The notes under the pieces were generated by a model that had not been told where the DNA came from, did not search any database, and worked only from the letters and a program-made list of their open reading frames with translations. Made by a program: the position numbers and the translations under genes. This document shows, piece after piece, positions 1-64,000 of a stretch of DNA of 64,000 nt; position 1 is the stretch's first letter, and the number at the start of each line of letters is the position of its first letter. The stretch comes from Paenibacillus mucilaginosus 3016 (GTDB lineage Bacteria; Bacillota; Bacilli; Paenibacillales; NBRC-103111): NCBI RefSeq assembly GCF_000250655.1, contig NC_016935.1, positions 6,900,001-6,964,000 on the forward strand, in the 5' to 3' direction.

Positions 1-176
1 CCCAAGTAAAGAATCCCCCGTACCAGATCTTTTGCTGAACTGGATTCGGCCTGTTTTTTTTATAAGACTAGCACAGCCTTTTTGCGATGATCAAACCATG
101 AAACAGGGTTTTTCCTAATATCTTCCTTATATCGGCAAGTGTTTTGATTTCCGCCACAACTTTTACAAAAAATTCA

Positions 177-217
177 AAAATTGAAATAGACCGCCTGCTC
201 GAAGCTGGCGATCTATC
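177..217 (-). terminator. Rho-independent terminator after the PBP1A gene
   Basis: On the minus strand a stem of about 13 bp (ATAGATCGCCAGC pairing with GCAGGCGGTCTAT, a few mismatches) closes on a TTCGA loop and is followed by an interrupted T-rich tract. It lies just past the stop codon of the PBP1A gene. The first 176 bases of the window are AT-richer and show no recognisable gene. Confidence 0.7.
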
Positions 218-244
218 TAACAGCTGAGATGGAACAAAAATCCG

Positions 245-2782
245 CTACGGTGTCGCGCCCGTGCCGGTACCTGCCGCCGTGCCTGCGGCTGCCTCCGGCG
301 CCGGCGCATCCGCTTCGTCACCGCCCGGCTGCGTGCTGCTGCCGGCTCCGGTACCGCCGCCGGCCGTCTGCGGCGGCGGCTCGCTTCCGGCGGTGCTGCC
401 GCTGCCGGCTGGAGGCGCGGTGCCCTCCGCCGTGCCGCCGCCCGTCCCGGCAGCCGGCCCGGCCTCGCCGGCGCCCGTGCCGTCGGCGCCCGTGCCGTCG
501 GCGCCTGCACCCGCGGCCGTGTCCCCGCCGGCCGGAGGCGAAGCGCCCCCGGCTGCCGCCCCCTCCTTGGCAGCGGCAGTCCCTTCCGCCCCCGGCTGGC
601 CGCCGGCCGGCTCCTTCGCCGCACCGCCTGCGGCCGCCGGCCGGGCTTCGCCTTTGGCCCCCGCCGCCTCAGGCGTCTGGGCCTGCGCACCGGCCGCAGC
701 CGCAGCCGCGGCCTCCTGCGGCGCGGGAGCCGCTGCCGGAGCCGCCGGCGTCCCGGCGGCCTTGGCCGTCCCGCTCTCCCCGGTCCGCTCGGCATACTTC
801 GGCGCGTTCTCGCCGTTAATCCGCTTGCGGCCTCCGGCGTAGGCGCGGTACTTTTCCGGCCTGGAGAAAGCCGTCACCGGAACATCCTTCAGCGCTCGGC
901 TCACGACCTCCTTGAACAAGGATGCCGGATATTTGCCCCCCGTCGTGGTCAGGTAGTGGTCCTTGTTCGTCTTCTCGTAGCCGAGCCACACAGCCGCCAC
1001 GAGCTCCGGCGTATAGCCGACGAACCAGGCATCCTTGGACCCGTCGATCTGGTTGCCCCAGCGGTCCTTGAATTCCGGCGTATCCGGCAGTTGGGTCGTC
1101 CCTGTCTTGCCGGCCACCGGCCTGTCCATCCTCGCACTGCGCCCGGTCCCTTCCGTGACGACCTTCTCGAGCATCTTCGTCATCGTGTAAGCCGCCCCCG
1201 GCTCCAGCATCGGCTCGAGCACCGGCTGCGTTTCCCGGCCGACCAGGTTGCCCTGGGCATCCGTGATCTTGCGGATCGCATACGCCTTAGCCAGATTGCC
1301 GTTGTTGGCAAACATGGTATAAGCCTGCGCCATCTGCAGCGGGGAGGTTCCTTTACTCATCCCGCCCAGCGCAATCCCGAGCGTACGGTCCGCTTCCTGC
1401 AGCGGCAGTCCGGCCTTCCGGCCGAACTCGAGCCCCTGGTCGATCCCGATCTCCTTCAGCAGGGCGACGGCCGGAATATTGTACGATTCGACCAGCGCCT
1501 CCTCCAGCGTAACCCAGCCGTGGAACTGCTTGCGGTAGTTCATCGGGGTATACCCGCCTCCAAAATCCGTCTCGGTATCGTAGATCTGGTCCCTCGGCCC
1601 AAACCCCGCAGCCAAGGCGGGAGCATAGACAAGCAGCGGCTTGAGGGTCGATCCCGGCTGGCGTTCATTCTGTGTGGCGTAGTTGAACTCCCGGAACTTC
1701 GGGTCCGGGTTGCGGGAGCCCACGATGCCCAGCACCGCGCCCGTCTGCGGTTCCATGAGCACAATCCCGCTCTGCAGCCCCCCTTTGTCCTCGGGGAAAA
1801 AGTCAGGGTTCCGGTACACCTCTTCCGCCGCTTGTTGCACCTTAGGATCGAGGTTCGTATGGATGTGGAGGCCGGAAGACAAAATCTGCTGCTCGGTCAG
1901 TCCATACTTCTGGGAGGCTTCGTTAATCACATGATCGATATAGGAGGGATAAATCTTGGCGGTCTGCTGGGCGGCGGGAGCAGCCAACCGGATCTCTTCT
2001 TTCATCGCCTCATCCCGCTGTGCCGGCGTGATTCTCCCCTGCTCGGCCATCAGCGACAGCACCAGATTGCGCCTCTCCTTAGACGCTTCGGGCTTCTTCA
2101 CGGGCGAATAATTCGTCGGAGACTTCGGAATGCCGGCAAGCAGCGCGCTCTCCGCGAGGGTCAGCTGGGAAGCATCCTTGCCGAAATAGGTCTCGGCCGC
2201 ACGCTGCAGCCCCCACGCCCCTTCCCCGAAATAAATGTAGTTAAGATACTTTTCGAGAATTTGGTCCTTGCTGTATGTATCTTCGATTTTCAGTGAGGCT
2301 ACAGCCTCCTTCAGCTTCCTCCGGTACGTCTGCTCCGGGGTGAGCAGCATCGTTTTGGCCAGCTGCTGGGTGATCGTGCTGCCGCCCTCCACCGTATACC
2401 CGGACTTCAGGTTCTGGTAGAACGCGCGCGCAATCCCCTGGTAATCGAGCCCGTGATGCTCGTAGAACCGCGCATCCTCGACAGCCGTCACCGCATCGAG
2501 CATGATTTTCGGAAAATGGTTCAGCAGCATATATTCCATTCTGGCATTCGTCAGCTCGGTGATCACCGCGCCGCTGCGGTCATAGAAAAAGGTCGAACGG
2601 GCCGGCTCCTTGTCCAGCAGCGAAATGTCCGTACCTGCATACATCTGGCGGTAAGTCTGAATCCCCCAGCCAAGTCCGCCCAATCCGACAACAGCAAGCA
2701 CCGATCCGAGCAGCAGCAGGATGATTTTGAAAGGAGACGCTTTTTTCTTAGGCTGCTGCTGTGTTTCATGTGAAGGCTCCAT
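245..2782 (-). CDS. Penicillin-binding protein 1A, bifunctional class A
   Basis: Peptidoglycan synthase that polymerises lipid II and crosslinks the stem peptides outside the membrane. An N-terminal cytoplasmic stretch rich in Q and K precedes one membrane segment (about residues 19-41). A GT51 glycosyltransferase domain follows, with the catalytic EDARFYEHHG motif and GGSTITQQLAKT. The transpeptidase domain has all three motifs: STLK (nucleophile serine, in RQPGSTLKP), SYN (VESYNIPAV) and KTGT (VAGKTGTTQ). From about residue 650 to the end (845) the protein is an Ala/Gly/Pro/Thr/Glu low-complexity tail, much longer than usual for the family and encoded by very GC-rich DNA. The gene stands alone and has its own terminator. 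Assignment is firm; the exact pbp name (ponA or pbpF type) is not. Confidence 0.95.
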   Translation of the reverse strand: MEPSHETQQQPKKKASPFKIILLLLGSVLAVVGLGGLGWGIQTYRQMYAGTDISLLDKEPARSTFFYDRSGAVITELTNARMEYMLLNHFPKIMLDAVTAVEDARFYEHHGLDYQGIARAFYQNLKSGYTVEGGSTITQQLAKTMLLTPEQTYRRKLKEAVASLKIEDTYSKDQILEKYLNYIYFGEGAWGLQRAAETYFGKDASQLTLAESALLAGIPKSPTNYSPVKKPEASKERRNLVLSLMAEQGRITPAQRDEAMKEEIRLAAPAAQQTAKIYPSYIDHVINEASQKYGLTEQQILSSGLHIHTNLDPKVQQAAEEVYRNPDFFPEDKGGLQSGIVLMEPQTGAVLGIVGSRNPDPKFREFNYATQNERQPGSTLKPLLVYAPALAAGFGPRDQIYDTETDFGGGYTPMNYRKQFHGWVTLEEALVESYNIPAVALLKEIGIDQGLEFGRKAGLPLQEADRTLGIALGGMSKGTSPLQMAQAYTMFANNGNLAKAYAIRKITDAQGNLVGRETQPVLEPMLEPGAAYTMTKMLEKVVTEGTGRSARMDRPVAGKTGTTQLPDTPEFKDRWGNQIDGSKDAWFVGYTPELVAAVWLGYEKTNKDHYLTTTGGKYPASLFKEVVSRALKDVPVTAFSRPEKYRAYAGGRKRINGENAPKYAERTGESGTAKAAGTPAAPAAAPAPQEAAAAAAAGAQAQTPEAAGAKGEARPAAAGGAAKEPAGGQPGAEGTAAAKEGAAAGGASPPAGGDTAAGAGADGTGADGTGAGEAGPAAGTGGGTAEGTAPPAGSGSTAGSEPPPQTAGGGTGAGSSTQPGGDEADAPAPEAAAGTAAGTGTGATP

Positions 2783-2960
2783 GCAATGATCCCCGCCCTT
2801 ACCTTTTTTTCAGAGTTATTACCCCAAGATCGGCCAAGATAAACAAGCAGACGGGATCCGGGCCTGCACCGCCGCTTCTCTTCAAGTTATGGTAAAATGG
2901 TAGGCAAAACGGTGTCGGCCCCTCCAAGGGGACCGATTCTTCAGGCGGGGGGCCGCAGGG

Positions 2961-4193
2961 ATGATTCAGGGACAGAACGGCTGGCCGGACCGGTGGGTCC
3001 GCAGCGAGAGGGAGGCGGCGATCGCCTCAAGATCGGAGCGCTTGGCGGCTGTATTCGCGGAGCGGGCGCCGAAGCATGACGAGGAAGGGAGCTTCCCTTT
3101 CGATAACTTCGCCGATCTCCGGGCGGACGGGTATCTCGCCCTTACGGTGCCCAGGGAATTCGGCGGCGAGGAAGCTTCCTTGTATGAGCTGGTGCTCGGC
3201 CAGGAGAGGCTGGCCCGGGGAGACGGCTCCACGGCGCTGGCGGTCGGCTGGCATCTCGTCCAGCTGTTTCATCTGCGCTATACGGGGTCCTGGCCCGAAG
3301 CGCTGTTCGCCTCCTTCTGCCGGGAGGTGGTCGAGCACGGCGCGCTCACCAACCTGCTGGCGACGGAGCCGTCGACCGGGTCGCCGAGCCGCGGAGGCAG
3401 ACCCGCTACCACGGCGAGACGGACCGATGGCGGCTGGCTCCTTCACGGGCGCAAAACGTTCAGCACGTTAAGCCCCATCCTCCAGCAGTTTACCGTGACG
3501 GCTGCGGTGGAGGGCACGGAGGACACGGGCGAATTTTTCGTACGCCGCACGGCCGCCGTACGGGTGGAAGAGACATGGAACACGCTCGGCATGCGGGCCA
3601 CCGGCAGTCACGATGTGGTCCTCGAGGGAGCCTTCGTCCCGGACGACGAAGTGATCCGCCTCACGTCCGGGGTGAGGCATCCGGCGGAAGAAGACACCGG
3701 CTGGCTCCTCCATATTCCGGCCTGCTATCTCGGGATCGCCTGGGCGGCCCGGGACTGGGCGCTGGATTATGCGCTCACCTATGCTCCGAACAGCCTGAAC
3801 GGGCCGATCTCCGAGCTGCCGCATATCCGGCGCCAGATCGGAGAGATGGAGGCCGAATGGATGACCGCGCGCACGCTTCTCTACACGGCCGCCGACCGCT
3901 GGGACGCCGATCCGGACGGGCGGCTTTCGATGAAGGGCGAAATCGCGCTCGCCAAGTACACGGCCGTGAACGCCGCGCAGCGGATCGTCGACCTGGCGAT
4001 GCGGATCGTCGGCGGAGCCAGCCTCTCGCGCCGCTGCCCGCTCGAGCGGCTCTACCGCGACGTCCGCGCCGGGCTGCACAACCCGCCGATGGACGATATC
4101 GTCATCGCGGGGCTGGCCGCCCGGGCTCTCGCGGAGCGGGAGCAGCGCGTGCGGCAGCCGGGCGGGGCGCAGGCGGCGGGTCCGCTGAGCTGA
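2961..4193 (+). CDS. Acyl-CoA dehydrogenase family protein (YdbM-like)
   Basis: FAD-dependent dehydrogenase fold of 410 residues. The N-terminal helical domain, the middle beta domain (about 130-240, with LLATEPSTGSPSRGG and GRKTFST, the usual flavin/substrate loop region) and the C-terminal helical domain (about 250-395) are all present. The C-terminus carries YRDVRAGLHNPPMDD where classic short-chain acyl-CoA dehydrogenases have the YEGT segment with the catalytic glutamate, so it resembles the YdbM-type subgroup whose substrate is not established. The start was chosen at ATG 2961 behind a weak G-rich site (GGGGGG about 8 bases upstream). It is monocistronic, with a strong terminator directly after it. 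It could alternatively be a flavin monooxygenase of the same fold. Confidence 0.85.
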   Translation: MIQGQNGWPDRWVRSEREAAIASRSERLAAVFAERAPKHDEEGSFPFDNFADLRADGYLALTVPREFGGEEASLYELVLGQERLARGDGSTALAVGWHLVQLFHLRYTGSWPEALFASFCREVVEHGALTNLLATEPSTGSPSRGGRPATTARRTDGGWLLHGRKTFSTLSPILQQFTVTAAVEGTEDTGEFFVRRTAAVRVEETWNTLGMRATGSHDVVLEGAFVPDDEVIRLTSGVRHPAEEDTGWLLHIPACYLGIAWAARDWALDYALTYAPNSLNGPISELPHIRRQIGEMEAEWMTARTLLYTAADRWDADPDGRLSMKGEIALAKYTAVNAAQRIVDLAMRIVGGASLSRRCPLERLYRDVRAGLHNPPMDDIVIAGLAARALAEREQRVRQPGGAQAAGPLS

Positions 4194-4221
4194 CCGCCGG
4201 GACGCCGGTCCGGACGCATGC

Positions 4222-4265
4222 CAAAAAAGCCCCTCATTCCGATTCACTGGAATGAGGGGCTTCTT
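4222..4265 (+). terminator. Terminator after the acyl-CoA dehydrogenase gene
   Basis: A perfect 14-bp stem, AAGCCCCTCATTCC paired with GGAATGAGGGGCTT, with a short loop (GATTCACT), preceded by an A-run and followed by a T-rich stretch. It begins about 30 bases after the stop codon. Confidence 0.85.
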
Positions 4266-4326
4266 CATGCCGAGGCGGGGAGTCTGAGGCCGATGTTTGA
4301 AGGAACTCGATCGGCGCCCATCCGAA

Positions 4327-4514
4327 TAGAGGAACTACGATGCGTTATTTGCCTATTTTCCACCGCCCCGCAGCAAATAACGGAACTCAGATGCCTTATC
4401 TGGCCCCTTGACTTGGAATCGAGTCCCGATTCCGGCGAATAGCGCATCTGAGTTCCTCTATCTTGCTTAGGCGCATGAATTATGAGCAAATAACGAACCT
4501 CAGTTCCTTTATTT
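4327..4514. repeat. REP-like inverted repeat cluster, four copies of a 24-28 bp motif
   Basis: The motif GGAACTcaGATGCgTTATTTG occurs four times in about 190 bases: on the plus strand near 4327-4352 and 4375-4403, and on the minus strand near 4434-4463 and 4486-4514. The two pairs face each other around a small palindrome (GGAATC / GATTCC, 4415-4433), so the whole block can fold into a large cruciform. No ORF of quality overlaps it. This kind of intergenic, palindromic repeat resembles dispersed REP/MITE-type elements; dispersal in the genome cannot be tested from one window. Confidence 0.65.
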
Positions 4515-4655
4515 CTCGCTGCGTCGCCAAGGAGGCTGCTGCCCATGCGCTGCACGGTTGTACTCCGGCAAAGAACGAAGGTTCGGGATGCTGCAAAGGT
4601 ACCGTGACATCCAGCTCCCCTTCTGGCAGTTCCGCGCAGTCCACTGCCGCACCTC

Positions 4656-4928
4656 TGCCGCTGCCGGGCCTCCACCTGTCGTGCCCACAGTGAACACCCA
4701 ACACGCCCGCAGCACGCCGCTCCTTCTTACTGCCGCGACTCCTGCACCGCCGCCGGGTTCCACCCGTCGTGCCCACCGTGCACACCCAGCGCGCACGCAG
4801 CACACCGCTCCCGCCTGCTGCCCCTCTTGCTCCGCCACCGGGTTCTACCCGCCGCGCACACCCAACACGCCGCTCCTGCTTACTGCCGCGACTCCTGCGC
4901 CGCCGCCGGGTTCCACCCGTCGTGCCCG
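4656..4928. repeat. Degenerate tandem copies of the pectinesterase 3' end
   Basis: The segment CCGGGTTCCACCCGTCGTGCCC and its flank recurs with changes at 4664, 4753, 4838 and 4906 (spacings 89, 85 and 68 bases). The copy at 4906 is inside the last codons of the pectinesterase gene; the others lie downstream of its stop codon. The longest near-identical pair (about 4728-4776 and 4881-4927) differs at very few positions. The array appears to have grown by duplication of the gene's 3' end. From 4515 to 4655 nothing recognisable is seen. Confidence 0.7.
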
Positions 4929-5800
4929 CCCAGCACGCGCTGCACATCAAGCGCCCGCGCCTGCGCCTCCGGCAGGGCTGCGGCCCAGGGCACCCGCGCT
5001 GCTGGAGCCGCTCCCGGTCCGGTGCTGCCGTACTCCCCATAGCGGGAGGTCCGCTCATTGTCCGGATTGCTCCAGTTGTCCCATCCGGCCGGATGAATAT
5101 GCGGCCCCATCCAGGTATCGATGAAGACCGTATGCGCCGCAGGGCGCCACGGCCGGCCCAGGTAGACGGAGGCTTCTTCGGCAGCGCCGGTCAGTCTGCA
5201 GCCGCGGAACACATAGCCAAGCTCGGTGCGCTCTGCCGTTGAAGCCGCGGTGACATAGCCTGCGCGCAGGCTGTGGATCTCACACGACTCGAAGAAGACC
5301 GTCGCCGAGCCGAATATATAATCGACATGCCCCTCGATGTAGCAGTCCTCAAAATACTGCCGCCCCCGGCTCGTATAGAGCGTATCCTGGTGGCCGATCA
5401 GACGGACCCTCCGGTACACCTGCCGGTCGCCAGCCGTGTACAGGGCAACCGCCTGGCCGATCTCCGGCCCGTACCCTGCGGTATTCTGTACCGTCAGGTT
5501 TTCCATGCGGAAGTCATCCGCCTCCACTTTGAGCGTGGCCGTACGGAAGGTCGCAATCTCCCGGCCGCGCTCATCCGTCATCTTCGCATAGTCGCCCCAG
5601 GCGATGACCGTCCCCTCCGCACTTTCCCCGATCAGTGTAATATCGGGCTTGTTATCGGGCACCACGAGCTTCTCCCGATAGATCCCGTTCTTCACATAGA
5701 TCGTCACCGGCTCCAGCGGAAGCACGCGGACCGCTTCGATGGCGTCCCCAATGCTGCGGTAATCCCCCTGCCCATCCTGCGATACGGTAATCTGCCTCAT
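4880..5800 (-). CDS. Pectinesterase (pectin methylesterase, CE8)
   Basis: Removes methyl esters from homogalacturonan, opening pectin to lyases and hydrolases. The 306-residue beta-helix protein shows the family signatures in order: GPEIGQAVALY, GHQDTLY (catalytic Asp), EGHVDYIFGSA (second catalytic Asp) and YLGRPWRP (the conserved Arg that holds the nucleophile). The start was placed at ATG 5800 because GGAG lies five bases before it; an in-frame ATG at 5842 adds 14 polar residues without a good ribosome site. No signal peptide is visible, so the enzyme appears cytoplasmic, as for bacterial homologues that act on imported oligogalacturonides. The last residues (about 18) fall inside a tandem repeat that continues past the stop, so the native C-terminus may have been altered. 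Confidence 0.92.
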   Translation of the reverse strand: MRQITVSQDGQGDYRSIGDAIEAVRVLPLEPVTIYVKNGIYREKLVVPDNKPDITLIGESAEGTVIAWGDYAKMTDERGREIATFRTATLKVEADDFRMENLTVQNTAGYGPEIGQAVALYTAGDRQVYRRVRLIGHQDTLYTSRGRQYFEDCYIEGHVDYIFGSATVFFESCEIHSLRAGYVTAASTAERTELGYVFRGCRLTGAAEEASVYLGRPWRPAAHTVFIDTWMGPHIHPAGWDNWSNPDNERTSRYGEYGSTGPGAAPAARVPWAAALPEAQARALDVQRVLGGHDGWNPAAAQESRQ

Positions 5801-6044
5801 CTCTTCTCCATCTCCCTTTCCTCCACGCCTTCTGTCCTCCATTATAAACCTGCGACCGCTCCGGCTTCTCCCCCATCTCTTGTCCCGTTCGGCCGGAATT
5901 GAATCTGCTTGTCTGCTGACACTGTATTATAATATTCATCTCATAAACTCATTTATTTGTTGTATTTTTATATAATATATAATACAATATGTTCAATCCA
6001 ATAACTGTACTATTATATTCCTAAAAACCAAGGAGGCCATCCCT

Positions 6045-6236
6045 ATGCACCCTCGTATCAAAGAAAATCAACCTTCCTTTAGCCTTAATTCATCCAAGTC
6101 CTGCACCCAATGCGGCGAGGCGATGGAAGAGCTGTTCGACTGTCATATCAGCACGTGTTCTACTTGCAGAGGGTACACCTTCTATGACATCAAGCCGTCC
6201 GGTTTCGCCCCTCTGAAGCCGCCGGTCTCCTCCTAA
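6045..6236 (+). CDS. yhfH: YhfH-like small zinc-ribbon protein
   Basis: A 63-residue protein with an excellent AAGGAGG site eight bases before ATG. Two cysteine pairs, CTQCG (about residues 21-25) and CSTC (about 38-41), with the segment GEAMEELFDCHISTC between them, match the arrangement of the YhfH family, short Bacillus/Paenibacillus proteins of unknown function that probably bind zinc. It is preceded by a very AT-rich promoter region (5925-6030, several TATAAT-like boxes) that contrasts with the GC-rich surroundings, and followed by its own terminator. Function unknown. Confidence 0.75.
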   Translation: MHPRIKENQPSFSLNSSKSCTQCGEAMEELFDCHISTCSTCRGYTFYDIKPSGFAPLKPPVSS

Positions 6237-6305
6237 GACACGGGCGTACTGCCACTGCCTTCCCGGCTGCCGGGGTATGACAGCCACTTGAACCCCTATC
6301 GATCT

Positions 6306-6363
6306 TGAGCAAAAAAAACAGCATGCGCCGCGAAGAACAATCCCCTTCGCACGCTTGCTGTTT
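6306..6363. terminator. Bidirectional terminator between yhfH-like gene and RND exporter
   Basis: An almost perfect stem of about 20 bp, AAAACAGCATGCGCCGCGAAG pairing with CTTCGCACGCTTGCTGTTTT (a few mismatches), flanked by A and T runs on both sides, so it can serve both the plus-strand small gene and the minus-strand exporter gene. Confidence 0.8.
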
Positions 6364-6450
6364 TTATGTGCTTCCCCCATGGAGCAGGTCGGCGGCAAAG
6401 CCCGGCGGCTCTTGCTCCCGGCAGCCGTACCCACCTGACCGCTCCCCGGC

Positions 6451-9400
6451 TTAAGGCTGCGCCGCCGGCGTTACCTTGGCCGCACCGGCCGCAGCCTCTT
6501 TCTTCCGGAACACCCGCGCCTTGACGCGCTCGATAATCTCATACACGACCGGCACGACCAGCAGCGTAAGCAGCGTCGAGGTCGTGAGGCCGCCGATGAC
6601 GACGACGGCAAGGCCCTTGGAGATGATCGTGCCCTTGGACAGGCCGAGGGCCAGCGGCATCAGGGCGATGACCGTCGCTCCCGCGGTCATGATGATCGGA
6701 CGCAGGCGGGTGTGAGCCGCCGTGATGAGCGCTTCGCGTACCGGCATGCCCGCCTCCCGCAGCTGCTGCACCCGGTCGATCAGCACGATCGCATTGGTGA
6801 CGACGACCCCGATCAGCATCATGAACCCGATGAGCGACGTCAGGTTGAGCGACTCGCCCGTCAGCAGCAGCCCGAGCATCCCGCCGATCGCCGCAAGCGG
6901 CAGGGAGAAAAGAATCGCGAACGGGGCGCTGGCATTCCCGAACGCAAGGACCATGACCAGGTAGACGATGAAGACGGAGGCCCCCATGGCCATGAACATG
7001 TTCTTGAATTCCCGGTCGATATCTTCGGCGACGCCCTTCACTTCCGGATTCACGCCCGGAGGCAGCTCCAGGGCGCCGAGCATCTCCGTCGCTTTGGCGG
7101 TAACCCCCGCCTTATCCTTGGACTCGATCTTCGCGGTTACCCGGACGTACTGCTCCTGGTTGTCGCGCGGGATCGAAGCGGGTCCTTCGGTCTGGCGGAG
7201 CTTCGCCACCTCGTTCAGCCGGATGGTCTGCCCTGTCGGGGTCGGGATGAGCAGCGAGCCGATCTTTTCTACCGAATTCTTGAAGTCGTTATCGAGCGAG
7301 ATCTTCGTGGTCAGCGTGATGTTGTCGAACTTGAGATCCCCGATCTCCTCTTCGCCCAGCCAGGAGTACAGGTTCTCGATGATCTCTCCGGAGGAGAGGT
7401 CGTACATCCGGGCTTTGTTCTGGTCGACGGCAATCTCCACTTCCTTCTTGGACTCCTCCAGGCTGTCCTTCACATCCTGGAATTCCGGAATCTCCTTCAT
7501 CTTCGCCTTCACCATCTCCGCGCCCTGGATCAGCGTGTTCACATCATCGCCGCGCAGCATATAAGAGAAGTCGGTTCCGCTTCCCCCTCCTCCGCCGCCT
7601 ACGCTGACAATGCTTCCTCCCACCTCCGACCCCTGCGGCAGCATCGCCGTCACTTGGGTCTTCATGTCCTCAAGCAGCGACTTGGCGTTCGTGCCCGCGG
7701 AGGCTTCGGCGTTGATCTGGCTGCGGTAAGCCACCCGGTCATTGCCCCCGCCGTAGCCGATAAGCGACTGGACATAGGTGAAGGCGGGCTGCCCGGCAGC
7801 GTTCTTCGCTTCCCGCATCATCGCCTCGATCTCCAGCATCTTCTGATCGTTCGAGCCGATCGAGGTTTCCCGCGGCATCTTGAGCCACAGCGAGATCTTC
7901 CGGTCCGAATCGCTCGACGGCATGAACTCGAACGGCACGAAAGGAACCGTGCCGCCCATCGCCGCCACGAAGACGAGCAGCGCCAGGAGCATCGTCTTGA
8001 TGCGGTGCTTCAGCGACCATCTCAGCATCCGCAGGTAGGCTCCGGCCATCGGGCCGACATGGGTTTCATCATGGACCTTGAGGTTCTTGGAACGCAGCAC
8101 GAGCAGCTTCGCCAGCATCGGAATGACGGTGACCGCCACGAGCAGCGACGAGAGCAGCGCGGCGGACAGCGTAATGGCGAACGGGCGGAACATGTCGCCG
8201 AGCTGTCCGCCGACGAAGGCGATCGGCGCGAATACGCCTACCGTCGTCAGCGTTGACGAGGTGATGGCCGAGGCCACCTGGGCGGTCGCCATACGGATGA
8301 CCGATTCGCCGCGCTCGTGCGTTTTGACCAGCTCGCTGTAGATATTCTCGATGACGACGATACTGTCGTCGACCACCCGGCCGACCGCGATCGCCATGCC
8401 CCCGAGGGTCATGATGTTCAGCGAGATATCCAGCGGCGCCATGATCAGCAGCGTCACGAGGATCGATAAGGGGATCGAGACCAGGACGATGAAGGTCATG
8501 CGGACATTCCGCAGGAAAATGAGGATCATGACGGAAGCGAGGATGGCGCCGAGCCCCCCTTCCTTGACCATGCCGTTGATGGATTCCTTGACGGTGTCCG
8601 AGTTCTTCTCGACGGAGGTGAATTCGATGTTCGGGTACTTCGCCTTCCAGGAAGCGATCAGGGCATCCGCCTCCGCCGTGAACTCCACCGAGTTCGTGCC
8701 CGTCGTCTTATACAGGATGACGCCGATCGCCGGCTGGCCGTTCATCCGGGAGAAGAACTTGGATTCCGTGACCGCCTCCACCTTCACGAGGTTCTTGAGG
8801 AGCAGCGACTCCCCCGTCGACGTCTTGATTTTCATATTCTCCAGGCTGTAGATCGAGTTCAGGTCGCTCTTCACGCGCACCATCTGGTCGATGCCCTGAA
8901 TGTCGGCCGAGCCCACCGGGCTCGTCAGAATGGCCGACTGGATGCGCCGGGACACCTCCGCCGGCGTCAGGCCGTATGCGTTGATCGCACTGCCGTCCAG
9001 CTTCAGGTCCAGCACCGCTTCCTGGTTCCCGATCGAGTCGATATGGTCGATCCCCTGGATCGAATTGAAGCCAGGCAGGATGACGTCCTTGTAGATTTTG
9101 TCGAGCTCCTGCTGGTTCATGCCGTTCTCTCCGTACACGGCCAGGGTGTATTCGGGAATCGCCGACATGCCGAAGGTCGATACCTTGGGCTTCTCGACCC
9201 CCTTCGGAAGCTTGACGTTCGCGATCAGTCCCTCGACGTCCCGCTTGGCGTCATCGGTGTTGCTGCCGTGCTCGAGCTCAATCTCCAGAGAGGAGTACCC
9301 GTCAGCGGACACGGATTTGAGCGACTTGATCTTCTCGAGACCGGCCACCGCTTTCTCCAGCGGCTTCGTAATGCTGTCGAGAATGTCCTTCGGCGGTGCA

Positions 9401-9558
9401 TTATATTGGGTGGTGACGACGACGTACGGAATCGACACCTCCGGGTAGAGTTCCGCCTTCAGCATCGTTGCCGCATAAGTGCCGCCGCCGAACAGCAGCA
9501 CGATAATGATCAATACCGCAGCTACGTTTTTCATCGAAAAATGAGTTAAAAAGTTCAT
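6451..9558 (-). CDS. RND-family efflux permease (AcrB/SwrC type)
   Basis: Proton-driven exporter of 1035 residues in the cytoplasmic membrane. The topology is the RND pattern: one N-terminal membrane helix (about 13-31), a first large extracytoplasmic loop (to about 330), a block of membrane helices with the proton-relay motif GGMAIAVGRVVDDSIVVIENI, a second loop (about 550-830) and a last helix block ending in QLREAGMPVREAL and RPIIMTA. Single-component RND proteins of this type in Bacillus include SwrC (YerP), linked to surfactin and drug tolerance; the substrate here is unknown. AAAGGAG lies seven bases before the ATG. It is divergent from a MerR-family gene whose operator lies between them, so regulation by that MerR protein is likely. 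Ends in an Ala-rich tail. Confidence 0.92.
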   Translation of the reverse strand: MNFLTHFSMKNVAAVLIIIVLLFGGGTYAATMLKAELYPEVSIPYVVVTTQYNAPPKDILDSITKPLEKAVAGLEKIKSLKSVSADGYSSLEIELEHGSNTDDAKRDVEGLIANVKLPKGVEKPKVSTFGMSAIPEYTLAVYGENGMNQQELDKIYKDVILPGFNSIQGIDHIDSIGNQEAVLDLKLDGSAINAYGLTPAEVSRRIQSAILTSPVGSADIQGIDQMVRVKSDLNSIYSLENMKIKTSTGESLLLKNLVKVEAVTESKFFSRMNGQPAIGVILYKTTGTNSVEFTAEADALIASWKAKYPNIEFTSVEKNSDTVKESINGMVKEGGLGAILASVMILIFLRNVRMTFIVLVSIPLSILVTLLIMAPLDISLNIMTLGGMAIAVGRVVDDSIVVIENIYSELVKTHERGESVIRMATAQVASAITSSTLTTVGVFAPIAFVGGQLGDMFRPFAITLSAALLSSLLVAVTVIPMLAKLLVLRSKNLKVHDETHVGPMAGAYLRMLRWSLKHRIKTMLLALLVFVAAMGGTVPFVPFEFMPSSDSDRKISLWLKMPRETSIGSNDQKMLEIEAMMREAKNAAGQPAFTYVQSLIGYGGGNDRVAYRSQINAEASAGTNAKSLLEDMKTQVTAMLPQGSEVGGSIVSVGGGGGGSGTDFSYMLRGDDVNTLIQGAEMVKAKMKEIPEFQDVKDSLEESKKEVEIAVDQNKARMYDLSSGEIIENLYSWLGEEEIGDLKFDNITLTTKISLDNDFKNSVEKIGSLLIPTPTGQTIRLNEVAKLRQTEGPASIPRDNQEQYVRVTAKIESKDKAGVTAKATEMLGALELPPGVNPEVKGVAEDIDREFKNMFMAMGASVFIVYLVMVLAFGNASAPFAILFSLPLAAIGGMLGLLLTGESLNLTSLIGFMMLIGVVVTNAIVLIDRVQQLREAGMPVREALITAAHTRLRPIIMTAGATVIALMPLALGLSKGTIISKGLAVVVIGGLTTSTLLTLLVVPVVYEIIERVKARVFRKKEAAAGAAKVTPAAQP

Positions 9559-9690
9559 TGCTACGCTCCTTTGGTGGGTGTGCTAAAGTGTTAGACGACA
9601 CCCGCCGCATTTCCCCTCCACTTTTCCATGGAATTTACTGTATCTTTATATTTATTTTTCCTCCCGAACAGGAAGCCTTATAATCCTGAG

Positions 9691-9721
9691 TTGACTTTGC
9701 CCTTAGGGCAAGGTGTATACA
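9691..9721 (+). promoter_or_regulatory. MerR-type promoter/operator with 19-bp spacer
   Basis: TTGACT (9691-9696) and TATACA (9716-9721) are 19 bases apart, the over-long spacing typical of MerR-controlled promoters. The spacer carries the inverted repeat CTTTGCCC-TTA-GGGCAAGG (9695-9713). It points toward the merR-family gene, so autoregulation is expected. No separate strong promoter for the exporter was recognised in 9559-9690. Confidence 0.8.
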
Positions 9722-9801
9722 AGAATAGAACCAAGCTTGGTTCCCTGCATAGGCATGTTCGTTCATAGGCAGTTCATTAACAAAGTGAATGGAGGGACAT
9801 C

Positions 9802-10632
9802 TTGCTCTCGATTGGGGAATTCTCGAAGATCTGCGGAGTCTCTGCTAAGACACTTCGGTATTACGATGAAATGGGATTGATTCATCCGGATGAGATTAAC
9901 CCGGAGAACGGGTACCGGTACTATGCGATCGGACAGCTGAAAAAGATGCTCTTCATCAACCGTCTGAAATCCTATCAGTTCTCTCTGGAAGAAATTAAAA
10001 GCGTGCTGGAGCGGGAAGAGGTTCAAGCGGAAGAGCAGCTCTATTATGCGCTTACCCGCAAGAGAAAGGAGCTCCGGGAGAAGCTGAACGGCTTGGAATG
10101 CACCCTCCATCAGATCAGCAGGGATATTGGCCGTATGGAGGAGAACATCCCTCTGATGTCCTACCTGGACCATATCGAAGTGCAGCTTGTTGCGGCGAAG
10201 CCGGTCCGTATGCTTTCTACGCGCCGGATGATGAGCAGGGAGGACTATGCAGGGGGATATGAAACGTTCTTCAGCAGGCTGTATGAAAGAATTGCCGTGG
10301 AAAAGCTCACGCTGGCGGGTACGCCCTTGACGATGTATCACAGCCCTGAATACGATCCGGCCGGCAATGACACTGAGTTTGCCATCCCGATTGAGGAGCA
10401 TGTTCAGGGGACGAGAGTGCTGCCCGGCGGCCTCTGTGCACAGGCCGTTCACAAAGGCGCCTATTCCGGATTAACGTCGGTGTATGCCAGGCTGAGGGAA
10501 TGGGTCGAACTGGAAGGCTATGAAATGGCGGACTCGCCGTATGAAGTCTATGTCACCGCCCCCCATCAAACCGCCGCTCCGGAGGATCTGGTTACCGAGG
10601 TGTATTTTCCGGTGAAGAAAACGTCCATCTGA
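9802..10632 (+). CDS. MerR-family regulator with GyrI-like effector domain
   Basis: A 276-residue transcription factor. The N-terminal winged helix begins SIGEFSKICGVSAKTLRYYDEMGL and continues with GYRYY, the MerR signature; a coiled-coil dimerisation helix follows (about 75-120). Residues about 125-276 form a GyrI-like/SRPBCC-type ligand-binding domain (ending in EDLVTEVYFPVKK), as in BmrR/BltR multidrug sensors. Translation starts at TTG 9802 behind GGAGGG. Its own promoter carries the 19-bp-spacer operator described above, and the divergent RND exporter is the obvious target. The inducer cannot be read from sequence. Confidence 0.9.
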   Translation: MLSIGEFSKICGVSAKTLRYYDEMGLIHPDEINPENGYRYYAIGQLKKMLFINRLKSYQFSLEEIKSVLEREEVQAEEQLYYALTRKRKELREKLNGLECTLHQISRDIGRMEENIPLMSYLDHIEVQLVAAKPVRMLSTRRMMSREDYAGGYETFFSRLYERIAVEKLTLAGTPLTMYHSPEYDPAGNDTEFAIPIEEHVQGTRVLPGGLCAQAVHKGAYSGLTSVYARLREWVELEGYEMADSPYEVYVTAPHQTAAPEDLVTEVYFPVKKTSI

Positions 10633-10639
10633 ACATGTC

Positions 10640-10709
10640 CAATGGGAGGTTCATCACAATGGGAGGTTTATCATAATGAGAGGTTCGATCACAATGGGAG
10701 GTTCGATCA
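10640..10709 (+). repeat. Four tandem 17-18 bp repeats carrying Shine-Dalgarno-like motifs
   Basis: The unit CAATGGGAGGTTCgATCA is present four times in a row (10640-10656, 10657-10673, 10674-10691, 10692-10709, small variations; the third has GAGAGG). Each unit holds a GGGAGG/GAGAGG ribosome-site motif and an ATG-like triplet. The last copy is the actual ribosome binding site of the serine hydrolase gene at 10709. Confidence 0.85.
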
Positions 10710-11731
10710 TGAACAGAAACGATGCACACGCGGCGGAGTGGCAGGCCGCGGATCCGGCAGCCTTGAATATGGACCCCGACAAGCTCGCCGGGCTTGATCT
10801 TCTGATCCCCTCCGAGTACGGCAATATCCATGGCATAGTGATTGTAAAAAATGGATATATAGCTTATGAACGGTATGATCACGGCTGTGGCCCGGAGGAT
10901 GCGCATCATATGACATCAGTGACCAAGAGCATCCTGTCCGCCCTCATCGGTATGGCCATCGATGACGGATCGATCCAACATGTGGACCAGAAGGTGCTGG
11001 ATTTTTTCCCCGAGTATGTTCCGGATGCTGCGGATGAGCTGAAACGGGACATCACGCTGCGCCACCTTCTCACGATGACGGCTCCCTATCCGTTCGAAGA
11101 ATGGCACGAACCGCTGGAGCAGATGTGCAGACAGCCGGACTGGGTGAAGTATGCTCTGGATCTGCTGGGCCGCGGAGGAAGGATCGGGGCCTTCCAGTAC
11201 TCCACCGCCGGGGCGCACCTGCTGTCAGCCATCATCTCCCGCAGCACAGGAAGAAGTGCCCGCGAGTTCGCCAATGAACGCTTATTTCACCCCCTGGGCA
11301 TGAGGAGCATCCCCGATTACGACATGAAGTCATTCGGATTTGATGATTTATTCGGGCACGGGGTCAGAGGATGGGTGAAGGACCCCGGCCATCACTCCGC
11401 GGGAGGATGGGGACTTACGCTTACTCCGCGGGATATGGCGCGCTTTGGTCTTCTCTATCTGAACCGCGGCATGTGGAACCATCGTCAAGTCATTCCGGAG
11501 ACCTGGATTGCCGAATCCACAGCGCCGAATCCCAATAACTACGGCTACCTCTGGTGGCTGCATGAAGAAAACGGCATGAGGGCCTACTCGGCCTTGGGTG
11601 ACGGCGGGAATCTCATTTGCTGCGTTCCGGAGAAAAACCTCGTCGCCGCCATAGCCTCCGCATTCATCCCTCATTCCCGCGACCGCTGGACATTGATGAA
11701 GGAGCACATCCTCCCGGCTGCATTAGACTAA
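10709..11731 (+). CDS. Serine hydrolase, class C beta-lactamase fold
   Basis: A 340-residue protein of the beta-lactamase/EstB/D-aminopeptidase superfamily. The nucleophile motif SVTK (in MTSVTKSILSALIG, near residue 70) and the second catalytic tyrosine motif YSTAGAHL (YxN position altered to YST) are visible; HSAGGWGLTLTPRD near residue 220 is the third conserved block. No signal peptide is evident, so it is probably cytoplasmic, and the physiological substrate (ester, amide or peptide) is unknown. The start at 10709 was preferred to the upstream in-frame ATG 10676 because the latter would translate the repeat array. It follows the MerR gene by 76 bases and may be cotranscribed with it. Confidence 0.85.
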   Translation: MNRNDAHAAEWQAADPAALNMDPDKLAGLDLLIPSEYGNIHGIVIVKNGYIAYERYDHGCGPEDAHHMTSVTKSILSALIGMAIDDGSIQHVDQKVLDFFPEYVPDAADELKRDITLRHLLTMTAPYPFEEWHEPLEQMCRQPDWVKYALDLLGRGGRIGAFQYSTAGAHLLSAIISRSTGRSAREFANERLFHPLGMRSIPDYDMKSFGFDDLFGHGVRGWVKDPGHHSAGGWGLTLTPRDMARFGLLYLNRGMWNHRQVIPETWIAESTAPNPNNYGYLWWLHEENGMRAYSALGDGGNLICCVPEKNLVAAIASAFIPHSRDRWTLMKEHILPAALD

Positions 11732-11790
11732 GCTTCGTGCCACCGGGTCCGGAGCTGGAGCAGGCTCTCCTTTGATGATAGTTCAAAGAA

Positions 11791-11816
11791 AAAGGGCGCC
11801 CTCCCCGGCGCCCTTT
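11791..11816. terminator. Terminator after the serine hydrolase gene
   Basis: A perfect 10-bp stem AAAGGGCGCC / GGCGCCCTTT with a six-base loop (CTCCCC), preceded by an A run, about 60 bases after the stop codon. Confidence 0.85.
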
Positions 11817-11971
11817 CCTCCAGCCGCTTTGGGCTGCACCCGTCCTCCGCACTCCCTGCCCCGGCCGAGACCTCCCGCTCTTCTGCTGCCATTTACATTC
11901 CCTCCCTAAGATTGGCATAATGATAAGGCAGCGTATCCTTTATCTGCCTGCCCAAAGGAGGGAATAAACTC

Positions 11972-12361
11972 ATGCGCGATACTGAAACCTGTGTTCCGAC
12001 CGGCGTAAAGCTCCCAGACACCGGCTTTGGATACACGCTGTCCTTAATCGGCGGCAAATATAAAATGATCATCCTGTATTGGCTGTCTGAGAATAAAGTG
12101 ATGCGGTTCAATGAGCTGAAGCGGTCGATCGGCACCATTTCCTTCAAATCGCTGAGCGTCATGTTAAAAGAGCTCGAGGCCGACGGCCTGATCCTGCGCC
12201 GGGAATTCCCGCAGATCCCCCCGAAGGTCGAATATTCCTTGTCCGAACGCGGCCTGTCTCTCCTTCCGGTGCTGCATATGATGTGCGAATGGGGGGAGAA
12301 GAACGGTTTGCCGGCTTCGGGCGATGCGGAGCGTCCGCTGCCCGCTACAGGCTATCAATGA
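11972..12361 (+). CDS. HxlR-family winged-helix regulator
   Basis: A 129-residue DNA-binding protein of the HxlR/YodB group (often redox or electrophile sensors). It shows the family core LSLIGGKYKMIILYWL, the recognition region RFNELKRSIGTISFKSLSVML and the wing KVEYSLSERG. A cysteine sits at residue 7 (ETCVP), the position of the redox cysteine in YodB-type proteins, and another near residue 108. AAAGGAGGG lies ten bases before ATG. It converges on an NAD(P)H oxidoreductase gene with a 17-bp 3' overlap; that pairing and the operator upstream of the oxidoreductase make it the likely regulator. Confidence 0.9.
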   Translation: MRDTETCVPTGVKLPDTGFGYTLSLIGGKYKMIILYWLSENKVMRFNELKRSIGTISFKSLSVMLKELEADGLILRREFPQIPPKVEYSLSERGLSLLPVLHMMCEWGEKNGLPASGDAERPLPATGYQ

Positions 12362-12908
12362 AGCGCAAATAAGCTTGTGCGCTCTGGTCTAACAAGCCCT
12401 CCGGCGTCTCTATCCCGGTACCGGGTTCATTCGCGCCGGGCTTCTCTTCGGTGCCGTAGAAGGCAAAGAACGAACGATAGTCCGCACCGCAGTAAAGGAA
12501 GGTCGTTTCAAAAGGAGCCAGCAGCTGCCCGAGGGTATAGCGGTATCTGCCCTCCTCCCTGTAATCTTCTTTTTTAATTCCGGCGGATACCGCCAGCGCC
12601 GCTTTGCGGTTCTTTAATTTATCGCCTTTGGAGCCGTACGCCCAGCCATAGGCCAACACTTCGTCAAGCCATGTTTTGAGAAGCGGCGGACAGTTGAACC
12701 AATATACAGGGAACTGCAGCACCAGATTACCATGAGCTTCAACCAGTTGCTGCTCCTGGGCTGCATTGATGATCCCGTCGGGATAAGTCTTGTGCAGCTC
12801 GTGCACCGTATACTTGTCCGGATGCTTGCGGAGTTCTTCTATCCACCGCTTGTTGATGACGGACGTTTCCAGGTTTGGGTGGGTAACGATTACCAGCGTT
12901 TTCTTCAC
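12345..12908 (-). CDS. NAD(P)H-dependent oxidoreductase, flavodoxin-like fold
   Basis: Probable FMN quinone reductase of the KefF/MdaB/YrkL group, 187 residues. The N-terminal flavodoxin strand KKTLVIVTHPNLETSVIN binds the cofactor phosphate; LQFPVYWFNCPPLLKTWLDEVL and GWAYGSKG are the family blocks near the flavin. The start is GTG 12908, with GGAGG eight bases upstream; the more upstream ATG 12926 overlaps that ribosome site and is not used in this reading. The 3' end overlaps the HxlR gene on the other strand. Such enzymes detoxify quinones and are commonly induced through HxlR regulators. The promoter region holds the shared operator described separately. Confidence 0.88.
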   Translation of the reverse strand: MKKTLVIVTHPNLETSVINKRWIEELRKHPDKYTVHELHKTYPDGIINAAQEQQLVEAHGNLVLQFPVYWFNCPPLLKTWLDEVLAYGWAYGSKGDKLKNRKAALAVSAGIKKEDYREEGRYRYTLGQLLAPFETTFLYCGADYRSFFAFYGTEEKPGANEPGTGIETPEGLLDQSAQAYLRFIDSL

Positions 12909-12944
12909 GATGTGGTCCTCCCTCATATCTTTATTTCTGTTTTG

Positions 12945-13001
12945 AGTATAAAGACTGCGCCGCGAAGAGGTAAGTACGCACTTTTGGTTCAGGTACTTAC
13001 C
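12945..13001 (-). promoter_or_regulatory. Promoter and HxlR-type operator of the oxidoreductase gene
   Basis: On the minus strand TATACT (12950-12945) sits 17 bases after TTACCT (12973-12968). A perfect 9-bp inverted repeat, GGTAAGTAC at 12969-12977 and GTACTTACC at 12993-13001, covers the -35 region. The core GAACCAAAAGTGCGTACT (minus strand) recurs almost unchanged upstream of the second oxidoreductase gene at 28661-28679. Confidence 0.7.
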
Positions 13002-13026
13002 TTAGGGAGAGTGTCCTGTTCAAAAA

Positions 13027-13073
13027 AAGGACTGTTCCGTAAGTCATCCCCGATGACTTACGGAACAGTCCTT
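13027..13073. terminator. Long perfect terminator hairpin
   Basis: A perfect 22-bp stem (AAGGACTGTTCCGTAAGTCATC and its complement) around a three-base loop, with an A run on the left. On the minus strand it terminates the copper lipoprotein gene, whose stop codon is about 45 bases away. Confidence 0.85.
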
Positions 13074-13118
13074 CCGGGCGGCCCACAGGCACGCCCCTTT
13101 TATTCAATGATCCTCGCC

Positions 13119-13988
13119 TTACGGCACCTTCACGACAAAAGGTACAATAAACGTCTTGCCCCCCTGCTGGAACTGGCCCCAGATCTTGTAGATCCCGCTC
13201 TTCGGGAACGTGGTCATGAACTGGGCTTCCGGCCCCTTCGCCTTCTCATCCATCGGGTGCACGTGCAGGTACTGCTCGGCGGCTTCGTCCAGGATGACCA
13301 CATGGCCTACCGCCCCGAGGTAGGGCTCCAGGTTCTCAATCGGCTTCTTCGTCGCGGCGTCGGAGAGGTGGTACGTCAGCATCACTTCCTTGCCCGCGGC
13401 CAGGCCGTCGATCTGAAGGGAGATCTCCTTGCCGTCCACAACCTTCGTCAGCTTGCTCTCCGGCTCGGGTGCCTTGGCGGCCGGCGCGCCGCCTCCCACC
13501 TGGATCCACTCACTCTTGGTTGTCGCGGTGCTGCCGGTCGGCACGTAGTCGGCGAACAGCTTATACGCCCCGCCTGCCGGCAGCTTCGTCGTGATCTCAA
13601 ACACGCCCTTGCCCTTGTACTCCGGGTGGATGTGGTCGAAGTAGGACAGGTCCTTGCTCACGGCAATGAGATGAAGCTGCTTCTCATGGTTCAGGTCGAA
13701 CTTCTCCACCGGCTGGCCCTTGTCGTCCTGAATCTGAATCGACACCGACGTGTCCTGGCCCGCCTGCGGCTGAGCCGGGTTCATCTTCCAGACCGCCTTC
13801 GTGGACAGCTCCGTCTTCGCTTCGCCGCCGTGTCCGGCATGCTCATCCTTCTGCCCCGCGGCCGGCGTCTCCTGATGCTGGCCGTGTCCTTCGTGTCCGG
13901 CCGCACCGCCCGTGCCGCCGTTCTTGTTTGCGCCGCAGCCCGCCAGCACCAGAGACAGCACGGCCAGCGTAACGATCCACTTCTTCAT
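13119..13988 (-). CDS. His-rich lipoprotein with FixH/YtkA-like domains, copper-associated
   Basis: A 289-residue secreted lipoprotein. The N-terminus has a classic lipobox (VLSLVLAGC, Cys about 18). Right after it is a His/Gly-rich stretch with HEGHGQH and EHAGHGG, a plausible metal-binding region. Two beta-sandwich segments follow, with LHLIAVSKDLSYFDHIHPEY near residue 110 and GHVVILDEAAEQYLHVHP near 235; the repeated HLIVVS..DHIHP-type pattern resembles YtkA/FixH-like proteins. It lies directly downstream of copA on the same strand, 77 bases away, so a role in copper binding or delivery at the cell surface is likely but inferred from context. GGAAGGAG precedes the ATG. Confidence 0.75.
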   Translation of the reverse strand: MKKWIVTLAVLSLVLAGCGANKNGGTGGAAGHEGHGQHQETPAAGQKDEHAGHGGEAKTELSTKAVWKMNPAQPQAGQDTSVSIQIQDDKGQPVEKFDLNHEKQLHLIAVSKDLSYFDHIHPEYKGKGVFEITTKLPAGGAYKLFADYVPTGSTATTKSEWIQVGGGAPAAKAPEPESKLTKVVDGKEISLQIDGLAAGKEVMLTYHLSDAATKKPIENLEPYLGAVGHVVILDEAAEQYLHVHPMDEKAKGPEAQFMTTFPKSGIYKIWGQFQQGGKTFIVPFVVKVP

Positions 13989-14065
13989 CGCAACCTACTC
14001 CTTCCGAATCTTGCGCCAATTGATAACTTCATCTTATTCCCGATTATAGCTTCATCCTATCCCAA

Positions 14066-16495
14066 TTATAGCTTCACCCGCTGCAGTCTCAGCGCGTTGA
14101 GCACCACCGATACGGAGCTGAGCGCCATCGCAGCTCCGGCCAGCCATGGGGCCAGAAAGCCCGCTGCGGCCACAGGAATGCCTATCACGTTGTAAGCCAG
14201 CGCCCAGAACAGATTCTGCTTGATGTTCGCCATCGTCCTGCGGCTCATCGCGATCGCATCCGGAATGCTGTTCAGGTCGCCGCGCATCAGCGTCACGTCC
14301 GCGGCTTCCATCGCCACATCCGTCCCGGTGCCGACCGCCATTCCGATGTCGGCCGTAGCCAGCGCCGGGGCATCGTTGATGCCGTCGCCGACCATCGCTA
14401 CCTTCTTGCCCGCCTCCTGCAGCTTCTTCACCTCGGCCGCCTTGCCTTCCGGCAGCACTTCGGCCAGCACACGGTCGATGCCCACCTGGGCCGCGATCGC
14501 CTTCGCCGTCCGTTCGTTGTCTCCTGTGATCATGATGACCTCGATGCCGAGCGCCTTCAAGCGGCTGACCGCTTCCTTGGATGTCTCCTTGATCGTGTCC
14601 GCCACCGCCACCATCCCGGCATACTGACCGTCCACGGCCGCCAGCATGGCGGTTTTGCCTGCCGATTCGAGCCCGCTCATCGCCGGCAGCGCCGTCTCGG
14701 CATTCACACCGTATTGCACCATCAGCTTCCTCGTACCTACGAGCCACTCCCGGCCCTCCACGACAGCCCGGATCCCGTAGCCCGGAATCGCTTCGAACGC
14801 CTCGACTTCAGGCAGGGCGATCCCCTTCTCCTTGATCCCGGCCACAATCGCTTCCGCCAGCGGGTGCTCCGAGCTGCGCTCCGCCGCGCCGATACCGCGG
14901 AGGAAGGCCGCTTCGTCCATCCCCTCAGCCGCCAGAACGTCCGTCAGCTCCGGCTTGCCTTTGGTCACCGTGCCCGTCTTGTCGAGCACGATGGCGTCGA
15001 TCCGGTGCGTGGCCTCAAGGTGCTCGCCCCCCTTGAAGAGGATGCCGAGCTCAGCCGCCCGGCCGGAGCCGGCCATAATCGACGTGGGTGTCGCCAAGCC
15101 AAGGGCGCATGGGCACGCAATCACGAGTACCGCGATGGCCTTCTCGAGGCCGCTCGCAAAGTCGCCTGGCTCGACGATGAAGTACCAGACCAGGAACGTA
15201 ACGAGGGCAATGCCCACTACGATAGGGACAAAAATACCGGAAATCACGTCGGCCACCCGCTGGATCGGAGCCTTGGAACCCTGTGCTTCTTCGACCACCT
15301 TGATAATCTGGGCCAGGGCGGTTTCCCGACCGACCTTCGTCGCCTGAATCTTCAGCATGCCGTTCTTGTTGATCGTCGCCCCGATGACGGCGTCGCCCGC
15401 TTGTTTGCCCACCGGAAGGCTCTCGCCGGTCAGCATCGATTCGTCCACGGAGGATACGCCTTCCACGACAACCCCGTCCACCGGCACCTTTTCACCCGGC
15501 TTCACAATGAGGATCTCGCCTGTGAGCACATCCTCCACCGGAATGCTCATCTCCTGGCCGTCCCGGATGACCAGCGCGGTCTTCGCCTGCAGCCCCATCA
15601 GCGTCTTGATCGCCTCGGAGGAGCGGCCCTTCGCCAGCATCTCGAACAGCTTGCCGAGCAGGATCAGGGTGATCAGCACGGAGCTCGTTTCGTAATAGAG
15701 CTGAACCTCGTGGTGACCATGCCCGCCGAGCGATTGAACCGTCAGGTACAGGCTGTAAAAGTAAGCCGCCGACGTGCCGAGCGCTACCAGCACATCCATG
15801 TTCGCGCTGCCGTTGCGAAGCGCCTTGTAGGCGCCGACATAGAAATGCTTGCCGATGATGAACTGCACCGGAGTGGCCAGAGCCAGCTGGAACCACGGGT
15901 TCATGAAGATCTCGGGCAGCCAGATGAAGGAGGTGAAGGAGAAGTGGCTGACCATCGCCCACAGCAGCGGAAAGGACAGAACAGCGGACACCAGCAGCTT
16001 CACCTTCTGATCGCGGATCTCCTTCTGACGGTGATCTCCCGCTTCCTGCAGCTCCTGCTTCGGAGCCGCCTTGTAGCCGAGCTTCTCCACCTTCTTCATC
16101 ATCTCGGCCGGGCTCACCTGGCCCGCGATATATTCCACCTGGGCGGTCTCGAGGGCAAAGTTCACGGTCGCCTTCGTGACCCCGTCCAGCTTGTTCAGGC
16201 CCTTCTCGATACGGGCAGCACACGCGGCGCAGGTCATCCCGCTGATCTGCAGCTCCAGCTTCTCTTTGACCGTATCGTAGCCGAGCGCCCGGATCTTCTG
16301 CTCGATCGCCTCCGTGCCTACCTTGGCCGGATCATAAGCGACCGAGGCCTGCTCCATCGCAAAATTGACGGTGGCATTCGATACGCCCTCGAGCTTGTTC
16401 AGCCCCTTCTCGATCCGGACCGCACACGCGGCACAGGTCATTCCCGATATCTTCAACGTGGTCTGCTCCTGTTCGAGCAGCTGCTCATTAGCCAT
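14066..16495 (-). CDS. copA: Copper-exporting P1B-type ATPase CopA
   Basis: Pumps Cu(I) out of the cytoplasm using ATP; 809 residues, normal length for a two-domain CopA. Two heavy-metal-associated domains carry [12 protein letters not shown] (near residue 18) and [12 protein letters not shown] (near 86). The membrane metal site CPC is in [13 protein letters not shown]. The phosphorylation motif DKTGTVTKG, the [10 protein letters not shown] nucleotide-binding histidine and [16 protein letters not shown] are all present. The start at 16495 has GGAGG seven bases before it. A CsoR-type palindrome lies 22 bases upstream, and the separate chaperone gene copZ upstream has its own terminator, so copA has its own promoter under the same control. 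Confidence 0.97.
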
Positions 16496-16516
16496 GGGTC
16501 ATTCCTCCGTCCATCA

Positions 16517-16533
16517 ATACCCCCATAGGGTAT
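16517..16533. promoter_or_regulatory. CsoR-type operator upstream of copA
   Basis: ATACCC-N5-GGGTAT, a perfect 6-bp inverted repeat of 17 bases in total. CsoR copper sensors bind GC-rich palindromes of this kind in front of copZ/copA genes. The same arrangement occurs upstream of copZ at 16914. Confidence 0.75.
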
Positions 16534-16542
16534 ATAAAAGTT

Positions 16543-16577
16543 CAAAAAAAAGGAACTGCCGGGGGACCGGCGCTTCC
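16543..16577 (-). terminator. Terminator after copZ
   Basis: On the minus strand GGAAGCGCCGG pairs with CCGGCAGTTCC (one or two mismatches) around a short C-rich loop and is followed by seven T. It separates copZ from copA. Confidence 0.7.
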
Positions 16578-16603
16578 TCTGCCGTGCAGTCCCCCTTCCT
16601 TGC

Positions 16604-16804
16604 TTACACTACATCGTAGCCTTGATCTTCAATGGCTTCCTTGATCTGCTCCAGCTTCAGTTTGCCCTCATCGTATTGAACGGATACCGAGCCGGACGCC
16701 AGATCCACCTTGCCGGTCGCGCCCACTTCCTTCAGTGCGCCTTCAACGGCGCGGACACAGTGATCGCAGGACATGCCTTCCACTTTCAGTTGAACGTTTT
16801 GCAT
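16604..16804 (-). CDS. copZ: Copper chaperone CopZ
   Basis: A 66-residue heavy-metal-associated domain protein that carries Cu(I) to CopA. The metal-binding motif GMSCDHC lies at residues 10-16, and the ferredoxin-like fold is complete to the end (EAIEDQGYDVV). ATG 16804 was chosen because GGGAGG precedes it; a TTG codon immediately before is less likely. The gene ends in its own terminator and is followed by copA. A CsoR-type palindrome lies about 110 bases upstream. Confidence 0.95.
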   Translation of the reverse strand: MQNVQLKVEGMSCDHCVRAVEGALKEVGATGKVDLASGSVSVQYDEGKLKLEQIKEAIEDQGYDVV

Positions 16805-16913
16805 CAAAATCAGCCTCCCAGGTATCGTTTGATATGATTATGATCCTATATTCCTCATTCGGTCCGTTTCAGGGGTTCGACCCCCGATAGGATTCCCACA
16901 AACCCATAATACC

Positions 16914-16930
16914 ATACCCCCCGTGGGTAT
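16914..16930. promoter_or_regulatory. CsoR-type operator upstream of copZ
   Basis: ATACCC-N5-GGGTAT, identical in its arms to the operator in front of copA. No csoR gene lies in the window. The remainder of 16805-17089 holds no convincing gene; a 76-codon minus-strand frame there shows no family features. Confidence 0.75.
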
Positions 16931-17089
16931 TTCAAGCCCTTTTTGCTCCTCTCCTATATAAAAAAGAAACCGCGCCACTCCACCAGGTAACTTCATCAGC
17001 AGCGCCGTATGCGCCTGCTGGTACCCTATCCGGACCATGAACGGAAACCTGCCGGCCCAAGGCTGCATACTTCACAGCCTGCCGAAACG

Positions 17090-17138
17090 GCAAAAGCCGC
17101 AGGAGTCCACCATGGACCCCCTGCGGCTCTTTGCCGGT
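17090..17138. terminator. Terminator after the arginase-like gene
   Basis: A long stem, CGGCAAAAGCCGCAGG-GTCC pairing with GGAC-CCTGCGGCTCTTTGCCG with few mismatches, around ACCAT. It lies just beyond the stop codon of the minus-strand arginase paralogue. Confidence 0.75.
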
Positions 17139-17143
17139 ACAGC

Positions 17144-18076
17144 TTACAAGATGCGCTTGCCGAGCAGCGAAGCGATGAGGCCGGCCAGCAGCCGGCCTGT
17201 CCGCCGCTGATCGTCCAGCAGCGGGTTCAGCCCGGTCACGTCCATCGAGGTGACCGCTCCGGTCTCCGCGAGCAGCTCCATCGCGAAGTGGGCTTCGCGG
17301 TAGAAGAGTCCGCCCGGCACCGGGGAGCCGACGCCCGGCGCCTCCAGCGGGTCGAGCGCGTCCGCGGCGAAGCTGACGTGCATTCCGCCGCTGCCGGCGC
17401 CTGCGGTCTCCACCGCCTGCTCAATCACCCGCTGGATTCCCATCCGGTCGATCTCGTGCATGGTGTAGCAGGCGATGCCCTGTTCGCGGATCCACTCCCG
17501 CTCTTCGGCCTGCACTTCGCGGGTACCGATCAGTACGACCTTCTCCTTTCGGATGCGGCCAAGGCCCGGAACCTCCCAAGGAATCCGCCCGAGAATGGCG
17601 GAGAGCGGCAGCTCGTTCACGCAGCCCGTCGCACTCGTCTCCTCCGTCAGCAGTCCCGGGTGGGCATCGAACCAGATCAGCCCGGGGTCTTCGAAGCCCT
17701 TGGCCAGTCCGGCCGCCGCTCCGATCGATACGCTGCGGTCTCCGCCCAGCACCAGCGGGAACGCCCCCGCTTCCACAGCCTGCTCCACCCTCCGGGCCGC
17801 AAGCCCCAGCATCTCCAGCACGGCCGGCAGGTTCTTGGCCGTAGTGAACGGGCGCCCGGAGGTCTCCCGCAGCCACATGCCGCTGATCTGCTCCTCGGAC
17901 ACCTCCCGCCCGAGCGCCCGGATCATCCGGACGAGGCCCGCCTTCACGATGCTCTCGGCCCCCTGTTCTTCCCCGGGGCGGCCGGCTCCCAGGCCGAACG
18001 GCACCTGGATCAGCTGGACCCTCGCCCGTCCTGCCGCCAAGCTCTCCTGTGCCTCACTAGTTTCCATCATGTGCAT
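17144..18076 (-). CDS. Arginase-fold protein lacking catalytic metal ligands (probable pseudoenzyme)
   Basis: A 310-residue ureohydrolase-fold protein, clearly a paralogue of the arginase encoded just upstream (shared blocks VIWFDAHP/LIWFDAHP, EQGI-TMHEID, EAPGVG-PV-GG, and the GKRIL/GERIL ending). The active site is degraded. GGDHS is GGDRS (Mn ligand His to Arg); DAHPD is DAHPG (Asp to Gly); SLDLDG is SFAADA (Asp to Ala); the catalytic HGMSL is NELPL (His to Asn); and VEVNP is TGLNP (Glu to Gly). Only one Asp and one His of DAH and one Asp of the SxDxD block remain. It therefore should not hydrolyse arginine. The reading frame is intact and has a GGAGGAGG site, arguing that it is kept for some other role, for instance a regulatory partner of the active arginase. 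The genes are 23 bases apart. Confidence 0.85.
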   Translation of the reverse strand: MHMMETSEAQESLAAGRARVQLIQVPFGLGAGRPGEEQGAESIVKAGLVRMIRALGREVSEEQISGMWLRETSGRPFTTAKNLPAVLEMLGLAARRVEQAVEAGAFPLVLGGDRSVSIGAAAGLAKGFEDPGLIWFDAHPGLLTEETSATGCVNELPLSAILGRIPWEVPGLGRIRKEKVVLIGTREVQAEEREWIREQGIACYTMHEIDRMGIQRVIEQAVETAGAGSGGMHVSFAADALDPLEAPGVGSPVPGGLFYREAHFAMELLAETGAVTSMDVTGLNPLLDDQRRTGRLLAGLIASLLGKRIL

Positions 18077-18099
18077 GCTCCTCCTCCGCGGTCCCCCGC

Positions 18100-19017
18100 T
18101 TACAATATGCGTTCCCCGAACACGGATCCGGCAAGCTCCACCGCCGCCCGCGCCGTCTTGTTGCCGATGTCGAGCATCGGGTTCACCTCGACGATCTCCG
18201 CGGAGACGAGCGCCCCGCTCTCATACAGCGTCTCCATCGCATAGTGGCTCTCCCGGTAAGTGATGCCGCCGCTGACCGGCGTGCCGACGCCCGGCGCCTC
18301 CTGCGGATCCATGCCGTCCAGATCCAGGCTGAGATGAACGCCGTCCGTCCCGTCCGTCACCCGCTCCATCGCCTCGTCCATGACGGCCCTCATGCCGTAC
18401 TTGTCGATCTCGTGCATCGTGAAGACGCGGATGCCCTGCTCGCGGAGGAAGATGCGCTCGCCCGGATCGATCGATCTCGCGCCAATGATGACCACGTTGC
18501 GCGGGTTGATCTTCGCCTGTTCGCCGCCGATCGAGATCAGGCTCTTGTGCCCATACCCGAGCATGACCGCCAGGGACATGCCGTGAATGTTCCCGGAGCC
18601 CGTCGTCTCCTCCGTGTTCACATCCGGATGGGCGTCGAACCAGATAACCCCCAGCCGGTTCACATGCTGCAGCACGCCTTTGATCGTGCCGATCGCCACG
18701 CTGTGGTCGCCTCCGATGACAAGCGGGAAGTGCCCGCGGCGCATCTCCGCCGCCACCCGCTGCGCCAGCTCCGCATTCACCCGCGCGATCTCGGCCAGAT
18801 ACTTCAGCTTCTCGCCGGGCGCACAGGGATCGAGCCGGTTCACGTGGATATCGCCTGTATCATGCACGCGGTGGCCGAGGTACTCCAGCCGCTGCTGAAT
18901 GTTCGAGGTTCGCAGGGCATGGGGGCCAAGCTCGACACCCGCCCGGTCCGCCCCGAGCTGAAGCGGCACGCCGATCAGTGAAATGTCCCGTTGGTTTGTG
19001 GCAAGCTTCATCAACAT
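18100..19017 (-). CDS. rocF: Arginase RocF
   Basis: Hydrolyses arginine to ornithine and urea, the first step of the arginase route of arginine catabolism. All Mn-binding and catalytic motifs are present: GGDHS, DAHPDVNTEE, HGMSL, SLDLDGMDP and VEVNP. At 305 residues from the chosen ATG 19017 (AGGGG eight bases upstream) it matches the usual length of about 300; a start at 19086 would add 23 hydrophobic residues with no family match. It is the first gene of a two-gene unit with the degenerate paralogue. A candidate CcpA (cre-like) site, ATGTAATCGTTTTCT on the minus strand, lies near 19058-19073. Confidence 0.95.
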   Translation of the reverse strand: MLMKLATNQRDISLIGVPLQLGADRAGVELGPHALRTSNIQQRLEYLGHRVHDTGDIHVNRLDPCAPGEKLKYLAEIARVNAELAQRVAAEMRRGHFPLVIGGDHSVAIGTIKGVLQHVNRLGVIWFDAHPDVNTEETTGSGNIHGMSLAVMLGYGHKSLISIGGEQAKINPRNVVIIGARSIDPGERIFLREQGIRVFTMHEIDKYGMRAVMDEAMERVTDGTDGVHLSLDLDGMDPQEAPGVGTPVSGGITYRESHYAMETLYESGALVSAEIVEVNPMLDIGNKTARAAVELAGSVFGERIL

Positions 19018-19192
19018 AACAAGCACCCCTAATCTGCAGTATGAAGTAAGAGCAAGGAAGAAAACGATTACATTCCGTGATGGCAAAAGAGCGGCGGCTG
19101 CGGCGGCCCTTCCGTCCGATCTCTTACTTTGACTGTACCATAACAGACCCCGGGCCGAAAAATTAAATGTGACAATGGTTACTATTGAGAAA

Positions 19193-19258
19193 TTTTATGG
19201 AGGTGAGATTTTTTATGGAGGTGAGATTTTTTATGGAGGTGAGAAATTTAATGGGGGG
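19193..19258. repeat. Tandem 18-bp repeat TTTTATGGAGGTGAGATT
   Basis: Three full copies (19193-19210, 19211-19228, 19229-19246; the last ends AAA) and a partial fourth. Each holds a perfect GGAGGTGA ribosome-site sequence and an ATG, but no gene starts after it on the plus strand: the frame that continues only runs antisense through the LysR gene. The gap 19018-19387 otherwise holds the arginase promoter region and the LysR terminator. Confidence 0.85.
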
Positions 19259-19302
19259 GCACAGAAACGAGCAGCTCCGGGTTATTCTATCTTAGTATGT
19301 CA

Positions 19303-19335
19303 AAAACCGCCCTTCCCGGACGGGGCCGGAAAGAG
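19303..19335 (-). terminator. Terminator after the LysR gene
   Basis: On the minus strand CTTTCCGG pairs with CCGGGAAGG around a short loop, followed by GCGG and five T. It lies about 55 bases past the LysR stop codon. Confidence 0.55.
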
Positions 19336-19387
19336 CGTTCTTATAGGGGTTGTCCCAAGCAAAAGTACAATGGCCGCACCGGCCGTT

Positions 19388-20272
19388 CTACATCCCCGTC
19401 TCCAGCGCAGCCCAGGATTCCTGGAGCATTCCCGCGAAGGAACGGATGTTGATCTCGTCCAGCCGGCTGCGCAGCACAATCATCGATGTCTCGATCTTGT
19501 CCGGGAACCGGTGCAGTTCCACCAGCGTGCCTTTCTTGAGCTCGGAGTGAACCAGTCCCGCGCCCAGCAGCCCGATCCCCGTCTGATGAAGCACGGCACG
19601 CTTGATCGTTTCGTCGCTGACGCATTCGATCGAGGCGGAAGGCCGGAAGCCGATCTCGCCGAGGCATTCGTTCACCAGGCTCTGGAGGTTGGAGCCGGTT
19701 TTGTAGGAGATGAGAGGACCGGAGTGCAGCAGCTCCTCCCGCCCTACGCACTCGAGGCGTTCCTTCGTGGTGACCAGAACGAGATCTTCGGTGCTCAGGC
19801 GCACGCATTCGATGCCCGGCAGGCTGCAGGGACCGGCGATGATGCCGAGGTCCGCTTCGCGCGAATGCACCTTTTTCATGGCTTCGATGCTGTCGTGGGA
19901 GGCGAGCTGCAGCTTGACCTCGGGGTAGGCCGTGATATAGGAGTGCATGAGTAAGGACAGGTAATGCGAGCAGTAGAACTCGGGCGCCGCCACCGTCAGG
20001 CTGCCCCCCGGCTGGTCCAGCTTGCGCAGCTCGTCTTCCATCTCCTGCAGCGTGGCGAAGACCCGGTCGGCATACTCCTTCACAATCCGGCCGTGGGGCG
20101 TCAAATAGGTCTGCTTGCCCACCCGGCCCAGGAGGACATACCCCAGTTCGTTCTCGAGCGTCTGAAGCTGTATCGTGATAGTAGGCTGCGTGTACCCGAG
20201 TTGGGCGGCGGCCTTGGTCAGGTTGAGGCTCTCCGCCGCCACCTGGAACGTTTTCAGTCGCTTGATATCCAT
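19388..20272 (-). CDS. LysR-family transcriptional regulator
   Basis: A 294-residue LysR protein. The N-terminal helix-turn-helix reads LKTFQVAAESLNLTKAAAQLGYTQPTITIQLQTLE, and the rest is a periplasmic-binding-like effector domain (about 90-290). It starts 14 bases after the sigma-54 gene ends on the same strand, and lies within the arginine cluster, so it may respond to an arginine-pathway metabolite; this is inference from position only. The alignment of the DNA-binding region is typical, and the length is normal. Confidence 0.92.
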   Translation of the reverse strand: MDIKRLKTFQVAAESLNLTKAAAQLGYTQPTITIQLQTLENELGYVLLGRVGKQTYLTPHGRIVKEYADRVFATLQEMEDELRKLDQPGGSLTVAAPEFYCSHYLSLLMHSYITAYPEVKLQLASHDSIEAMKKVHSREADLGIIAGPCSLPGIECVRLSTEDLVLVTTKERLECVGREELLHSGPLISYKTGSNLQSLVNECLGEIGFRPSASIECVSDETIKRAVLHQTGIGLLGAGLVHSELKKGTLVELHRFPDKIETSMIVLRSRLDEINIRSFAGMLQESWAALETGM

Positions 20273-20286
20273 AGCCTATGCAGTCC

Positions 20287-21598
20287 TTACATGATAGTTT
20301 TGCGGAGTGCGGAGGAGAGCAGGTGCAGCTCTTCGCGGTACTTGGCCACGGTCCTCCGCGAGACCGCCAGCCCATCCGCGGCCAGCAGCTCCGCCAGCTT
20401 CTGGTCGGAGTACGGCCGCCGCTTGTCTTCCCCTGCGATCCACTCCCGGATCCGCGTCTTCACCGCCGCCGAGGAGGCCGTCTCTCCGTCCGCCGTCCGC
20501 ACGCCGGACGTGAACCAGGCCTTGAGCTCGCGCACGCCGTAGGGTGTCCGCACATATTTGTGCTGCACCGCGCGGGAGACCGTAGACTCGTGAAGGTCCA
20601 GCCTTTGCGCAATCTGCTTCAGGGTCAGGGGATGAACCGCGGCCCAGCCCTTCGACAGAAAAGCCTCCTGCTCTTCAAATATAGCACGAATGACCCGCAG
20701 CAGGGTAACCCTGCGCTGCTGCAGACCGTACACCAGGCTCTGCGCCTGGCTCCGCTTGCCCTGGAGGAAGGCCGCCGTCCGCGGGCAGCCGGCCTGCCGC
20801 AGCTGCGCTTCGTACTCCGGCCGGAACGCGGCAGCCGGCAGCGCGTCCGGATTCATCCGGACGACGAGCTCCCCCTGCTGCAGGAAGACCTCCGCATCCG
20901 GCACCACGTACGCCCGCTCCACAGGGCCGCAGGAGGACCCGGGCCGCGGGTCCAGCCGCCGGATATAGGCGAGAGCCCCCGCCGCCTCCTCCCGGGTGAT
21001 GCCGAGCCCCACCGCGACCCGCTCCGGGCGGCCCTGGCAGAGCTGCGGCCAGCTGTCGCGCACGGCCTGAAGGGCCCAGGGCTGCGCAGCCGGGTCCCGG
21101 GTGATCTGCAGCAGCAGGCACTCCTGCAGCGTGCGGGCGCCGACGCCTGCAGGCTCGAGCGACTGCAGCGCCTCCAGGGCCTGCATCACAACGCCCTCCG
21201 GCAGCTGCAGCTCGGCCGCGGCTTCTTCGGGCGGCAGCGTCAGATAGCCGCGTTCGTCGAGATTGCCGGCCAGGTAGGCAGCGGCCTTGTACACGGCGGG
21301 CGGCAGGCCGGCGGTCCGCAGCTGGCCCAGCAGCTGCCGCTCCAGCGTCTCTTCCCCGGCCGGCACCCACTGCAGCGGGTCGGTCCCTCCTCCGGCCGGA
21401 CGCCCGCGGCCCTGCTTCCGCAGCCGGCTGCCTTCGTACAGATCAAGCTCGAGGAGCGGATTGTCCAGCGCCTGGCTCCTCCGCATAGCGGATCAGCTCC
21501 TGGGCCGGAAGCTGCAGCAGGTGAAGCGATTGATGAAGCTCGGCGGTTAGCAGGGTCTTGGTGCTGAGGGCCTGGGTCAGCCCGATGCCTGGTCTCAC
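20287..21598 (-). pseudogene. rpoN: RNA polymerase sigma-54 factor (RpoN/SigL) interrupted by a one-base frameshift
   Basis: Sigma-54 directs polymerase to -24/-12 promoters and needs an ATP-driven activator. The 5' part starts at GTG 21598 (GGAGG eight bases before) and encodes region I: GLTQALSTKTLLTAELHQSL then LLQLPAQELIRYAEE (codons 1-41). The match then jumps to another frame at QALDNPLLELD. One extra C at 21474-21475 separates the halves; removing it gives about 436 residues, the size of Bacillus SigL. The 3' part is complete, with the core-binding region, the helix-turn-helix (LDLHESTVSRAVQHKYVRTP) and the RpoN box SRRTVAKYRE. As read, the protein would either stop early or start at ATG 21486 without region I, which is needed for activator response. 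It may be a real mutation or an assembly error. Confidence 0.88.
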
Positions 21599-21718
21599 GT
21601 CGGAGCCCTCCTTTTATGTAAACGGTTACGAAATCTCGCAGCGTCATTATACCTCATCCGCAGCGGCTTGGCATCCGGCATCCGCTGGGAAATCCGGGGA
21701 AAACGCCCCCGCCATAGG

Positions 21719-21757
21719 AAAAGGCAGCGCCCGGGAAGTCCCGGCCGCTGCCTTCGG
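21719..21757. terminator. Terminator after the amino acid permease gene
   Basis: AAGGCAGCG-CCGGGA pairs with TCCCGG-CGCTGCCTT around AGT; about 25 bases past the permease stop codon on the minus strand. It separates the permease from rpoN. Confidence 0.75.
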
Positions 21758-21781
21758 TTGTACTCCGCCGCACCGCCCCGG

Positions 21782-23233
21782 TCAGGACTCGGGCAGCGAA
21801 TCGAGCGGCGCCCGCTCGGGCTCGGATGCCTGTCCGGCCGGCAGCGCGTTCCTGTACTTGAGATAGTAGAGCGCGTAACAGATCAGGATGAACGGAATGC
21901 CGCAGTACAGCGCCATCCGCTGCTCCGGATCGAAGGCCAGTCCGACGCAGGCCGTAGTACAGAGGACAAAAGCCAACACAGGGACCAGCGGATACATCGG
22001 CACCCGGTACTTCAGGCTGGCGGGGTCGCCGCCTTCCTGCACGAAGCGTCTGCGGAACATGTACTGCGAAGCGGCGATACCCATCCACACGAGCATGGCG
22101 GTCAGGCCGGCGATCGATACAAGCCAGAGGTACACCGTATCGGGGGCGAACACGCTCGAGAGAAGCGACAGGCAGGCCACGCCGATGCTAACGAGGAGGG
22201 CGTTCAGAGGCACACCCCGCCTGGACAGCTTGCCAAGGGGCCCCGGCGCCATATTTTCCTTGGAGAGGGCCCACAGCATCCGGGAGGCGGCATACAGCCC
22301 CGAGTTGGCTACCGACAGCAGCGCCGAGAGGATGACGAAGTTCATGATATCGGCCGCATAAGGAATCCCGATGGAATCGAACACGGTCACGAAGGGACTC
22401 TCCTCCACGCCCGCTTCCTTCCAGGGGATGAGCCCCGCCACGATGAAGATGGAAGCGACGAAGAAGAAAATGACCCGCCACACCGTATTTTTGATCGACC
22501 GCGGAATCGTCTTCTCGGGCTCCTCGCTCTCCCCTGCGGCAATACCGACGAGCTCGCTGCCCTGGTAGGAGAAGTTCACCGCAATCATCGTGAACAGAAT
22601 GGCGCCGAGGCCGTTCGGGAAGAGCCCGCCTTCGCCGGTAAAGTTCGAGAGCATCGGCGCGGGGCCTCCCTGCGGCGAGATCAGGCCGAACATGGCCGCT
22701 CCGCCCAGGCCGATGAACAGGATGATCGTCACGAGCTTGATGCTCGCGAGCCAATATTCCGTCTCGGCATAAGCCTTGGCCGACATGGCGTTGAGCAGGA
22801 ACAGGAGGACGACGAAGAAGACGCACCAGAGCCAGACCGGGACATGGGGAAACCAGCGCTTCATCATGAGGCCCGCGGCGGTGAATTCGGAGCCGAGCGT
22901 CACCACCCAGCCGAGCCAGTACAGCCAGCCGATCGTGAAGCCCGTCGCCGGCCCGATATAGCGTGCGGCGTAGGTCTGGAACGAGCCGGTCACCGGCATC
23001 GCCACGGACAGCTCGCCAAGGCACATCATGACGAGGTACATGATGAAGCCGCCGACCAGGTAGGCCAGAAGCGCCCCGCCGGGTCCGGCCTGGTTGATCG
23101 TATACCCGGAGGAAATGAAGAGGCCTGTCCCGATGACCCCCCCAAGGGAGATCATATACAGGTGCCTGCTCTTCATGGTCCGCTGCAGTCCCGTCTGGTG
23201 GTGCGTTTGCTGTTGATGATCTTGATTGGTCAT
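21782..23233 (-). CDS. Amino acid permease, APC family (RocE/RocC-like)
   Basis: A 483-residue proton symporter with twelve predicted membrane helices. The amino-acid-permease signature is visible at the N-terminus ([15 protein letters not shown] in helix 1), then [20 protein letters not shown] (helix 2) and [20 protein letters not shown] (helix 6 region). The hydrophilic, His/Gln-rich N-terminus is short. Together with arginase, ornithine aminotransferase and glutamate dehydrogenase it most likely imports arginine or ornithine, as RocE and RocC do in Bacillus; the substrate is inferred from the neighbourhood, and lysine or other basic amino acids are possible. It has its own terminator. Confidence 0.88.
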
Positions 23234-23433
23234 GAACCCAACTCCTCACAGGTGATAACACGCTGCCCGGGCGTCCTGCTGCAGGACACCGGGCGCGGAT
23301 AGGAAGAAACGGGCACGGGAGGGCGAAGCGGCCTCCTGCCTTCTCTGGTAATGAGCCTTGGAATAAGCGCAAAATAAAAATGTACCAAAAGGACGGGCGG
23401 TTTTCAACCCGCCTGCGGCCTGCAAGGGCAGGA

Positions 23434-24717
23434 TCAGGCCCAGCCCCGGAACCGCGAGGCTTCGGCCAGCCTCCGCAGGCCGACGATGTAAGCGGCCAGC
23501 CTCATATTCACCTGCTTGCGCTGCGCCGTCTCGTATACCGTGTGGAACGACTCCGACATAAGCTTGTTCAGCCGCGCATCGACTTCCTCCGCGGACCAGT
23601 AGTAGCCCTGGTTATTCTGCACCCACTCGAAGTAGGACACAACCACCCCGCCTGCATTCGCGAGTACGTCCGGGACAACCAGCACGCCGCGCGAGTCCAG
23701 AATCTCCGTCGCCTCCGCGGTGGTCGGCCCGTTCGCCGCCTCGACGACGATCTTCGCCTTGATATCGTAAGCGTTGTGCTCCGTAAGCTGGTTCTCGATG
23801 GCCGCGGGAATCAGAATATCGCACTCCTTCGTGAGCAGCTCCCCGTTGGTGATCCGGTTCGGGAACAGGTTCGTGACCGCCCCGAACGAATCCCGGCGTT
23901 CGAGCAGCTCGTCGATCAGCAGGCCGTTCGGGTTATAGAGCGCCCCGTGCGCATCGGAGATGCCGACGACCTTGGCGCCGGCGTCCGTCATGAACTTGGC
24001 CAGGTAGCTCCCCGCGTTCCCGAAGCCCTGGACGATGACCGACGCGCCCGCTACGCTCACCCCCATCACGGCCGCGGCCTCCCGGACAGCGATGGCGACG
24101 CCCCGGGCGGTGGAGGACTCGCGCCCGACCGATCCGCCGAGAACAAGCGGCTTGCCGGTGATGAAGCCGGGGGAGTCGAACTCCCGGATGCGGCTGTATT
24201 CGTCCATCATCCAGGCCATGATCTGTGAGTTCGTATACACGTCGGGGGCCGGAATGTCTTTGGTCGGGCCGACGATCTGGGAGACCGCCCGGACATAGCC
24301 GCGGCTCAGCCGCTCAAGCTCCCCGAATGACATGCTGCGCGGATCGCACTCGATGCCCCCCTTGCCTCCGCCGTACGGCAGGTTCATGATGCCGCATTTG
24401 ATGCTCATCCACAGCGCAAGCGCTTTCACTTCATCGGCCGTAACGCCGGGATGGAAGCGGATGCCGCCCTTCGTCGGGCCGACCGCGTCATTGTGCTGCG
24501 CCCGGTAGCCGGTGAACACCTTCACACTCCCGTCGTCCATCCGGACGGGAATCCGGACGGTGAGCAGCCGCAGCGGCTCCTTCAGCAGCTCATAGAACGC
24601 CTCGTCGTACCCCATGTGCCCGAGCGCCGTCTTCACCACTTCCTGCGTCCTCCGAAGCACATCCCCGTGATCTTCCGTGCCGCCCTGCAGATTCGTCCCT
24701 GTCGTCTTCATGCTCAT
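23434..24717 (-). CDS. rocG: Glutamate dehydrogenase (RocG/GudB type)
   Basis: NAD-dependent oxidative deamination of glutamate to 2-oxoglutarate, the last step of arginine and ornithine breakdown. The 427-residue length fits RocG (about 424). Motifs: [22 protein letters not shown] (substrate lysine region), [14 protein letters not shown] and the Rossmann glycines in [14 protein letters not shown]. It lies 333 bases downstream of rocD on the same strand. That gap contains a perfect 14-bp palindrome at 24819-24832, and no -24/-12 promoter was seen in it. GudB is an equally good match by sequence; the gene context favours RocG. Confidence 0.93.
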
Positions 24718-24818
24718 GATTTCTCCCCCGGTTTCGTCGATACTTTGGCTTGGCCCGGACGGCTGTCCCGTCCATGATATGGCATGGTTGTGAAGTTTAG
24801 AAAATAGGGCCGCCGCTG

Positions 24819-24832
24819 AAAGGATATCCTTT
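24819..24832. promoter_or_regulatory. Perfect 14-bp palindrome AAAGGATATCCTTT
   Basis: It lies about 100 bases upstream of the glutamate dehydrogenase gene in the 333-base gap between rocD and rocG. A regulator site is plausible but none could be named. The rest of the gap (24718-25050) shows no gene. Confidence 0.35.
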
Positions 24833-25050
24833 GGAGCCGGCCGCCGATCGTCGACCAGGCTGGCACCCGCGTGTTCCCCCTCCGCCGCGGCTTGCTTGTA
24901 CAGGCCTTCCCGCCGATCTGAACAGCGGGCGGCATGGCGGCCCCCGCCCCTCCCGGCTTCGGAGGAACGGGCTGCCTGACGTCCCCTGTCACACAGCCCT
25001 CCGCCCTTCCGGTCACTTTAGACTTTTGCTTAACGCCATCCGGCCCGCTC

Positions 25051-26271
25051 TTACTCCGCCGCTTGGGAGCCGGATTCCGCCTCGGCGAACACCTGCCGGA
25101 TCCGCTCCAGCGCCCAATCCAGGTTCTCGCGCGTGATCGTCAGCGGCGGAGCGAAGCGGATCGTCGTCTCGTGCGTTTCCTTGCATAGCAGGCCGAGTGC
25201 CTTCAGCCGCTCGCAGTACGTCCGCGCCGGCCCGGTGAGCTCCACCCCGATGAACAGGCCGCGCCCGCGGATCTCCTTGATCCGGCCGCTGGCGATCTTC
25301 TTCAGCTCCCCGAGGAAATAAGCGCCGAGCTCCGCCGACCGCTTCACGAGCTGCTCCTCCTCGAGCACCTCCAGCGCGGCGATCGCTACGGCACAGCCGA
25401 GCGGGTTGCCGCCGAACGTAGAACCGTGCGAGCTCGGATTGAACACGCCGAGAATCTCCGCATCCCCGGCTACGGCCGAGATCGGGAACACGCCGCCGCC
25501 CAGCGCCTTGCCCATGATGTAGAGGTCCGGCAGCACGTCTTCCCAGTCGCAGGCGAAGAGCCGGCCGGTACGCCCGAAGCCCGTCTGGATCTCGTCGGCG
25601 ACGAAGAGCACCCGGTTCTCCCGGCAGAGCTCACGCGCGCCCTTCAGGAACCCTTCCTGCGGGATGAGGATCCCCGCTTCCCCCTGGATCGGCTCCACCA
25701 GGAAAGCCGCCGTATTCGGGGTGATCGCCGCCCGCAGGGCCTCCAGGTCCCCGTAAGGCACGATCTTGAAGCCCGGCGTGAACGGCCCGAAGCCCCGCTG
25801 GTACTCCGGATCGGAGGAGAACGAGGTGATCGTCACGGTGCGCCCGTGGAAGTTCCCGCTGCAGACGATGATCTCCGCCTGGTCCGCGGGCACGCCCTTG
25901 ACGTCATACGCCCAGCGGCGCACCGCCTTGACTGCGGTTTCGACGGCCTCCGCTCCTGTATTCATCGGCAGGATCATGTCCTTGCCCGTCAGGCGGGACA
26001 GCTTCTCGTAGAACACGCCGAGCTGGTCGTTGTAGAAGGCGCGCGAGGTCAGCGTCACCTTGTCCGCCTGCTCCTTCAGCGCCGCGATGATCTTCGGGTG
26101 CCGGTGTCCGTGGTTCAACGCCGAGTAGGCGCTGAGCATATCCATATAGGCGTTCCCTTCTGGATCGTGCACCCACACCCCCTCGGCATGGGAGATGACG
26201 ATCGGCAGCGGACGGTAATTCTGTGCGCCGTATTTCTCGGTTTGTTCAATAATATGTTGGGTCTGCGTCAT
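25051..26271 (-). CDS. rocD: Ornithine aminotransferase RocD
   Basis: PLP enzyme that converts ornithine and 2-oxoglutarate to glutamate-5-semialdehyde and glutamate. The 406-residue chain is of normal length; the cofactor lysine is in [18 protein letters not shown], and [17 protein letters not shown] and EPIQGEAGI are class-III aminotransferase blocks. ATG 26271 was chosen over ATG 26313 because AGGAGGT stands eight bases before it; the extra 14 residues of the longer form match nothing. A perfect sigma-54 promoter lies 69 bases upstream, and the gene is divergent from a sigma-54 activator gene, as rocD is from rocR in Bacillus. Confidence 0.95.
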
Positions 26272-26339
26272 GGGAATGACCTCCTGGACCGGAATGGGTT
26301 TAAGGATTTTCATTATGAAATGCCTTCGCTTATCTATAT

Positions 26340-26355
26340 AGCAAGAAACGTGCCA
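26340..26355 (-). promoter_or_regulatory. Sigma-54 (-24/-12) promoter of rocD
   Basis: The minus strand reads TGGCACG-TTTC-TTGCT, a full match to the consensus TGGCACG-N4-TTGC(A/T), with the required 10 bases between GG and GC. It is the only such site recognised by eye in the roc cluster. Confidence 0.85.
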
Positions 26356-26417
26356 AAAGATCTCCGGCCATCAAATCGCCATTTTACGGACAGAAAAGGG
26401 GAGAACGGGAGTGCATT

Positions 26418-26499
26418 GGTGCAAAATCATTTGGCAGTGCCGTGGAATTTGGCATGAAATCACATGATCGGGGATTGGGGTGAAAAATAATTTTGCACC
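26418..26499. promoter_or_regulatory. Paired inverted repeat, candidate activator-binding sites
   Basis: GGTGCAAAATCATTT (26418-26432) and AAATAATTTTGCACC (26485-26499) are inverted copies matching at 14 of 15 positions, with centres 67 bases apart. They sit 63 to 145 bases upstream of the rocD -24 box, the usual distance for a sigma-54 activator. The second arm overlaps TTTGCA (26492-26497), which with TACAAT (26515-26520, extended by TG) forms a 17-bp-spaced sigma-A promoter for the activator gene, suggesting autoregulation. Confidence 0.6.
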
Positions 26500-26547
26500 G
26501 GAGCCGGCTCATGCTACAATCGACACTACAGAAAGGGGCACACCTTC

Positions 26548-28186
26548 ATGAGCGCAGAGAACACGGCAGGACGGCAGGACCCCCTCGCCTTCTATAAGCA
26601 GGCCATCGATCATATCAACGAAGGGGTTCATGTCGTGGACCGGCAGGGCCGTTCGGTGGTGTACAACCGCAAAATGACGGAGCTCGAGTCGATGAACGAA
26701 TCGGATGTGCTCGGCAAGAGCCTGCTCTCGGTCTTCCAGTTCCCCGGCGGGCAGGAGAGCACCCTGCTGCAGGCGCTGAACACGGGCCGGCCGACGCTGA
26801 ATGTGCGTCAAACCTACTTTAACCAATCCGGTAAAAAAATAACGACGATCAACAACACCTATCCGATCGTGGAGGACGGGGCGATCATCGGTGCCATTGA
26901 AATCGCCAATGATGTCACGAAGATGGAGCGGCTCGTCCGGGAGAACCTGCTGCGGCAGCGCAAAGAGGGAGCCCTCTACACCTTCGACAGCATCGTCGGA
27001 AGCAGCGAGGCGCTCCAGCGGGTGATCCTTCATGCGCAGCGCGCCGCGCGGACGAACTCCTCCGTGCTCGTGGTCGGGGAGACCGGGACGGGCAAGGAGC
27101 TCTTCGTCCAGGGCATCCACCAGGCAAGCTCACGCTCCGGCGGCCCGTTCATCTCGCAGAACTGCGCGGCGCTCCCCGAGGATCTCGTGGAGGGGCTCCT
27201 CTTCGGCACCACGAAGGGAGCCTACACGGGAGCGGTCGAGCGCCCCGGTCTCTTCGAGCAGGCGGAGGGCGGCACGCTGTTCCTCGACGAGATCAACTCG
27301 CTCGCCATGCCGCTGCAGGCAAAGCTGCTGCGCGCGCTGCAGGAGCGCTCGTTCCGCCGGCTCGGCGACACCCGCGAGCGCTCCATGAACGTGCGCATCC
27401 TCGCGGCGATGAACGAGCATCCCGATGACGCCATCGACGGGGGGCGGCTGCGCGAGGACCTGTACTACCGCCTCGGCGTCGTGACCCTGCTCCTGCCGCC
27501 CCTCCGGGAGCGCCCGGAGGATATTCTGCCGCTGGCCCGGCACTTCATCCGCCGGTACAACGACCTGTTCCAGATGCAGGTCGAAGGCGTCAGCGCGGAG
27601 GTCGAGGCCTTCTTCCTCGCCCCACCCGTGGCCCGGCAACGTCCGCGAGCTGCAGCACACGATCGAGGGGGCGATGAACCTGCTCATCGACGAGACCGTG
27701 ATCGAGCTGGAGCACCTGCCGATCCGGCGGATGAGCCGGACGACGCGCCCGGGCGGCGGCACGGCACGGGGCGCCCGCGGGGATGCGGCAGCGGGCGCGG
27801 ACGCGGCCGCAGGCGCCCCGGGGCAGCGCTCGGACGCTGAGGCGCCGGCGGCCCTGAGCGGCGCGGGTGCAGGCGGAGCCTCGGAGGCCTCGGGCACAGC
27901 CGCGGCCGCAGGTCATGACGGCACCGCCGGCAGCGCGGACACGGCTGCGGGTAGCCCCGCCGCCTTCCCCGCGGAGCTGGCGCCGCTGCTCGAGTCTTCC
28001 GGGGGCCGGACGCTCCGCGAGCAGCTCGAGCTCTTCGAGGCCTACGCCGTGCGCCGGGCCGTCGACCGGCACGGCGGCAACATCGTCCGTGCCTCGAAGG
28101 AGCTGGGCCTCAGCCGCCAGAGCCTGCAGTACCGGCTTCGCAAGCTCAAGCTGAAGCAGCCCGCAGAGCCTCCCTTAGGCCAATAA
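26548..28186 (+). pseudogene. rocR: RocR-like sigma-54 activator (PAS-AAA-Fis) interrupted by a one-base frameshift
   Basis: Activator that would sense arginine or ornithine and open sigma-54 promoters. Order: PAS domain (about residues 10-110); AAA+ domain with Walker A GETGTGKE, the sigma-54-contact loop GAYTGA (GAFTGA with a conservative change) and Walker B GGTLFLDE; then a Fis-type helix-turn-helix at the end (NIVRASKELGLSRQSLQYRLRK). The expected PWPGNVREL motif is split: one extra C in the CCCC run at 27620-27623 changes the frame, so the first frame ends at 27840 without the motif or DNA-binding part. Repaired, it is about 545 residues, longer than RocR (about 460), because an Ala/Gly-rich linker of roughly 80 residues (27740-27970) separates AAA+ and Fis. 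It is divergent from rocD. Confidence 0.88.
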
Positions 28187-28240
28187 CCAACGATAAAGAA
28201 GCTGCCGGCAGATACGGCAGTACTAGAAGTGAGGAAGCCT

Positions 28241-28526
28241 ATGAATATCGTTCTGATCGGGATGTCGGGAGCCGGCAAAAGCACCTTAGGCGTGCTGCTT
28301 GCCAAAGCTCCGGGGATGTTCCCTATGACGAAATTCAGAGGAGACTAACGAACATCACACCCGGGGCATTGTCATCCAAAAGGGCAGCAGTCTTCAGGAC
28401 GTCTACGACGAAAGGGTTCCTCTGTACCTCAAGTACAGTGATCTGACGCTTGATTGCTCCAATAAGGGGATCGAAGCTTGCACTGCTGATATCATAAAGA
28501 ATATCCGGAGGCGCCAATTACAGTGA
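28241..28526 (+). pseudogene. Remnant of a shikimate-kinase-like P-loop kinase
   Basis: The 5' end, with a GAGG site, encodes MNIVLIGMSGAGKSTLGVLL, the start of an AroK-like kinase including Walker A. After about 23 codons the sequence jumps to the C-terminal part: VPYDEIQRRLTNITP and then, in a shifted frame, GIVIQKGSSLQDVYDERVPL followed by YLKYSDLTLDC, ending at TGA 28524-28526. About 100 residues of the middle are missing, and the frames do not agree. It is a decayed gene. Confidence 0.75.
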
Positions 28527-28533
28527 ATCAAGC

Positions 28534-28613
28534 ATGATATGCCTTGTGCAAAGCCGCCGTCCACTGGCAGCTCGACGCCCATGATTCTTGTGTCATTCCC
28601 GCCAAAGGGTTCC
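28534..28613 (-). pseudogene. Possible 3' remnant of a short-chain dehydrogenase gene
   Basis: The minus strand encodes NDTRIMGVELPVDGGFAQGI, which resembles the conserved C-terminal block of SDR proteins (the ...TG..L.VDGG... segment). No upstream SDR sequence and no start are found. It sits beside the kinase remnant, so this short region looks like a graveyard of gene pieces. The match is short, hence low confidence. Confidence 0.4.
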
Positions 28614-28650
28614 ACAGGTACCGAGCAGTGCCTGGGTTGGGGCACCTTTT

Positions 28651-28685
28651 GGTTCCTACAGAACCAAAAAGTGCGTACTGTTAGG
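28651..28685 (+). promoter_or_regulatory. HxlR-type operator upstream of the second oxidoreductase gene
   Basis: GGTTCCTAC-A-GAACC plus AAAAAGTGCGTACT. The stretch GAACCAAAAAGTGCGTACT is nearly identical to the operator of the first oxidoreductase gene (minus strand, 12976-12993). A CATAAT box (28702-28707) follows at a distance that puts the operator at or just upstream of the -35 region. Confidence 0.6.
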
Positions 28686-28748
28686 ATGGCGGTCCTTCCT
28701 GCATAATGAGAGCTGCAGCACTTACTTTGAATAAGGAAGGTGTTCCCT

Positions 28749-29321
28749 ATGAAAGTACTGACGGTTGTCTCGCATCCCCGGCTCAATTCTCTGACCTTTG
28801 CGGCAGCGGACCGGTTTGTTCAGGGTCTTACCGACGCCGGGCATGAGACGGAGGTATTGGATTTGCACCGCAGCGGCTTTGACCCCGTTCTCTGGGAAGC
28901 GGATGAGCCCGATTGGTCAGGCACGGCGAAGCGGTACTCCCCCGAGGTGGAGGCGGAGATCGAGCGGATGAAGCAGCATGATGCGCTGGCTTACATTTTC
29001 CCGCTGTGGTGGTACTCCATGCCCGCCATGCTAAAGGGGTACATCGACCGCGTATGGAACAACGGCTTCGCTTACGGCAGCAGCAAACTTCCTCATCAGC
29101 ATGTATTGTGGCTCAGCCTGGCTGCCGCTTCTTCCAAGGATCTCGAGAAACGCGGGTACGACCGGATGATCACGCATTTGCTCAATGTGGGTCTGGCCGA
29201 CTATGCGGGAATACCGGACTCCAGGGTCGAGTTCTTGTACGAAACCCTGGATCAGCAGCCGGGGCACACCGAAAAACTCCTTGAGCAGGCTTACACCTTG
29301 GGACTGAATTTTGCGAAGTAA
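28749..29321 (+). CDS. NAD(P)H-dependent oxidoreductase, flavodoxin-like fold (second copy)
   Basis: A 190-residue flavodoxin-fold protein of the NQO/KefF group: MKVLTVVSHPRLNSLTFAAA at the phosphate-binding strand, YIFPLWWYSMPAMLKGYIDRV and NNGFAYGS near the flavin. It is a distant relative of the oxidoreductase at 12345-12908, with the same gene partner type (an HxlR regulator, here convergent) and a shared operator sequence. ATG 28749 is chosen over GTG 28740 because AGGTG lies six bases upstream. A role in quinone or nitro-compound reduction is inferred from the family. Confidence 0.9.
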   Translation: MKVLTVVSHPRLNSLTFAAADRFVQGLTDAGHETEVLDLHRSGFDPVLWEADEPDWSGTAKRYSPEVEAEIERMKQHDALAYIFPLWWYSMPAMLKGYIDRVWNNGFAYGSSKLPHQHVLWLSLAAASSKDLEKRGYDRMITHLLNVGLADYAGIPDSRVEFLYETLDQQPGHTEKLLEQAYTLGLNFAK

Positions 29322-29326
29322 GAAAC

Positions 29327-29367
29327 AAAAATGAGCTCGGCCCTGTAGTCATGGCCGGCTCATTTTT
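29327..29367. terminator. Bidirectional terminator
   Basis: AAAAATGAGCTCGGCC pairs with GGCCGGCTCATTTTT around a ten-base loop, between the converging oxidoreductase and HxlR genes. Confidence 0.85.
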
Positions 29368-29374
29368 CATATCA

Positions 29375-29737
29375 TCATTCCGCTCGGGGAGCTTCCTTTT
29401 TGCTGAAGTGTCCCTGAATATACTTCTCTCCCCACTCGCACATCTGATCCAATATGGACTGCAGCGACTCTCCGGTTTCCGTCAGTTCATAGACCACTTT
29501 GAGCGGCACCTGATTGTAGACCGTTCTGAGAATCATTCCGTCCTCTTCGAGCTCCCGCAGCTGCTGGGTTAACATTTTTTGCGTGATGTCGGGCATGGCT
29601 TTCTTCAGCTCGCTCGTTCGATTGGGGCCATACGACAAGTGGCACAGGATCAGGGTCTTCCACTTGCCTCCGATCACCTCGATCGTAGCCTCCGCCGGGA
29701 TCATGTACCTTCGTTTCCGTTGTGGCTCCATGGACAT
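29375..29737 (-). CDS. HxlR-family winged-helix regulator (second copy)
   Basis: A 120-residue HxlR protein: IEVIGGKWKTLILCHLSYGP, RTSELKKAMPDITQKMLTQQ and the wing LKVVYELTETG. ATG 29737 has GGAGG five bases upstream; a TTG at 29749 is less likely. It has a Cys in ILCHL, a different position from the first HxlR protein. Upstream, GGTAC-TTTTC-GGCACC (about 29772-29788) resembles half of the shared operator and may mediate autoregulation. It is convergent with the oxidoreductase gene it probably controls. Confidence 0.9.
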   Translation of the reverse strand: MSMEPQRKRRYMIPAEATIEVIGGKWKTLILCHLSYGPNRTSELKKAMPDITQKMLTQQLRELEEDGMILRTVYNQVPLKVVYELTETGESLQSILDQMCEWGEKYIQGHFSKKEAPRAE

Positions 29738-29936
29738 CGTTACCTCCAAAATAGAAAAAGCGTGGTGTAAAGGTACTTTTCGGCACCTATATCACTTATG
29801 GATATGAATGGCACAACAAAGCATGTTATTCCTTTTTTTATTATACGATACATAATTTCCCTGCAACAACATGAAATGTTCTTCGATATGTAAAAAGGCG
29901 GCTGAGGGATTCACAGGTATCAAGGGGCCGCATCAT

Positions 29937-29972
29937 GCCATTGGGGAGAGGCCATCCGGACCGCCCAATGGC
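29937..29972. repeat. Inverted repeat GCCATTGGG / CCCAATGGC
   Basis: A perfect 9-bp inverted repeat with an 18-base loop in the 339-base gap between the HxlR gene and the YjcZ gene. No T run follows and no gene could be recognised in the gap; the region 29810-29890 is AT-rich. Confidence 0.35.
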
Positions 29973-30076
29973 TCTATTGGCAGCACGAAAACGACCGCCC
30001 AATTATGATTACAGCCTAAGCATTTCATAATAAACATTCGTACAATACCGTATCGGTTCCGAAGGGAGGAAACACC

Positions 30077-30172
30077 ATGAGCTGCGTAAAAGGCTTCTAC
30101 ACCAGCACAGCGACAATCCTGGTCCTTTACATTCTGCTGGTCATCGTTCTTGGGGCAGGTTGGATGATTTAA
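30077..30172 (+). CDS. YjcZ-type sporulation protein
   Basis: A 31-residue hydrophobic peptide. After MSCVKGFYTSTA comes one membrane helix ATILVLYILLVIVLGAG, the pattern of the YjcZ family of very small proteins annotated as sporulation-related (…LIVVLFILLIIVG… in relatives). GGGAGG lies seven bases before the ATG, and a strong terminator follows directly. Its molecular function is unknown. Confidence 0.8.
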   Translation: MSCVKGFYTSTATILVLYILLVIVLGAGWMI

Positions 30173-30177
30173 GGAAG

Positions 30178-30213
30178 GAAAGCTCAAGCCCCAAGGCTTG
30201 AGCTTTTTGATGT
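30178..30213. terminator. Terminator between the YjcZ gene and the response regulator gene
   Basis: AAAGCTCAAGCC pairs with GGCTTGAGCTTT around CCAA, followed by T; usable in both directions because the response regulator gene converges on it. Confidence 0.85.
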
Positions 30214-30226
30214 TCGTACCGATCCA

Positions 30227-31840
30227 TTACCCCTTCCTGTAGCTCATCGGCGTCACGCCGGTCACTTTCTTGAACATCGTGATGAAATGCGACACGTTCA
30301 TATACCCCACCGCCTCGGCGATCTGGCCGATGCTGAGGCAGGTGCCCGCCAGCCGGCGCTTCGCTTCCGCCATCCGTTCGTGGATGATGTAGTCGGAGAG
30401 CGAGACCCCCGTCTGCTTCTTGAACAGGCGCGAGAGATACGAGGGGTTAAGATAGACCGCTTCGGCGATATCCTCCCGGGAGAATTCCTCGTGCAGGTGC
30501 TCGGCAATGTACTGCTTGACCCTGCCGATAAGCTCCGAATCGCCGCCGGCATGTGTCTGGTAATACGCCATCCCCGCCCCCACCACCTTGCCGGCCCACA
30601 GGCGGAACTGGGAGAAGCTGCGGATGCCGGACGCCGGATCGATGAGGTCCCTCCGTCCGAACGCGTCGTACACCGACAACCCCTTCTTGTGAAAAGCGGT
30701 AAACAGCGTATAGAGCACGCTCGCATACAGGCAATCGAGCTCCTCCTTGCTGAGGCTCCCCCTGCTCTCCAGCACGCTGCACCGCTCCTCGATCCCGCCG
30801 ATGAGCTCCGCGGCGCGTCCGTGCTCGAAGAGCAGCACCCAGTCAGCCACTGGCACGGGTGAGGCTATACGATCCCCGCCCGGGGGCTTCCCGGCCGCGG
30901 GGGCGTCCGCCCTCATCAGCACCGTGCCCGAAGCGGAGACGTTGACCCGCTCCATCTCGAGCAGGTCCTGGAAGCCCGCGGGCAGCCGCAGCAGCTCCGT
31001 TCTCTCCCCGACATAGCAGGACAGGCTGCACTTGAAATGCCTTTCGCCGTACCTGATATACTCCTGGCATAAGCGCCGGATCTCTTCCATGTCCAGCGCA
31101 CCTCCCGCCGGTGCATAGACCAGAACCAGGTTGACTCCGCTGCGGTCCAGGATGACCGTACCCGGCAGCGCCTCGAGCATCATCTCCGCGGCCACCTTGC
31201 GCAGCGCGTATTCCATGATCTCCTCGTCTCTGGCCGTCAGCTCCTCCTTCCACATCTCGACCGAGATCAGGATCGGAAGCACGCCGTCCTCCCCCCGCAG
31301 GGGGATGCCGTACTGCTTCAGAGCGGCGCCCAGTTCGTGCGGATGCGGTGCGGTGCGCCGGTTGATGAGATCCTGCCAGAACCGCTCGACGAGATAGGGC
31401 AGCTGCGCTTCCCACTGCCGCACATACTGCTCGTGAAGCTCGCCGTACGACCGGGTCTGCCGGTTCTGTCTCCACCTTGCCAGTGCCTGCCCGGCCGCTT
31501 CCCGCACCGCTTCGTGCCTGACCGGCTTCAGCAGATAGTCGAGGCTCCCGAGCTGAAGCGCTTTGCGCGCATACTGAAAGTCGGCATGGCCCGTCAGGAA
31601 GACCGAAACGGTGCTCTCCGAATGCTCGTTGACCCACTCGAGCAGCTCGATGCCGCTTTGCCCCGGCATCTCGATATCGCAGATCAGGAGGTGGATGTCG
31701 TGCGCGGCCAGGAGCTCCTTGGCCTGCTTGGCATTGTAGGCTTCATATACTTCGCTCACCCCAAGCTCCGTCCATTCGATGCCCTGCACCAAGCCGCGGA
31801 CTGCGGTCCTTTCGTCGTCTACGATCAATAAAGAATGCAT
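30227..31840 (-). CDS. YesN-like response regulator, AraC output
   Basis: A 537-residue regulator. The N-terminal receiver domain has LIVDDE, the phosphorylation aspartate in ICDIEMPG (near residue 54), and the conserved Lys in YLLKPV. A long middle region (about 130-430) precedes an AraC-type double helix-turn-helix ending in IGQIAEAVGYMNVSHFITMF and GVTPMSYRK. Its start overlaps the end of the kinase gene by 16 bases, so the two are translationally coupled. Such pairs usually activate the adjacent sugar importer genes, here upstream on the same strand. Confidence 0.93.
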   Translation of the reverse strand: MHSLLIVDDERTAVRGLVQGIEWTELGVSEVYEAYNAKQAKELLAAHDIHLLICDIEMPGQSGIELLEWVNEHSESTVSVFLTGHADFQYARKALQLGSLDYLLKPVRHEAVREAAGQALARWRQNRQTRSYGELHEQYVRQWEAQLPYLVERFWQDLINRRTAPHPHELGAALKQYGIPLRGEDGVLPILISVEMWKEELTARDEEIMEYALRKVAAEMMLEALPGTVILDRSGVNLVLVYAPAGGALDMEEIRRLCQEYIRYGERHFKCSLSCYVGERTELLRLPAGFQDLLEMERVNVSASGTVLMRADAPAAGKPPGGDRIASPVPVADWVLLFEHGRAAELIGGIEERCSVLESRGSLSKEELDCLYASVLYTLFTAFHKKGLSVYDAFGRRDLIDPASGIRSFSQFRLWAGKVVGAGMAYYQTHAGGDSELIGRVKQYIAEHLHEEFSREDIAEAVYLNPSYLSRLFKKQTGVSLSDYIIHERMAEAKRRLAGTCLSIGQIAEAVGYMNVSHFITMFKKVTGVTPMSYRKG

Positions 31841-33714
31841 GACGCCTCCCCCTCCCCGCTGCCCTTCACTTCTCCTTTCCCTTCCGCTCCTGAACCCTGC
31901 AGTACGGCCGGAATTCGGATGACCGCCGCCGCCCCGTGCGGCTCTTTATTATGGAAGGAGATGGATGCCCGGTCCCCATGCTTCATCCGGAGCCGGTGAT
32001 ACACATTCCACAGGCCGATATGACTGTCCGAATCCGACACGTTCATGAAGTATTCGCTGGTGTTCATCGCCTTGAGCTTCTCCGCCGGGAATCCCGCGCC
32101 GGTATCCCAGACTTCTATCTCAAGATACCTTATAGGCTCAAGATACCTTACAGGCTCAAGATACCTTACAGGCTCAAGATACCCTACTGGCTCAAGATAC
32201 CCTACAGGCTCCGAATACCCGGCAGGCTCCTCCATGAGCGACCTCACCCGGATCCCGATCTGCAGCGACTCCACCTCTCCCTTGAACCCGTGCACCATGC
32301 AGTTCTCAACCAGGGTCTGGATGGTCAGCGGCGGAATCATCACTCCTTCGCATGCCGGCTCGACGTCGATGCGGCAGGTCAGGCTGTCCGGGAAGCGCAC
32401 CTGCTGGATCGCCAGATAGCCTTCGACGAACGCGATCTCCTCGCGGACCGGCACCTCTTCAGTATTTTTGCGGATGCGGAAGCGGAAGAACTCGGCCAGG
32501 TGCAGCGCAAGGGTCTTCACGGTCTCCGTCTCCCGGAGCACGGCAGCGTTATAGATAATGTTGAGGGTATTGAGGTAAAAATGCGGATTGATCTGCGCCT
32601 GCAGGTACTTGAACTCCGCACGCTGCACTTTCAGCCGTTCCTCGTACATATCGATCTTGAGATCGCGGATCTCGGTCCCCATCTGGTTGAAGGTCTGGAT
32701 CAGGTAGGAGAATTCGCCGGGTGGCTCCTCCTTCACCTGCACGCTCAGGTCGCCGTGCACCATCTTCCGCATCCCGCCGAGCAGCCGGCTCATCGGCACA
32801 AGGAGAATCCGGCGCAGGATGAAGTAGTAGACACAGAGCACCGCCATACACACGAGCGGGATCGCATAGATCATCTTCTTATAAAAAGGCAGCTGCAGCA
32901 GCACGTTCTTCTCCGGGATCGAAATCACAAGGAACAGGTCGGTCTCGCCGAGCTTCATCCACAGGGTCAGCCGGCTGCCGCCGCCTTCCCGCGAATCGGC
33001 GAGAATCCGGTAGGGCTCCTGCCGGTCGCCGAGCAGCTGCCGGAGCGACTGCGTATCGTGCGGGGCCAGCGTGGTCGGTGTCAGCGGGACGCCCTCGGCC
33101 GAGAGCAGGAAGATCTCCCCCTCCCGGCCGAAGTTGAACGGCTTGATCGACTGGGTGAGACCGGACAGCGGCACCCAGGCGCCGAGGTACACCCTGCCGT
33201 CAAAGGATACGACCTTGAGCAGGGAGTGCGATCCATTTTGGGTCACCACACTCCAGGCCGTAGAGGGCACGGCCGCCTGCGTATGCGCCTTGATGGCGAC
33301 AAGCTCCTCGTCCCGCAGGTCCTTGTCCCGGTAGCTGACGATGAAGTTGTCCGCATCGCTGTCATAGACGAAGAAGGCGCCTGCCGCCGGATGGTTGTTG
33401 AGCTCCATGTACATTTTCTTCGAGAGGGCCACCTGCGACAGGTCGTACGCCTCCGAGCCGTATTCGTAGATGCCGACTGTCTTCAGGTCCGTGTCGCTGA
33501 GCACCTGCTTGTACAGATAATTGGTCATGCCGGCGATCGACTGGTCCATCTGACGCACGTATGTGGCGAGCAGATTCTGGTTCGACTGCGCGACCTGTAC
33601 CCGGACAACGTCCATCGAGTACAGCGTGATGTAATACAGAAAAATGATCAGCGGCGCCAGCACCAGCGCGAAGGCCGTAACCATTTTGAGCTGCAGTGAC
33701 GTACGGATCTTCAT
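31825..33714 (-). CDS. YesM-like sensor histidine kinase with a hexapeptide repeat insertion
   Basis: A membrane sensor of about 629 residues: two membrane helices (near 10-32 and 290-310) flank an extracellular Cache-like sensor region, then a HAMP domain. The acceptor histidine is in QINPHFYLNTLN (His-kinase family of LytS/YesM type), followed by the ATPase domain with TLVENCMVHGFKG (N box) and DTGAGFP (G box). Between N and G boxes lies an insertion with six GYLEPV/RYLEPV hexapeptides, encoded by an 18-bp tandem repeat. ATG 33714 was preferred to 33762 since the extra 16 residues would precede the first membrane helix without family support. Partner of the downstream regulator. Confidence 0.9.
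   Translation of the reverse strand: MKIRTSLQLKMVTAFALVLAPLIIFLYYITLYSMDVVRVQVAQSNQNLLATYVRQMDQSIAGMTNYLYKQVLSDTDLKTVGIYEYGSEAYDLSQVALSKKMYMELNNHPAAGAFFVYDSDADNFIVSYRDKDLRDEELVAIKAHTQAAVPSTAWSVVTQNGSHSLLKVVSFDGRVYLGAWVPLSGLTQSIKPFNFGREGEIFLLSAEGVPLTPTTLAPHDTQSLRQLLGDRQEPYRILADSREGGGSRLTLWMKLGETDLFLVISIPEKNVLLQLPFYKKMIYAIPLVCMAVLCVYYFILRRILLVPMSRLLGGMRKMVHGDLSVQVKEEPPGEFSYLIQTFNQMGTEIRDLKIDMYEERLKVQRAEFKYLQAQINPHFYLNTLNIIYNAAVLRETETVKTLALHLAEFFRFRIRKNTEEVPVREEIAFVEGYLAIQQVRFPDSLTCRIDVEPACEGVMIPPLTIQTLVENCMVHGFKGEVESLQIGIRVRSLMEEPAGYSEPVGYLEPVGYLEPVRYLEPVRYLEPIRYLEIEVWDTGAGFPAEKLKAMNTSEYFMNVSDSDSHIGLWNVYHRLRMKHGDRASISFHNKEPHGAAAVIRIPAVLQGSGAEGKGEVKGSGEGEASCILY
32119..32230. repeat. 18-bp tandem repeat inside the kinase ATPase domain
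   Basis: The unit CTCAAGATACCTTACAGG recurs about six times (32119-32230) with a few substitutions, and encodes, on the minus strand, the hexapeptide (G/R)YLEP(V/I) repeated in frame. The repeat keeps the reading frame because its length is a multiple of three. Confidence 0.9.
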
Positions 33715-33821
33715 AGCCCCACCCTCTCCTCCTGCGGCTGTCCGGCAGCCTCTCATCTTCAACAGCGACAGCGAAGCCGGCCCGCCCGAATGCTCCGGAC
33801 CGGCCAGCTCCGCTGCCCCTC

Positions 33822-35411
33822 TTACTTGTTCTTCTCGTTATACATGGCCGTCCAGGCGTCCTCGACCCCCTTCAGCCCCTGCTTCTCGAGCTTCTTGATC
33901 AGCTCGTTATACAGCGTGACGACTTCCTCCTGGGAGCCGGCCATGATGATCTTCGTGAGCTCCGTGTCGATGGCGGAGGTCATGTTCGCGAACGCGATCC
34001 CTTCCTTGGACTCGCCGTTCAGCGTCAGGATGCGCAGCTGGGTCGCATCGAAGTTCACCGCTTCCACAAGGGCACGGTCCGCACGGCGGTCCGGCGCTTC
34101 CGCATCCCGCTCCCAGTTGTACTTCTGGTACTGGTTGAGGTCGAGGTAGCGGACGCCCGTTTTCTTCCCGTAGCCTTCGGAATCCTTCATGATCTCCTCG
34201 TATACGCCCGGCTTCAGCATCGGCTTGCCGTTCACGTTCTCCCAGGTCTGGCCCTCGATCCCGTAGAAGGAGAGAATCTGCCCTTCCGGACTCAGGTAGT
34301 AGTTGAAGAATTCCATGATCTTCTTCGGATTCTTCGCGTTCTTCGTGATGACCGCCACGTTCCAGCCCGTCTTGTCGTAGCCGTCGCCGTTGGGCTTCAC
34401 GCCGGCCGTGCCCGCCGGATGCGGCACCGCCTTGTAGAAGGCCTGCGGGTCCGTCATCTTCAGCACTTCGCTCGCCTTCCAGAGATCCCAGAAGTTCGCC
34501 ACGATGACGGCATACCTTCCCTTGGCGGCCGCTTCGTCGAACTGCTCCGTCTTGTAGGTGAAATTCTCGGGGTCGAGCAGCTTTTCCTTGTACAGCGTGT
34601 TCATCCACTTGAGGGCATTCAGGGTGGATTCGCCGCGGATAAAATGCTTCACCCGCTTCTCTCCGGCATCGTAGTAACGGGAACTGGAGTTCTGGGCGCC
34701 CCACAGATTGGCGATCCGCTCGACATTTTCGGTAACGCCTTGGAAGCCGATGGCGTACACCGCCTTGCCGTCTATGGTCAGCTTGCTGTCACGGACCTTG
34801 CGCAGGTACTCGGTCAGCTCGTCGACCGTCTTGAACTGCGGTGTGCCGAGCTTCGCATAGATGTCGTTCCTCACGCTGAACGAGCCGCCGACGGAGAACT
34901 CCCCTTTCTCGTTGAACCAGTTCGGGATTCCGTACACATGACCGTCCGGCTTGCGCAGCGCATCGACCGCCCCCTGCGGGATATGCTTCGTCAGGATGTC
35001 CTTGTAGCCGTACTTCTCCGCGAGCTCGTCGATCGGGTACAGGGCCCCCGCAGCGATGTACTTGTCGAGCACGGGACCCCGGTCCATCCACATGACTTCG
35101 GGGTAATCTTTGGCAAGCAGCATGATGCTCGCTTTCTCGTTGCCGTCTCCGGATACGCCGTTGAACTGGAAAGTCACGCCCGTCTTCTCGGTAAGCGCTT
35201 TCGTAACAGGGTCACTGCCCCACACCTTGGGCTTCCACCACTCGTACATCCACGACGCCTCTACCGTGACCGGCGCGTTCGGGTCGGCGTTCTCCGCCGC
35301 AGCCGGTGTCTCCGGCGTCTCATTCGATGCCCCTCCGGAGCAGGCGGTCAGCGAAGCGGCCACACTGACGGCGAGAACGGTCTGCGGAAGCTTTCTCTTC
35401 CAGGATTTCAT
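33822..35411 (-). CDS. Extracellular solute-binding lipoprotein (LplA/YtcQ type)
   Basis: Membrane-anchored receptor of an oligosaccharide ABC importer, 529 residues. A lysine-rich signal peptide (KSWKRKLPQTVLAVSVAASL) ends in the lipobox TACSGG. The long chain, the N-terminal WMYEWWKPKV segment and the tail EKLEKQGLKGVEDAW are typical of the large LplA/YtcQ solute-binding proteins. ATG 35411 gives a normal signal peptide; an ATG seven codons earlier is also possible. The two permease genes lie upstream on the same strand, and the kinase and regulator genes downstream, so this forms one unit of five genes. The substrate is not evident. Confidence 0.92.
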   Translation of the reverse strand: MKSWKRKLPQTVLAVSVAASLTACSGGASNETPETPAAAENADPNAPVTVEASWMYEWWKPKVWGSDPVTKALTEKTGVTFQFNGVSGDGNEKASIMLLAKDYPEVMWMDRGPVLDKYIAAGALYPIDELAEKYGYKDILTKHIPQGAVDALRKPDGHVYGIPNWFNEKGEFSVGGSFSVRNDIYAKLGTPQFKTVDELTEYLRKVRDSKLTIDGKAVYAIGFQGVTENVERIANLWGAQNSSSRYYDAGEKRVKHFIRGESTLNALKWMNTLYKEKLLDPENFTYKTEQFDEAAAKGRYAVIVANFWDLWKASEVLKMTDPQAFYKAVPHPAGTAGVKPNGDGYDKTGWNVAVITKNAKNPKKIMEFFNYYLSPEGQILSFYGIEGQTWENVNGKPMLKPGVYEEIMKDSEGYGKKTGVRYLDLNQYQKYNWERDAEAPDRRADRALVEAVNFDATQLRILTLNGESKEGIAFANMTSAIDTELTKIIMAGSQEEVVTLYNELIKKLEKQGLKGVEDAWTAMYNEKNK

Positions 35412-35491
35412 ACGGTACGACACCCCATTCATTTAGGTTTATATTAATTGGTATAGATTCATTTGACAATCCCGATTCATAGGAAGATCCG

Positions 35492-36370
35492 CTAGCCCTT
35501 GATCGCGCCGACCATCAGCCCCTTGGTAAAATGCTTCTGGAACAGGAAGTAGATCAGCGAGATCGGCACGGCCGTGATCACCACCGAAGCCGCCTTGATC
35601 GTCATCTGGTTCGCCTTGAGGCGGTCCATCAGCTGGGACTGGGCTGCATTCGTAACCGGTGTCTGCGACAGCGCGATGATCTTGTAGAGGAACGTCTGGA
35701 TCGGCTGCAGCTTCGGATTGTTGTTGAAGATGTACGCATCGAACCACGAATTCCAGTGATCGACCCCCACGAAGATGCAGATGGTCGCCACGATCGGCAT
35801 CGATACCGGGATGATGATCCGGTAGAACGTGCTGAAGTAGCCGCAGCCGTCGATGATCGCCGACTCCTCCAGTTCCTTGGGCAGCTGCTCGAAGAAGGTT
35901 TTCATGAGGATCATGTACCAGACGTTGATCGCTCCCGGAATGATGTACACGAGGAAATTGCTCAGCAGCCCCATCTCCTTGTAGAGCAGGTACGTCGGGA
36001 TCAGCCCGCCGTAGAATATCATCGAGAAGACGCAGATGAGCAGGTAGCCCCGGCGGCCCATCAGCCCCTTCTTGGACAAGCCGTAAGCCAGCAGGCCCGT
36101 GCAGAATACGGTCACGAGCATGCCGAGCGCGGTCCGCGACAGGGTCACCATATACGCGCCGATGATCGTTTTGTCCGAGAACACCACCTGATAGGAGCTC
36201 ACCGAGAACTGGCGGGGCCACAGGTAGATCCCGCCCTTCTGGGCGTCCAGCCCGTCGCTGAACGAGATCGCCAGCGTATTGATGAACGGATACAGGGTCC
36301 CGAGGCTGAGCAGCACCATCAGGGTGATATTAAAGTAGTCAAAGGTCCGCTCTCCAAGCGTTCGCTTCAT
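35492..36370 (-). CDS. Carbohydrate ABC transporter permease (LplC/YtcP type)
   Basis: A 292-residue inner-membrane subunit with six helices. The ATPase-contact (EAA) loop is in ELEESAIIDGCGYFSTFYRI, and the C-terminus FQKHFTKGLMVGAIKG is the typical YtcP/LplC ending. It begins 15 bases after the other permease gene stops, and the lipoprotein gene follows 80 bases later. No ATPase gene is in the cluster, so it presumably uses a shared MsmX-type ATPase encoded elsewhere. Confidence 0.93.
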   Translation of the reverse strand: MKRTLGERTFDYFNITLMVLLSLGTLYPFINTLAISFSDGLDAQKGGIYLWPRQFSVSSYQVVFSDKTIIGAYMVTLSRTALGMLVTVFCTGLLAYGLSKKGLMGRRGYLLICVFSMIFYGGLIPTYLLYKEMGLLSNFLVYIIPGAINVWYMILMKTFFEQLPKELEESAIIDGCGYFSTFYRIIIPVSMPIVATICIFVGVDHWNSWFDAYIFNNNPKLQPIQTFLYKIIALSQTPVTNAAQSQLMDRLKANQMTIKAASVVITAVPISLIYFLFQKHFTKGLMVGAIKG

Positions 36371-36385
36371 TGTTCCATGCCCTCC

Positions 36386-37342
36386 TTACCATATGCCCAT
36401 ATTGAACCGCCGGGCGATGGCATTGCTGCCCCATACGAGCGCGAACCCGATGACGCTCTTGAACATCCCGACCGCCGTCGCATAGCCGTACCGCCCTTCC
36501 TGCAGCCCCGCCTCCAGCACATGGATATCGAGGATGTCCGATACCTCCTGGATCACCGGGTTGCGCAGCACGAGGATCTGGTCGAACCCCGCGTCGAGCA
36601 CGTAGCCGATCCGCAGGATCAGCAGGATCACGATCGTCGTCAGGATCGAAGGCAGCGTGATCCGCAGCATCTGCTGGAACCGGTTCGCCCCGTCCATCTT
36701 GGCCGCCTCATAGATCTCGGGATCGATACCCGCGATGGCGGCCAGGTAGATGATCGCCCCCCAGCCCATCTCCTTCCAGTTCTCCGTGATGATCAGGATC
36801 GGCCAGAAGTACTCCGGCGTGCCCATGAAGAAGATCGGCTCGCTGATGAAGCCCATGGCCATCAGGACATTGTTCAGCGTCCCGTCATCCTTGCCGAGCA
36901 CCGTGAGGATCAAGCCCCCGACAATGACCCAGGAGAGAAAATGCGGCAGATACGAGATCCCCTGGAACGCGCTCTTCAGTCTCGAAGAGCGGATCTCGTT
37001 GAGCAGCAGGGCGAACAGCACCGGCAGCGGGGTCAGGATTACAAGCTTGAGCAGCGAGATCATCACCGTGTTGTACATGACCGTCCCGAACGCCGGGGAG
37101 GTGAACAGGTCCTCGAAGTGCTGCAGCCCGACCCAGGGGCTGCCCCAGATGCCCTTGGTCACCGAGAGCTCCTTGAAGGCCAGCTGCATGCCGTAGATCG
37201 GGAAGAACTTGAACACGATCAGGAACAAGATGCCCGGCAGCACCATCAGCTGCAGCTCCTTCTGGGCCATCAGCCGCCGCCACACCGAACGCCTCTCCTT
37301 CTCCTTTCGTACGGCGGGATTGACCGCCGATTGCATTTGCAT
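36386..37342 (-). CDS. ABC transporter permease (LplB type)
   Basis: A 318-residue permease, first gene of its operon. A charged N-terminus (KEKERRSVWRRL) precedes six membrane helices; the EAA loop is in DPEIYEAAKMDGANRFQQ, and the family blocks FKFFPIYGMQLAFKE and LSWVIVGGLI are present. GGAG stands four bases before ATG 37342 and ten before a second ATG two codons later; either could be used. The 5' gap to the neighbouring importer module (37343-37568) holds the terminator of that module. Confidence 0.92.
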   Translation of the reverse strand: MQMQSAVNPAVRKEKERRSVWRRLMAQKELQLMVLPGILFLIVFKFFPIYGMQLAFKELSVTKGIWGSPWVGLQHFEDLFTSPAFGTVMYNTVMISLLKLVILTPLPVLFALLLNEIRSSRLKSAFQGISYLPHFLSWVIVGGLILTVLGKDDGTLNNVLMAMGFISEPIFFMGTPEYFWPILIITENWKEMGWGAIIYLAAIAGIDPEIYEAAKMDGANRFQQMLRITLPSILTTIVILLILRIGYVLDAGFDQILVLRNPVIQEVSDILDIHVLEAGLQEGRYGYATAVGMFKSVIGFALVWGSNAIARRFNMGIW

Positions 37343-37509
37343 TAGGCTCCATGCCCCCTTCTATTCATTGGTTTCCTTCGCTTTCTTTCTCACATTATCC
37401 CACGGGGGCGGCCAGGCTGTCTTTTGGTCTGGTGACCATCTATACGGGTTTGGTGACCAGGGACGGCTTCCTGGACAGGCGGCCGGCGGTGACGCCCGAG
37501 TCCGGGAAC

Positions 37510-37546
37510 GGCAAAAACCGCGCCCTGGTGTTAGGACGCGGTTCGC
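37510..37546 (-). terminator. Terminator of the second sugar importer module
   Basis: On the minus strand AACCGCGTCC pairs with GGGCGCGGTT (one mismatch) around TAACACCA, followed by five T; about 25 bases past the stop codon of the permease gene at 37569. Confidence 0.75.
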
Positions 37547-37568
37547 GTAATGGTAACGAATGGAGCAG

Positions 37569-38393
37569 CTATTTGACCGACCCCGTCATGCCCGCCACAA
37601 AATGCTTCTGCATCAGGAAGAACACGAGAGCGGTCGGCACCGTCGCGATGACGATGGCGGTCATGATCAGGCCGTAATCCGGCGAATAGCTCGACCCGAG
37701 GTTCGAGATCAGGAGCGGAATCGTGATCTTGTCAGGGGACTGCAGCACGACCAGCGGCCACAGATAGTTGTTCCAGCTCGACATGAACGTGATGATCGCC
37801 GCAGCCGCGTAGGTGGTCTTCATCGTCGGCACGTAGAGCCGGAAGAAGACGCCGAGCTCGGTGAGCCCGTCGATCCGACCCGCCTCAATCATATCCTTCG
37901 GGAACATTTTCGTGCTCTGCCGGAAGAAGAAGATGAGGAAGGCCGTGGTCACCGTCGGCAGGACGACCGCATACATCGTGTCGATCCCGATGGCGGGAAC
38001 GACCTGGGAGATGCGGGCGAACATCCGGTAGAGCGGCACCATCATCGCCGCGAACGGGATCATCATCGACAGCAGCAGCACGGTGAAGACGATGTCCCGG
38101 GCCTTGCTGCGGAAGATCTCAAAGCCGTACCCGGCCAAGGAAGCGATGAGCAGCGCGAGGAATGTCGTGCTCAGCGAGAGCTTGGCGGAGTTAGCGAGCG
38201 CCTGGATGAGCTCCGTGCTGTCCAGCAGCTTCTGCAGGTTCGCCATGAAGTGGGTGCCGGGCAGCAGCGTCCCCCTCGTGACATCGACCGACCGGTTCGT
38301 GGAGGAGATCACCATCCATAGGAACGGGAAGAACGAGACGAAGGCGGCCGCGCTCAGGAACAGATAGATGAACGTACGCCGGAGCTTAGCCAT
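37569..38393 (-). CDS. Carbohydrate ABC transporter permease (AraQ/MalG type)
   Basis: A 274-residue permease with six helices and the EAA loop in DMIEAGRIDGLTELGVFFRL. ATG 38393 has a perfect GGAGGTGA site seven bases upstream and overlaps the stop codon of the preceding permease gene by eight bases, a sign of translational coupling. It is the last gene of the five-gene module and is followed by the terminator. Like the other module it has no ATPase gene of its own. Confidence 0.93.
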   Translation of the reverse strand: MAKLRRTFIYLFLSAAAFVSFFPFLWMVISSTNRSVDVTRGTLLPGTHFMANLQKLLDSTELIQALANSAKLSLSTTFLALLIASLAGYGFEIFRSKARDIVFTVLLLSMMIPFAAMMVPLYRMFARISQVVPAIGIDTMYAVVLPTVTTAFLIFFFRQSTKMFPKDMIEAGRIDGLTELGVFFRLYVPTMKTTYAAAAIITFMSSWNNYLWPLVVLQSPDKITIPLLISNLGSSYSPDYGLIMTAIVIATVPTALVFFLMQKHFVAGMTGSVK

Positions 38394-39315
38394 TCTTTTC
38401 ACCTCCAAGCTTGAACTGCACGATAGACAGCACGACGATCATGATCAGGATCGAATACGAGACGGTTGCCGCATAACCGAAGTCCGGCGAATACTTGAAC
38501 GACAGGTTGTAAATGTACTGCGAGATCGTCATCGTCGCGTTCCCCGGTCCGCCCTTCGTGATGTTCATGACCTCGTCGAAGAGCTGGAGCGTCCCGATCG
38601 TGGAGGTAATCGAGGTGAACAGGATGATCGGCTTCAGCAGGGGAACCGTGATCTTGAAGAACTGCTGGAAGGCCGAAGCCCCGTCAATCCGGGCCGCTTC
38701 ATAGATCGAGTTATCGATATTCTGCAGCGCAGACAGGTAGAAAATCATGTTATAGCCGGTCCAGCGCCAAGTTATGGCGAGAATGATCGTAATCTTCGCC
38801 CAGAACGGGTCGGTAATCCACTGGATCGGGCCGGAGATCAGCCCGACCTTCAGGAGCAGCGCATTGACCAGGCCGTTCGATGCGAACAGGTATTTGAAAA
38901 TAACCGAGTACGCTACGAGGGAAGTCACGCACGGCAGGAAGATCGCCGTCCGGAAGAAGCCCTTGAACTTCAGCTTGCTGTCGTTGAGCAGAACCGAGAT
39001 AAACAGGGCCAGGATAATCATGACCGGCACCTGGATCACCAGGTAGATCAGGGTGTTCTTCACCGTGGTGAGGAACGTGGTATCCGTCAGCAGCCGCTCA
39101 TAGTTGCCAAGTCCCGTATAGGTCAGATTCGAGCCCTTGCCGGATTGGAAGCTCAGCAGCAGCGCCTCGGCCATCGGGTAGAAGTAGAATGCGATGATCA
39201 TGGCGACGGCCACGAACACGAATGCCCATCCGACCCGGTTGTAATTCGAGTTTAAGCCCTTCTTTCGCTTAGGTGCGGAGGTCATGACCGCCTTTACCTT
39301 TGCCGTATTATTCAT
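38386..39315 (-). CDS. Sugar ABC transporter permease (LacF/UgpA/MalF type)
   Basis: A 309-residue permease. After a basic N-terminus (TSAPKRKKGLNSNYNRVG) come the helices and the EAA loop NSIYEAARIDGASAFQQFFK, with TGLGNYERLLTDTTFLTTV near residue 65. It pairs with the AraQ-type subunit directly downstream and with the family-1 binding protein upstream (100 bases away). Combination LacF/AraQ plus a family-1 binding protein is typical for di- or oligosaccharide uptake. Confidence 0.93.
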   Translation of the reverse strand: MNNTAKVKAVMTSAPKRKKGLNSNYNRVGWAFVFVAVAMIIAFYFYPMAEALLLSFQSGKGSNLTYTGLGNYERLLTDTTFLTTVKNTLIYLVIQVPVMIILALFISVLLNDSKLKFKGFFRTAIFLPCVTSLVAYSVIFKYLFASNGLVNALLLKVGLISGPIQWITDPFWAKITIILAITWRWTGYNMIFYLSALQNIDNSIYEAARIDGASAFQQFFKITVPLLKPIILFTSITSTIGTLQLFDEVMNITKGGPGNATMTISQYIYNLSFKYSPDFGYAATVSYSILIMIVVLSIVQFKLGGEKNG

Positions 39316-39415
39316 CCTGTTCTCTCGCCTCCTTTCTGGAGGGAATGCTGTCCGGACGGCCCGCGCCGCTCGGGCGCCACCGTCCGGCAGCCCTTCCCTG
39401 CCGTCATGTTCGTTC

Positions 39416-40723
39416 CTACTTCAGCTGCGATTGAGCCTGGGCCTGCGCGTCGCCTAGCACCTTCTCAATGTCCTTGCCGTTCAGATAGTTCTGCATTTCG
39501 ACAATCAGGATATCTTCCACCGCGTACGTATGCATCCCATAGTTGACATTAGGAATTTGCTTCGTCCACTCCGCGAAGTCGGCTGTGATCTTCTGGCCGC
39601 CGAAGAACTCGTCGCCCTTCTCATAGGCTGCGCCGCTCGAAGCCGCTTTCAGGGTGCCGAGCGCGCCGACATCCGTCACCAGCTTCTGGTACAGGTCCGC
39701 GTCCGAGGCGAAGGTCTTCGCGAGGAAATCCGCCGCCGCTTCCTTACCCGGCACGTTCAGTACATACCACGAGGAGCCGCCGAGGTTCGAGGCATTCACG
39801 GACTTGGCATTGCCCGCCATCTTCGGAATCGGCGCCACAGCCCACTTGCCCGACTGATCCTTCGCCGCCTTGATCGAAGGGGTAATCCAGTTGCCGGTCG
39901 GCACCGACGCCACTTCGCCGTTGTTGAAGCCGGCCACGAACTGGCTCCAGTCGGAGTGCATCCGGACAATGTCCGACTCCATCATTTTCTTATAGGTCTC
40001 GAACGCTTCCTTCAGATCCTTGTTGCCGGCCAGCGTCGGCGTCTTGCCGTCCTTGTCCAGGTACCAGGAGCCCGAGGATTGGATCATCACCCGGATGATG
40101 CCGAGGTCGTTCGGATCCAGAGAGATCATCGCCTTGCCGGTCTTGGCCTTCACCGCTTTGCCGATCTCGATGAAGCGGTCCCACGTGATATTCTTGAGGT
40201 CGTCGGCCTTGAAGCCGGCCTGCTCGAGATAGTCCGTCCGGTAGTAGAACCCGGTCACGCCGGAGTCGAACGGCACCCCGTACTGCTTGCCTCCGAAGGA
40301 GGTCGGGCCGGACTTATAGTCGGCGAAGTCGGCTCCTTTGATCACGGAGGAGAGATCGTAGAAGGCATCCGGATAGGCGCTCAGGAAGCTCTGCGCCCGC
40401 AGGTCCTCAATCAGCACGATATTCGGCAGCCCTTTGGTCGTTCCGGAGTTGAGGCCGGCGTTCAGCTTCTGGATAATGTCTGCCTGCGCATTCTCCACAA
40501 TGTTGATGTTAGCGTCACCATTCTTGGCCTGGTAAGCTTCCTTCGCTTTGTTCAAAGCTGCAATATTGAAGTTCGGGTCCCATGCCCAGATCGTCACGTC
40601 TTTCACCGCTTCGGCGGCTTCCCCGCTTCCGCTCTTCGGCGTCTCGGTCGCGCCGGAAGAGCATCCTGCTGCAAGCAGAAGAGCTGCCATCGATACTGCA
40701 ATCGTTTTCTTCATCTTTTTCAT
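39416..40723 (-). CDS. Sugar-binding lipoprotein (extracellular solute-binding protein family 1)
   Basis: A 435-residue lipoprotein receptor. The signal peptide KKMKKTIAVSMAALLLAAGC ends in the lipobox AAGCSSG. The mature part shows the family-1 pattern: WAWDPNFNIAALNKAKEAYQ near the N-terminus, VFDSGVTGFYYRTDYLEQAG-type hinge region and NLGGSSWYVLNVPGKEAA near residue 300. A cre-like palindrome lies about 40 bases upstream, so carbon catabolite control is likely. The kinase and regulator genes precede it, the permeases follow. Confidence 0.93.
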   Translation of the reverse strand: MKKMKKTIAVSMAALLLAAGCSSGATETPKSGSGEAAEAVKDVTIWAWDPNFNIAALNKAKEAYQAKNGDANINIVENAQADIIQKLNAGLNSGTTKGLPNIVLIEDLRAQSFLSAYPDAFYDLSSVIKGADFADYKSGPTSFGGKQYGVPFDSGVTGFYYRTDYLEQAGFKADDLKNITWDRFIEIGKAVKAKTGKAMISLDPNDLGIIRVMIQSSGSWYLDKDGKTPTLAGNKDLKEAFETYKKMMESDIVRMHSDWSQFVAGFNNGEVASVPTGNWITPSIKAAKDQSGKWAVAPIPKMAGNAKSVNASNLGGSSWYVLNVPGKEAAADFLAKTFASDADLYQKLVTDVGALGTLKAASSGAAYEKGDEFFGGQKITADFAEWTKQIPNVNYGMHTYAVEDILIVEMQNYLNGKDIEKVLGDAQAQAQSQLK

Positions 40724-40762
40724 TCCCCCAATGAGTATGATCCGTTGAACTGAAGCAGAATG

Positions 40763-40778
40763 TGTAAGCGCTTATACA
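40763..40778. promoter_or_regulatory. cre-like palindrome upstream of the sugar-binding protein gene
   Basis: TGTAAGCGCTTATACA, close to the CcpA/LacI-type consensus TGNAANCGNTNNCA with the central CG intact. It lies 40 bases before the start codon of the sugar-binding protein gene. Confidence 0.65.
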
Positions 40779-40903
40779 TGTATCATACCGAAAGGGTGGG
40801 CGATGCCGTTAGGAGAATCATTGTCCGCTTTTGTACTTTATTTGTGAATTTGTATCCGCTTTCTTTATGCATTTGTACTCTTTTTGGCTTTCTTGTACTC
40901 TCT

Positions 40904-42688
40904 TTAGCTTTCCAGGAGCGGCAGGCGGATTTTGACCCGCGTCCCCTCGCCGGGCCGGCTTGTAATCGCTACCCCGTACGGCTCCCCGTACAGCAGCTGG
41001 ATGCGGTCATGCACATTCTGAATCCCGATCCCGGAGAAAAAGTGGCTCTTCCCTCCGTCCGTCGGCAGCTTGTGCTCCCCGGTCAGCCCTTCGATGCCGT
41101 CCCCGTTGTCGACGACCTCGCAGACCAGCGTCTCCCCTTCTCTGGCCACAAGCACATGCACGGTGCCCTGCTGCTTGCGGTTGAAGCCGTGGAAGAACGC
41201 GTTCTCGATGAACGGCTGGATCATGAGCTTCGGTACGTGATAATGCAGGCAGTCGGGGGCGATGAAGAAATTGGCCCGAACCCGGTCCCCGTACCGGACA
41301 TGGTTGATGAAGACATAGCTTTTGAGATTGGATATCTCCTGCTCCACCGTGACCGTCTCGCTGACGTTCCCGATCGCATTCTGCAGCAGCGTAATCAGCG
41401 CGTGGATCGTCGCCGCCGCCTTCTCCTTGCTGTCCTGCTGCACCAGGAACTTGACCGAAGCGAGCGTGTTGTACAGAAAATGCGGATTGATCTGCCGCTG
41501 CAGCGCCGCTAATTCCGCATTGCGCTGCTCCTTCTGCGTGGCCACCAGCTCGTCGACATACTCGTGGAGCTCGTCAAGCATATAGTTGAAGGCATGGCCG
41601 ACCTGCCGCGTCTCGTAGCTGCCTGTCACCGAGACGTAATTCGTGAAGTCGTTCTCCGTAATCCGCGACATCTGGCGGACGAGCAGCGTCAGCGACCGGG
41701 TCATGCCTCTTGTAATCAGGAAGACGATGACCAGCGCTCCGAGCACGAACAGGGAGCAGGTGAGGACGATCGCTTGCTTGTTGAGCATCTGGCCCGAGGC
41801 GAGCTCACTGTCAATGACATTCACGAGGTACACATCGTAGAAAGGCAGCTCCTCCGCGAGGATAATGCTGTCCTTTCCCCATACCTTCCCTTCCATCGTC
41901 CGCACCTGCTGTTCGGTAATCTGCGAAGCATACCGCAGCAGGTCCGGGGTATATTCTCCCCTGTAATCCTCTCTATTACTCGAGACGATGAGGCCCGTCC
42001 GGTCGAGCAGGAATACATCGTTGCCGACACTGGAGAAACTCGCATAGAACTGGCGGAAGTCGCTCTCCCGGACCGCCACATACAGGGTGCCGTAGACTTC
42101 CCCGGTCGAGCGTTCGCGGATCGCCTGCGTGGCGACGATCAGCGGTTCCTTGCTTCCCACATCCGAAGGTCCCGGCCGGTAATACTGGTAGGTCATCTTC
42201 TTCGGCTGCTCGAGGGCCCTGCGCGTCATCTCCAATCCCTCGAGCTGCCTGGCCTGCAGCGGCAGCAGGGACCGGTCCGTCGAGTAGCTCCGGCCGTTGA
42301 CGCCGCTGATCGTGATGCTGACCTGATAGGCGTCGATGATCGACTGAATCCTGTCCATCTCCTGGCGGATCGCGCCGTACTGCCGGGCCATCGTCAGGGA
42401 ATCGCTGTCCCCTTCGGTCAGGAACGACTTGACCGTCCCGCTCTGGAACACGTTGTTGGCAGCGGTGATGACTGTATAATGGAACGAGTCCATGTTCGTC
42501 TTGATCTGGGAGATCACCTTGGCATTGGTAATCCCGAACGTATCGGTGAAGAGCTTCACCGACATGTGCAGCGTAATCCACGACGTGGTCGCCGATACGG
42601 CGACAATGCTGACCACCATCACGGCGATCAGCTTCACGAACAAGCGGCTCTCTTTCCATTTTCCCCACAGCGATCTGATGAGCTTCAC
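40904..42688 (-). CDS. YesM-like sensor histidine kinase
   Basis: A 594-residue membrane kinase. Two membrane helices (near residues 18-40 and 297-318) flank an extracellular sensor region (Cache-like, with NVFQSGTVKSFL and QAIRERSTGEVYGTLYVAV). A HAMP domain, the acceptor histidine in QINPHFLYNTLASVKF, and the ATPase motifs IQPFIENAFFHGF (N box) and DNGDGIEG (G box) follow; the end reads GIGIQNVHDRIQLLYGEPYG and RPGEGTRVKIRLP. Start codon is GTG 42688. The response regulator gene ends 21 bases upstream, so they form a pair controlling the adjacent sugar importer. Unlike its relative at 31825 it has no repeat insertion. Confidence 0.93.
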   Translation of the reverse strand: MKLIRSLWGKWKESRLFVKLIAVMVVSIVAVSATTSWITLHMSVKLFTDTFGITNAKVISQIKTNMDSFHYTVITAANNVFQSGTVKSFLTEGDSDSLTMARQYGAIRQEMDRIQSIIDAYQVSITISGVNGRSYSTDRSLLPLQARQLEGLEMTRRALEQPKKMTYQYYRPGPSDVGSKEPLIVATQAIRERSTGEVYGTLYVAVRESDFRQFYASFSSVGNDVFLLDRTGLIVSSNREDYRGEYTPDLLRYASQITEQQVRTMEGKVWGKDSIILAEELPFYDVYLVNVIDSELASGQMLNKQAIVLTCSLFVLGALVIVFLITRGMTRSLTLLVRQMSRITENDFTNYVSVTGSYETRQVGHAFNYMLDELHEYVDELVATQKEQRNAELAALQRQINPHFLYNTLASVKFLVQQDSKEKAAATIHALITLLQNAIGNVSETVTVEQEISNLKSYVFINHVRYGDRVRANFFIAPDCLHYHVPKLMIQPFIENAFFHGFNRKQQGTVHVLVAREGETLVCEVVDNGDGIEGLTGEHKLPTDGGKSHFFSGIGIQNVHDRIQLLYGEPYGVAITSRPGEGTRVKIRLPLLES

Positions 42689-42709
42689 GGTCTCTCTCCC
42701 CCGGTTTCG

Positions 42710-44254
42710 TCAGGTATGATTCTTGCGGTAGCGGCTCGGAGACATCCCCGTGAACTTCTTGAACACCTTGCAGAAATAGCTGTGGTCCGCATACCCCACG
42801 CGCGCCCCGATATCGGATATCGCCACGTCGCCGGTCCGCAGCAGCTTGGCCGCCTCTTCGATCCGGATGCGGTTCACGTATTCGTTGAAGCCCTCCTTGC
42901 TGTTCGCGGCGAAGTAGCTCGAGAGGTAGGACGGGTTGAAGTGAAAATGCTTCGCCACCTCCGACAGGGTCAGCGGCTCGCTGTAATGCTCGTGAATGTA
43001 CGCGAGCAGCCGCTTCATGTTGGCGTCGACGCGGGGCTCTTCGCAGGTGCCCGCTTCCTCGAGGAACGCGTCGAGCAGCCCGAGCACGCTGCCGGCCGAC
43101 TGCGCTTCGTCGATGCCCTTGAAGTAGGCGTACTTCTCCTCATCGAGCCGCTTCACGTCGAGCCCCGCCTCACCGAGCGCCAGCGTGGTATGGAACAGAA
43201 GGTTGACGAAGAAGGCCTTCAGCTCGAACACATCCGTCTCGTAGTCCCGGACGAAGGCGGCGGCATAGTCCCGCAGCCGGCCGAAGGCCGGCTCAATCTG
43301 GCCGCGCTTCAGCTCCTCGGTGTAGCGCCCCACCTCGAACTCCGGCAGCGCCGCAGGCCTCGGCGGCAGTACAGCCTTCGACAGGAGGCCCGCATCCGGA
43401 AAAAAGAAGCGGTACTGCTGCAGCAGCTTCAGCAGCTCCTCGCGGTACACGGTGCCAAGCTCGGCGAACGAGCCGAACGGCCCGCTCAGGGCCCAGAGCA
43501 GCTCCGGGTCCTGTTCCCGGCTGCCCTCGGCCAGCACCTTGGCTGCCCCAGGCAGCCGGCTGAGCGCGCCCGCTTCCGTGTTCACGAGCAGCACCATCAG
43601 GCCGGGCGACGGCACCCTGTGGCAAACGTATGACACAAGATGCGTGCGCAGCTCCCGCTCGGCCATGGAGGCGAGCCGGTCTGCAGCCGCACTGTCTCCC
43701 GGCCCTCCCGCGCCGCCCGGCAGGATGCAGCCGAGCAGGGCGAAGCTGTCATATGGCAGCGCCTCGGCCCATGCTTCCGGCGTGTCCGGCAGCGGATAGC
43801 CGGACACCGCCTTGTCGATCAGGCTCTCGATCGACGCGCCGCTCTGGGCGGACGCCTGCAGCTTCAGCTCGGGGATGCGGTCCGCCGTGCTTTTCAGCAC
43901 CCGCAGCAGCTCCTGGGACTCCAGGCTCGGCTTCAGGATATAGTCGGCAACCCCGCTCTGGAACGAGGACCGCACGTAGGCGAACTCGCTGAAGCTGCTC
44001 AGCACGATAACCTCGATCTCCGGATAGTTCCTTTTGACAATCCGGGTCAGTTCTTCCCCGTCCATCACCGGCATGACGATGTCCGTCAGAAGGATATGGG
44101 GGCGGAGCTCCTCGATCCGGGCCAGGGCCTCCTGCCCGTTCCCCGCCTCCCCCACAATCCGGAAGCCCTCCGCTTCCCAGTTCAGGTGATGCCTGATCCC
44201 CTGCCTCACCAGCAGTTCATCATCCACGATCAATACCTTGCAGTATTCGCTCAC
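42710..44254 (-). CDS. YesN-like response regulator, AraC output
   Basis: A 514-residue regulator, first gene of its module. Receiver domain: LIVDDELLVRQGI, aspartate in LLTDIVMPVMDG, lysine in DYILKPS. The C-terminal AraC domain reads LTLSEVAKHFHFNPSYLSSY and ISDIGARVGYADHSYFCKVF, ending in GMSPSRYRKNHT. The start codon is GTG 44254 with a G-rich site seven bases upstream. The kinase gene follows 21 bases later. The likely target is the importer operon downstream. Confidence 0.93.
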   Translation of the reverse strand: MSEYCKVLIVDDELLVRQGIRHHLNWEAEGFRIVGEAGNGQEALARIEELRPHILLTDIVMPVMDGEELTRIVKRNYPEIEVIVLSSFSEFAYVRSSFQSGVADYILKPSLESQELLRVLKSTADRIPELKLQASAQSGASIESLIDKAVSGYPLPDTPEAWAEALPYDSFALLGCILPGGAGGPGDSAAADRLASMAERELRTHLVSYVCHRVPSPGLMVLLVNTEAGALSRLPGAAKVLAEGSREQDPELLWALSGPFGSFAELGTVYREELLKLLQQYRFFFPDAGLLSKAVLPPRPAALPEFEVGRYTEELKRGQIEPAFGRLRDYAAAFVRDYETDVFELKAFFVNLLFHTTLALGEAGLDVKRLDEEKYAYFKGIDEAQSAGSVLGLLDAFLEEAGTCEEPRVDANMKRLLAYIHEHYSEPLTLSEVAKHFHFNPSYLSSYFAANSKEGFNEYVNRIRIEEAAKLLRTGDVAISDIGARVGYADHSYFCKVFKKFTGMSPSRYRKNHT

Positions 44255-44407
44255 CGGTCAGACCCCCTGCAGTTTAGTGTTGTTCTCTATGTATCCGTTG
44301 TATACCATGGCGCACACGCCAAAGGCAAATCTTCGGACCCATTGTACCAAATCCCCGCAGCGGGAACGACTCCAGATGTTGGATAGGAGGACGGCTCGCT
44401 GCGGGCA

Positions 44408-44445
44408 TAAAAAAAGACAGAACCGTCCTAAACGGCTCTGCCTGT
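44408..44445 (-). terminator. Terminator of the TOMM modification operon
   Basis: On the minus strand AGGCAGAGCCGT pairs with ACGGTTCTGTCT (one mismatch) around TTAGG, followed by seven T, about 70 bases beyond the stop codon of the SagB-type gene. The gap 44255-44513 otherwise holds the promoter of the response regulator gene. Confidence 0.8.
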
Positions 44446-44513
44446 GGGTCCAATAGCTTTATTTTCTTGTTAACGCAGCGATGGGTCACCTTCCCCCACT
44501 GCCCTGCTTAAAC

Positions 44514-46067
44514 CTAACCGTGCAAGCCTCCCACCAGTCGGGGACGAGGCAGGCAGCGGCCGATCGGGATTTGGACGAGGCTGGTCAGCCCATGCTGGGA
44601 CAACCGGTACAGCTCGTCACACATTCCGGCCCGAAAGCCAAGCAGCGGACGGCCTCCCATGTTGAGAACGGACGATGCCAGCAGCAGATGATGCAGGAGC
44701 ATGCCGGCTTCCATCTGCTGAATGCGGTATCCCCTATACCCTAATTGGGGAAGCAGATGATCGGCATCACCAGCAAGATGCAGGCAGATCGGCATTTGAA
44801 ACAAATTGACATTGTGAAGGATCATCCCCTGCTGCAGACGGAGCCGATGATCACCGGCAAGCACGCGCCGGAGGGCGTGGGCGGCTGTGTCATAACGGTA
44901 AGCTCCGTCCGGCACGCCTTCGACGTTATAGAAACACCCGTATATAGCGACACGATGCGGGGACGCCTCCCCCGCTCCGTCCAAATCGCTGCGGTACGCA
45001 AAGGAAGCCGCAGCTTCATGCAGCAGGGCGGCCAGCTGCTGTGCCGTTACGCGGCTCAAGACAAATTCGCTTTCGGGCGAATATCTTGCTCGGCCGGCCG
45101 CCGCGAGATCGAAGTTCAGCCGCTTCACTAGAGGCAAATAGACACTCTGCATTCCGCTTTCTGTGCGCACGGATGGCTCTAAACGACGAAACGGCGGCAG
45201 CGTATCCAGCTCCGCCGATTTGTTCATCCAACTCAGCAGCGTGATCTCCTTTACGGTCTTCGAACGCATGAACTGCTGATGCTGAACAGCCGGCAGTTCG
45301 CGGCAAAGCTCATCCGCTGCAGCTTGCACCTGCGCGCCGATGCCGTCGTCGATCCAAGCGATGTCGCGCTGCGCCGAAAGCGGGATAACCGCATACACGT
45401 TCTCCTCCCGGCCGGATAACCCCAGCAGATGGCCAACGGCCGCGTCCAGAAACCGGTAATGAACTCTTGACGAATAGCCGAACCGTTTCGCCGTCTCCAG
45501 CAGCTGCCCCAGCAGCACGCCTGTATCGAGTCCTTGCAGACGATAAGAAAAGGTGTTGTATTTGTAAGCATTTTTCCAAACCATCGCCGATACGAAGACA
45601 ACGCCGAAGCAAGAAGATAGATCGCTGCGGCTGCCGAGAGCCCGGGCCAAATACAAATCGAAGTCACCTTCGCGCAGCAGCACCAGGCGGTGATGCGCTG
45701 CATCGTAATGGTAAACGCCGGGACCGCCGGCTGCCGAGCGTAGATAGACGTACAATTCGTTCGGGTACAGCCCTCCGCCGGATGGGATGAATCTGTGGTA
45801 CGACTGCACCGCAGCGGCATGGACATGACTGACTTGAGTCAATCCATAGGCGTACCAGAGGAAATGTCCGATGTCGTTCAGGCTCGGCTCAGCGGGCATT
45901 CGCCGCGCTTCCAGCGTCAGCGGAATATCCGAGGACAGCGGAACAGCAGGCAGGCCGCGATACAGCTTATAGGACAACGGCTTGTCGTCCCAATCGACCT
46001 CCCAGCCGGGCAGCCCGCTCTCGTAGCCGTCGGCATGAAGATGGCGGACAAACGCTTCCAGACTCAT
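44514..46067 (-). CDS. SagB-type dehydrogenase (TOMM azoline oxidase)
   Basis: FMN-dependent enzyme that oxidises thiazoline/oxazoline rings to thiazoles/oxazoles during maturation of TOMM peptides. The 517-residue chain has two nitroreductase-like halves: residues about 60-250 with RFIPSGGGLYPNELYVYL and YSSRVHYRF, and about 300-500 with SPHRVAIYGCFYN and QQMEAGMLLHHLLLA. The PSGGGLYP loop is a hallmark of SagB/ThcOx proteins. The start at ATG 46067 has a GGGGGGAA site; a TTG at 46100 or ATG at 46082 is possible. It is the last gene of the operon, 65 bases after the YcaO gene. Confidence 0.88.
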   Translation of the reverse strand: MSLEAFVRHLHADGYESGLPGWEVDWDDKPLSYKLYRGLPAVPLSSDIPLTLEARRMPAEPSLNDIGHFLWYAYGLTQVSHVHAAAVQSYHRFIPSGGGLYPNELYVYLRSAAGGPGVYHYDAAHHRLVLLREGDFDLYLARALGSRSDLSSCFGVVFVSAMVWKNAYKYNTFSYRLQGLDTGVLLGQLLETAKRFGYSSRVHYRFLDAAVGHLLGLSGREENVYAVIPLSAQRDIAWIDDGIGAQVQAAADELCRELPAVQHQQFMRSKTVKEITLLSWMNKSAELDTLPPFRRLEPSVRTESGMQSVYLPLVKRLNFDLAAAGRARYSPESEFVLSRVTAQQLAALLHEAAASFAYRSDLDGAGEASPHRVAIYGCFYNVEGVPDGAYRYDTAAHALRRVLAGDHRLRLQQGMILHNVNLFQMPICLHLAGDADHLLPQLGYRGYRIQQMEAGMLLHHLLLASSVLNMGGRPLLGFRAGMCDELYRLSQHGLTSLVQIPIGRCLPRPRLVGGLHG

Positions 46068-46132
46068 TCTGCTTCCCCCCATCGCACCATTAGGAGCCAA
46101 GGTATGGCATTCGCCGGATCAGTCCTGCTCGT

Positions 46133-48076
46133 TTAAGGGAACGGATGCGGATAAGCGTTGAGCTCCTCCGGACGCAATGGCCGCTCCGTGTACCCCAGCT
46201 CGGCCGGCACCCGAAGCACCCTGTCTAGTCCCGCCACCCGGGTGAAATGGTAGCCGAACGTCATCGGCAGCATGCCGGGGATCAGCACCTTCACACAGTG
46301 CAGCGAGTTACGCCGCAGTTCCGGCGTCGTCTGGTCCACTACGATCACATCCAACTGGAGCCGGTGGAACGTGCCGATCATTGCCTTCAAGTCTTCGGTC
46401 AGATCACGGCTCTTCGGCGCGGCTCCAAATTCCTGAGCGAACGTTCGCATCGGCCGGTTTTGCTTCAGCAAAAAGTTTAGCCGCGGCTCCGCCTCGGGTA
46501 AGCTGTATAGCATGGAATGGTCCTCCATGCTCCGCACCAGCGAAGGGTCGCGAAGCATCTTCACATGGTTCTCCCGGTTCGACTCGAATTTATGACTCAT
46601 GGTCAGCGTCATCCCCGACAGCTCGTGAACCGCTCCTTTTGCCGCCCGCACCGGATCCGGGTGCGCTCCGGCCGCACAGATGAGATTGATTCCGTTAGGC
46701 TTCCTGTTTTTCGCCAGCGCCCAAATGCTGGGAATGCCATTCTCCATCGTTGCATTAAACAAGAGCACGTCAAAACCGGCAGCGGCCTGCAATCGGTCCA
46801 CCATGAGGTTCAATTCGCGGTCGCCCGTAGATCGAGGGTCTAGTTGGGGAAGCGGCAGCTGTGCGTACCACGTCAGCAGGAACGAATCGCGCTCCACGAT
46901 TTCCAGCATGCCGTACAAGATCGCTTCCTCCAGGCTTCCACCCAAGGCGCAGCCGTTGGACGTCTCGTACACGAAGCCCTGCCGGCAAGGAGAGCTGTAA
47001 TACGCAAGCCACTGGGGCACCAGCATCGGGCGCTCTTGCGCAAACGAGTACCCCCATACCCAATCCGTCTGGACATCGGGATCGAACGGCCAGAAAGGAA
47101 ATCCCGGCAGCTCATACTGCTCCTTGGCATACAGCCCGACGGAAAGGGGATCGAGCGCTTCCCCCGCCAGCTGCCGCCAGCTGCCGCGAACGACCGGCCG
47201 CTTGCCACGCGGCGCCGTGCCGCAATATCGCTCCAATCCCTCCAATATGGCGGAAAGCTCGCTGTCCGCATAGCAATTCGTCCGGCCCGCCGTCAACTCG
47301 TCCCCATCTAACATCGGAAGATTCATGGTTACATCGGCCAAAGGCGACAACAGATCCGGTATTTTTCCATTCATTAACCCGGTCTTGTAATCGAGATAAT
47401 CCCTGACCAGAAAAGATTTCAGCTCATGGAGCGATCGGCTGCGGTACATGTTCTCGCCGAATTTCGGGCTCGGCAGGAGGGAGATCCGGGCCGCATCCCG
47501 CGAGTCTTCCGGAAGACGTCCGCATACGGGGCAGAGCGGGTCCGGCAGAAAGAAATGGCTGGAGCTGTACAGCGTCTTCAGATTGACGAATACCACATGC
47601 TCTTCTAGGCGGGAGCGGCTGCGGCGCAGCACGCTCCGCGATTCCGCCGCAAGCAGATGGGCCATCTGCAGCAGTCCCGTGCGCGATGCCCACGCGTCGG
47701 ACAGGCCCCCCCCGGTCTCCGTCAAACGATGTTCCAGCTCCCACATTTCCCTGCGGTCGCGTCCCGCGATAAGCTGCCTGGTATCAGCGCATCTGGAGCA
47801 CCCAGGCTGCCCCGGCCTGACCAGCGGCCCGACAACGCCTTCGCCGAAGGCGACGAAACCGCGGAGCCACGGAAGGCCGGCAGCCTCAAGAACCGCCTCC
47901 GCCTCGCGGTGAACGGCGGGATTCCAAGCATCATGCAGGACCAGAGCGAGTTCGACTCCTGCCGGCATTTCCTCTCGGGCATCGGCCAAACGAACGATCC
48001 GGTACTCGGGACTCAGCTCCCCGCACACGAAATCCGCCAGCACACCCTCTCCGACTATGGCTACGACCGCACTCAT
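46133..48076 (-). CDS. TOMM cyclodehydratase, YcaO fused to an E1-like leader-binding domain
   Basis: Converts Cys/Ser/Thr of the precursor to azolines using ATP. The N-terminal part (about 1-230) is the E1-like, leader-peptide-binding region with two Cys pairs, CSRC near 93 and CPVC near 184, that probably hold a structural zinc. The rest is the YcaO domain: ILEGLERYCG and SLEEAILYGMLEIVERDSF are its ATP/Mg-binding segments. The C-terminus ends in PHPFP, the PxPxP motif typical of YcaO cyclodehydratases. 647 residues; start ATG 48076 overlaps the stop of the preceding gene by four bases (ATGA). GGGGAGG lies four bases before it. Confidence 0.92.
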   Translation of the reverse strand: MSAVVAIVGEGVLADFVCGELSPEYRIVRLADAREEMPAGVELALVLHDAWNPAVHREAEAVLEAAGLPWLRGFVAFGEGVVGPLVRPGQPGCSRCADTRQLIAGRDRREMWELEHRLTETGGGLSDAWASRTGLLQMAHLLAAESRSVLRRSRSRLEEHVVFVNLKTLYSSSHFFLPDPLCPVCGRLPEDSRDAARISLLPSPKFGENMYRSRSLHELKSFLVRDYLDYKTGLMNGKIPDLLSPLADVTMNLPMLDGDELTAGRTNCYADSELSAILEGLERYCGTAPRGKRPVVRGSWRQLAGEALDPLSVGLYAKEQYELPGFPFWPFDPDVQTDWVWGYSFAQERPMLVPQWLAYYSSPCRQGFVYETSNGCALGGSLEEAILYGMLEIVERDSFLLTWYAQLPLPQLDPRSTGDRELNLMVDRLQAAAGFDVLLFNATMENGIPSIWALAKNRKPNGINLICAAGAHPDPVRAAKGAVHELSGMTLTMSHKFESNRENHVKMLRDPSLVRSMEDHSMLYSLPEAEPRLNFLLKQNRPMRTFAQEFGAAPKSRDLTEDLKAMIGTFHRLQLDVIVVDQTTPELRRNSLHCVKVLIPGMLPMTFGYHFTRVAGLDRVLRVPAELGYTERPLRPEELNAYPHPFP

Positions 48077-50001
48077 CCGGCCTCCCCCTCTCCCAGCAGC
48101 ACGCCGAAGACGGCGGCAGGACCCTCACGCAAAAACGGCTCCACCGCCAGATCAATCACATATACTTCCCGGCCGCTCCTTTTCAGCTTCCGCATCGCAT
48201 CCCTGACCGCATCCGGCTGTGCCACCGTCACCTCGGCCGGAACCGATAGCTCCAGCGGGGCGTTCGGACCGAGCAGTACGGATTCCGCCTCCACCGCCTG
48301 CGGTGCTCGGCAAGCGGTTCCGTTCTGCGCCTTCATCAGCGCAGCCTGCAGCGCCGTGCGCAGCGCCGTTGTCACGGTCAAGCCGGTGCCGCCGAACCAT
48401 CCGTCCTCCGTGCCCACCCATACGGCCGGAAAACCGCTCACTTCCTCTCCGAGCCCGATCGAAGGCTGTCCCCGCATTGTGGTCAATGCTTGCAAATAAT
48501 ACCGGCAGCGCTCGTCGTCAACCTGACCGAGCCCTACCTGAGTGACAGGAGACTTGCGGCTGGTCAGCCGTGCCCCCAGGTGCTGCGACAAGCAAGCCTG
48601 CAGCCCGCGCGCCAATCCTTCTGCAGCCGTCTCCCCGACACCAATGCCGATGTACTGCTCGGTGTTCACGAGAGCACCCGCGAGCCTCGACACGTACGAC
48701 TCAAGCCCGGCAAGCCCCGATTCACGCCGTGCCTCCTCATGCGTGAGTCCAGAGCAGATCATCTCCGGCAGCAGATCGGCCGGCCCTTCCGACAACGGAT
48801 TGGCGGCCTGGACGCGGCATTGTGACAGGGGAAGCTGTCTAAGGTCCCCTTCCTCCCACCTATGGAGAATTCCCGTTCTCTCCGAAGTTAACATGCCCAG
48901 ATAAGAAAACAGCCCGCTCACTGCGCCGCCGTCCAGCCTCTCCTCGAGTCGAAGCTCCACGTCATCCACCCATCTGGCTGAGGCATTCCATTTTCCGGCA
49001 GCGAGAGGATGCGGCAGGCACGGATGCCAGTTTCCTTCCAGCGTTTCCAGATCAAGCAGATACAGCGAATTTCTCAGCTCCGGCTGGGCGGCTCCCGTCA
49101 CCTGCTTGAAGTGCTCGAATACAATCACATTCGCGAGCAGCGCCCCCGCCGTTGAGGAAAAAGCAAACCGCTCCTTGTCCTTACATACTTCGGACTTGTG
49201 GATGCGCCGCACAGCCGAATCCCAGCAGAACACGCTCTCCGGCTGCACGAGCGGGCCTGCGATGCCGGCCTGATGAAGGCACACGGCGGGAAGCAGCGTT
49301 TTGCGTTCCGCTTGGCATGCTGCACGAAGCAACCGAAACTCCTCACCATCGCCCATCTCGGAGACATAGAGAACCGTATCGAACGGCCGCACGGCTTCCC
49401 TCCAAGCGTCAGCTCCCTTGTTCGGCAGCGTCACCTCTCGGATCTCCACCTCGGAGTCCGTCAAGCGGGCGTGCTCCGCCAAAGCCGTAAGCCGCCTCCG
49501 ATCCGTCTGCAGCGAATCCGTAATCAGCATGCGGAACCGGGGCAGGCCTGACTCCAGAAGCGCCGACACCAGAGAGGCAAACATCGGGCCGGAGCCGACC
49601 GCGAGCACCTTGGCCTGCCGGTAGCACTGAAACCGGTAGGCACCGGAATCGCCGAAGCTTTCGAGAAAAGCGATCTGCCCTGCATACCTGCGGACCGTGT
49701 CCTCCGATAGCACGTGCGGACGGTCCAGGCTCGCATCCCGCGCGAACCCTTTCTGCCTCAGCACTTCCGCGATTTCGTACACCCTGTCCCGATGCGGACC
49801 GGGTAGACCGTCCGTCAATTCCGCCAGTGTGTGCTCCCCGTTGAACATGGGGATGAGCTTTTCCAGCCAGCGGTAGATCATTTCTCCTTGCATGTGGAAC
49901 GTGCCGACGTTATTCCGGAAATAGACGCCGTCGTTCGGAACCGGCAAAAAAAACGTATCCGCCTTTACCTGAAGGCGCGCAGATGGGGTCAGCTTTGACA
50001 T
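48073..50001 (-). CDS. TOMM maturation protein, ThiF/E1-like (heterocycloanthracin type)
   Basis: A 642-residue protein of the group annotated as putative thiazole-containing bacteriocin maturation protein. It has an N-terminal segment with FFLPVPNDGVYFRNNVG and IYRWLEKLIPMFNGEHTLAEL (leader-recognition-like), then a Rossmann-type region starting LAVGSGPMFASLVSALLESG (about 140), as in ThiF/E1 proteins, and a C-terminal YcaO-like segment. Its exact role is unknown; partner to the YcaO protein. ATG 50001 was chosen because AGGAGGG precedes it; the upstream ATG 50085 would add 28 residues overlapping that site. Its 3' end overlaps the YcaO gene by four bases. Confidence 0.85.
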   Translation of the reverse strand: MSKLTPSARLQVKADTFFLPVPNDGVYFRNNVGTFHMQGEMIYRWLEKLIPMFNGEHTLAELTDGLPGPHRDRVYEIAEVLRQKGFARDASLDRPHVLSEDTVRRYAGQIAFLESFGDSGAYRFQCYRQAKVLAVGSGPMFASLVSALLESGLPRFRMLITDSLQTDRRRLTALAEHARLTDSEVEIREVTLPNKGADAWREAVRPFDTVLYVSEMGDGEEFRLLRAACQAERKTLLPAVCLHQAGIAGPLVQPESVFCWDSAVRRIHKSEVCKDKERFAFSSTAGALLANVIVFEHFKQVTGAAQPELRNSLYLLDLETLEGNWHPCLPHPLAAGKWNASARWVDDVELRLEERLDGGAVSGLFSYLGMLTSERTGILHRWEEGDLRQLPLSQCRVQAANPLSEGPADLLPEMICSGLTHEEARRESGLAGLESYVSRLAGALVNTEQYIGIGVGETAAEGLARGLQACLSQHLGARLTSRKSPVTQVGLGQVDDERCRYYLQALTTMRGQPSIGLGEEVSGFPAVWVGTEDGWFGGTGLTVTTALRTALQAALMKAQNGTACRAPQAVEAESVLLGPNAPLELSVPAEVTVAQPDAVRDAMRKLKRSGREVYVIDLAVEPFLREGPAAVFGVLLGEGEAG

Positions 50002-50111
50002 CTCAGCCCTCCTAGCCGTAAACGTCGTTCTCCACTTCGGAATATCCATGATATGAAATCCTATGTACGTCTCTTTGTCCCTCATGCCAGATATCTACTT
50101 TAGAAAATAGC

Positions 50112-50145
50112 GATCACCCATGCACAGCGATGTGCATGGGTGATC
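50112..50145. terminator. Perfect hairpin between precursor and modification genes (attenuator)
   Basis: A perfect 15-bp stem GATCACCCATGCACA / TGTGCATGGGTGATC with a four-base loop (GCGA). On the minus strand it is followed by GCTATTTTC, a poor T run, so it should stop only part of the transcripts. That would give more precursor than enzyme mRNA. Confidence 0.75.
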
Positions 50146-50178
50146 ACTTTACTGCAAGGCGGGAGAAAGATGGAGGTG

Positions 50179-50562
50179 TCAGCGACAGCGATGGCCGCCT
50201 CCGCAGTGATGACAGCTGCCTGCGCAGTGATGGCAGAATCCCGCACAGTTATGACAGCGACCCGCGCAAAAGCCGCCGCAAACGCCTCCACAAACTCCGG
50301 CACATACTCCGGCACATACTCCGGCACAAAAGACACCGCAAACTCCGGCACATACTCCGGCGCAAACCCCCGCACAAACTCCCGCACAAACTCCCGCACA
50401 TAATCCGACGCACAGACGCGCAGGATCCACAGGCACTTGGCCGATCGGATACGGACCGGCGGGATAAGCGGGATACTGGGCCTGCTGTTCCCAAGGCGTT
50501 ACCTCGCTCGCCTGAAACTGCGAAACACCCAACTGCTGAAGCTCATTTTGAAAATTAGTCAT
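50179..50562 (-). CDS. TOMM precursor peptide, heterocycloanthracin type
   Basis: A 127-residue precursor. The leader (about residues 1-49) starts MTNFQNELQQLGVSQFQASE and ends in PIGQVPVDPARL, resembling the leaders of the heterocycloanthracin/sonorensin family. The core has 20 cysteines: from about residue 51 most lie at every fourth position as CAGV repeats (CAGVCAGVCAGV), then CGGF, CAGR and three His-containing units (CHNC, CHHC, CHHC), ending in GGGHRCR. The core contains no Ser/Thr except one Ser, so modification should make thiazoles. GGAGG lies eight bases before ATG 50562. It is separated from the modification genes by a hairpin. Confidence 0.9.
   Translation of the reverse strand: MTNFQNELQQLGVSQFQASEVTPWEQQAQYPAYPAGPYPIGQVPVDPARLCVGLCAGVCAGVCAGVCAGVCAGVCGVFCAGVCAGVCAGVCGGVCGGFCAGRCHNCAGFCHHCAGSCHHCGGGHRCR
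50266..50410. repeat. 12-bp tandem repeat in the precursor core
   Basis: The unit CACATACTCCGG (plus strand), encoding Cys-Ala-Gly-Val, is repeated with changes across the core region. Its period keeps frame, so the number of Cys units can change by whole repeats. Confidence 0.8.
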
Positions 50563-50784
50563 GAGATAAACCTCCGATAATTTTTTTGATGATCATTTTC
50601 CTGATCCTTTGAAGCGAAATGATATCGAATGTTACCGAAACATGATTCCAATTTATGGTCTGAACTCCGCGAATGTTCCTGAGTCAATTGACCCATTTTT
50701 TGGGCGTTTGTACCAAAAGTGACCGGACCGCGAAAATGCCGGAGGTACGGAACCGTGCCTGGTGGTGATCTTTCGAGGCTGCAA

Positions 50785-50816
50785 AAACCCCTTCAGCATA
50801 AAGTTGAAGGGGTTTC
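50785..50816 (-). terminator. Terminator after the DinB-like gene
   Basis: AAACCCCTTCA pairs with TGAAGGGGTTT around a loop of about 8 bases, followed on the minus strand by T. The gap 50563-50906 otherwise holds the promoter region of the precursor gene; no clear -10/-35 pair was recognised. Confidence 0.75.
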
Positions 50817-50906
50817 GAAATCGTATTACTCTTCTTGGATAACCCATATACCGCCAATAAGAAGGAGGATGGCGCCCATCCAGAACGTTACTCCAATGTT
50901 CTCCTT

Positions 50907-51437
50907 CTATTCCGTCAGAGCATGCTCCCTATACCACTTTCTGAGCTGGCTGATTTGGGCTTGATGATACCGGCTGTGGTCGGCCATGTGCCAGATGCCC
51001 CAACGTATGGTCGCTTGCTTTTCGTTCTCATGTCCAAAAGCGACCCCTCGTACGAGGTCACTATCCGTTAATGATCTGCAGGAATCTCTCAACATGTCTA
51101 CTACTCTTGCATATGTAAAAATCAGTGCGTTCAAAGATACGCCTTGGACCATCGGAAGCCTGCCATTCCCATCCATCATGGGACCATATTGTTCCTTTAA
51201 GGACGCAGGAAGGGGCTGCCCCTTGATTCTGTACACCCAATGCACATCAACAACCATGAGATGTTGGATCAACTGAGCCGTGCTGTTCGCATTGGCATCC
51301 GGTCCCTTGTAATCGACTTCTTCCTGGGACATGCCTTCGGTGATGGATTGCAGACGCCGACTGTTCTCTTTTACAGCGGAATACAGCAGCCCTACAATGG
51401 GTGACATATTGGCTTCCCCTTGTAAATCGTATAGCAT
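50907..51437 (-). CDS. DinB-family protein
   Basis: A 176-residue four-helix-bundle protein of the DinB/YfiT superfamily, which often act as metal-dependent thiol transferases. The family histidines are visible: LIQHLMVVDVHWVY near residue 60 and GIWHMADHSRYHQAQI near 150, which would hold a metal. A start at residue 11 (MSPIVGLLYSAV, 51407) is also possible. Function unknown. The gene is followed by its own terminator and is monocistronic. Confidence 0.8.
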   Translation of the reverse strand: MLYDLQGEANMSPIVGLLYSAVKENSRRLQSITEGMSQEEVDYKGPDANANSTAQLIQHLMVVDVHWVYRIKGQPLPASLKEQYGPMMDGNGRLPMVQGVSLNALIFTYARVVDMLRDSCRSLTDSDLVRGVAFGHENEKQATIRWGIWHMADHSRYHQAQISQLRKWYREHALTE

Positions 51438-51663
51438 CCAGGTTCATCCTCCCTCTTCCAGATCTCTTTCCCATGCAGCACGGTCCACTTACTCACTGAA
51501 AAAATGTATTTATGCATAAATTTGAATATTTATAGATTGTATTGCGGCTGGCCATAGATGTCAACGCACGCTTAACGACAATCCTGTCCCCAACGCAACA
51601 AAGCCGCCGATCATGCCGGCAGCTTCGTCATCGTTGCTTAGGAAGATCGAATCCCTGCTTCCC

Positions 51664-52407
51664 TTACATGGTCTGCCCTCCGTCGAGGGTGACGACCTGG
51701 CCTGTCATGGACTCCAGGCCGATGAGGGTCACCACCAGCTCCGCGACCTCCTCCGGCGTGGTGATGCGCTGCAGCGGAAGGTGGCCGGCGAGCTGGCGCA
51801 TCCGTTCTTCGCGGCCGGCCCACCAGCGCGTCTCCACGGCGCCCGGGGCCGCGCAGCTTACGCGGATATCCGGCGCAAGAGCGCGGGCCAGCGATCGGGT
51901 CAGCCCATGCACTGCCGATTTGGAGACCGCATAGGGCAGCGAAGAGCCCAGCCCGGTCGAGCCGGCGATGCTGCCCACGTTGACGATGGCTCCCTGCCCG
52001 CTCCGTTTGAGGAAGGGAGCGGCCGCCCGCGCGCAGTAGAACATGCCCTTGACATTAACTGCGAAGAGCGTATCCCACACTTCATCCTCCGCCGCTTCGA
52101 GGTCATCGAGCGCGATATGGCGCGTGATGCTCGCATTGTTAACGAGGATGTCCAGCCCCCCGAGCGCCTCCGCCGCAGCGGCAGCCATCTCCCGGACTTC
52201 AGCGTCGATGGAGACGTCCGCCCGGACCGCTATCGCGCGGCCGCCTCTCTCCACGATCTCCCTCACGGTCTCCTCCGCTTCCGCCCGCGACCGGGAATAA
52301 TTCACCGCTACCGCCGCTCCCCTGTCAGCAAGCGCCAGGCTTACCGCCCGGCCGATGCCGGTTCCCCCGCCTGTAACCAGTGCCGATTTGCCCTTCAAAT
52401 TCATCAT
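51664..52407 (-). CDS. SDR-family oxidoreductase
   Basis: A 247-residue classical short-chain dehydrogenase. The cofactor motif TGGGTGIG, NNAS, the active-site Ser in VNVGSIAGS and YAVSK (catalytic Tyr and Lys) are all present, and the end VVTLDGGQTM is typical. Asn-Tyr-Ser-Arg after the second strand suggests NADP. The start overlaps the stop of the tautomerase gene (ATGA), so the two are coupled. The substrate is unknown. The divergent LysR gene probably controls it. Confidence 0.92.
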   Translation of the reverse strand: MMNLKGKSALVTGGGTGIGRAVSLALADRGAAVAVNYSRSRAEAEETVREIVERGGRAIAVRADVSIDAEVREMAAAAAEALGGLDILVNNASITRHIALDDLEAAEDEVWDTLFAVNVKGMFYCARAAAPFLKRSGQGAIVNVGSIAGSTGLGSSLPYAVSKSAVHGLTRSLARALAPDIRVSCAAPGAVETRWWAGREERMRQLAGHLPLQRITTPEEVAELVVTLIGLESMTGQVVTLDGGQTM

Positions 52408-52814
52408 CGTGCTTCTCCTCCCGTTCTGTCTCCCCGCGCGTGCTGGGCGATGCCCTGTCCGAAGGACCAGTCCTCCAGCGTATTCTCCGTCACGATGATC
52501 ATGACGTCTTCGGGCCGTACCCCGGCGGACTCCTCCAGCAGCTGCGCCGTCCTGGCATACAGAGCCCGCTTCGTCTCAGCTCCCCGGCCTCTCCCCATCG
52601 TGATCGCGATGAAGATCAGGCTATCGGTGCGGGAAATACCGAGATAGCCCGGGTCATACCGGAATTCCCCCGCTTCATGCTGCGTGATGACCTGGAAATA
52701 ATCGTCCTCCGGCACGCCGGCCGTCTCGGTCAGGGCCCGGTGGACAGCCCGGCTGACGGCCTGCAGTTCTTCTTCCGTGCGCCCGCGGCGCAGATCAATC
52801 CGTACGAATGGCAT
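52404..52814 (-). CDS. Tautomerase-family protein
   Basis: A 136-residue protein with a mature N-terminal proline (MPFVRIDLRRGR), the general base of 4-oxalocrotonate tautomerases, and a second conserved region GRGAETKRALYARTAQLL and VMIIVTENTLEDW. The size fits the long (Tautomerase_2) subgroup. It is followed by an SDR gene with a four-base overlap. Reaction and substrate unknown; together with the SDR it may process a small keto- or enol acid. Confidence 0.85.
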   Translation of the reverse strand: MPFVRIDLRRGRTEEELQAVSRAVHRALTETAGVPEDDYFQVITQHEAGEFRYDPGYLGISRTDSLIFIAITMGRGRGAETKRALYARTAQLLEESAGVRPEDVMIIVTENTLEDWSFGQGIAQHARGDRTGGEAR

Positions 52815-52976
52815 GCTGCTGCCTCCCTCTTTTTTTACCTGATGCTCTTGAAGCCCTGCTCATCACCTTCTACAGCTAGATTGTACGTCCCGGAGTGGGT
52901 TTTGTATAATTGAATTAAATGAACAATCAGTTCAACATCTTTGAACTGCAAAACTGCCCAAAGGAGCCCCAAACCA

Positions 52977-53888
52977 ATGGACCTCAAGTCCCTCAAAACG
53001 TTCCACCGGATCGTCGCCCTTGGCAGCTTCCACCGGGCGGCCGAGGAGCTGAATTACGCCCAGTCGACCGTGACGATGCAAATGCAGAAGCTCGAGGCCG
53101 AGCTCGGCATCACGCTGATCGAACGCGGGAGAACGTTCCAGCTCACCGAAGCGGGGCGGCTGTTCCATGAACAGAGCGCCGGGATTATGAAGGAGATCGA
53201 CCGGCTCCAGGGCCGCATGTCCGACTGGATGCTCGGGGAAACCGGAGAGCTCCGGCTCGGCGCAGTCGAGCCGATCGCCAGCTTCGTGCTGCCCCGGCTG
53301 CTACAGGCATTCCTCACCGCCTATCCCAAGATCGGCATCGCCGTAGACATCGGCAGCACCCCTCTCCTCGGCGAGCGGCTCCTGAGGGGAGAGCTTGATC
53401 TTGCCGTCTGTTCCAGGCCGGTCATCGGCGAAGGCTTGTACTTCGAGCCGCTCTTCTCGGAGGAGCTGGTGTTCCTGCTGCCTGAAGGACATCCGCTGTC
53501 CGCACTGGAACGCATCCCTTTCCGGGAACTCCGCGATCACCGCATCCTGCTTACGGCGAAGAACTGCCCGTACCGCCACAAGGTGGAGATGCTGCTCGGG
53601 GAGGCCTGCGGCAGCCCGCTGAACAGCATGGAGATCTCTTCGATGGCCGCCATGAAGCACTACGTCGCCTGCGGACTCGGCATCGCCCTTGTGCCGCGCA
53701 GCCTGCTGACCCCGCTGCCGCCCGGCACGCTGGTACGCGAGGTGCAGGACGACCGGGTTTCCGTCACCTTCGGCCTGCTCTGCCGGGCCGCCGATATGCC
53801 GCTCAAGCTGGCCCTCGGCAGGCTGAATGAGTTTCTCAAAGCCAAGCTCCTCCAGGATCAGGACTCCCTCTCCCCTGCAGCGCGCTAA
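52977..53888 (+). CDS. LysR-family transcriptional regulator
   Basis: A 303-residue LysR protein divergent from the tautomerase/SDR genes. The helix-turn-helix reads LKTFHRIVALGSFHRAAEEL then NYAQSTVTMQMQKLEAELG; a type-2 periplasmic-binding fold follows (VEPIASFVLPRLLQAFL; MAAMKHYVACGLGIALVP). ATG 52977 is preceded by AAAGGAG; the upstream ATG 52941 is less likely. It most probably regulates the divergent pair. Confidence 0.92.
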   Translation: MDLKSLKTFHRIVALGSFHRAAEELNYAQSTVTMQMQKLEAELGITLIERGRTFQLTEAGRLFHEQSAGIMKEIDRLQGRMSDWMLGETGELRLGAVEPIASFVLPRLLQAFLTAYPKIGIAVDIGSTPLLGERLLRGELDLAVCSRPVIGEGLYFEPLFSEELVFLLPEGHPLSALERIPFRELRDHRILLTAKNCPYRHKVEMLLGEACGSPLNSMEISSMAAMKHYVACGLGIALVPRSLLTPLPPGTLVREVQDDRVSVTFGLLCRAADMPLKLALGRLNEFLKAKLLQDQDSLSPAAR

Positions 53889-53950
53889 GACAGCGCCCCG
53901 CCGTTGATGGGTACATGCCTCGCCGCCGGTCCCTGCCCATCACATCACCA

Positions 53951-53987
53951 AATAAGGCGGTACCTGCTCACAGCAGGCCGCCTTATT
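53951..53987. terminator. Terminator after the LysR gene
   Basis: AATAAGGCGG pairs with CCGCCTTATT around a loop that can itself pair (CCTGCT/AGCAGG), between the LysR gene and the kinase gene that converge. Confidence 0.8.
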
Positions 53988-54012
53988 AGTCCATGAAGCC
54001 AAGTCCATCCGT

Positions 54013-55782
54013 TCACTCCAGTGCCGAATTCGGCCCCGCCGCCTTCTGCACGTACTTCGGCATGGACAGCCTCACAGTCGTGCCTTCCCCGAGCTCGCTG
54101 CTCAGCGAGACTCCGTAGCCCCGGCCGAACTGCAGCTTGATCCGCTGGTCCACATTGCGGATGCCGTAGCCGATCCCCTGACCCGAGTCGTCGAGGATCG
54201 CATGCATCACCTCTTCCTTCATGCCCAGACCGTTATCCCGGACCTCCATCCAGACCGTATCCCCCTCCGCATACAGCCGGATCTCCATCCGGATCTGATC
54301 GTCATACCAGGCATGCTCCAGCGCATTCTCGACGAAGGGCTGCAGGATGAATTTGACGGTGTCGTACCCGAGCAGTCCGGGGTCGATGTCGTAGTGGACG
54401 ATGATCCGGTCCGCATGCTTGATCGTCTGGATCTCCACATACGACTGCAGAATCTGCAGCTCCTTCTCAATGGAGATGATCGTCTCCCCCTTGTTCAGCG
54501 TCAGCCGGTAGAACTTCGCGAGGTGCCGGATCACCTGGTGCAGCTTCTCGATCTCGCCGAGCTTGGCCATCCGGGAGATGGAGGAGAACGTGTTGTAGAG
54601 AAAATGCGGGTTCATCTGGGAATGCAGCACGTTCAGCTCCGCCTCCTTCTTCTCCAGCCGGCCGACGTACACTTCTTCGATGAGCTTCTCGATGGTCGAG
54701 GCCATCTCGTTGAACGCCTCGCCGATCTGCGAGAACTCGTCATGTCCCTGGATCGGCATCCGCTTGGCGAAGTCCCCTTCCTTGAAGGCGTGCAGGGAGC
54801 CGATGATCTTGTGGAACCTCCGCAGCACGTAATTGGACAAAATGACGCTGATGACCGTCAGCACGAGCAGACTCGCCAGACAGATCAGGATGGTCGCCGT
54901 TCGGACCTGGCGAGAGCCCTCCTGAAAGGACGCGTACGGAATGCGGGCCACGACCTTGGCAGGCATGCCGGTGACCGCCTCTTCGATCTGCAGATCATGG
55001 GCAGAACCCTCCCCGCTCTCCTCCGTCCACACGGTCCAATCCGACTGTCCCTCCACCGCAGAGGAATACCACAGCCGGTCCCCCTGGCCGCCTACGACGA
55101 ACAGCCGGCTCCCCTCGCCCAGACGGCTCATGTCCGGGGTATGGAATATATCCTTGAGCTGCACGGTCATCCTGATCAGGCCGATCGGCTGGAGCGTGTC
55201 GTAATTGATCAGGGGCCGCAGATAAGAGATTTGGCCGGCCGCCGCATCCTCACCGACCTGCCGCCACACGGCGGTCGCATAGTTCAGGTCAAGGGAGCGG
55301 TACCAGTCCTCCCCGCGGATCCGCTCCGTATGATAGATGGAGTACTGCCGCCCGCTGCCGCTGTTCGCTTCCGGGGCGTGATAGTAGAACTCGCTGATAT
55401 GCCCGTTGTCCAGATACAGCGAGAGCTGCACGTTCGGGTCCGGCAGATTGGCCGCCGACTCCAGCCGGGGCAGAATATACTGCGTGGTGATCGCATACTT
55501 TTCGAAGCTGAGATAGTAGCCCGAGAGGTACCGCGACAGCGTCTGGTCCGAGAAGATCTCCTCCGACCCCCGCACGATATTCGCGAGTCGTCCGTCAATG
55601 CCGCTGGCGATCTGCTTCACCGCGAATTCCATGTTGTTGCGGGTATGCTCGCTGATGGAGCGTACCGACGATACGTAAGAATAACTGCCGATCCCGATCA
55701 CGGGAACGAGCACAAGGAACAAATAGGACAGAAGCAGTTTGTACCGGAGGGGCACATACCGCAATTTGCCGCGCTGCCGCAT
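54013..55782 (-). CDS. YesM-like sensor histidine kinase
   Basis: A 589-residue kinase. Membrane helices near 15-35 and 285-310 flank an extracellular region; then HAMP. The acceptor histidine is in QMNPHFLYNTFSSISRM; the ATPase motifs are FILQPFVENALEHAWYDD and DNGLGMKEE, with GIGYGIRNVDQRIKLQFG and ELGEGTTVRLSMP at the end. It starts four bases after the response regulator gene stops, so the two are coupled. The likely target is the importer module at 57.6-61.3 kb. Confidence 0.93.
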   Translation of the reverse strand: MRQRGKLRYVPLRYKLLLSYLFLVLVPVIGIGSYSYVSSVRSISEHTRNNMEFAVKQIASGIDGRLANIVRGSEEIFSDQTLSRYLSGYYLSFEKYAITTQYILPRLESAANLPDPNVQLSLYLDNGHISEFYYHAPEANSGSGRQYSIYHTERIRGEDWYRSLDLNYATAVWRQVGEDAAAGQISYLRPLINYDTLQPIGLIRMTVQLKDIFHTPDMSRLGEGSRLFVVGGQGDRLWYSSAVEGQSDWTVWTEESGEGSAHDLQIEEAVTGMPAKVVARIPYASFQEGSRQVRTATILICLASLLVLTVISVILSNYVLRRFHKIIGSLHAFKEGDFAKRMPIQGHDEFSQIGEAFNEMASTIEKLIEEVYVGRLEKKEAELNVLHSQMNPHFLYNTFSSISRMAKLGEIEKLHQVIRHLAKFYRLTLNKGETIISIEKELQILQSYVEIQTIKHADRIIVHYDIDPGLLGYDTVKFILQPFVENALEHAWYDDQIRMEIRLYAEGDTVWMEVRDNGLGMKEEVMHAILDDSGQGIGYGIRNVDQRIKLQFGRGYGVSLSSELGEGTTVRLSMPKYVQKAAGPNSALE

Positions 55783-55786
55783 GTCA

Positions 55787-57366
55787 TCAACTCTGCTTTC
55801 GATAATCTCCCGGTGTCAGTCCGAAGCGCTCGCGGAACTGCCGGCTGAAGTAAGCCAGCGACTTGTAGCCCACAAGCTCGGCAATCTCGTAGATTTTGAA
55901 CCTTGGGTCCCTCAGCAGCTCCTTCGCCCTCTCCATCCGAAGCTTGACGAGATACTCGTTGAAGCTCTCCCCGGTATGCTCCTTGAACAGATACCCGAGG
56001 TGGTTCGGAGAGTAGGAAAAATGATTCGCCACTTCCTTCAGCGTCAGGTCCTCGGAGAGCGATCCCGAACGTACTGCTCGATCTGCTCGATGAGGCGCCG
56101 GTTCTTGCCGTTCTTGCGCAGAAAAAGCTTTTCCGCGATCTCGAACAGCGTCCGGCGATACCACGACTTGATATCGTCGATCGTCTCGAACTCCAGAATC
56201 CGCTCGAGATGCTCGATCCCCCAGCCGAGCAGGCTGGAGAACGATTCGTTCAGTGTATGCAGGTACGTCTCGAGCTTCGTGGCGATATGGATGGAGAAGC
56301 TGCGCACCTTGACGGGATGCTCGAAGGTCTCCACCACCGCAAACAGATCGTCCACGCAGTCGCAGATCGCGACTAGGCCGTAGCTGGTCATCGCCGCGAA
56401 GATCTCATCAAGCACCGCCTGCAGATCCCTGGCCTCCTTGGCCATGCTCCCCCGTCCCGCGTCGGCATCCGGCCGGATCACGCGGTTCTTGCCGAGGAAC
56501 ATCTTGAGCGCCATCCGCTCCTTCGCCTGCCGGAACGAGGCTGCGGTCCCGTCCGGGAACCGTTCGGCGTCCCCGAGGCTGATCGTGACCGTCCCTTCCC
56601 CCCGCTCCGCGATGTCCGCGCACAGCTGCCCCAGTCTCTCTGCCGGTTCACCGTCCCCTGCCGTATACAGCAGCCCCACCTGCGACTCCGACAGGGGGCA
56701 CCAGGGGCCAAGCCCTCCGGCCTCGATGAGTGCGCCCACGCTTCGGACCGTGCGCTGTGCATCCGGCCGCCCGGTGCTGCCCGGCGGGCCGTACTTCCAG
56801 AGGGCATCGTCGAACTCGATCAGCACAGCCGGCGCCCTCTCTTCGGGCACGGAGAACGGATAGCTCTGCAGGAAGGCGTGGAGCGTGGCGGTATCCACCG
56901 TTCCTTCGAGCAGGTGCTGCACGAAGTCGTTCCGGATGAACTCGAACGAGGCGATCATCCTCGCCGTCTCCTCGCTGCGGGTCATCTGCGTCCGGTCGAG
57001 CTCCGCCACAACCCGCTGCAGCGTCTCGATAATCTCCTGGTCGTCGACCGGCTTGAGGATATAGCCGTCGGCTTTGAGATGCATCGCCTGCTTGGCGTAT
57101 TCGAAATCCTGGTACCCGCTGATGAACACGGTCTTCAGCCTGGGATTGCGCTCCTGCGCCTTGCGCGAGAGCTCCAGCCCCGAGAGCACCGGCATCTTGA
57201 TATCCGTAATGAGGAGATCGATCTCGTGCCCCTCGATGTACTGCAGGGCTGCAAGCGGTTTCTCTTCGCTGCAGACCACCTGAATGCCGAGCTCCTCCCA
57301 AGGGATCAGCACACGCATACCCTCGAGGTCGAAGGTTTCGTCATCTACCAGTACCGCCCTGTACAT
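55787..57366 (-). pseudogene. YesN-like response regulator interrupted by a one-base frameshift
   Basis: Receiver domain at the N-terminus (VLVDDETFDLEGM; aspartate in LLITDIKMPVLSG), long central region, AraC double helix-turn-helix at the C-terminus (LTLKEVANHFSYSPNHLGYL; GLTPGDYRK). The frame breaks at about 56055-56061: the first frame reads IEQIEQYVRDRSPRT then stops, whereas the next frame continues SEDLTLKEVANHF. One base appears missing. Both halves are otherwise intact. If real, the product lacks the DNA-binding part. The start is taken at ATG 57366 (MYRAVLVDDE) rather than 57381. Confidence 0.88.
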
Positions 57367-57401
57367 GCTGTTCACTTCCATTTCCGAAGGGATGCCAAAA
57401 G

Positions 57402-57426
57402 AAGGTATAAGTTCATTATACCTTCC
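57402..57426. promoter_or_regulatory. Perfect 10-bp inverted repeat upstream of the response regulator gene
   Basis: GAAGGTATAA-GTTCA-TTATACCTTC, 35 bases before the start of the regulator gene, so a candidate operator; there is no evidence for the binding protein. Confidence 0.4.
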
Positions 57427-57544
57427 CTTGTTTGCAAGCCAAGCCCCAAGCTTTCAAGCTTCCATAGGAAATAAGACGGGTTAGACGGACGGAACCGCTC
57501 GAACGTTCGGGTATATGGTTTTGCGTTCCGTTGTGCTTCGCACA

Positions 57545-57633
57545 AAGGTCACTTTTAGAACCATATATCCGCACTTGCCCGGCTTGCCCAAGGTCACTTT
57601 CAGACCCATATACCCTCACTTGCCGGCTTGCCC
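57545..57633. repeat. Tandem duplication of the binding-protein gene 3' end
   Basis: AAGGTCACTTT-AGA-CCATATA-CC-CACTTGCC-GGCTTGCC appears twice in direct orientation (57545-57589 and 57590-57633) with about five differences. The second copy contains the last codons and stop of the binding-protein gene; the first lies beyond it and has lost the stop codon equivalent (TGA to TGC on the minus strand). Confidence 0.8.
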
Positions 57634-59313
57634 CTGCAGCTTCTTGAGATTGGCCTGCCACTGCCCGGTCTTCCACTGCAGCAGCTTCTCGTATCCGAGC
57701 TTCGCCGCTTCCTGATCGGCCTCTGCGATCAGCGCCTTCACCTCATCGTCGCTCTTCGCGAAGAAGATCTTCGGCACCGTCTGCTTGTAGTGGTCCTTCA
57801 GCCGCTGGAGAATGATGCCTTCCTCCGAGTTCGGTACGGGGTCCAGGTTGGAGAACTCCGTCATGTCCTTCGACGTCTTGAACGACACGTTCGCCTGACT
57901 CTGCGTCGTCCAGTCCTGCGCCGCCTCCGGCAGCAGCTTCTCGCGCTGCCCCTTCGTCGTGTCGACGTAGGCCGTATTGCCGTTCCAGTTGAACTCTCCG
58001 ATCTTCAGCTCGTCGTACTTCTTCGGGTCGCGCTTGATGTACGCTTCATTCGGAATCGGCACGCCGCTCTCCACCTTGTCATAGAACAGCCCCGGAGGCC
58101 CGTAGAACAGAATCTGCTGCCCTTCCGGACTCGTCGCCCAGTTCATGTAGGAGAAGATCGCCTCAGGGTCCTTCGCCTTCGTCGTAATTACGTTCACGTT
58201 CCATCCCAGCGTATTGTAGCCGGACGGGAATACTTTGTCCTTGGATACGCCTGCCTTGTGAATCGGCCATATAACGTCGTACCCGTCCTCTGGATCCTTG
58301 GCCTTCAGCAGGTTATTCGCCTCCCGGCCGATCCCTTCCACGACGGCATCATACGCGCCGAAGACGGCGATCTTCCCGGTCTTGAGCTTCTCGAGGATCT
58401 GGTCGCGGGTCTGTGTGAACAGATCCTGGGAGGTCAGACCCTGGCGGAACCAGCGGGAGCTGACGAGCGCGGCCTCGCGGAACGCTTCATCCCGGTAGAT
58501 CGAGGTCAGCCTGCCGTCCTTCGGCACCCCGAACACCTGGCCCGAGCCCGGTGACAGGAAGGCCGGCGTCCGGTCCTCGGCCGCTCCGCTGTACAGCATG
58601 CCGAGCATCTGCACGTCCGCACCGTCCCGGATCTCCCCGAAGTCCAGCGGAATGACGTCCGGGTGCTTCTCCTTGACGAGCTTCAGGTAAGACTCCACAT
58701 CGTCCCATGTCTCCAGCTTCGGGGACCCGAGCGCCTTGTGGATTTTCCGCTCGATGAGATAGGCCGCATTGCCGTTGCCCTTGCCCCCGTTGATGTACCA
58801 GTTCGGAATCTGGTACAGCTTGCCGTCCGCGCTCCGCAGCATGTTGAGGTTCTTCTCGCCGACGTTCTTGACGAACTCCGGATACTTGGCGAGGTACGGA
58901 TCGAGGGCGACGAGCTTGCCGGCCTTCTGCAGCCGCTCCACATCCTTGCCGCGGTCGAGCACCACCACGTCGGGCAGGTCGCCCGAGACGATCATCGCGT
59001 TGAGCTTCTGCGCCGCCGCCCCGTTGGATTGAATCGGCTTCAGCGATACCTTCAGGTTCTCGGTGATCCACTTGCCATGCGGTCGTTCCGCCCAAGCGGG
59101 TGCGGTATACCAGTCGTAGTTAACGTACAGGCTGAAATCCACCGGCTTCACCCTGGACTGGATGCTGCCTCCCTCGGCCGGAGCCGTGGTCTGGGAAGGC
59201 TCGGTCTCCTGCGGCTTCTGTGCCTGCTCCCCAACACCCGAGCATGCGGACAGAACAAGGCTGGTCCCGAGCATGCCCGCGGAGAGCAGCCTTCCGTTGA
59301 TGTTCACCTTCAT
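57616..59313 (-). CDS. Extracellular solute-binding lipoprotein (LplA type)
   Basis: A 565-residue lipoprotein receptor of a sugar importer. Signal peptide NINGRLLSAGMLGTSLVLSA ends in the lipobox SACSGV. The mature part resembles the large LplA/YtcQ proteins: VNYDWYTAPAWAERPHGKW near residue 70 and YNTLGWNVNVITTKAKDPEA near 380. Its 3' end overlaps a tandem duplication. Transcribed after the permease genes and before the regulator pair. Substrate may be a beta-glucan oligosaccharide, since a GH81 glucanase gene lies upstream of the importer; this is inference. Confidence 0.92.
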   Translation of the reverse strand: MKVNINGRLLSAGMLGTSLVLSACSGVGEQAQKPQETEPSQTTAPAEGGSIQSRVKPVDFSLYVNYDWYTAPAWAERPHGKWITENLKVSLKPIQSNGAAAQKLNAMIVSGDLPDVVVLDRGKDVERLQKAGKLVALDPYLAKYPEFVKNVGEKNLNMLRSADGKLYQIPNWYINGGKGNGNAAYLIERKIHKALGSPKLETWDDVESYLKLVKEKHPDVIPLDFGEIRDGADVQMLGMLYSGAAEDRTPAFLSPGSGQVFGVPKDGRLTSIYRDEAFREAALVSSRWFRQGLTSQDLFTQTRDQILEKLKTGKIAVFGAYDAVVEGIGREANNLLKAKDPEDGYDVIWPIHKAGVSKDKVFPSGYNTLGWNVNVITTKAKDPEAIFSYMNWATSPEGQQILFYGPPGLFYDKVESGVPIPNEAYIKRDPKKYDELKIGEFNWNGNTAYVDTTKGQREKLLPEAAQDWTTQSQANVSFKTSKDMTEFSNLDPVPNSEEGIILQRLKDHYKQTVPKIFFAKSDDEVKALIAEADQEAAKLGYEKLLQWKTGQWQANLKKLQGQAGK

Positions 59314-59368
59314 GTTGTCTTACCCCTCTCATGTTTCTTATATCATCATGCCGTTCCTATCGTTAGGG

Positions 59369-60256
59369 CTATTCCTTCAAGGAACCGACCAGGGCGCCTT
59401 TGACGAAGTATTTTTGCAGAAAAGGATACACCAGCAGGATCGGCAGCGTCGCCACCATCATCGTCGCCATCTGCAGCGCCTTGACCGTCACCGTGTTCTG
59501 CACCATGCTCTGCGCATAGGAGTTCAGGTTCGAGACCAGCGTGGCCGTCGTGCCCGCATTGATGATCTGGACGAGCATCGTCTGCAGCGGGATCAGGTTC
59601 GGATCGTTAATGAAGACCGCAGGCGTGAACCAGTCGTTCCACAGCCCCACTGCCGTGAACAGCGAGAGCGTCGCCACCACCGGACCGGAGACCGGCAGCA
59701 CGATGCGGAAGAACACGCCGTAATTCGAGCAGCCGTCGATGCGGGCCGACTCTTCCAGCCCGTCCGGCAGCTCGGCGAAGAACGTGCGGAAGATGATCAT
59801 ATTGTATACGGAGATCATGCCGTGGATCACCAGGAAGGCGAACGTATCGTACAGCTTCATCTGGTAGACCAGGACGAAATAGGGAATGAGCCCCCCGCTG
59901 AAGTACATCGTGATGACGCAGAGGATCATGTAGAACTTTTTGAACACGATGCCTCTCTTCGACAATCCGTAAGCGAACAGTGCCGTGAAGAACATCGAGA
60001 GCACCGTGCCCGCCGCCGTGCGGAGAATGGTAATGAGATAGGCCTGGAAGATCGCATCCTCCTGGAACACGATCCGGTAGTTCTCCAGGGTGAACTCCCT
60101 CGGCCAGAACGTCACGCCTCCAAGCGAAGTATCGCTGCCCGTATTGAACGAGATCACGAGCGAATTCCAGAACGGATAAAAGGTCAAGAACGACAGCAGC
60201 ACCAGGAGCACGTAGATCGCTGCGCGTAGCGTCCGGTCATACACATTCAATTTCAT
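59369..60256 (-). CDS. Carbohydrate ABC transporter permease (LplC/YtcP type)
   Basis: A 295-residue permease with six helices. The EAA loop is in DGLEESARIDGCSNYGVFFR, and the C-terminus FLQKYFVKGALVGSLKE is typical. AAAGGAGG lies 11 bases before the ATG. It is separated from the other permease gene by a gap with a 16-bp tandem repeat and followed 55 bases later by the lipoprotein gene. Confidence 0.93.
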   Translation of the reverse strand: MKLNVYDRTLRAAIYVLLVLLSFLTFYPFWNSLVISFNTGSDTSLGGVTFWPREFTLENYRIVFQEDAIFQAYLITILRTAAGTVLSMFFTALFAYGLSKRGIVFKKFYMILCVITMYFSGGLIPYFVLVYQMKLYDTFAFLVIHGMISVYNMIIFRTFFAELPDGLEESARIDGCSNYGVFFRIVLPVSGPVVATLSLFTAVGLWNDWFTPAVFINDPNLIPLQTMLVQIINAGTTATLVSNLNSYAQSMVQNTVTVKALQMATMMVATLPILLVYPFLQKYFVKGALVGSLKE

Positions 60257-60272
60257 GGGAAGGGATCCCTCC

Positions 60273-60321
60273 TTTCTATTGTCCCTGGTTTCTATTGTCC
60301 CTGGTTTCTATTGTCCCTTGG
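60273..60321. repeat. Three tandem 16-17 bp repeats TTTCTATTGTCCCTGG
   Basis: Copies at 60273-60288, 60289-60304 and 60305-60321 (one extra T), with a degenerate fourth start TTTCGATGTC. They fill the 82-base gap between the two permease genes; the last part of the gap contains the ribosome site of the downstream gene. Confidence 0.85.
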
Positions 60322-60338
60322 TTTCGATGTCTCCGGGG

Positions 60339-61331
60339 CTACCATAAGCTGGCCTTCCCCAGCTTCCTTGCCGTGTAGTTCGCGATCAGCAGAAGCAGGA
60401 CCGAGATCACCGACTTGAACAGGCCTGTCGCCGTGGCATACGAATACCGCTGGTTGATGATGCCCATCTGATACACGTACGTATCGATCACTTCCGCATA
60501 AGGCATCAGGATGCCGTTGTTGAGATTCTGCGTCAGGAGCAGGATGTCCTCGAACCCGGCATGGAGGATATTGCCCACGCCCAGGATCAGGAAGATGATA
60601 ATAACCGGAGCGATGCTCGGGATCGTGATGAGGAAAATCTGCTTGAACCGGCTGGCTCCGTCGAGCGATGCCGCCTCGTACAAAGCGGGGTCGATGCCTG
60701 CGATGGCCGCCAGGTAGACGATCGAGCCGAAGCCGATCTCCTTCCAGACCCCTGCCGACACGAGGATGGCCCAGAAGTATTCGGGCACCGACAGCCAGTT
60801 CACCGGCCGGTCGATCAGGGAGAGCTGCAGGAGCAGGCCGTTCACCGCCCCTCCATCTACCGCCAGCATGGAGAAGACGAGCCCCGAGACGACGACCCAG
60901 GAGATAAAATGCGGAATGTACGTGATCGTCTGCACGACCCGCTTGAAGGCCATGTTCGCCACTTCGTTCAGCATCAGGGCGAGCACGATCGGAGCGGGAA
61001 AGCCGACGGCCAGCTTCAGCAGCGAGATACAGATCGTGTTGCGCATGATGAGCCAGAACTCCGGCGACTCGAAGAACATCCGGAAATGCAGGGTGCCCAC
61101 CCAGGGGCTGGCGGCAAACCCGGCGAACAAATCATATTCCTTGAAGGCCAGCAGCACGCCCCACATGGGAATATAACTGAAAATGATCAGGAACAGGATC
61201 GAAGGCAGGATCATCGACTGGTAGTCCCACTGCTGGGCGAATCGCTGCCACACGCCCGGTTCCCGCTGCTCTGCCCTCTTCGGCGCATGCACTGCGGCTC
61301 CCGGGATGCGGGTACTCCTAGCGGTTTTCAT
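60339..61331 (-). CDS. ABC transporter permease (LplB type)
   Basis: A 330-residue permease, first of its operon. A charged N-terminus (PKRAEQREPGVWQRFAQQW) is followed by six helices and the EAA loop DPALYEAASLDGASRFKQIF. FSYIPMWGVLLAFKEYD and ISWVVVSGLVFSML are family blocks. No ATPase gene follows in the window. The 211-base gap to the GH81 gene holds that gene's terminator. Confidence 0.92.
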   Translation of the reverse strand: MKTARSTRIPGAAVHAPKRAEQREPGVWQRFAQQWDYQSMILPSILFLIIFSYIPMWGVLLAFKEYDLFAGFAASPWVGTLHFRMFFESPEFWLIMRNTICISLLKLAVGFPAPIVLALMLNEVANMAFKRVVQTITYIPHFISWVVVSGLVFSMLAVDGGAVNGLLLQLSLIDRPVNWLSVPEYFWAILVSAGVWKEIGFGSIVYLAAIAGIDPALYEAASLDGASRFKQIFLITIPSIAPVIIIFLILGVGNILHAGFEDILLLTQNLNNGILMPYAEVIDTYVYQMGIINQRYSYATATGLFKSVISVLLLLIANYTARKLGKASLW

Positions 61332-61463
61332 CTCTCACATCACCATCTCTATCTCTAGTAATCTTATCCTTATGGTACGGGAAAGGCGGGCGGTCAAACC
61401 AGAACAGGGATTAACGATTCTTTGTCTTAATCAACGGGAATTCCGGAGGGCGCTGCATGGACG

Positions 61464-61516
61464 CAAAAAGCACCGGACGGAGCGCGGATCTTCTAGGGCG
61501 CTCCGCCCGGTGCTCG
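61464..61516 (-). terminator. Terminator after the GH81 gene
   Basis: AGCACCGG-CGGAGCGC pairs with GCGCTCCG-CCGGTGCT around a loop of about 12 bases, followed on the minus strand by a T run. The pair lies about 30 bases past the stop codon. Confidence 0.85.
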
Positions 61517-61542
61517 GGCTGAATCAGAACATGGGACCAGCC

Positions 61543-64000
61543 TTAGGACTGCGTGCCGTACACTTCGAAGTCAAAGAGGGAGTAGCCGAACGGCAGGGCG
61601 CGGGCCGTGCCGAGCAGGCGGACATAGCGTCCTCTGCCCGTGACGTTCACGTCGTCCACGCCTCCGTCACCGGCTGCTGTGACGAAGACATCCTTGCCCG
61701 TCCAGCTGTTCGGATCATCGGAGATCTGCAGCTTGTAGCCCTTGGCATACGCCGCTTCCCAGTTCAGCTTGATCCGGCTCACGTTGTACGAAGCGCCGAG
61801 GTCGACATACGATCCACTCGGCATCGTTCCATTCGGAAGCCCAGCGGGTGGAAGCATTCCCGTCCGTAGCCTGGGAGGCCGCATAGCCGGCTTCCGACGA
61901 CGAGGCGGCCGCCGTCTTGTTCAGTGCCACGTTCGCCGGCTGCTGCGTGCCGCCGCTGCTGGTCATCGGGTTCACGGAGACGAGCGACTTGGGAGCAACG
62001 GTAGCCGTACCGGTCACACCGGAAGCGTTCCGGAACGTAACGGTCACCGGAGCGTCGGTCGGATTCCATACCTGTGCCGTGTACGTGGTGCCCTTTTTAT
62101 ACACGGTAGCCGAAGACCAGCCTGTCGCCCACACGTCCTTCGTCCGGTGGCCCAAGGAGGCCAGCGCGTGGACGAAGTAGTACGTATTGAACGCCTCGTT
62201 CTGCTGCAGCACCGCGGGGTTCCACTTGGCAAGGACCGCCTGCGGATCGCTCAGCGCCTGGATCGGCCAGACAATATGCTGCCAATCGGTTTCCGGCCCT
62301 CCGTTATCGGTGACGAAGCCCTGGTACAGCGACGCCGCCTTGGCCGGATCGAAGCCGTAGCTCGTCAGGTACTCGGAGGTCGGGAGCCAGTGAATCCCGT
62401 AGACATAGACCGGGTTGCCGTTGAAGAACGTGCCGAAGAATTGGGACGAGCCGTAGATCTGCCCGACCGACTTGTGCTTGTACTCCGGAATCCAGTTGTC
62501 GTTATCATAGTTGAACCAGTACTGCTCCACCGCCTTGAGCTCCGTGGTGAAGCCCCAGATGGCGGCATCGCGGTAAGTCTTATTGCCCTTCAGGATGCTC
62601 CACATGTACTGGCCGACCCAGCCGAACAGGGACTCGCCGGCCGCTTCCTGGTTGTTGCCGTTATCCTGGTCGGCATAGCCGCCCGCCCAGGAGTGGCCCG
62701 CATACGGGTCGAAGCTGCGGAAGAACGGATACTGAGCGTCTGTGCGTGATGGGTTCGCGTAGTCACGGATAAGCTGCTCGACCATTCCGCCGTAGCGGGT
62801 CTCGAAGTCTTTGTCATACGTAGCGAGCACCGCCGACGCGAAGACGAAATAACCGTACGTGAAGTGGTGGTCCGTAATCCCTACGTTGGCGCCGAACTCG
62901 CTGTTCTTGTAGTACATCGTGCCCCAGTCGTCGTTATAGTACAGGAAGTAGCTGGGCTCCCCTTCCGTATAGGTGTACCAGTCCGTCAGCGCCGTCTTCA
63001 GGCGGGCCAGGAACTTGGACTTGTACGCCGCGTCGCCGATCTGGTCGGCGATCAGGACACCCATCGCGAGCGGATGCAGGGTCTTGCCCTGCCAGTAGGC
63101 ATCGGCCTTCATGAGCTCCTCCGTCGTATCCGTCGATTGGTCGAGGATGCCGAGCTGCTGGATGAGCTGCTGGCGGGAGTAGCCTCCGTCATTCGGCTCC
63201 GTGAACTGCGGCACGATGCCGTAGAACTTGTCATTCGTCTTGAAGCTGTTGCCTTCGCTGACCTTCAGCGTCCCCCGGATGGACGGGTACGTCATGTCCG
63301 TGAGCGGCGTCGAGGCAATCTTCCACTGGTGCGGTGCCAGCGTCATCAGCGTCGTGTTCGGGAAGCCCGAGCGCCTCAGTGTCGTGGTCGTATTGAAGGT
63401 CGTCTCCACCGCCGAAGTCGACTCGTTGAACGTGTAGCCCACCTTCGTATCGGTTACGAAGGCGTACCCGTGCTGGTAGAAGTAGTTCAGCTTATCGGCC
63501 GATGGGAGCGCAGCCAAGGACAAGTAGTTCTGGCCGCTCGGGAGCGTGATCTTGATCTTGGGCCCTATCCGCTTGAATACCGTGCCCGCCGGCGCATTCA
63601 GCGCGTAATAGCGCTTCACCTGTGCCGGATTGGGAGCACCATCCGTGTTCGTGACCTCGATCCCGATGTGATCGGCCGTCAGGGTGGCCCCGTCCGCCGC
63701 CAGCACAGCCGCGTTCGCATCGTTGAACAGCCGCGTAACCGCGGGCGCATAGATCTCGGCCGAATTCGGATCGCTGAACTGGGCGTAGATGTAAGGCGAG
63801 CCCTTCACGAAGGTGACCTTCATCTTGTCCTCGGTCTGGCTGTCGCTGAGTACGGTGTCCACGGAATAGTCCCCGTAGGAGACTACGCGGTTCGACATCG
63901 AAGACGTATTAATGTTCGAAGCCATCAGCGTCAGGTCGAAGTTCGTGCCGGTCTCGACGGCCTTGCCGTCGGAGGTAATCCAGCCGCTCCCCGGGGTCAT
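61543..64000 (-). pseudogene. Endo-beta-1,3-glucanase GH81 with C-terminal CBM, frameshifted, 5' end outside the window
   Basis: Secreted enzyme that cuts beta-1,3-glucan (laminarin, fungal wall). The coding frame runs off the right edge, so the signal peptide and N-terminus are unseen. GH81 blocks: DHHFTYGYFVFASAVLATYD, RSFDPYAGHSWAGG and NQEAAGESLFGW (with the catalytic Glu), plus FFGTFFNGNPVYVYGIHWLP. The C-terminal part is an F5/8 type C (CBM32-like) domain; its start, NKTAAASSSEAGYAASQATDG, is in the GH81 frame but after WNDAEWI the frame shifts by one extra base at 61810 and continues YVDLGASYNVSRIKLNW. Catalysis should survive, but the binding domain would be lost. The rest of the C-terminus is normal to its stop at 61543. 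Confidence 0.85.

Follow-up and report, generated by a model that had tools for sequence, protein, structure and literature searches.

The window, by which we mean the whole 64-kb stretch of Paenibacillus mucilaginosus DNA analysed here, encodes the precursor of a heterocycloanthracin (HCA)-family linear azole peptide with a period-4 core, and this precursor is probably transcribed late in sporulation, in the mother cell, from a sigma-K-like promoter. The family membership, the enzymes, the promoter architecture, its conservation, and its match to spore-gene promoters are results of computation. The regulatory context, which was absent from the sequence-only reading made earlier, is a more novel part of the finding than the CAGV core.

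Results

The precursor gene and its family

The features of the precursor gene are given below in window coordinates.

50562..50179, minus strand: precursor peptide gene, 127 aa; leader residues 1–50, core from Cys51; TIGR03601 39.5 bits
50413..50562, minus strand: leader MTNFQNELQQLGVSQFQASEVTPWEQQ..., with VDPARL at its end before the first core Cys (leader alignment A1)
50182..50412, minus strand: core with 20 Cys, 8 CAGV, then CGGF, CAGR, CHNC, CHHC, CHHC, GGGHRCR (translation and 12-bp tandem repeat)
50575..50571, minus strand: ribosome-binding site GGAGG, 8 nt 5′ of the precursor ATG (sequence)

The precursor ORF (127 codons, ATG start) is confirmed as real at the coordinates 50179..50562 given by the sequence-only reading, which did not state the strand; it is the minus strand. 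In hmmscan against NCBIfam, the precursor matches TIGR03601 (heterocycloanthracin/sonorensin) over residues 1–87 (39.5 bits, cut-off 35, E = 6.5e-10), and the match spans the leader and the start of the core. The earlier reading had taken the gene for a TOMM (linear azole peptide) precursor of this family and had proposed comparison with TIGR03601-type precursors; the above-cut-off score and the three adjoining maturation proteins bear it out, and membership is secure. A leader model was built from 28 precursors of other genomes, with close relatives in and the window precursor out, and it recovers the window precursor as the sole leader in the 8.74-Mb genome (E = 2.5e-18). The precursor is without a match in Pfam. 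TIGR03601, run against all six frames of the same genome, also gave nothing, though the protein passes the hmmscan cut-off; this miss is taken as a putative artefact of searching low-complexity sequence.

The repetitive Cys-rich core typical of TIGR03601 precursors is present in the window, with 20 Cys and tandem repeats of 12-bp period in the DNA. It is not built on the Cys-Xaa-Xaa unit of the founding B. cereus-group members; that unit is a descriptive trait, membership being set by the model cut-off. Cys stands mostly at every fourth residue, as had been described from the sequence: 15 of the 19 Cys–Cys gaps are 4, three are 3, and one is 6. Eight exact CAGV units and six His were counted, and the CGGF, CAGR, CHNC, CHHC, and CHHC units were found as that description had them. 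The residues preceding Cys should be noted. Val (9), Phe (3), and Leu (2) precede 14 of the 20 Cys in the window core, whereas family-wide only 30 of 930 core Cys follow a Val, and 717 follow Arg, Asn, Ser, or Gly. Full cyclisation in the window core therefore cannot be assumed, and the rod-like product that the sequence-only reading proposed is a prediction.

Relatives and variation of the core

One genome per species was searched with the F protein, the leader-binding maturation protein encoded next to the precursor gene, and 63 loci were obtained. Upstream of F, 60 of them and the window encode a Cys-rich precursor of the leader type; none was found there in loci L009, L041, and L063. The dominant Cys spacing in these 61 precursors is 3 in 44, 4 in 8, 2 in 7, and another value in 2. 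Four other Paenibacillus (L001–L004) have, at the same place, orthologues that share the leader and have cores of period 4; the cores of these five close relatives, the window included, contain 12 to 20 Cys. Period 4 also dominates in three more precursors (L026, L036, and L040). The view of the sequence-only reading that the core pattern is unlike that of described members holds only in part: the core differs from the published Cys-Xaa-Xaa and Cys-Ser/Gly-Cys repeats, but it is not unique, since the four Paenibacillus relatives and the three further precursors share its period.

In a quick YcaO tree with SH-aLRT support only, the window groups with L001–L004 (support 100), all of period 4, and period 4 versus the rest takes at least four changes on the tree. 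Because these five cluster together, all with period 4 and with 12 to 20 Cys, the CAGV core looks like a lineage variant produced by gain, loss, and drift of units.

Of the 61 precursors, 52 have a core whose first half is the more hydrophobic one, and in 52 the second half is the richer in His, Arg, and Lys; the gradient exceeds that of unit-order shuffles at p < 0.05 in 39 of 61. Since the gradient is so widespread, the hydrophobic core and His tail of the window precursor are a strong case of a family trend. Three or more His are found in 19 of the 61 cores. In 48 of 61 precursors an Arg stands among the three residues ahead of the first core Cys, and this region is a possible site of leader cleavage. 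Among His-rich members, a remote HCA-leader precursor (L280, in contig 4 of genome G223) has a core that is almost pure CHH repeat, and the L012 and L042 precursors are likewise His-rich. One typical Bacillales HCA cluster (L014) comes from a record titled Pseudomonas sp. ISL-84, perhaps a mislabelled genome.

The maturation operon

The precursor gene lies upstream of the genes for F, YcaO, and SagB, all on the minus strand.

48073..50001, minus strand: F protein (ocin-ThiF-like, leader-binding); TIGR03693 706.6 bits, cut-off 561.9; longest ORF from 50085
46133..48076, minus strand: fused C-D cyclodehydratase (YcaO), C-terminus PHPFP; TIGR03882 149.9 bits and TIGR03604 401.3 bits in one ORF
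44514..46100, minus strand: SagB-type FMN dehydrogenase (B protein), two matched stretches; TIGR03605 188.3 bits, cut-off 78.4
44443..44415, minus strand: terminator-like site with 13 pairs and a T run, at which the operon would end

The HCA cluster proteins, namely the F protein, the fused C-D cyclodehydratase, and the B protein, are thus all present. The true start of the F gene is likely to be the ATG at 50001 rather than 50085, because the profile match begins there, AGGAGG precedes this ATG, and an in-frame stop lies before it in the relative L003. The N-terminal domain of the F protein (residues 40–116) resembles PbtF (8t19), and the nearest named F protein, from P. caseinilyticus, is 90% identical. 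The F-gene matches in L034 (6001–8498) and L043 (6001–8525) are about 540 bases longer than those of other loci, perhaps through an insertion.

The YcaO part resembles TruD, LynD, and MusD, and PHPFP stands at the YcaO C-terminus in 59 of 63 rows. TIGR03882 is matched almost whole by cyclodehydratase residues 69–234, as read against the profile. In HCA clusters, the C domain is described as lacking about 100 N-terminal residues and as not binding the leader (Cox 2015, PMC4603692).

The terminator-like sites between 44.1 and 51.0 kb number 8, against 6.5 expected by shuffling. A histidine kinase and an AraC-type response regulator are encoded at 40904–44254, beyond the site at 44443..44415. Membership of these two-component genes in the operon was considered and rejected; since the terminator-like site follows SagB, they are probably separate. 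A DinB/bacillithiol-transferase-like gene lies upstream on the same strand (50907–51437), with no sign of cluster membership.

The putative promoter of the precursor gene

50680..50648, minus strand: promoter-like element AGGAACAT-N15-CATAAATTGG (AC-N17-CATA), sigma-K-like; starts 118 nt upstream of the start codon

A pattern AGTAACAA...CATA(T)TTTGT at fixed spacing was noticed in the upstream regions of the precursors. AC-N17-CATA occurs upstream of 42 of the 61 precursors against 3.4 expected (shuffled mean), and of 53 when GC is allowed for AC. Control ORFs of at least 250 codons from the same loci and the window, some of which may not be genes, carry it in 8 of 241 cases (13.0 expected). 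Since the motif had been found in the first data set itself, it was tested on further distinct precursors, where it is present in 35 of 52 against 2.9 expected (35 of 48 with a narrower script); since relatives of the same genera are in it, this set is not fully independent. The motif is missing from 19 of the first 61 and 17 of the other 52 precursors. Among the 61, ten Neobacillus-type precursors have GC for AC at the aligned site and five Brevibacillus precursors have a spacing of 18. A spacing of 15 is overrepresented too (12 of 61, 3.2 expected; 14 of 52, 2.6 expected), and 8 of the latter 14 cases are the second AC of ACAC. Precursors encoded far from F carry AC-N17-CATA in 14 of 20 cases, two of these with an atypical −35; all 14 come from genomes G104, G219, and G230 of one family, and elsewhere the count is 0 of 6. 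In the 64-kb window the site AGGAACAT-N15-CATAAATTGG at 50680..50648 is the sole match to its pattern (up to 1 mismatch), and with a longer pattern it is the sole match in the genome (up to 2 mismatches).

The same architecture is found before known late mother-cell genes of related genomes: dpaA in 26 of 30, yabG in 25 of 28, and sigK in 22 of 23, every other spacing from 12 to 20 occurring in 0 to 6. For spoIVA (27 of 29 loci scanned; 30 fetched), AC-N17-CATA is found in 0 of 27 and ATA-N15-CATA in 25 of 27. In the genome of the window itself, AC-N17-CATA precedes dpaA and yabG, and its sigK is the one of the 23 without it. The published sigma-K consensus is KCACM / GCATANNNTA (PMC3416734, Table 4). 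The −10 region of the precursor (CATA..TTG) ends in TG, not in the TA of that consensus, as it does in most dpaA genes here. A sigma-70 scan upstream of the precursor gave no site. A SpoIIID site in GGGACAAAT was considered and rejected. The window site thus matches the promoter architecture of known late mother-cell genes in related organisms, which suggests that the precursor promoter depends on sigma-K.

The F-gene element and the hairpin

50057..50088, minus strand: conserved noncoding element 5′ of the F gene, GGCATGAGGGACAAAGAGACGTACATAGGATT
50109..50148, minus strand: 18-bp hairpin 3′ of the precursor gene, a putative terminator or attenuator

The F-gene element has the consensus gaCATaAggGACAAATwgc.gTACATA.gATt and lies about 80 nt before F start codons. 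It is found in 58 of 64 sequences (63 loci and the window) at a score of at least 19 of 26, eight of them at only 19 or 20; the scores of L012, L042, L047, L057, L059, and L063 are below 19. A further set contains it in 23 of 29 cases (up to 4 mismatches). The element belongs to F, because it is kept in L009 and L041, where no precursor was found, and adjoins F in L030, where the precursor lies 543 nt away. The genome of the window contains it once (up to 3 mismatches). This genome and 39 related ones contain 27 such places; 20 were fetched, and 18 of these precede an F-like ORF, the two others having 3 mismatches each. The −10-like part of the element equals CATA[AG]GAT of dpaA. A sigma-E or sigma-K promoter was rejected for the element, since its spacing is neither AC-N17-CATA nor ATA-N15-CATA. 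Its presence before precursors as well was also rejected: only L006 and L004 are clearly above shuffles, L032 is slightly so, and the window is not.

An unbroken stem of at least 9 pairs follows the precursor in 37 of 61 cases; such a stem is found in 1.4% of shuffled sequences and in 9 of 305 stretches taken at random. The window hairpin has 18 pairs (−33.3 kcal/mol, z = −7.2) and is read as a terminator or attenuator. A search of 44.0–51.5 kb against Rfam (E up to 1) assigned neither the hairpin nor the F element to a known RNA family.

Neighbours and distribution of the clusters

ORFs of at least 90 codons were clustered over 62 loci and the window, L063 being left out, with flanks of 6 kb, or less on short contigs. 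F and YcaO are found in 63 of 63, SagB in 59, and the precursor cluster, by BLAST, in 24. Apart from these four, no family of such ORFs occurs in more than 9 of the 63 loci; an ABC-transporter ATPase family, named from sequence, is found in 5. Likewise, only the cyclodehydratase, F, and B proteins are described as common to all HCA clusters (PMC4603692, section 15).

Downstream of the HCA operon, 10 Paenibacillus loci (L044, L046, L049, L050, L052–L056, and L060) encode a repetitive protein rich in His, Met, Asp, and Tyr (minus strand, about 11.5–12.3 kb). Two members gave no NCBIfam or Pfam match. A sigma-K −10-like sequence, GCATATTGTA, precedes the gene in the 8 loci with a located start, and no AC stands at N17. 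The protein is possibly a spore coat protein.

Among 299 Bacilli genomes, F scores above the cut-off in 44 and gives any match in 61, the leader model matches in 54, and spoIVA is found in 211; the genome lists were compared by eye. All 54 leader genomes, all 44 genomes with F above the cut-off, and 60 of the 61 with any F match are spoIVA-positive, the one F match in a genome without spoIVA (G216) being weak (34 bits). This association is confounded by descent. Six HCA-leader precursors each are found in G219 (L248, L265–L269) and G230 (L254, L270–L274); five of the six in G230 lie far from the F gene, and no match for G219 appears among the F search results.

Discussion

Alternative explanations and the proposed pathway

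An ordinary HCA bacteriocin, made by vegetative or stationary cells against competitors from an ECF-type (AAC) or other stationary-phase promoter, is an unlikely explanation but one to be taken seriously. The −35 GGAACA/GTAACA of the precursor element resembles ECF sites as well, which counts for it. The family name and the report of sonorensin as a membrane-permeabilising bacteriocin (PMC4544038) point the same way, and a family member is reported as up-regulated in B. cereus biofilm cells (PMC6962202). However, the −10 CATA and the exact N17 equal the dpaA, yabG, and sigK sites in related genomes, no immunity or export family (at least 90 codons) occurs in more than 9 of 63 loci, and spoIVA is found in each of the 54 sampled genomes with a leader match. 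A metal-binding or coat-like Cys/His peptide, with its Cys free or only partly cyclised, would suit the CHNC/CHHC tail, the His-rich members L012, L042, and L280, the bulky residues before most Cys of the window core, and the His/Met-rich repetitive protein encoded downstream in 10 Paenibacillus loci. The complete cyclodehydratase–dehydrogenase set with its PxPxP tail and the reported in vitro reconstitution of HCA thiazoline formation (PMC4603692, section 15) make this explanation quite improbable. A broken or silent relic, its repeats free to drift, might show the range of 12 to 20 Cys that the five close relatives have, but the five related species, and other genera too, keep the frame, leader, upstream element, hairpin, and enzymes intact, so that a relic is hardly credible.

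We prefer the reading of the precursor as an HCA-family azole peptide made late in sporulation; the dependence on sigma-K, the formation of azoles in this core, the cleavage of the leader, and the place and role of the product are inferred. The core would have drifted to Cys at every fourth residue by gain and loss of 12-bp units. The precursor would be transcribed in the mother cell from its sigma-K-like AC-N17-CATA promoter, with the hairpin after it acting as a terminator and the enzymes under their own conserved promoter-like element. The F protein would bind the conserved leader (FxxELxxL...EvtPW), the fused YcaO cyclodehydratase would convert Cys to thiazolines with ATP, and SagB would oxidise these to thiazoles. 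A protease whose gene lies elsewhere probably cuts off the leader close to the conserved Arg that precedes the first core Cys. Finally, the peptide would be released, or left on the spore, when the mother cell lyses; this, we propose, would account for the failure to find a conserved exporter, protease, or immunity family beside the clusters.

Relation to known systems

Sonorensin has His-bearing units, as the window precursor does, with a different core repeat sequence. By published naming, this peptide of Bacillus sonorensis belongs to the same family; activity is reported for sonorensin, whereas none is known for the window peptide. The window cluster resembles the HCA family (TIGR03601; Haft 2009, PMC2674419; Cox 2015, PMC4603692) in its leader, F protein, fused C-D protein, B protein, and gain and loss of repeat units. 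In contrast, the HCA founders have a Cys-Xaa-Xaa unit (PMC2674419), and Cys-Ser/Gly-Cys repeats are noted elsewhere (PMC4603692, section 15), whereas the window has Cys-Xaa-Xaa-Xaa (CAGV). The window precursor lies beside its enzymes as in B. licheniformis, unlike that of the B. cereus group, which is far away. A sigma-K-like promoter, described here for the window precursor, does not appear in the two HCA texts as covered here (PMC2674419 and PMC4603692). The AC-N17-CATA architecture is shared with dpaA and yabG of the sigma-K regulon, but the product here is a RiPP precursor.

Thiopeptides (micrococcin, thiostrepton), which are F-protein dependent, have a related F protein, the N-terminus of the window F protein being PbtF-like, and share with the window an F-dependent fused cyclodehydratase (PMC4603692). 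They differ in their dehydratase and pyridine-forming enzyme: no lantibiotic-type dehydratase or pyridine synthase was found among the ten proteins scanned near the window precursor (40.9–53.9 kb).

Paenibacillus mucilaginosus is already listed with LAP clusters, three in three genomes (PMC5100339, Table 1), and again in a table of PMC9956331. The passages covered in the literature searched yielded no description of the CAGV core, and no paper linking heterocycloanthracin with sigma-K was found among the matches listed. Further literature covered, in part, was PMC7470986, PMC7136475, PMC9586298, and PMC12325987.

Significance

HCA azole-peptide clusters form a large group, 254 being counted in one survey (PMC4603692, section 15), and the parts of the texts covered give neither a mature structure nor a settled native role for heterocycloanthracins, which is a reason for interest in them. 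A period-4 core in which most Cys follow a bulky residue is a natural test of the tolerance of an F-dependent cyclodehydratase for spacing and neighbouring residues. A wider claim, on which we are evenly divided, is that the whole heterocycloanthracin/sonorensin family is a sporulation system of many Bacillales: polythiazole peptides under late mother-cell control (sigma-K for the precursors and a dedicated element for the enzymes), with a product on the spore or released with it, not exported by growing cells. If so, the product could be a shield, a metal or UV absorber, or an antimicrobial escort, and the fast-changing cores, with a Cys period of 2, 3, or 4 and a hydrophobic-to-His/Arg gradient, would represent spore-surface or release-time chemistry. 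Judging from sequence, this little-understood family of thiazole peptides may be made by sporulating cells.
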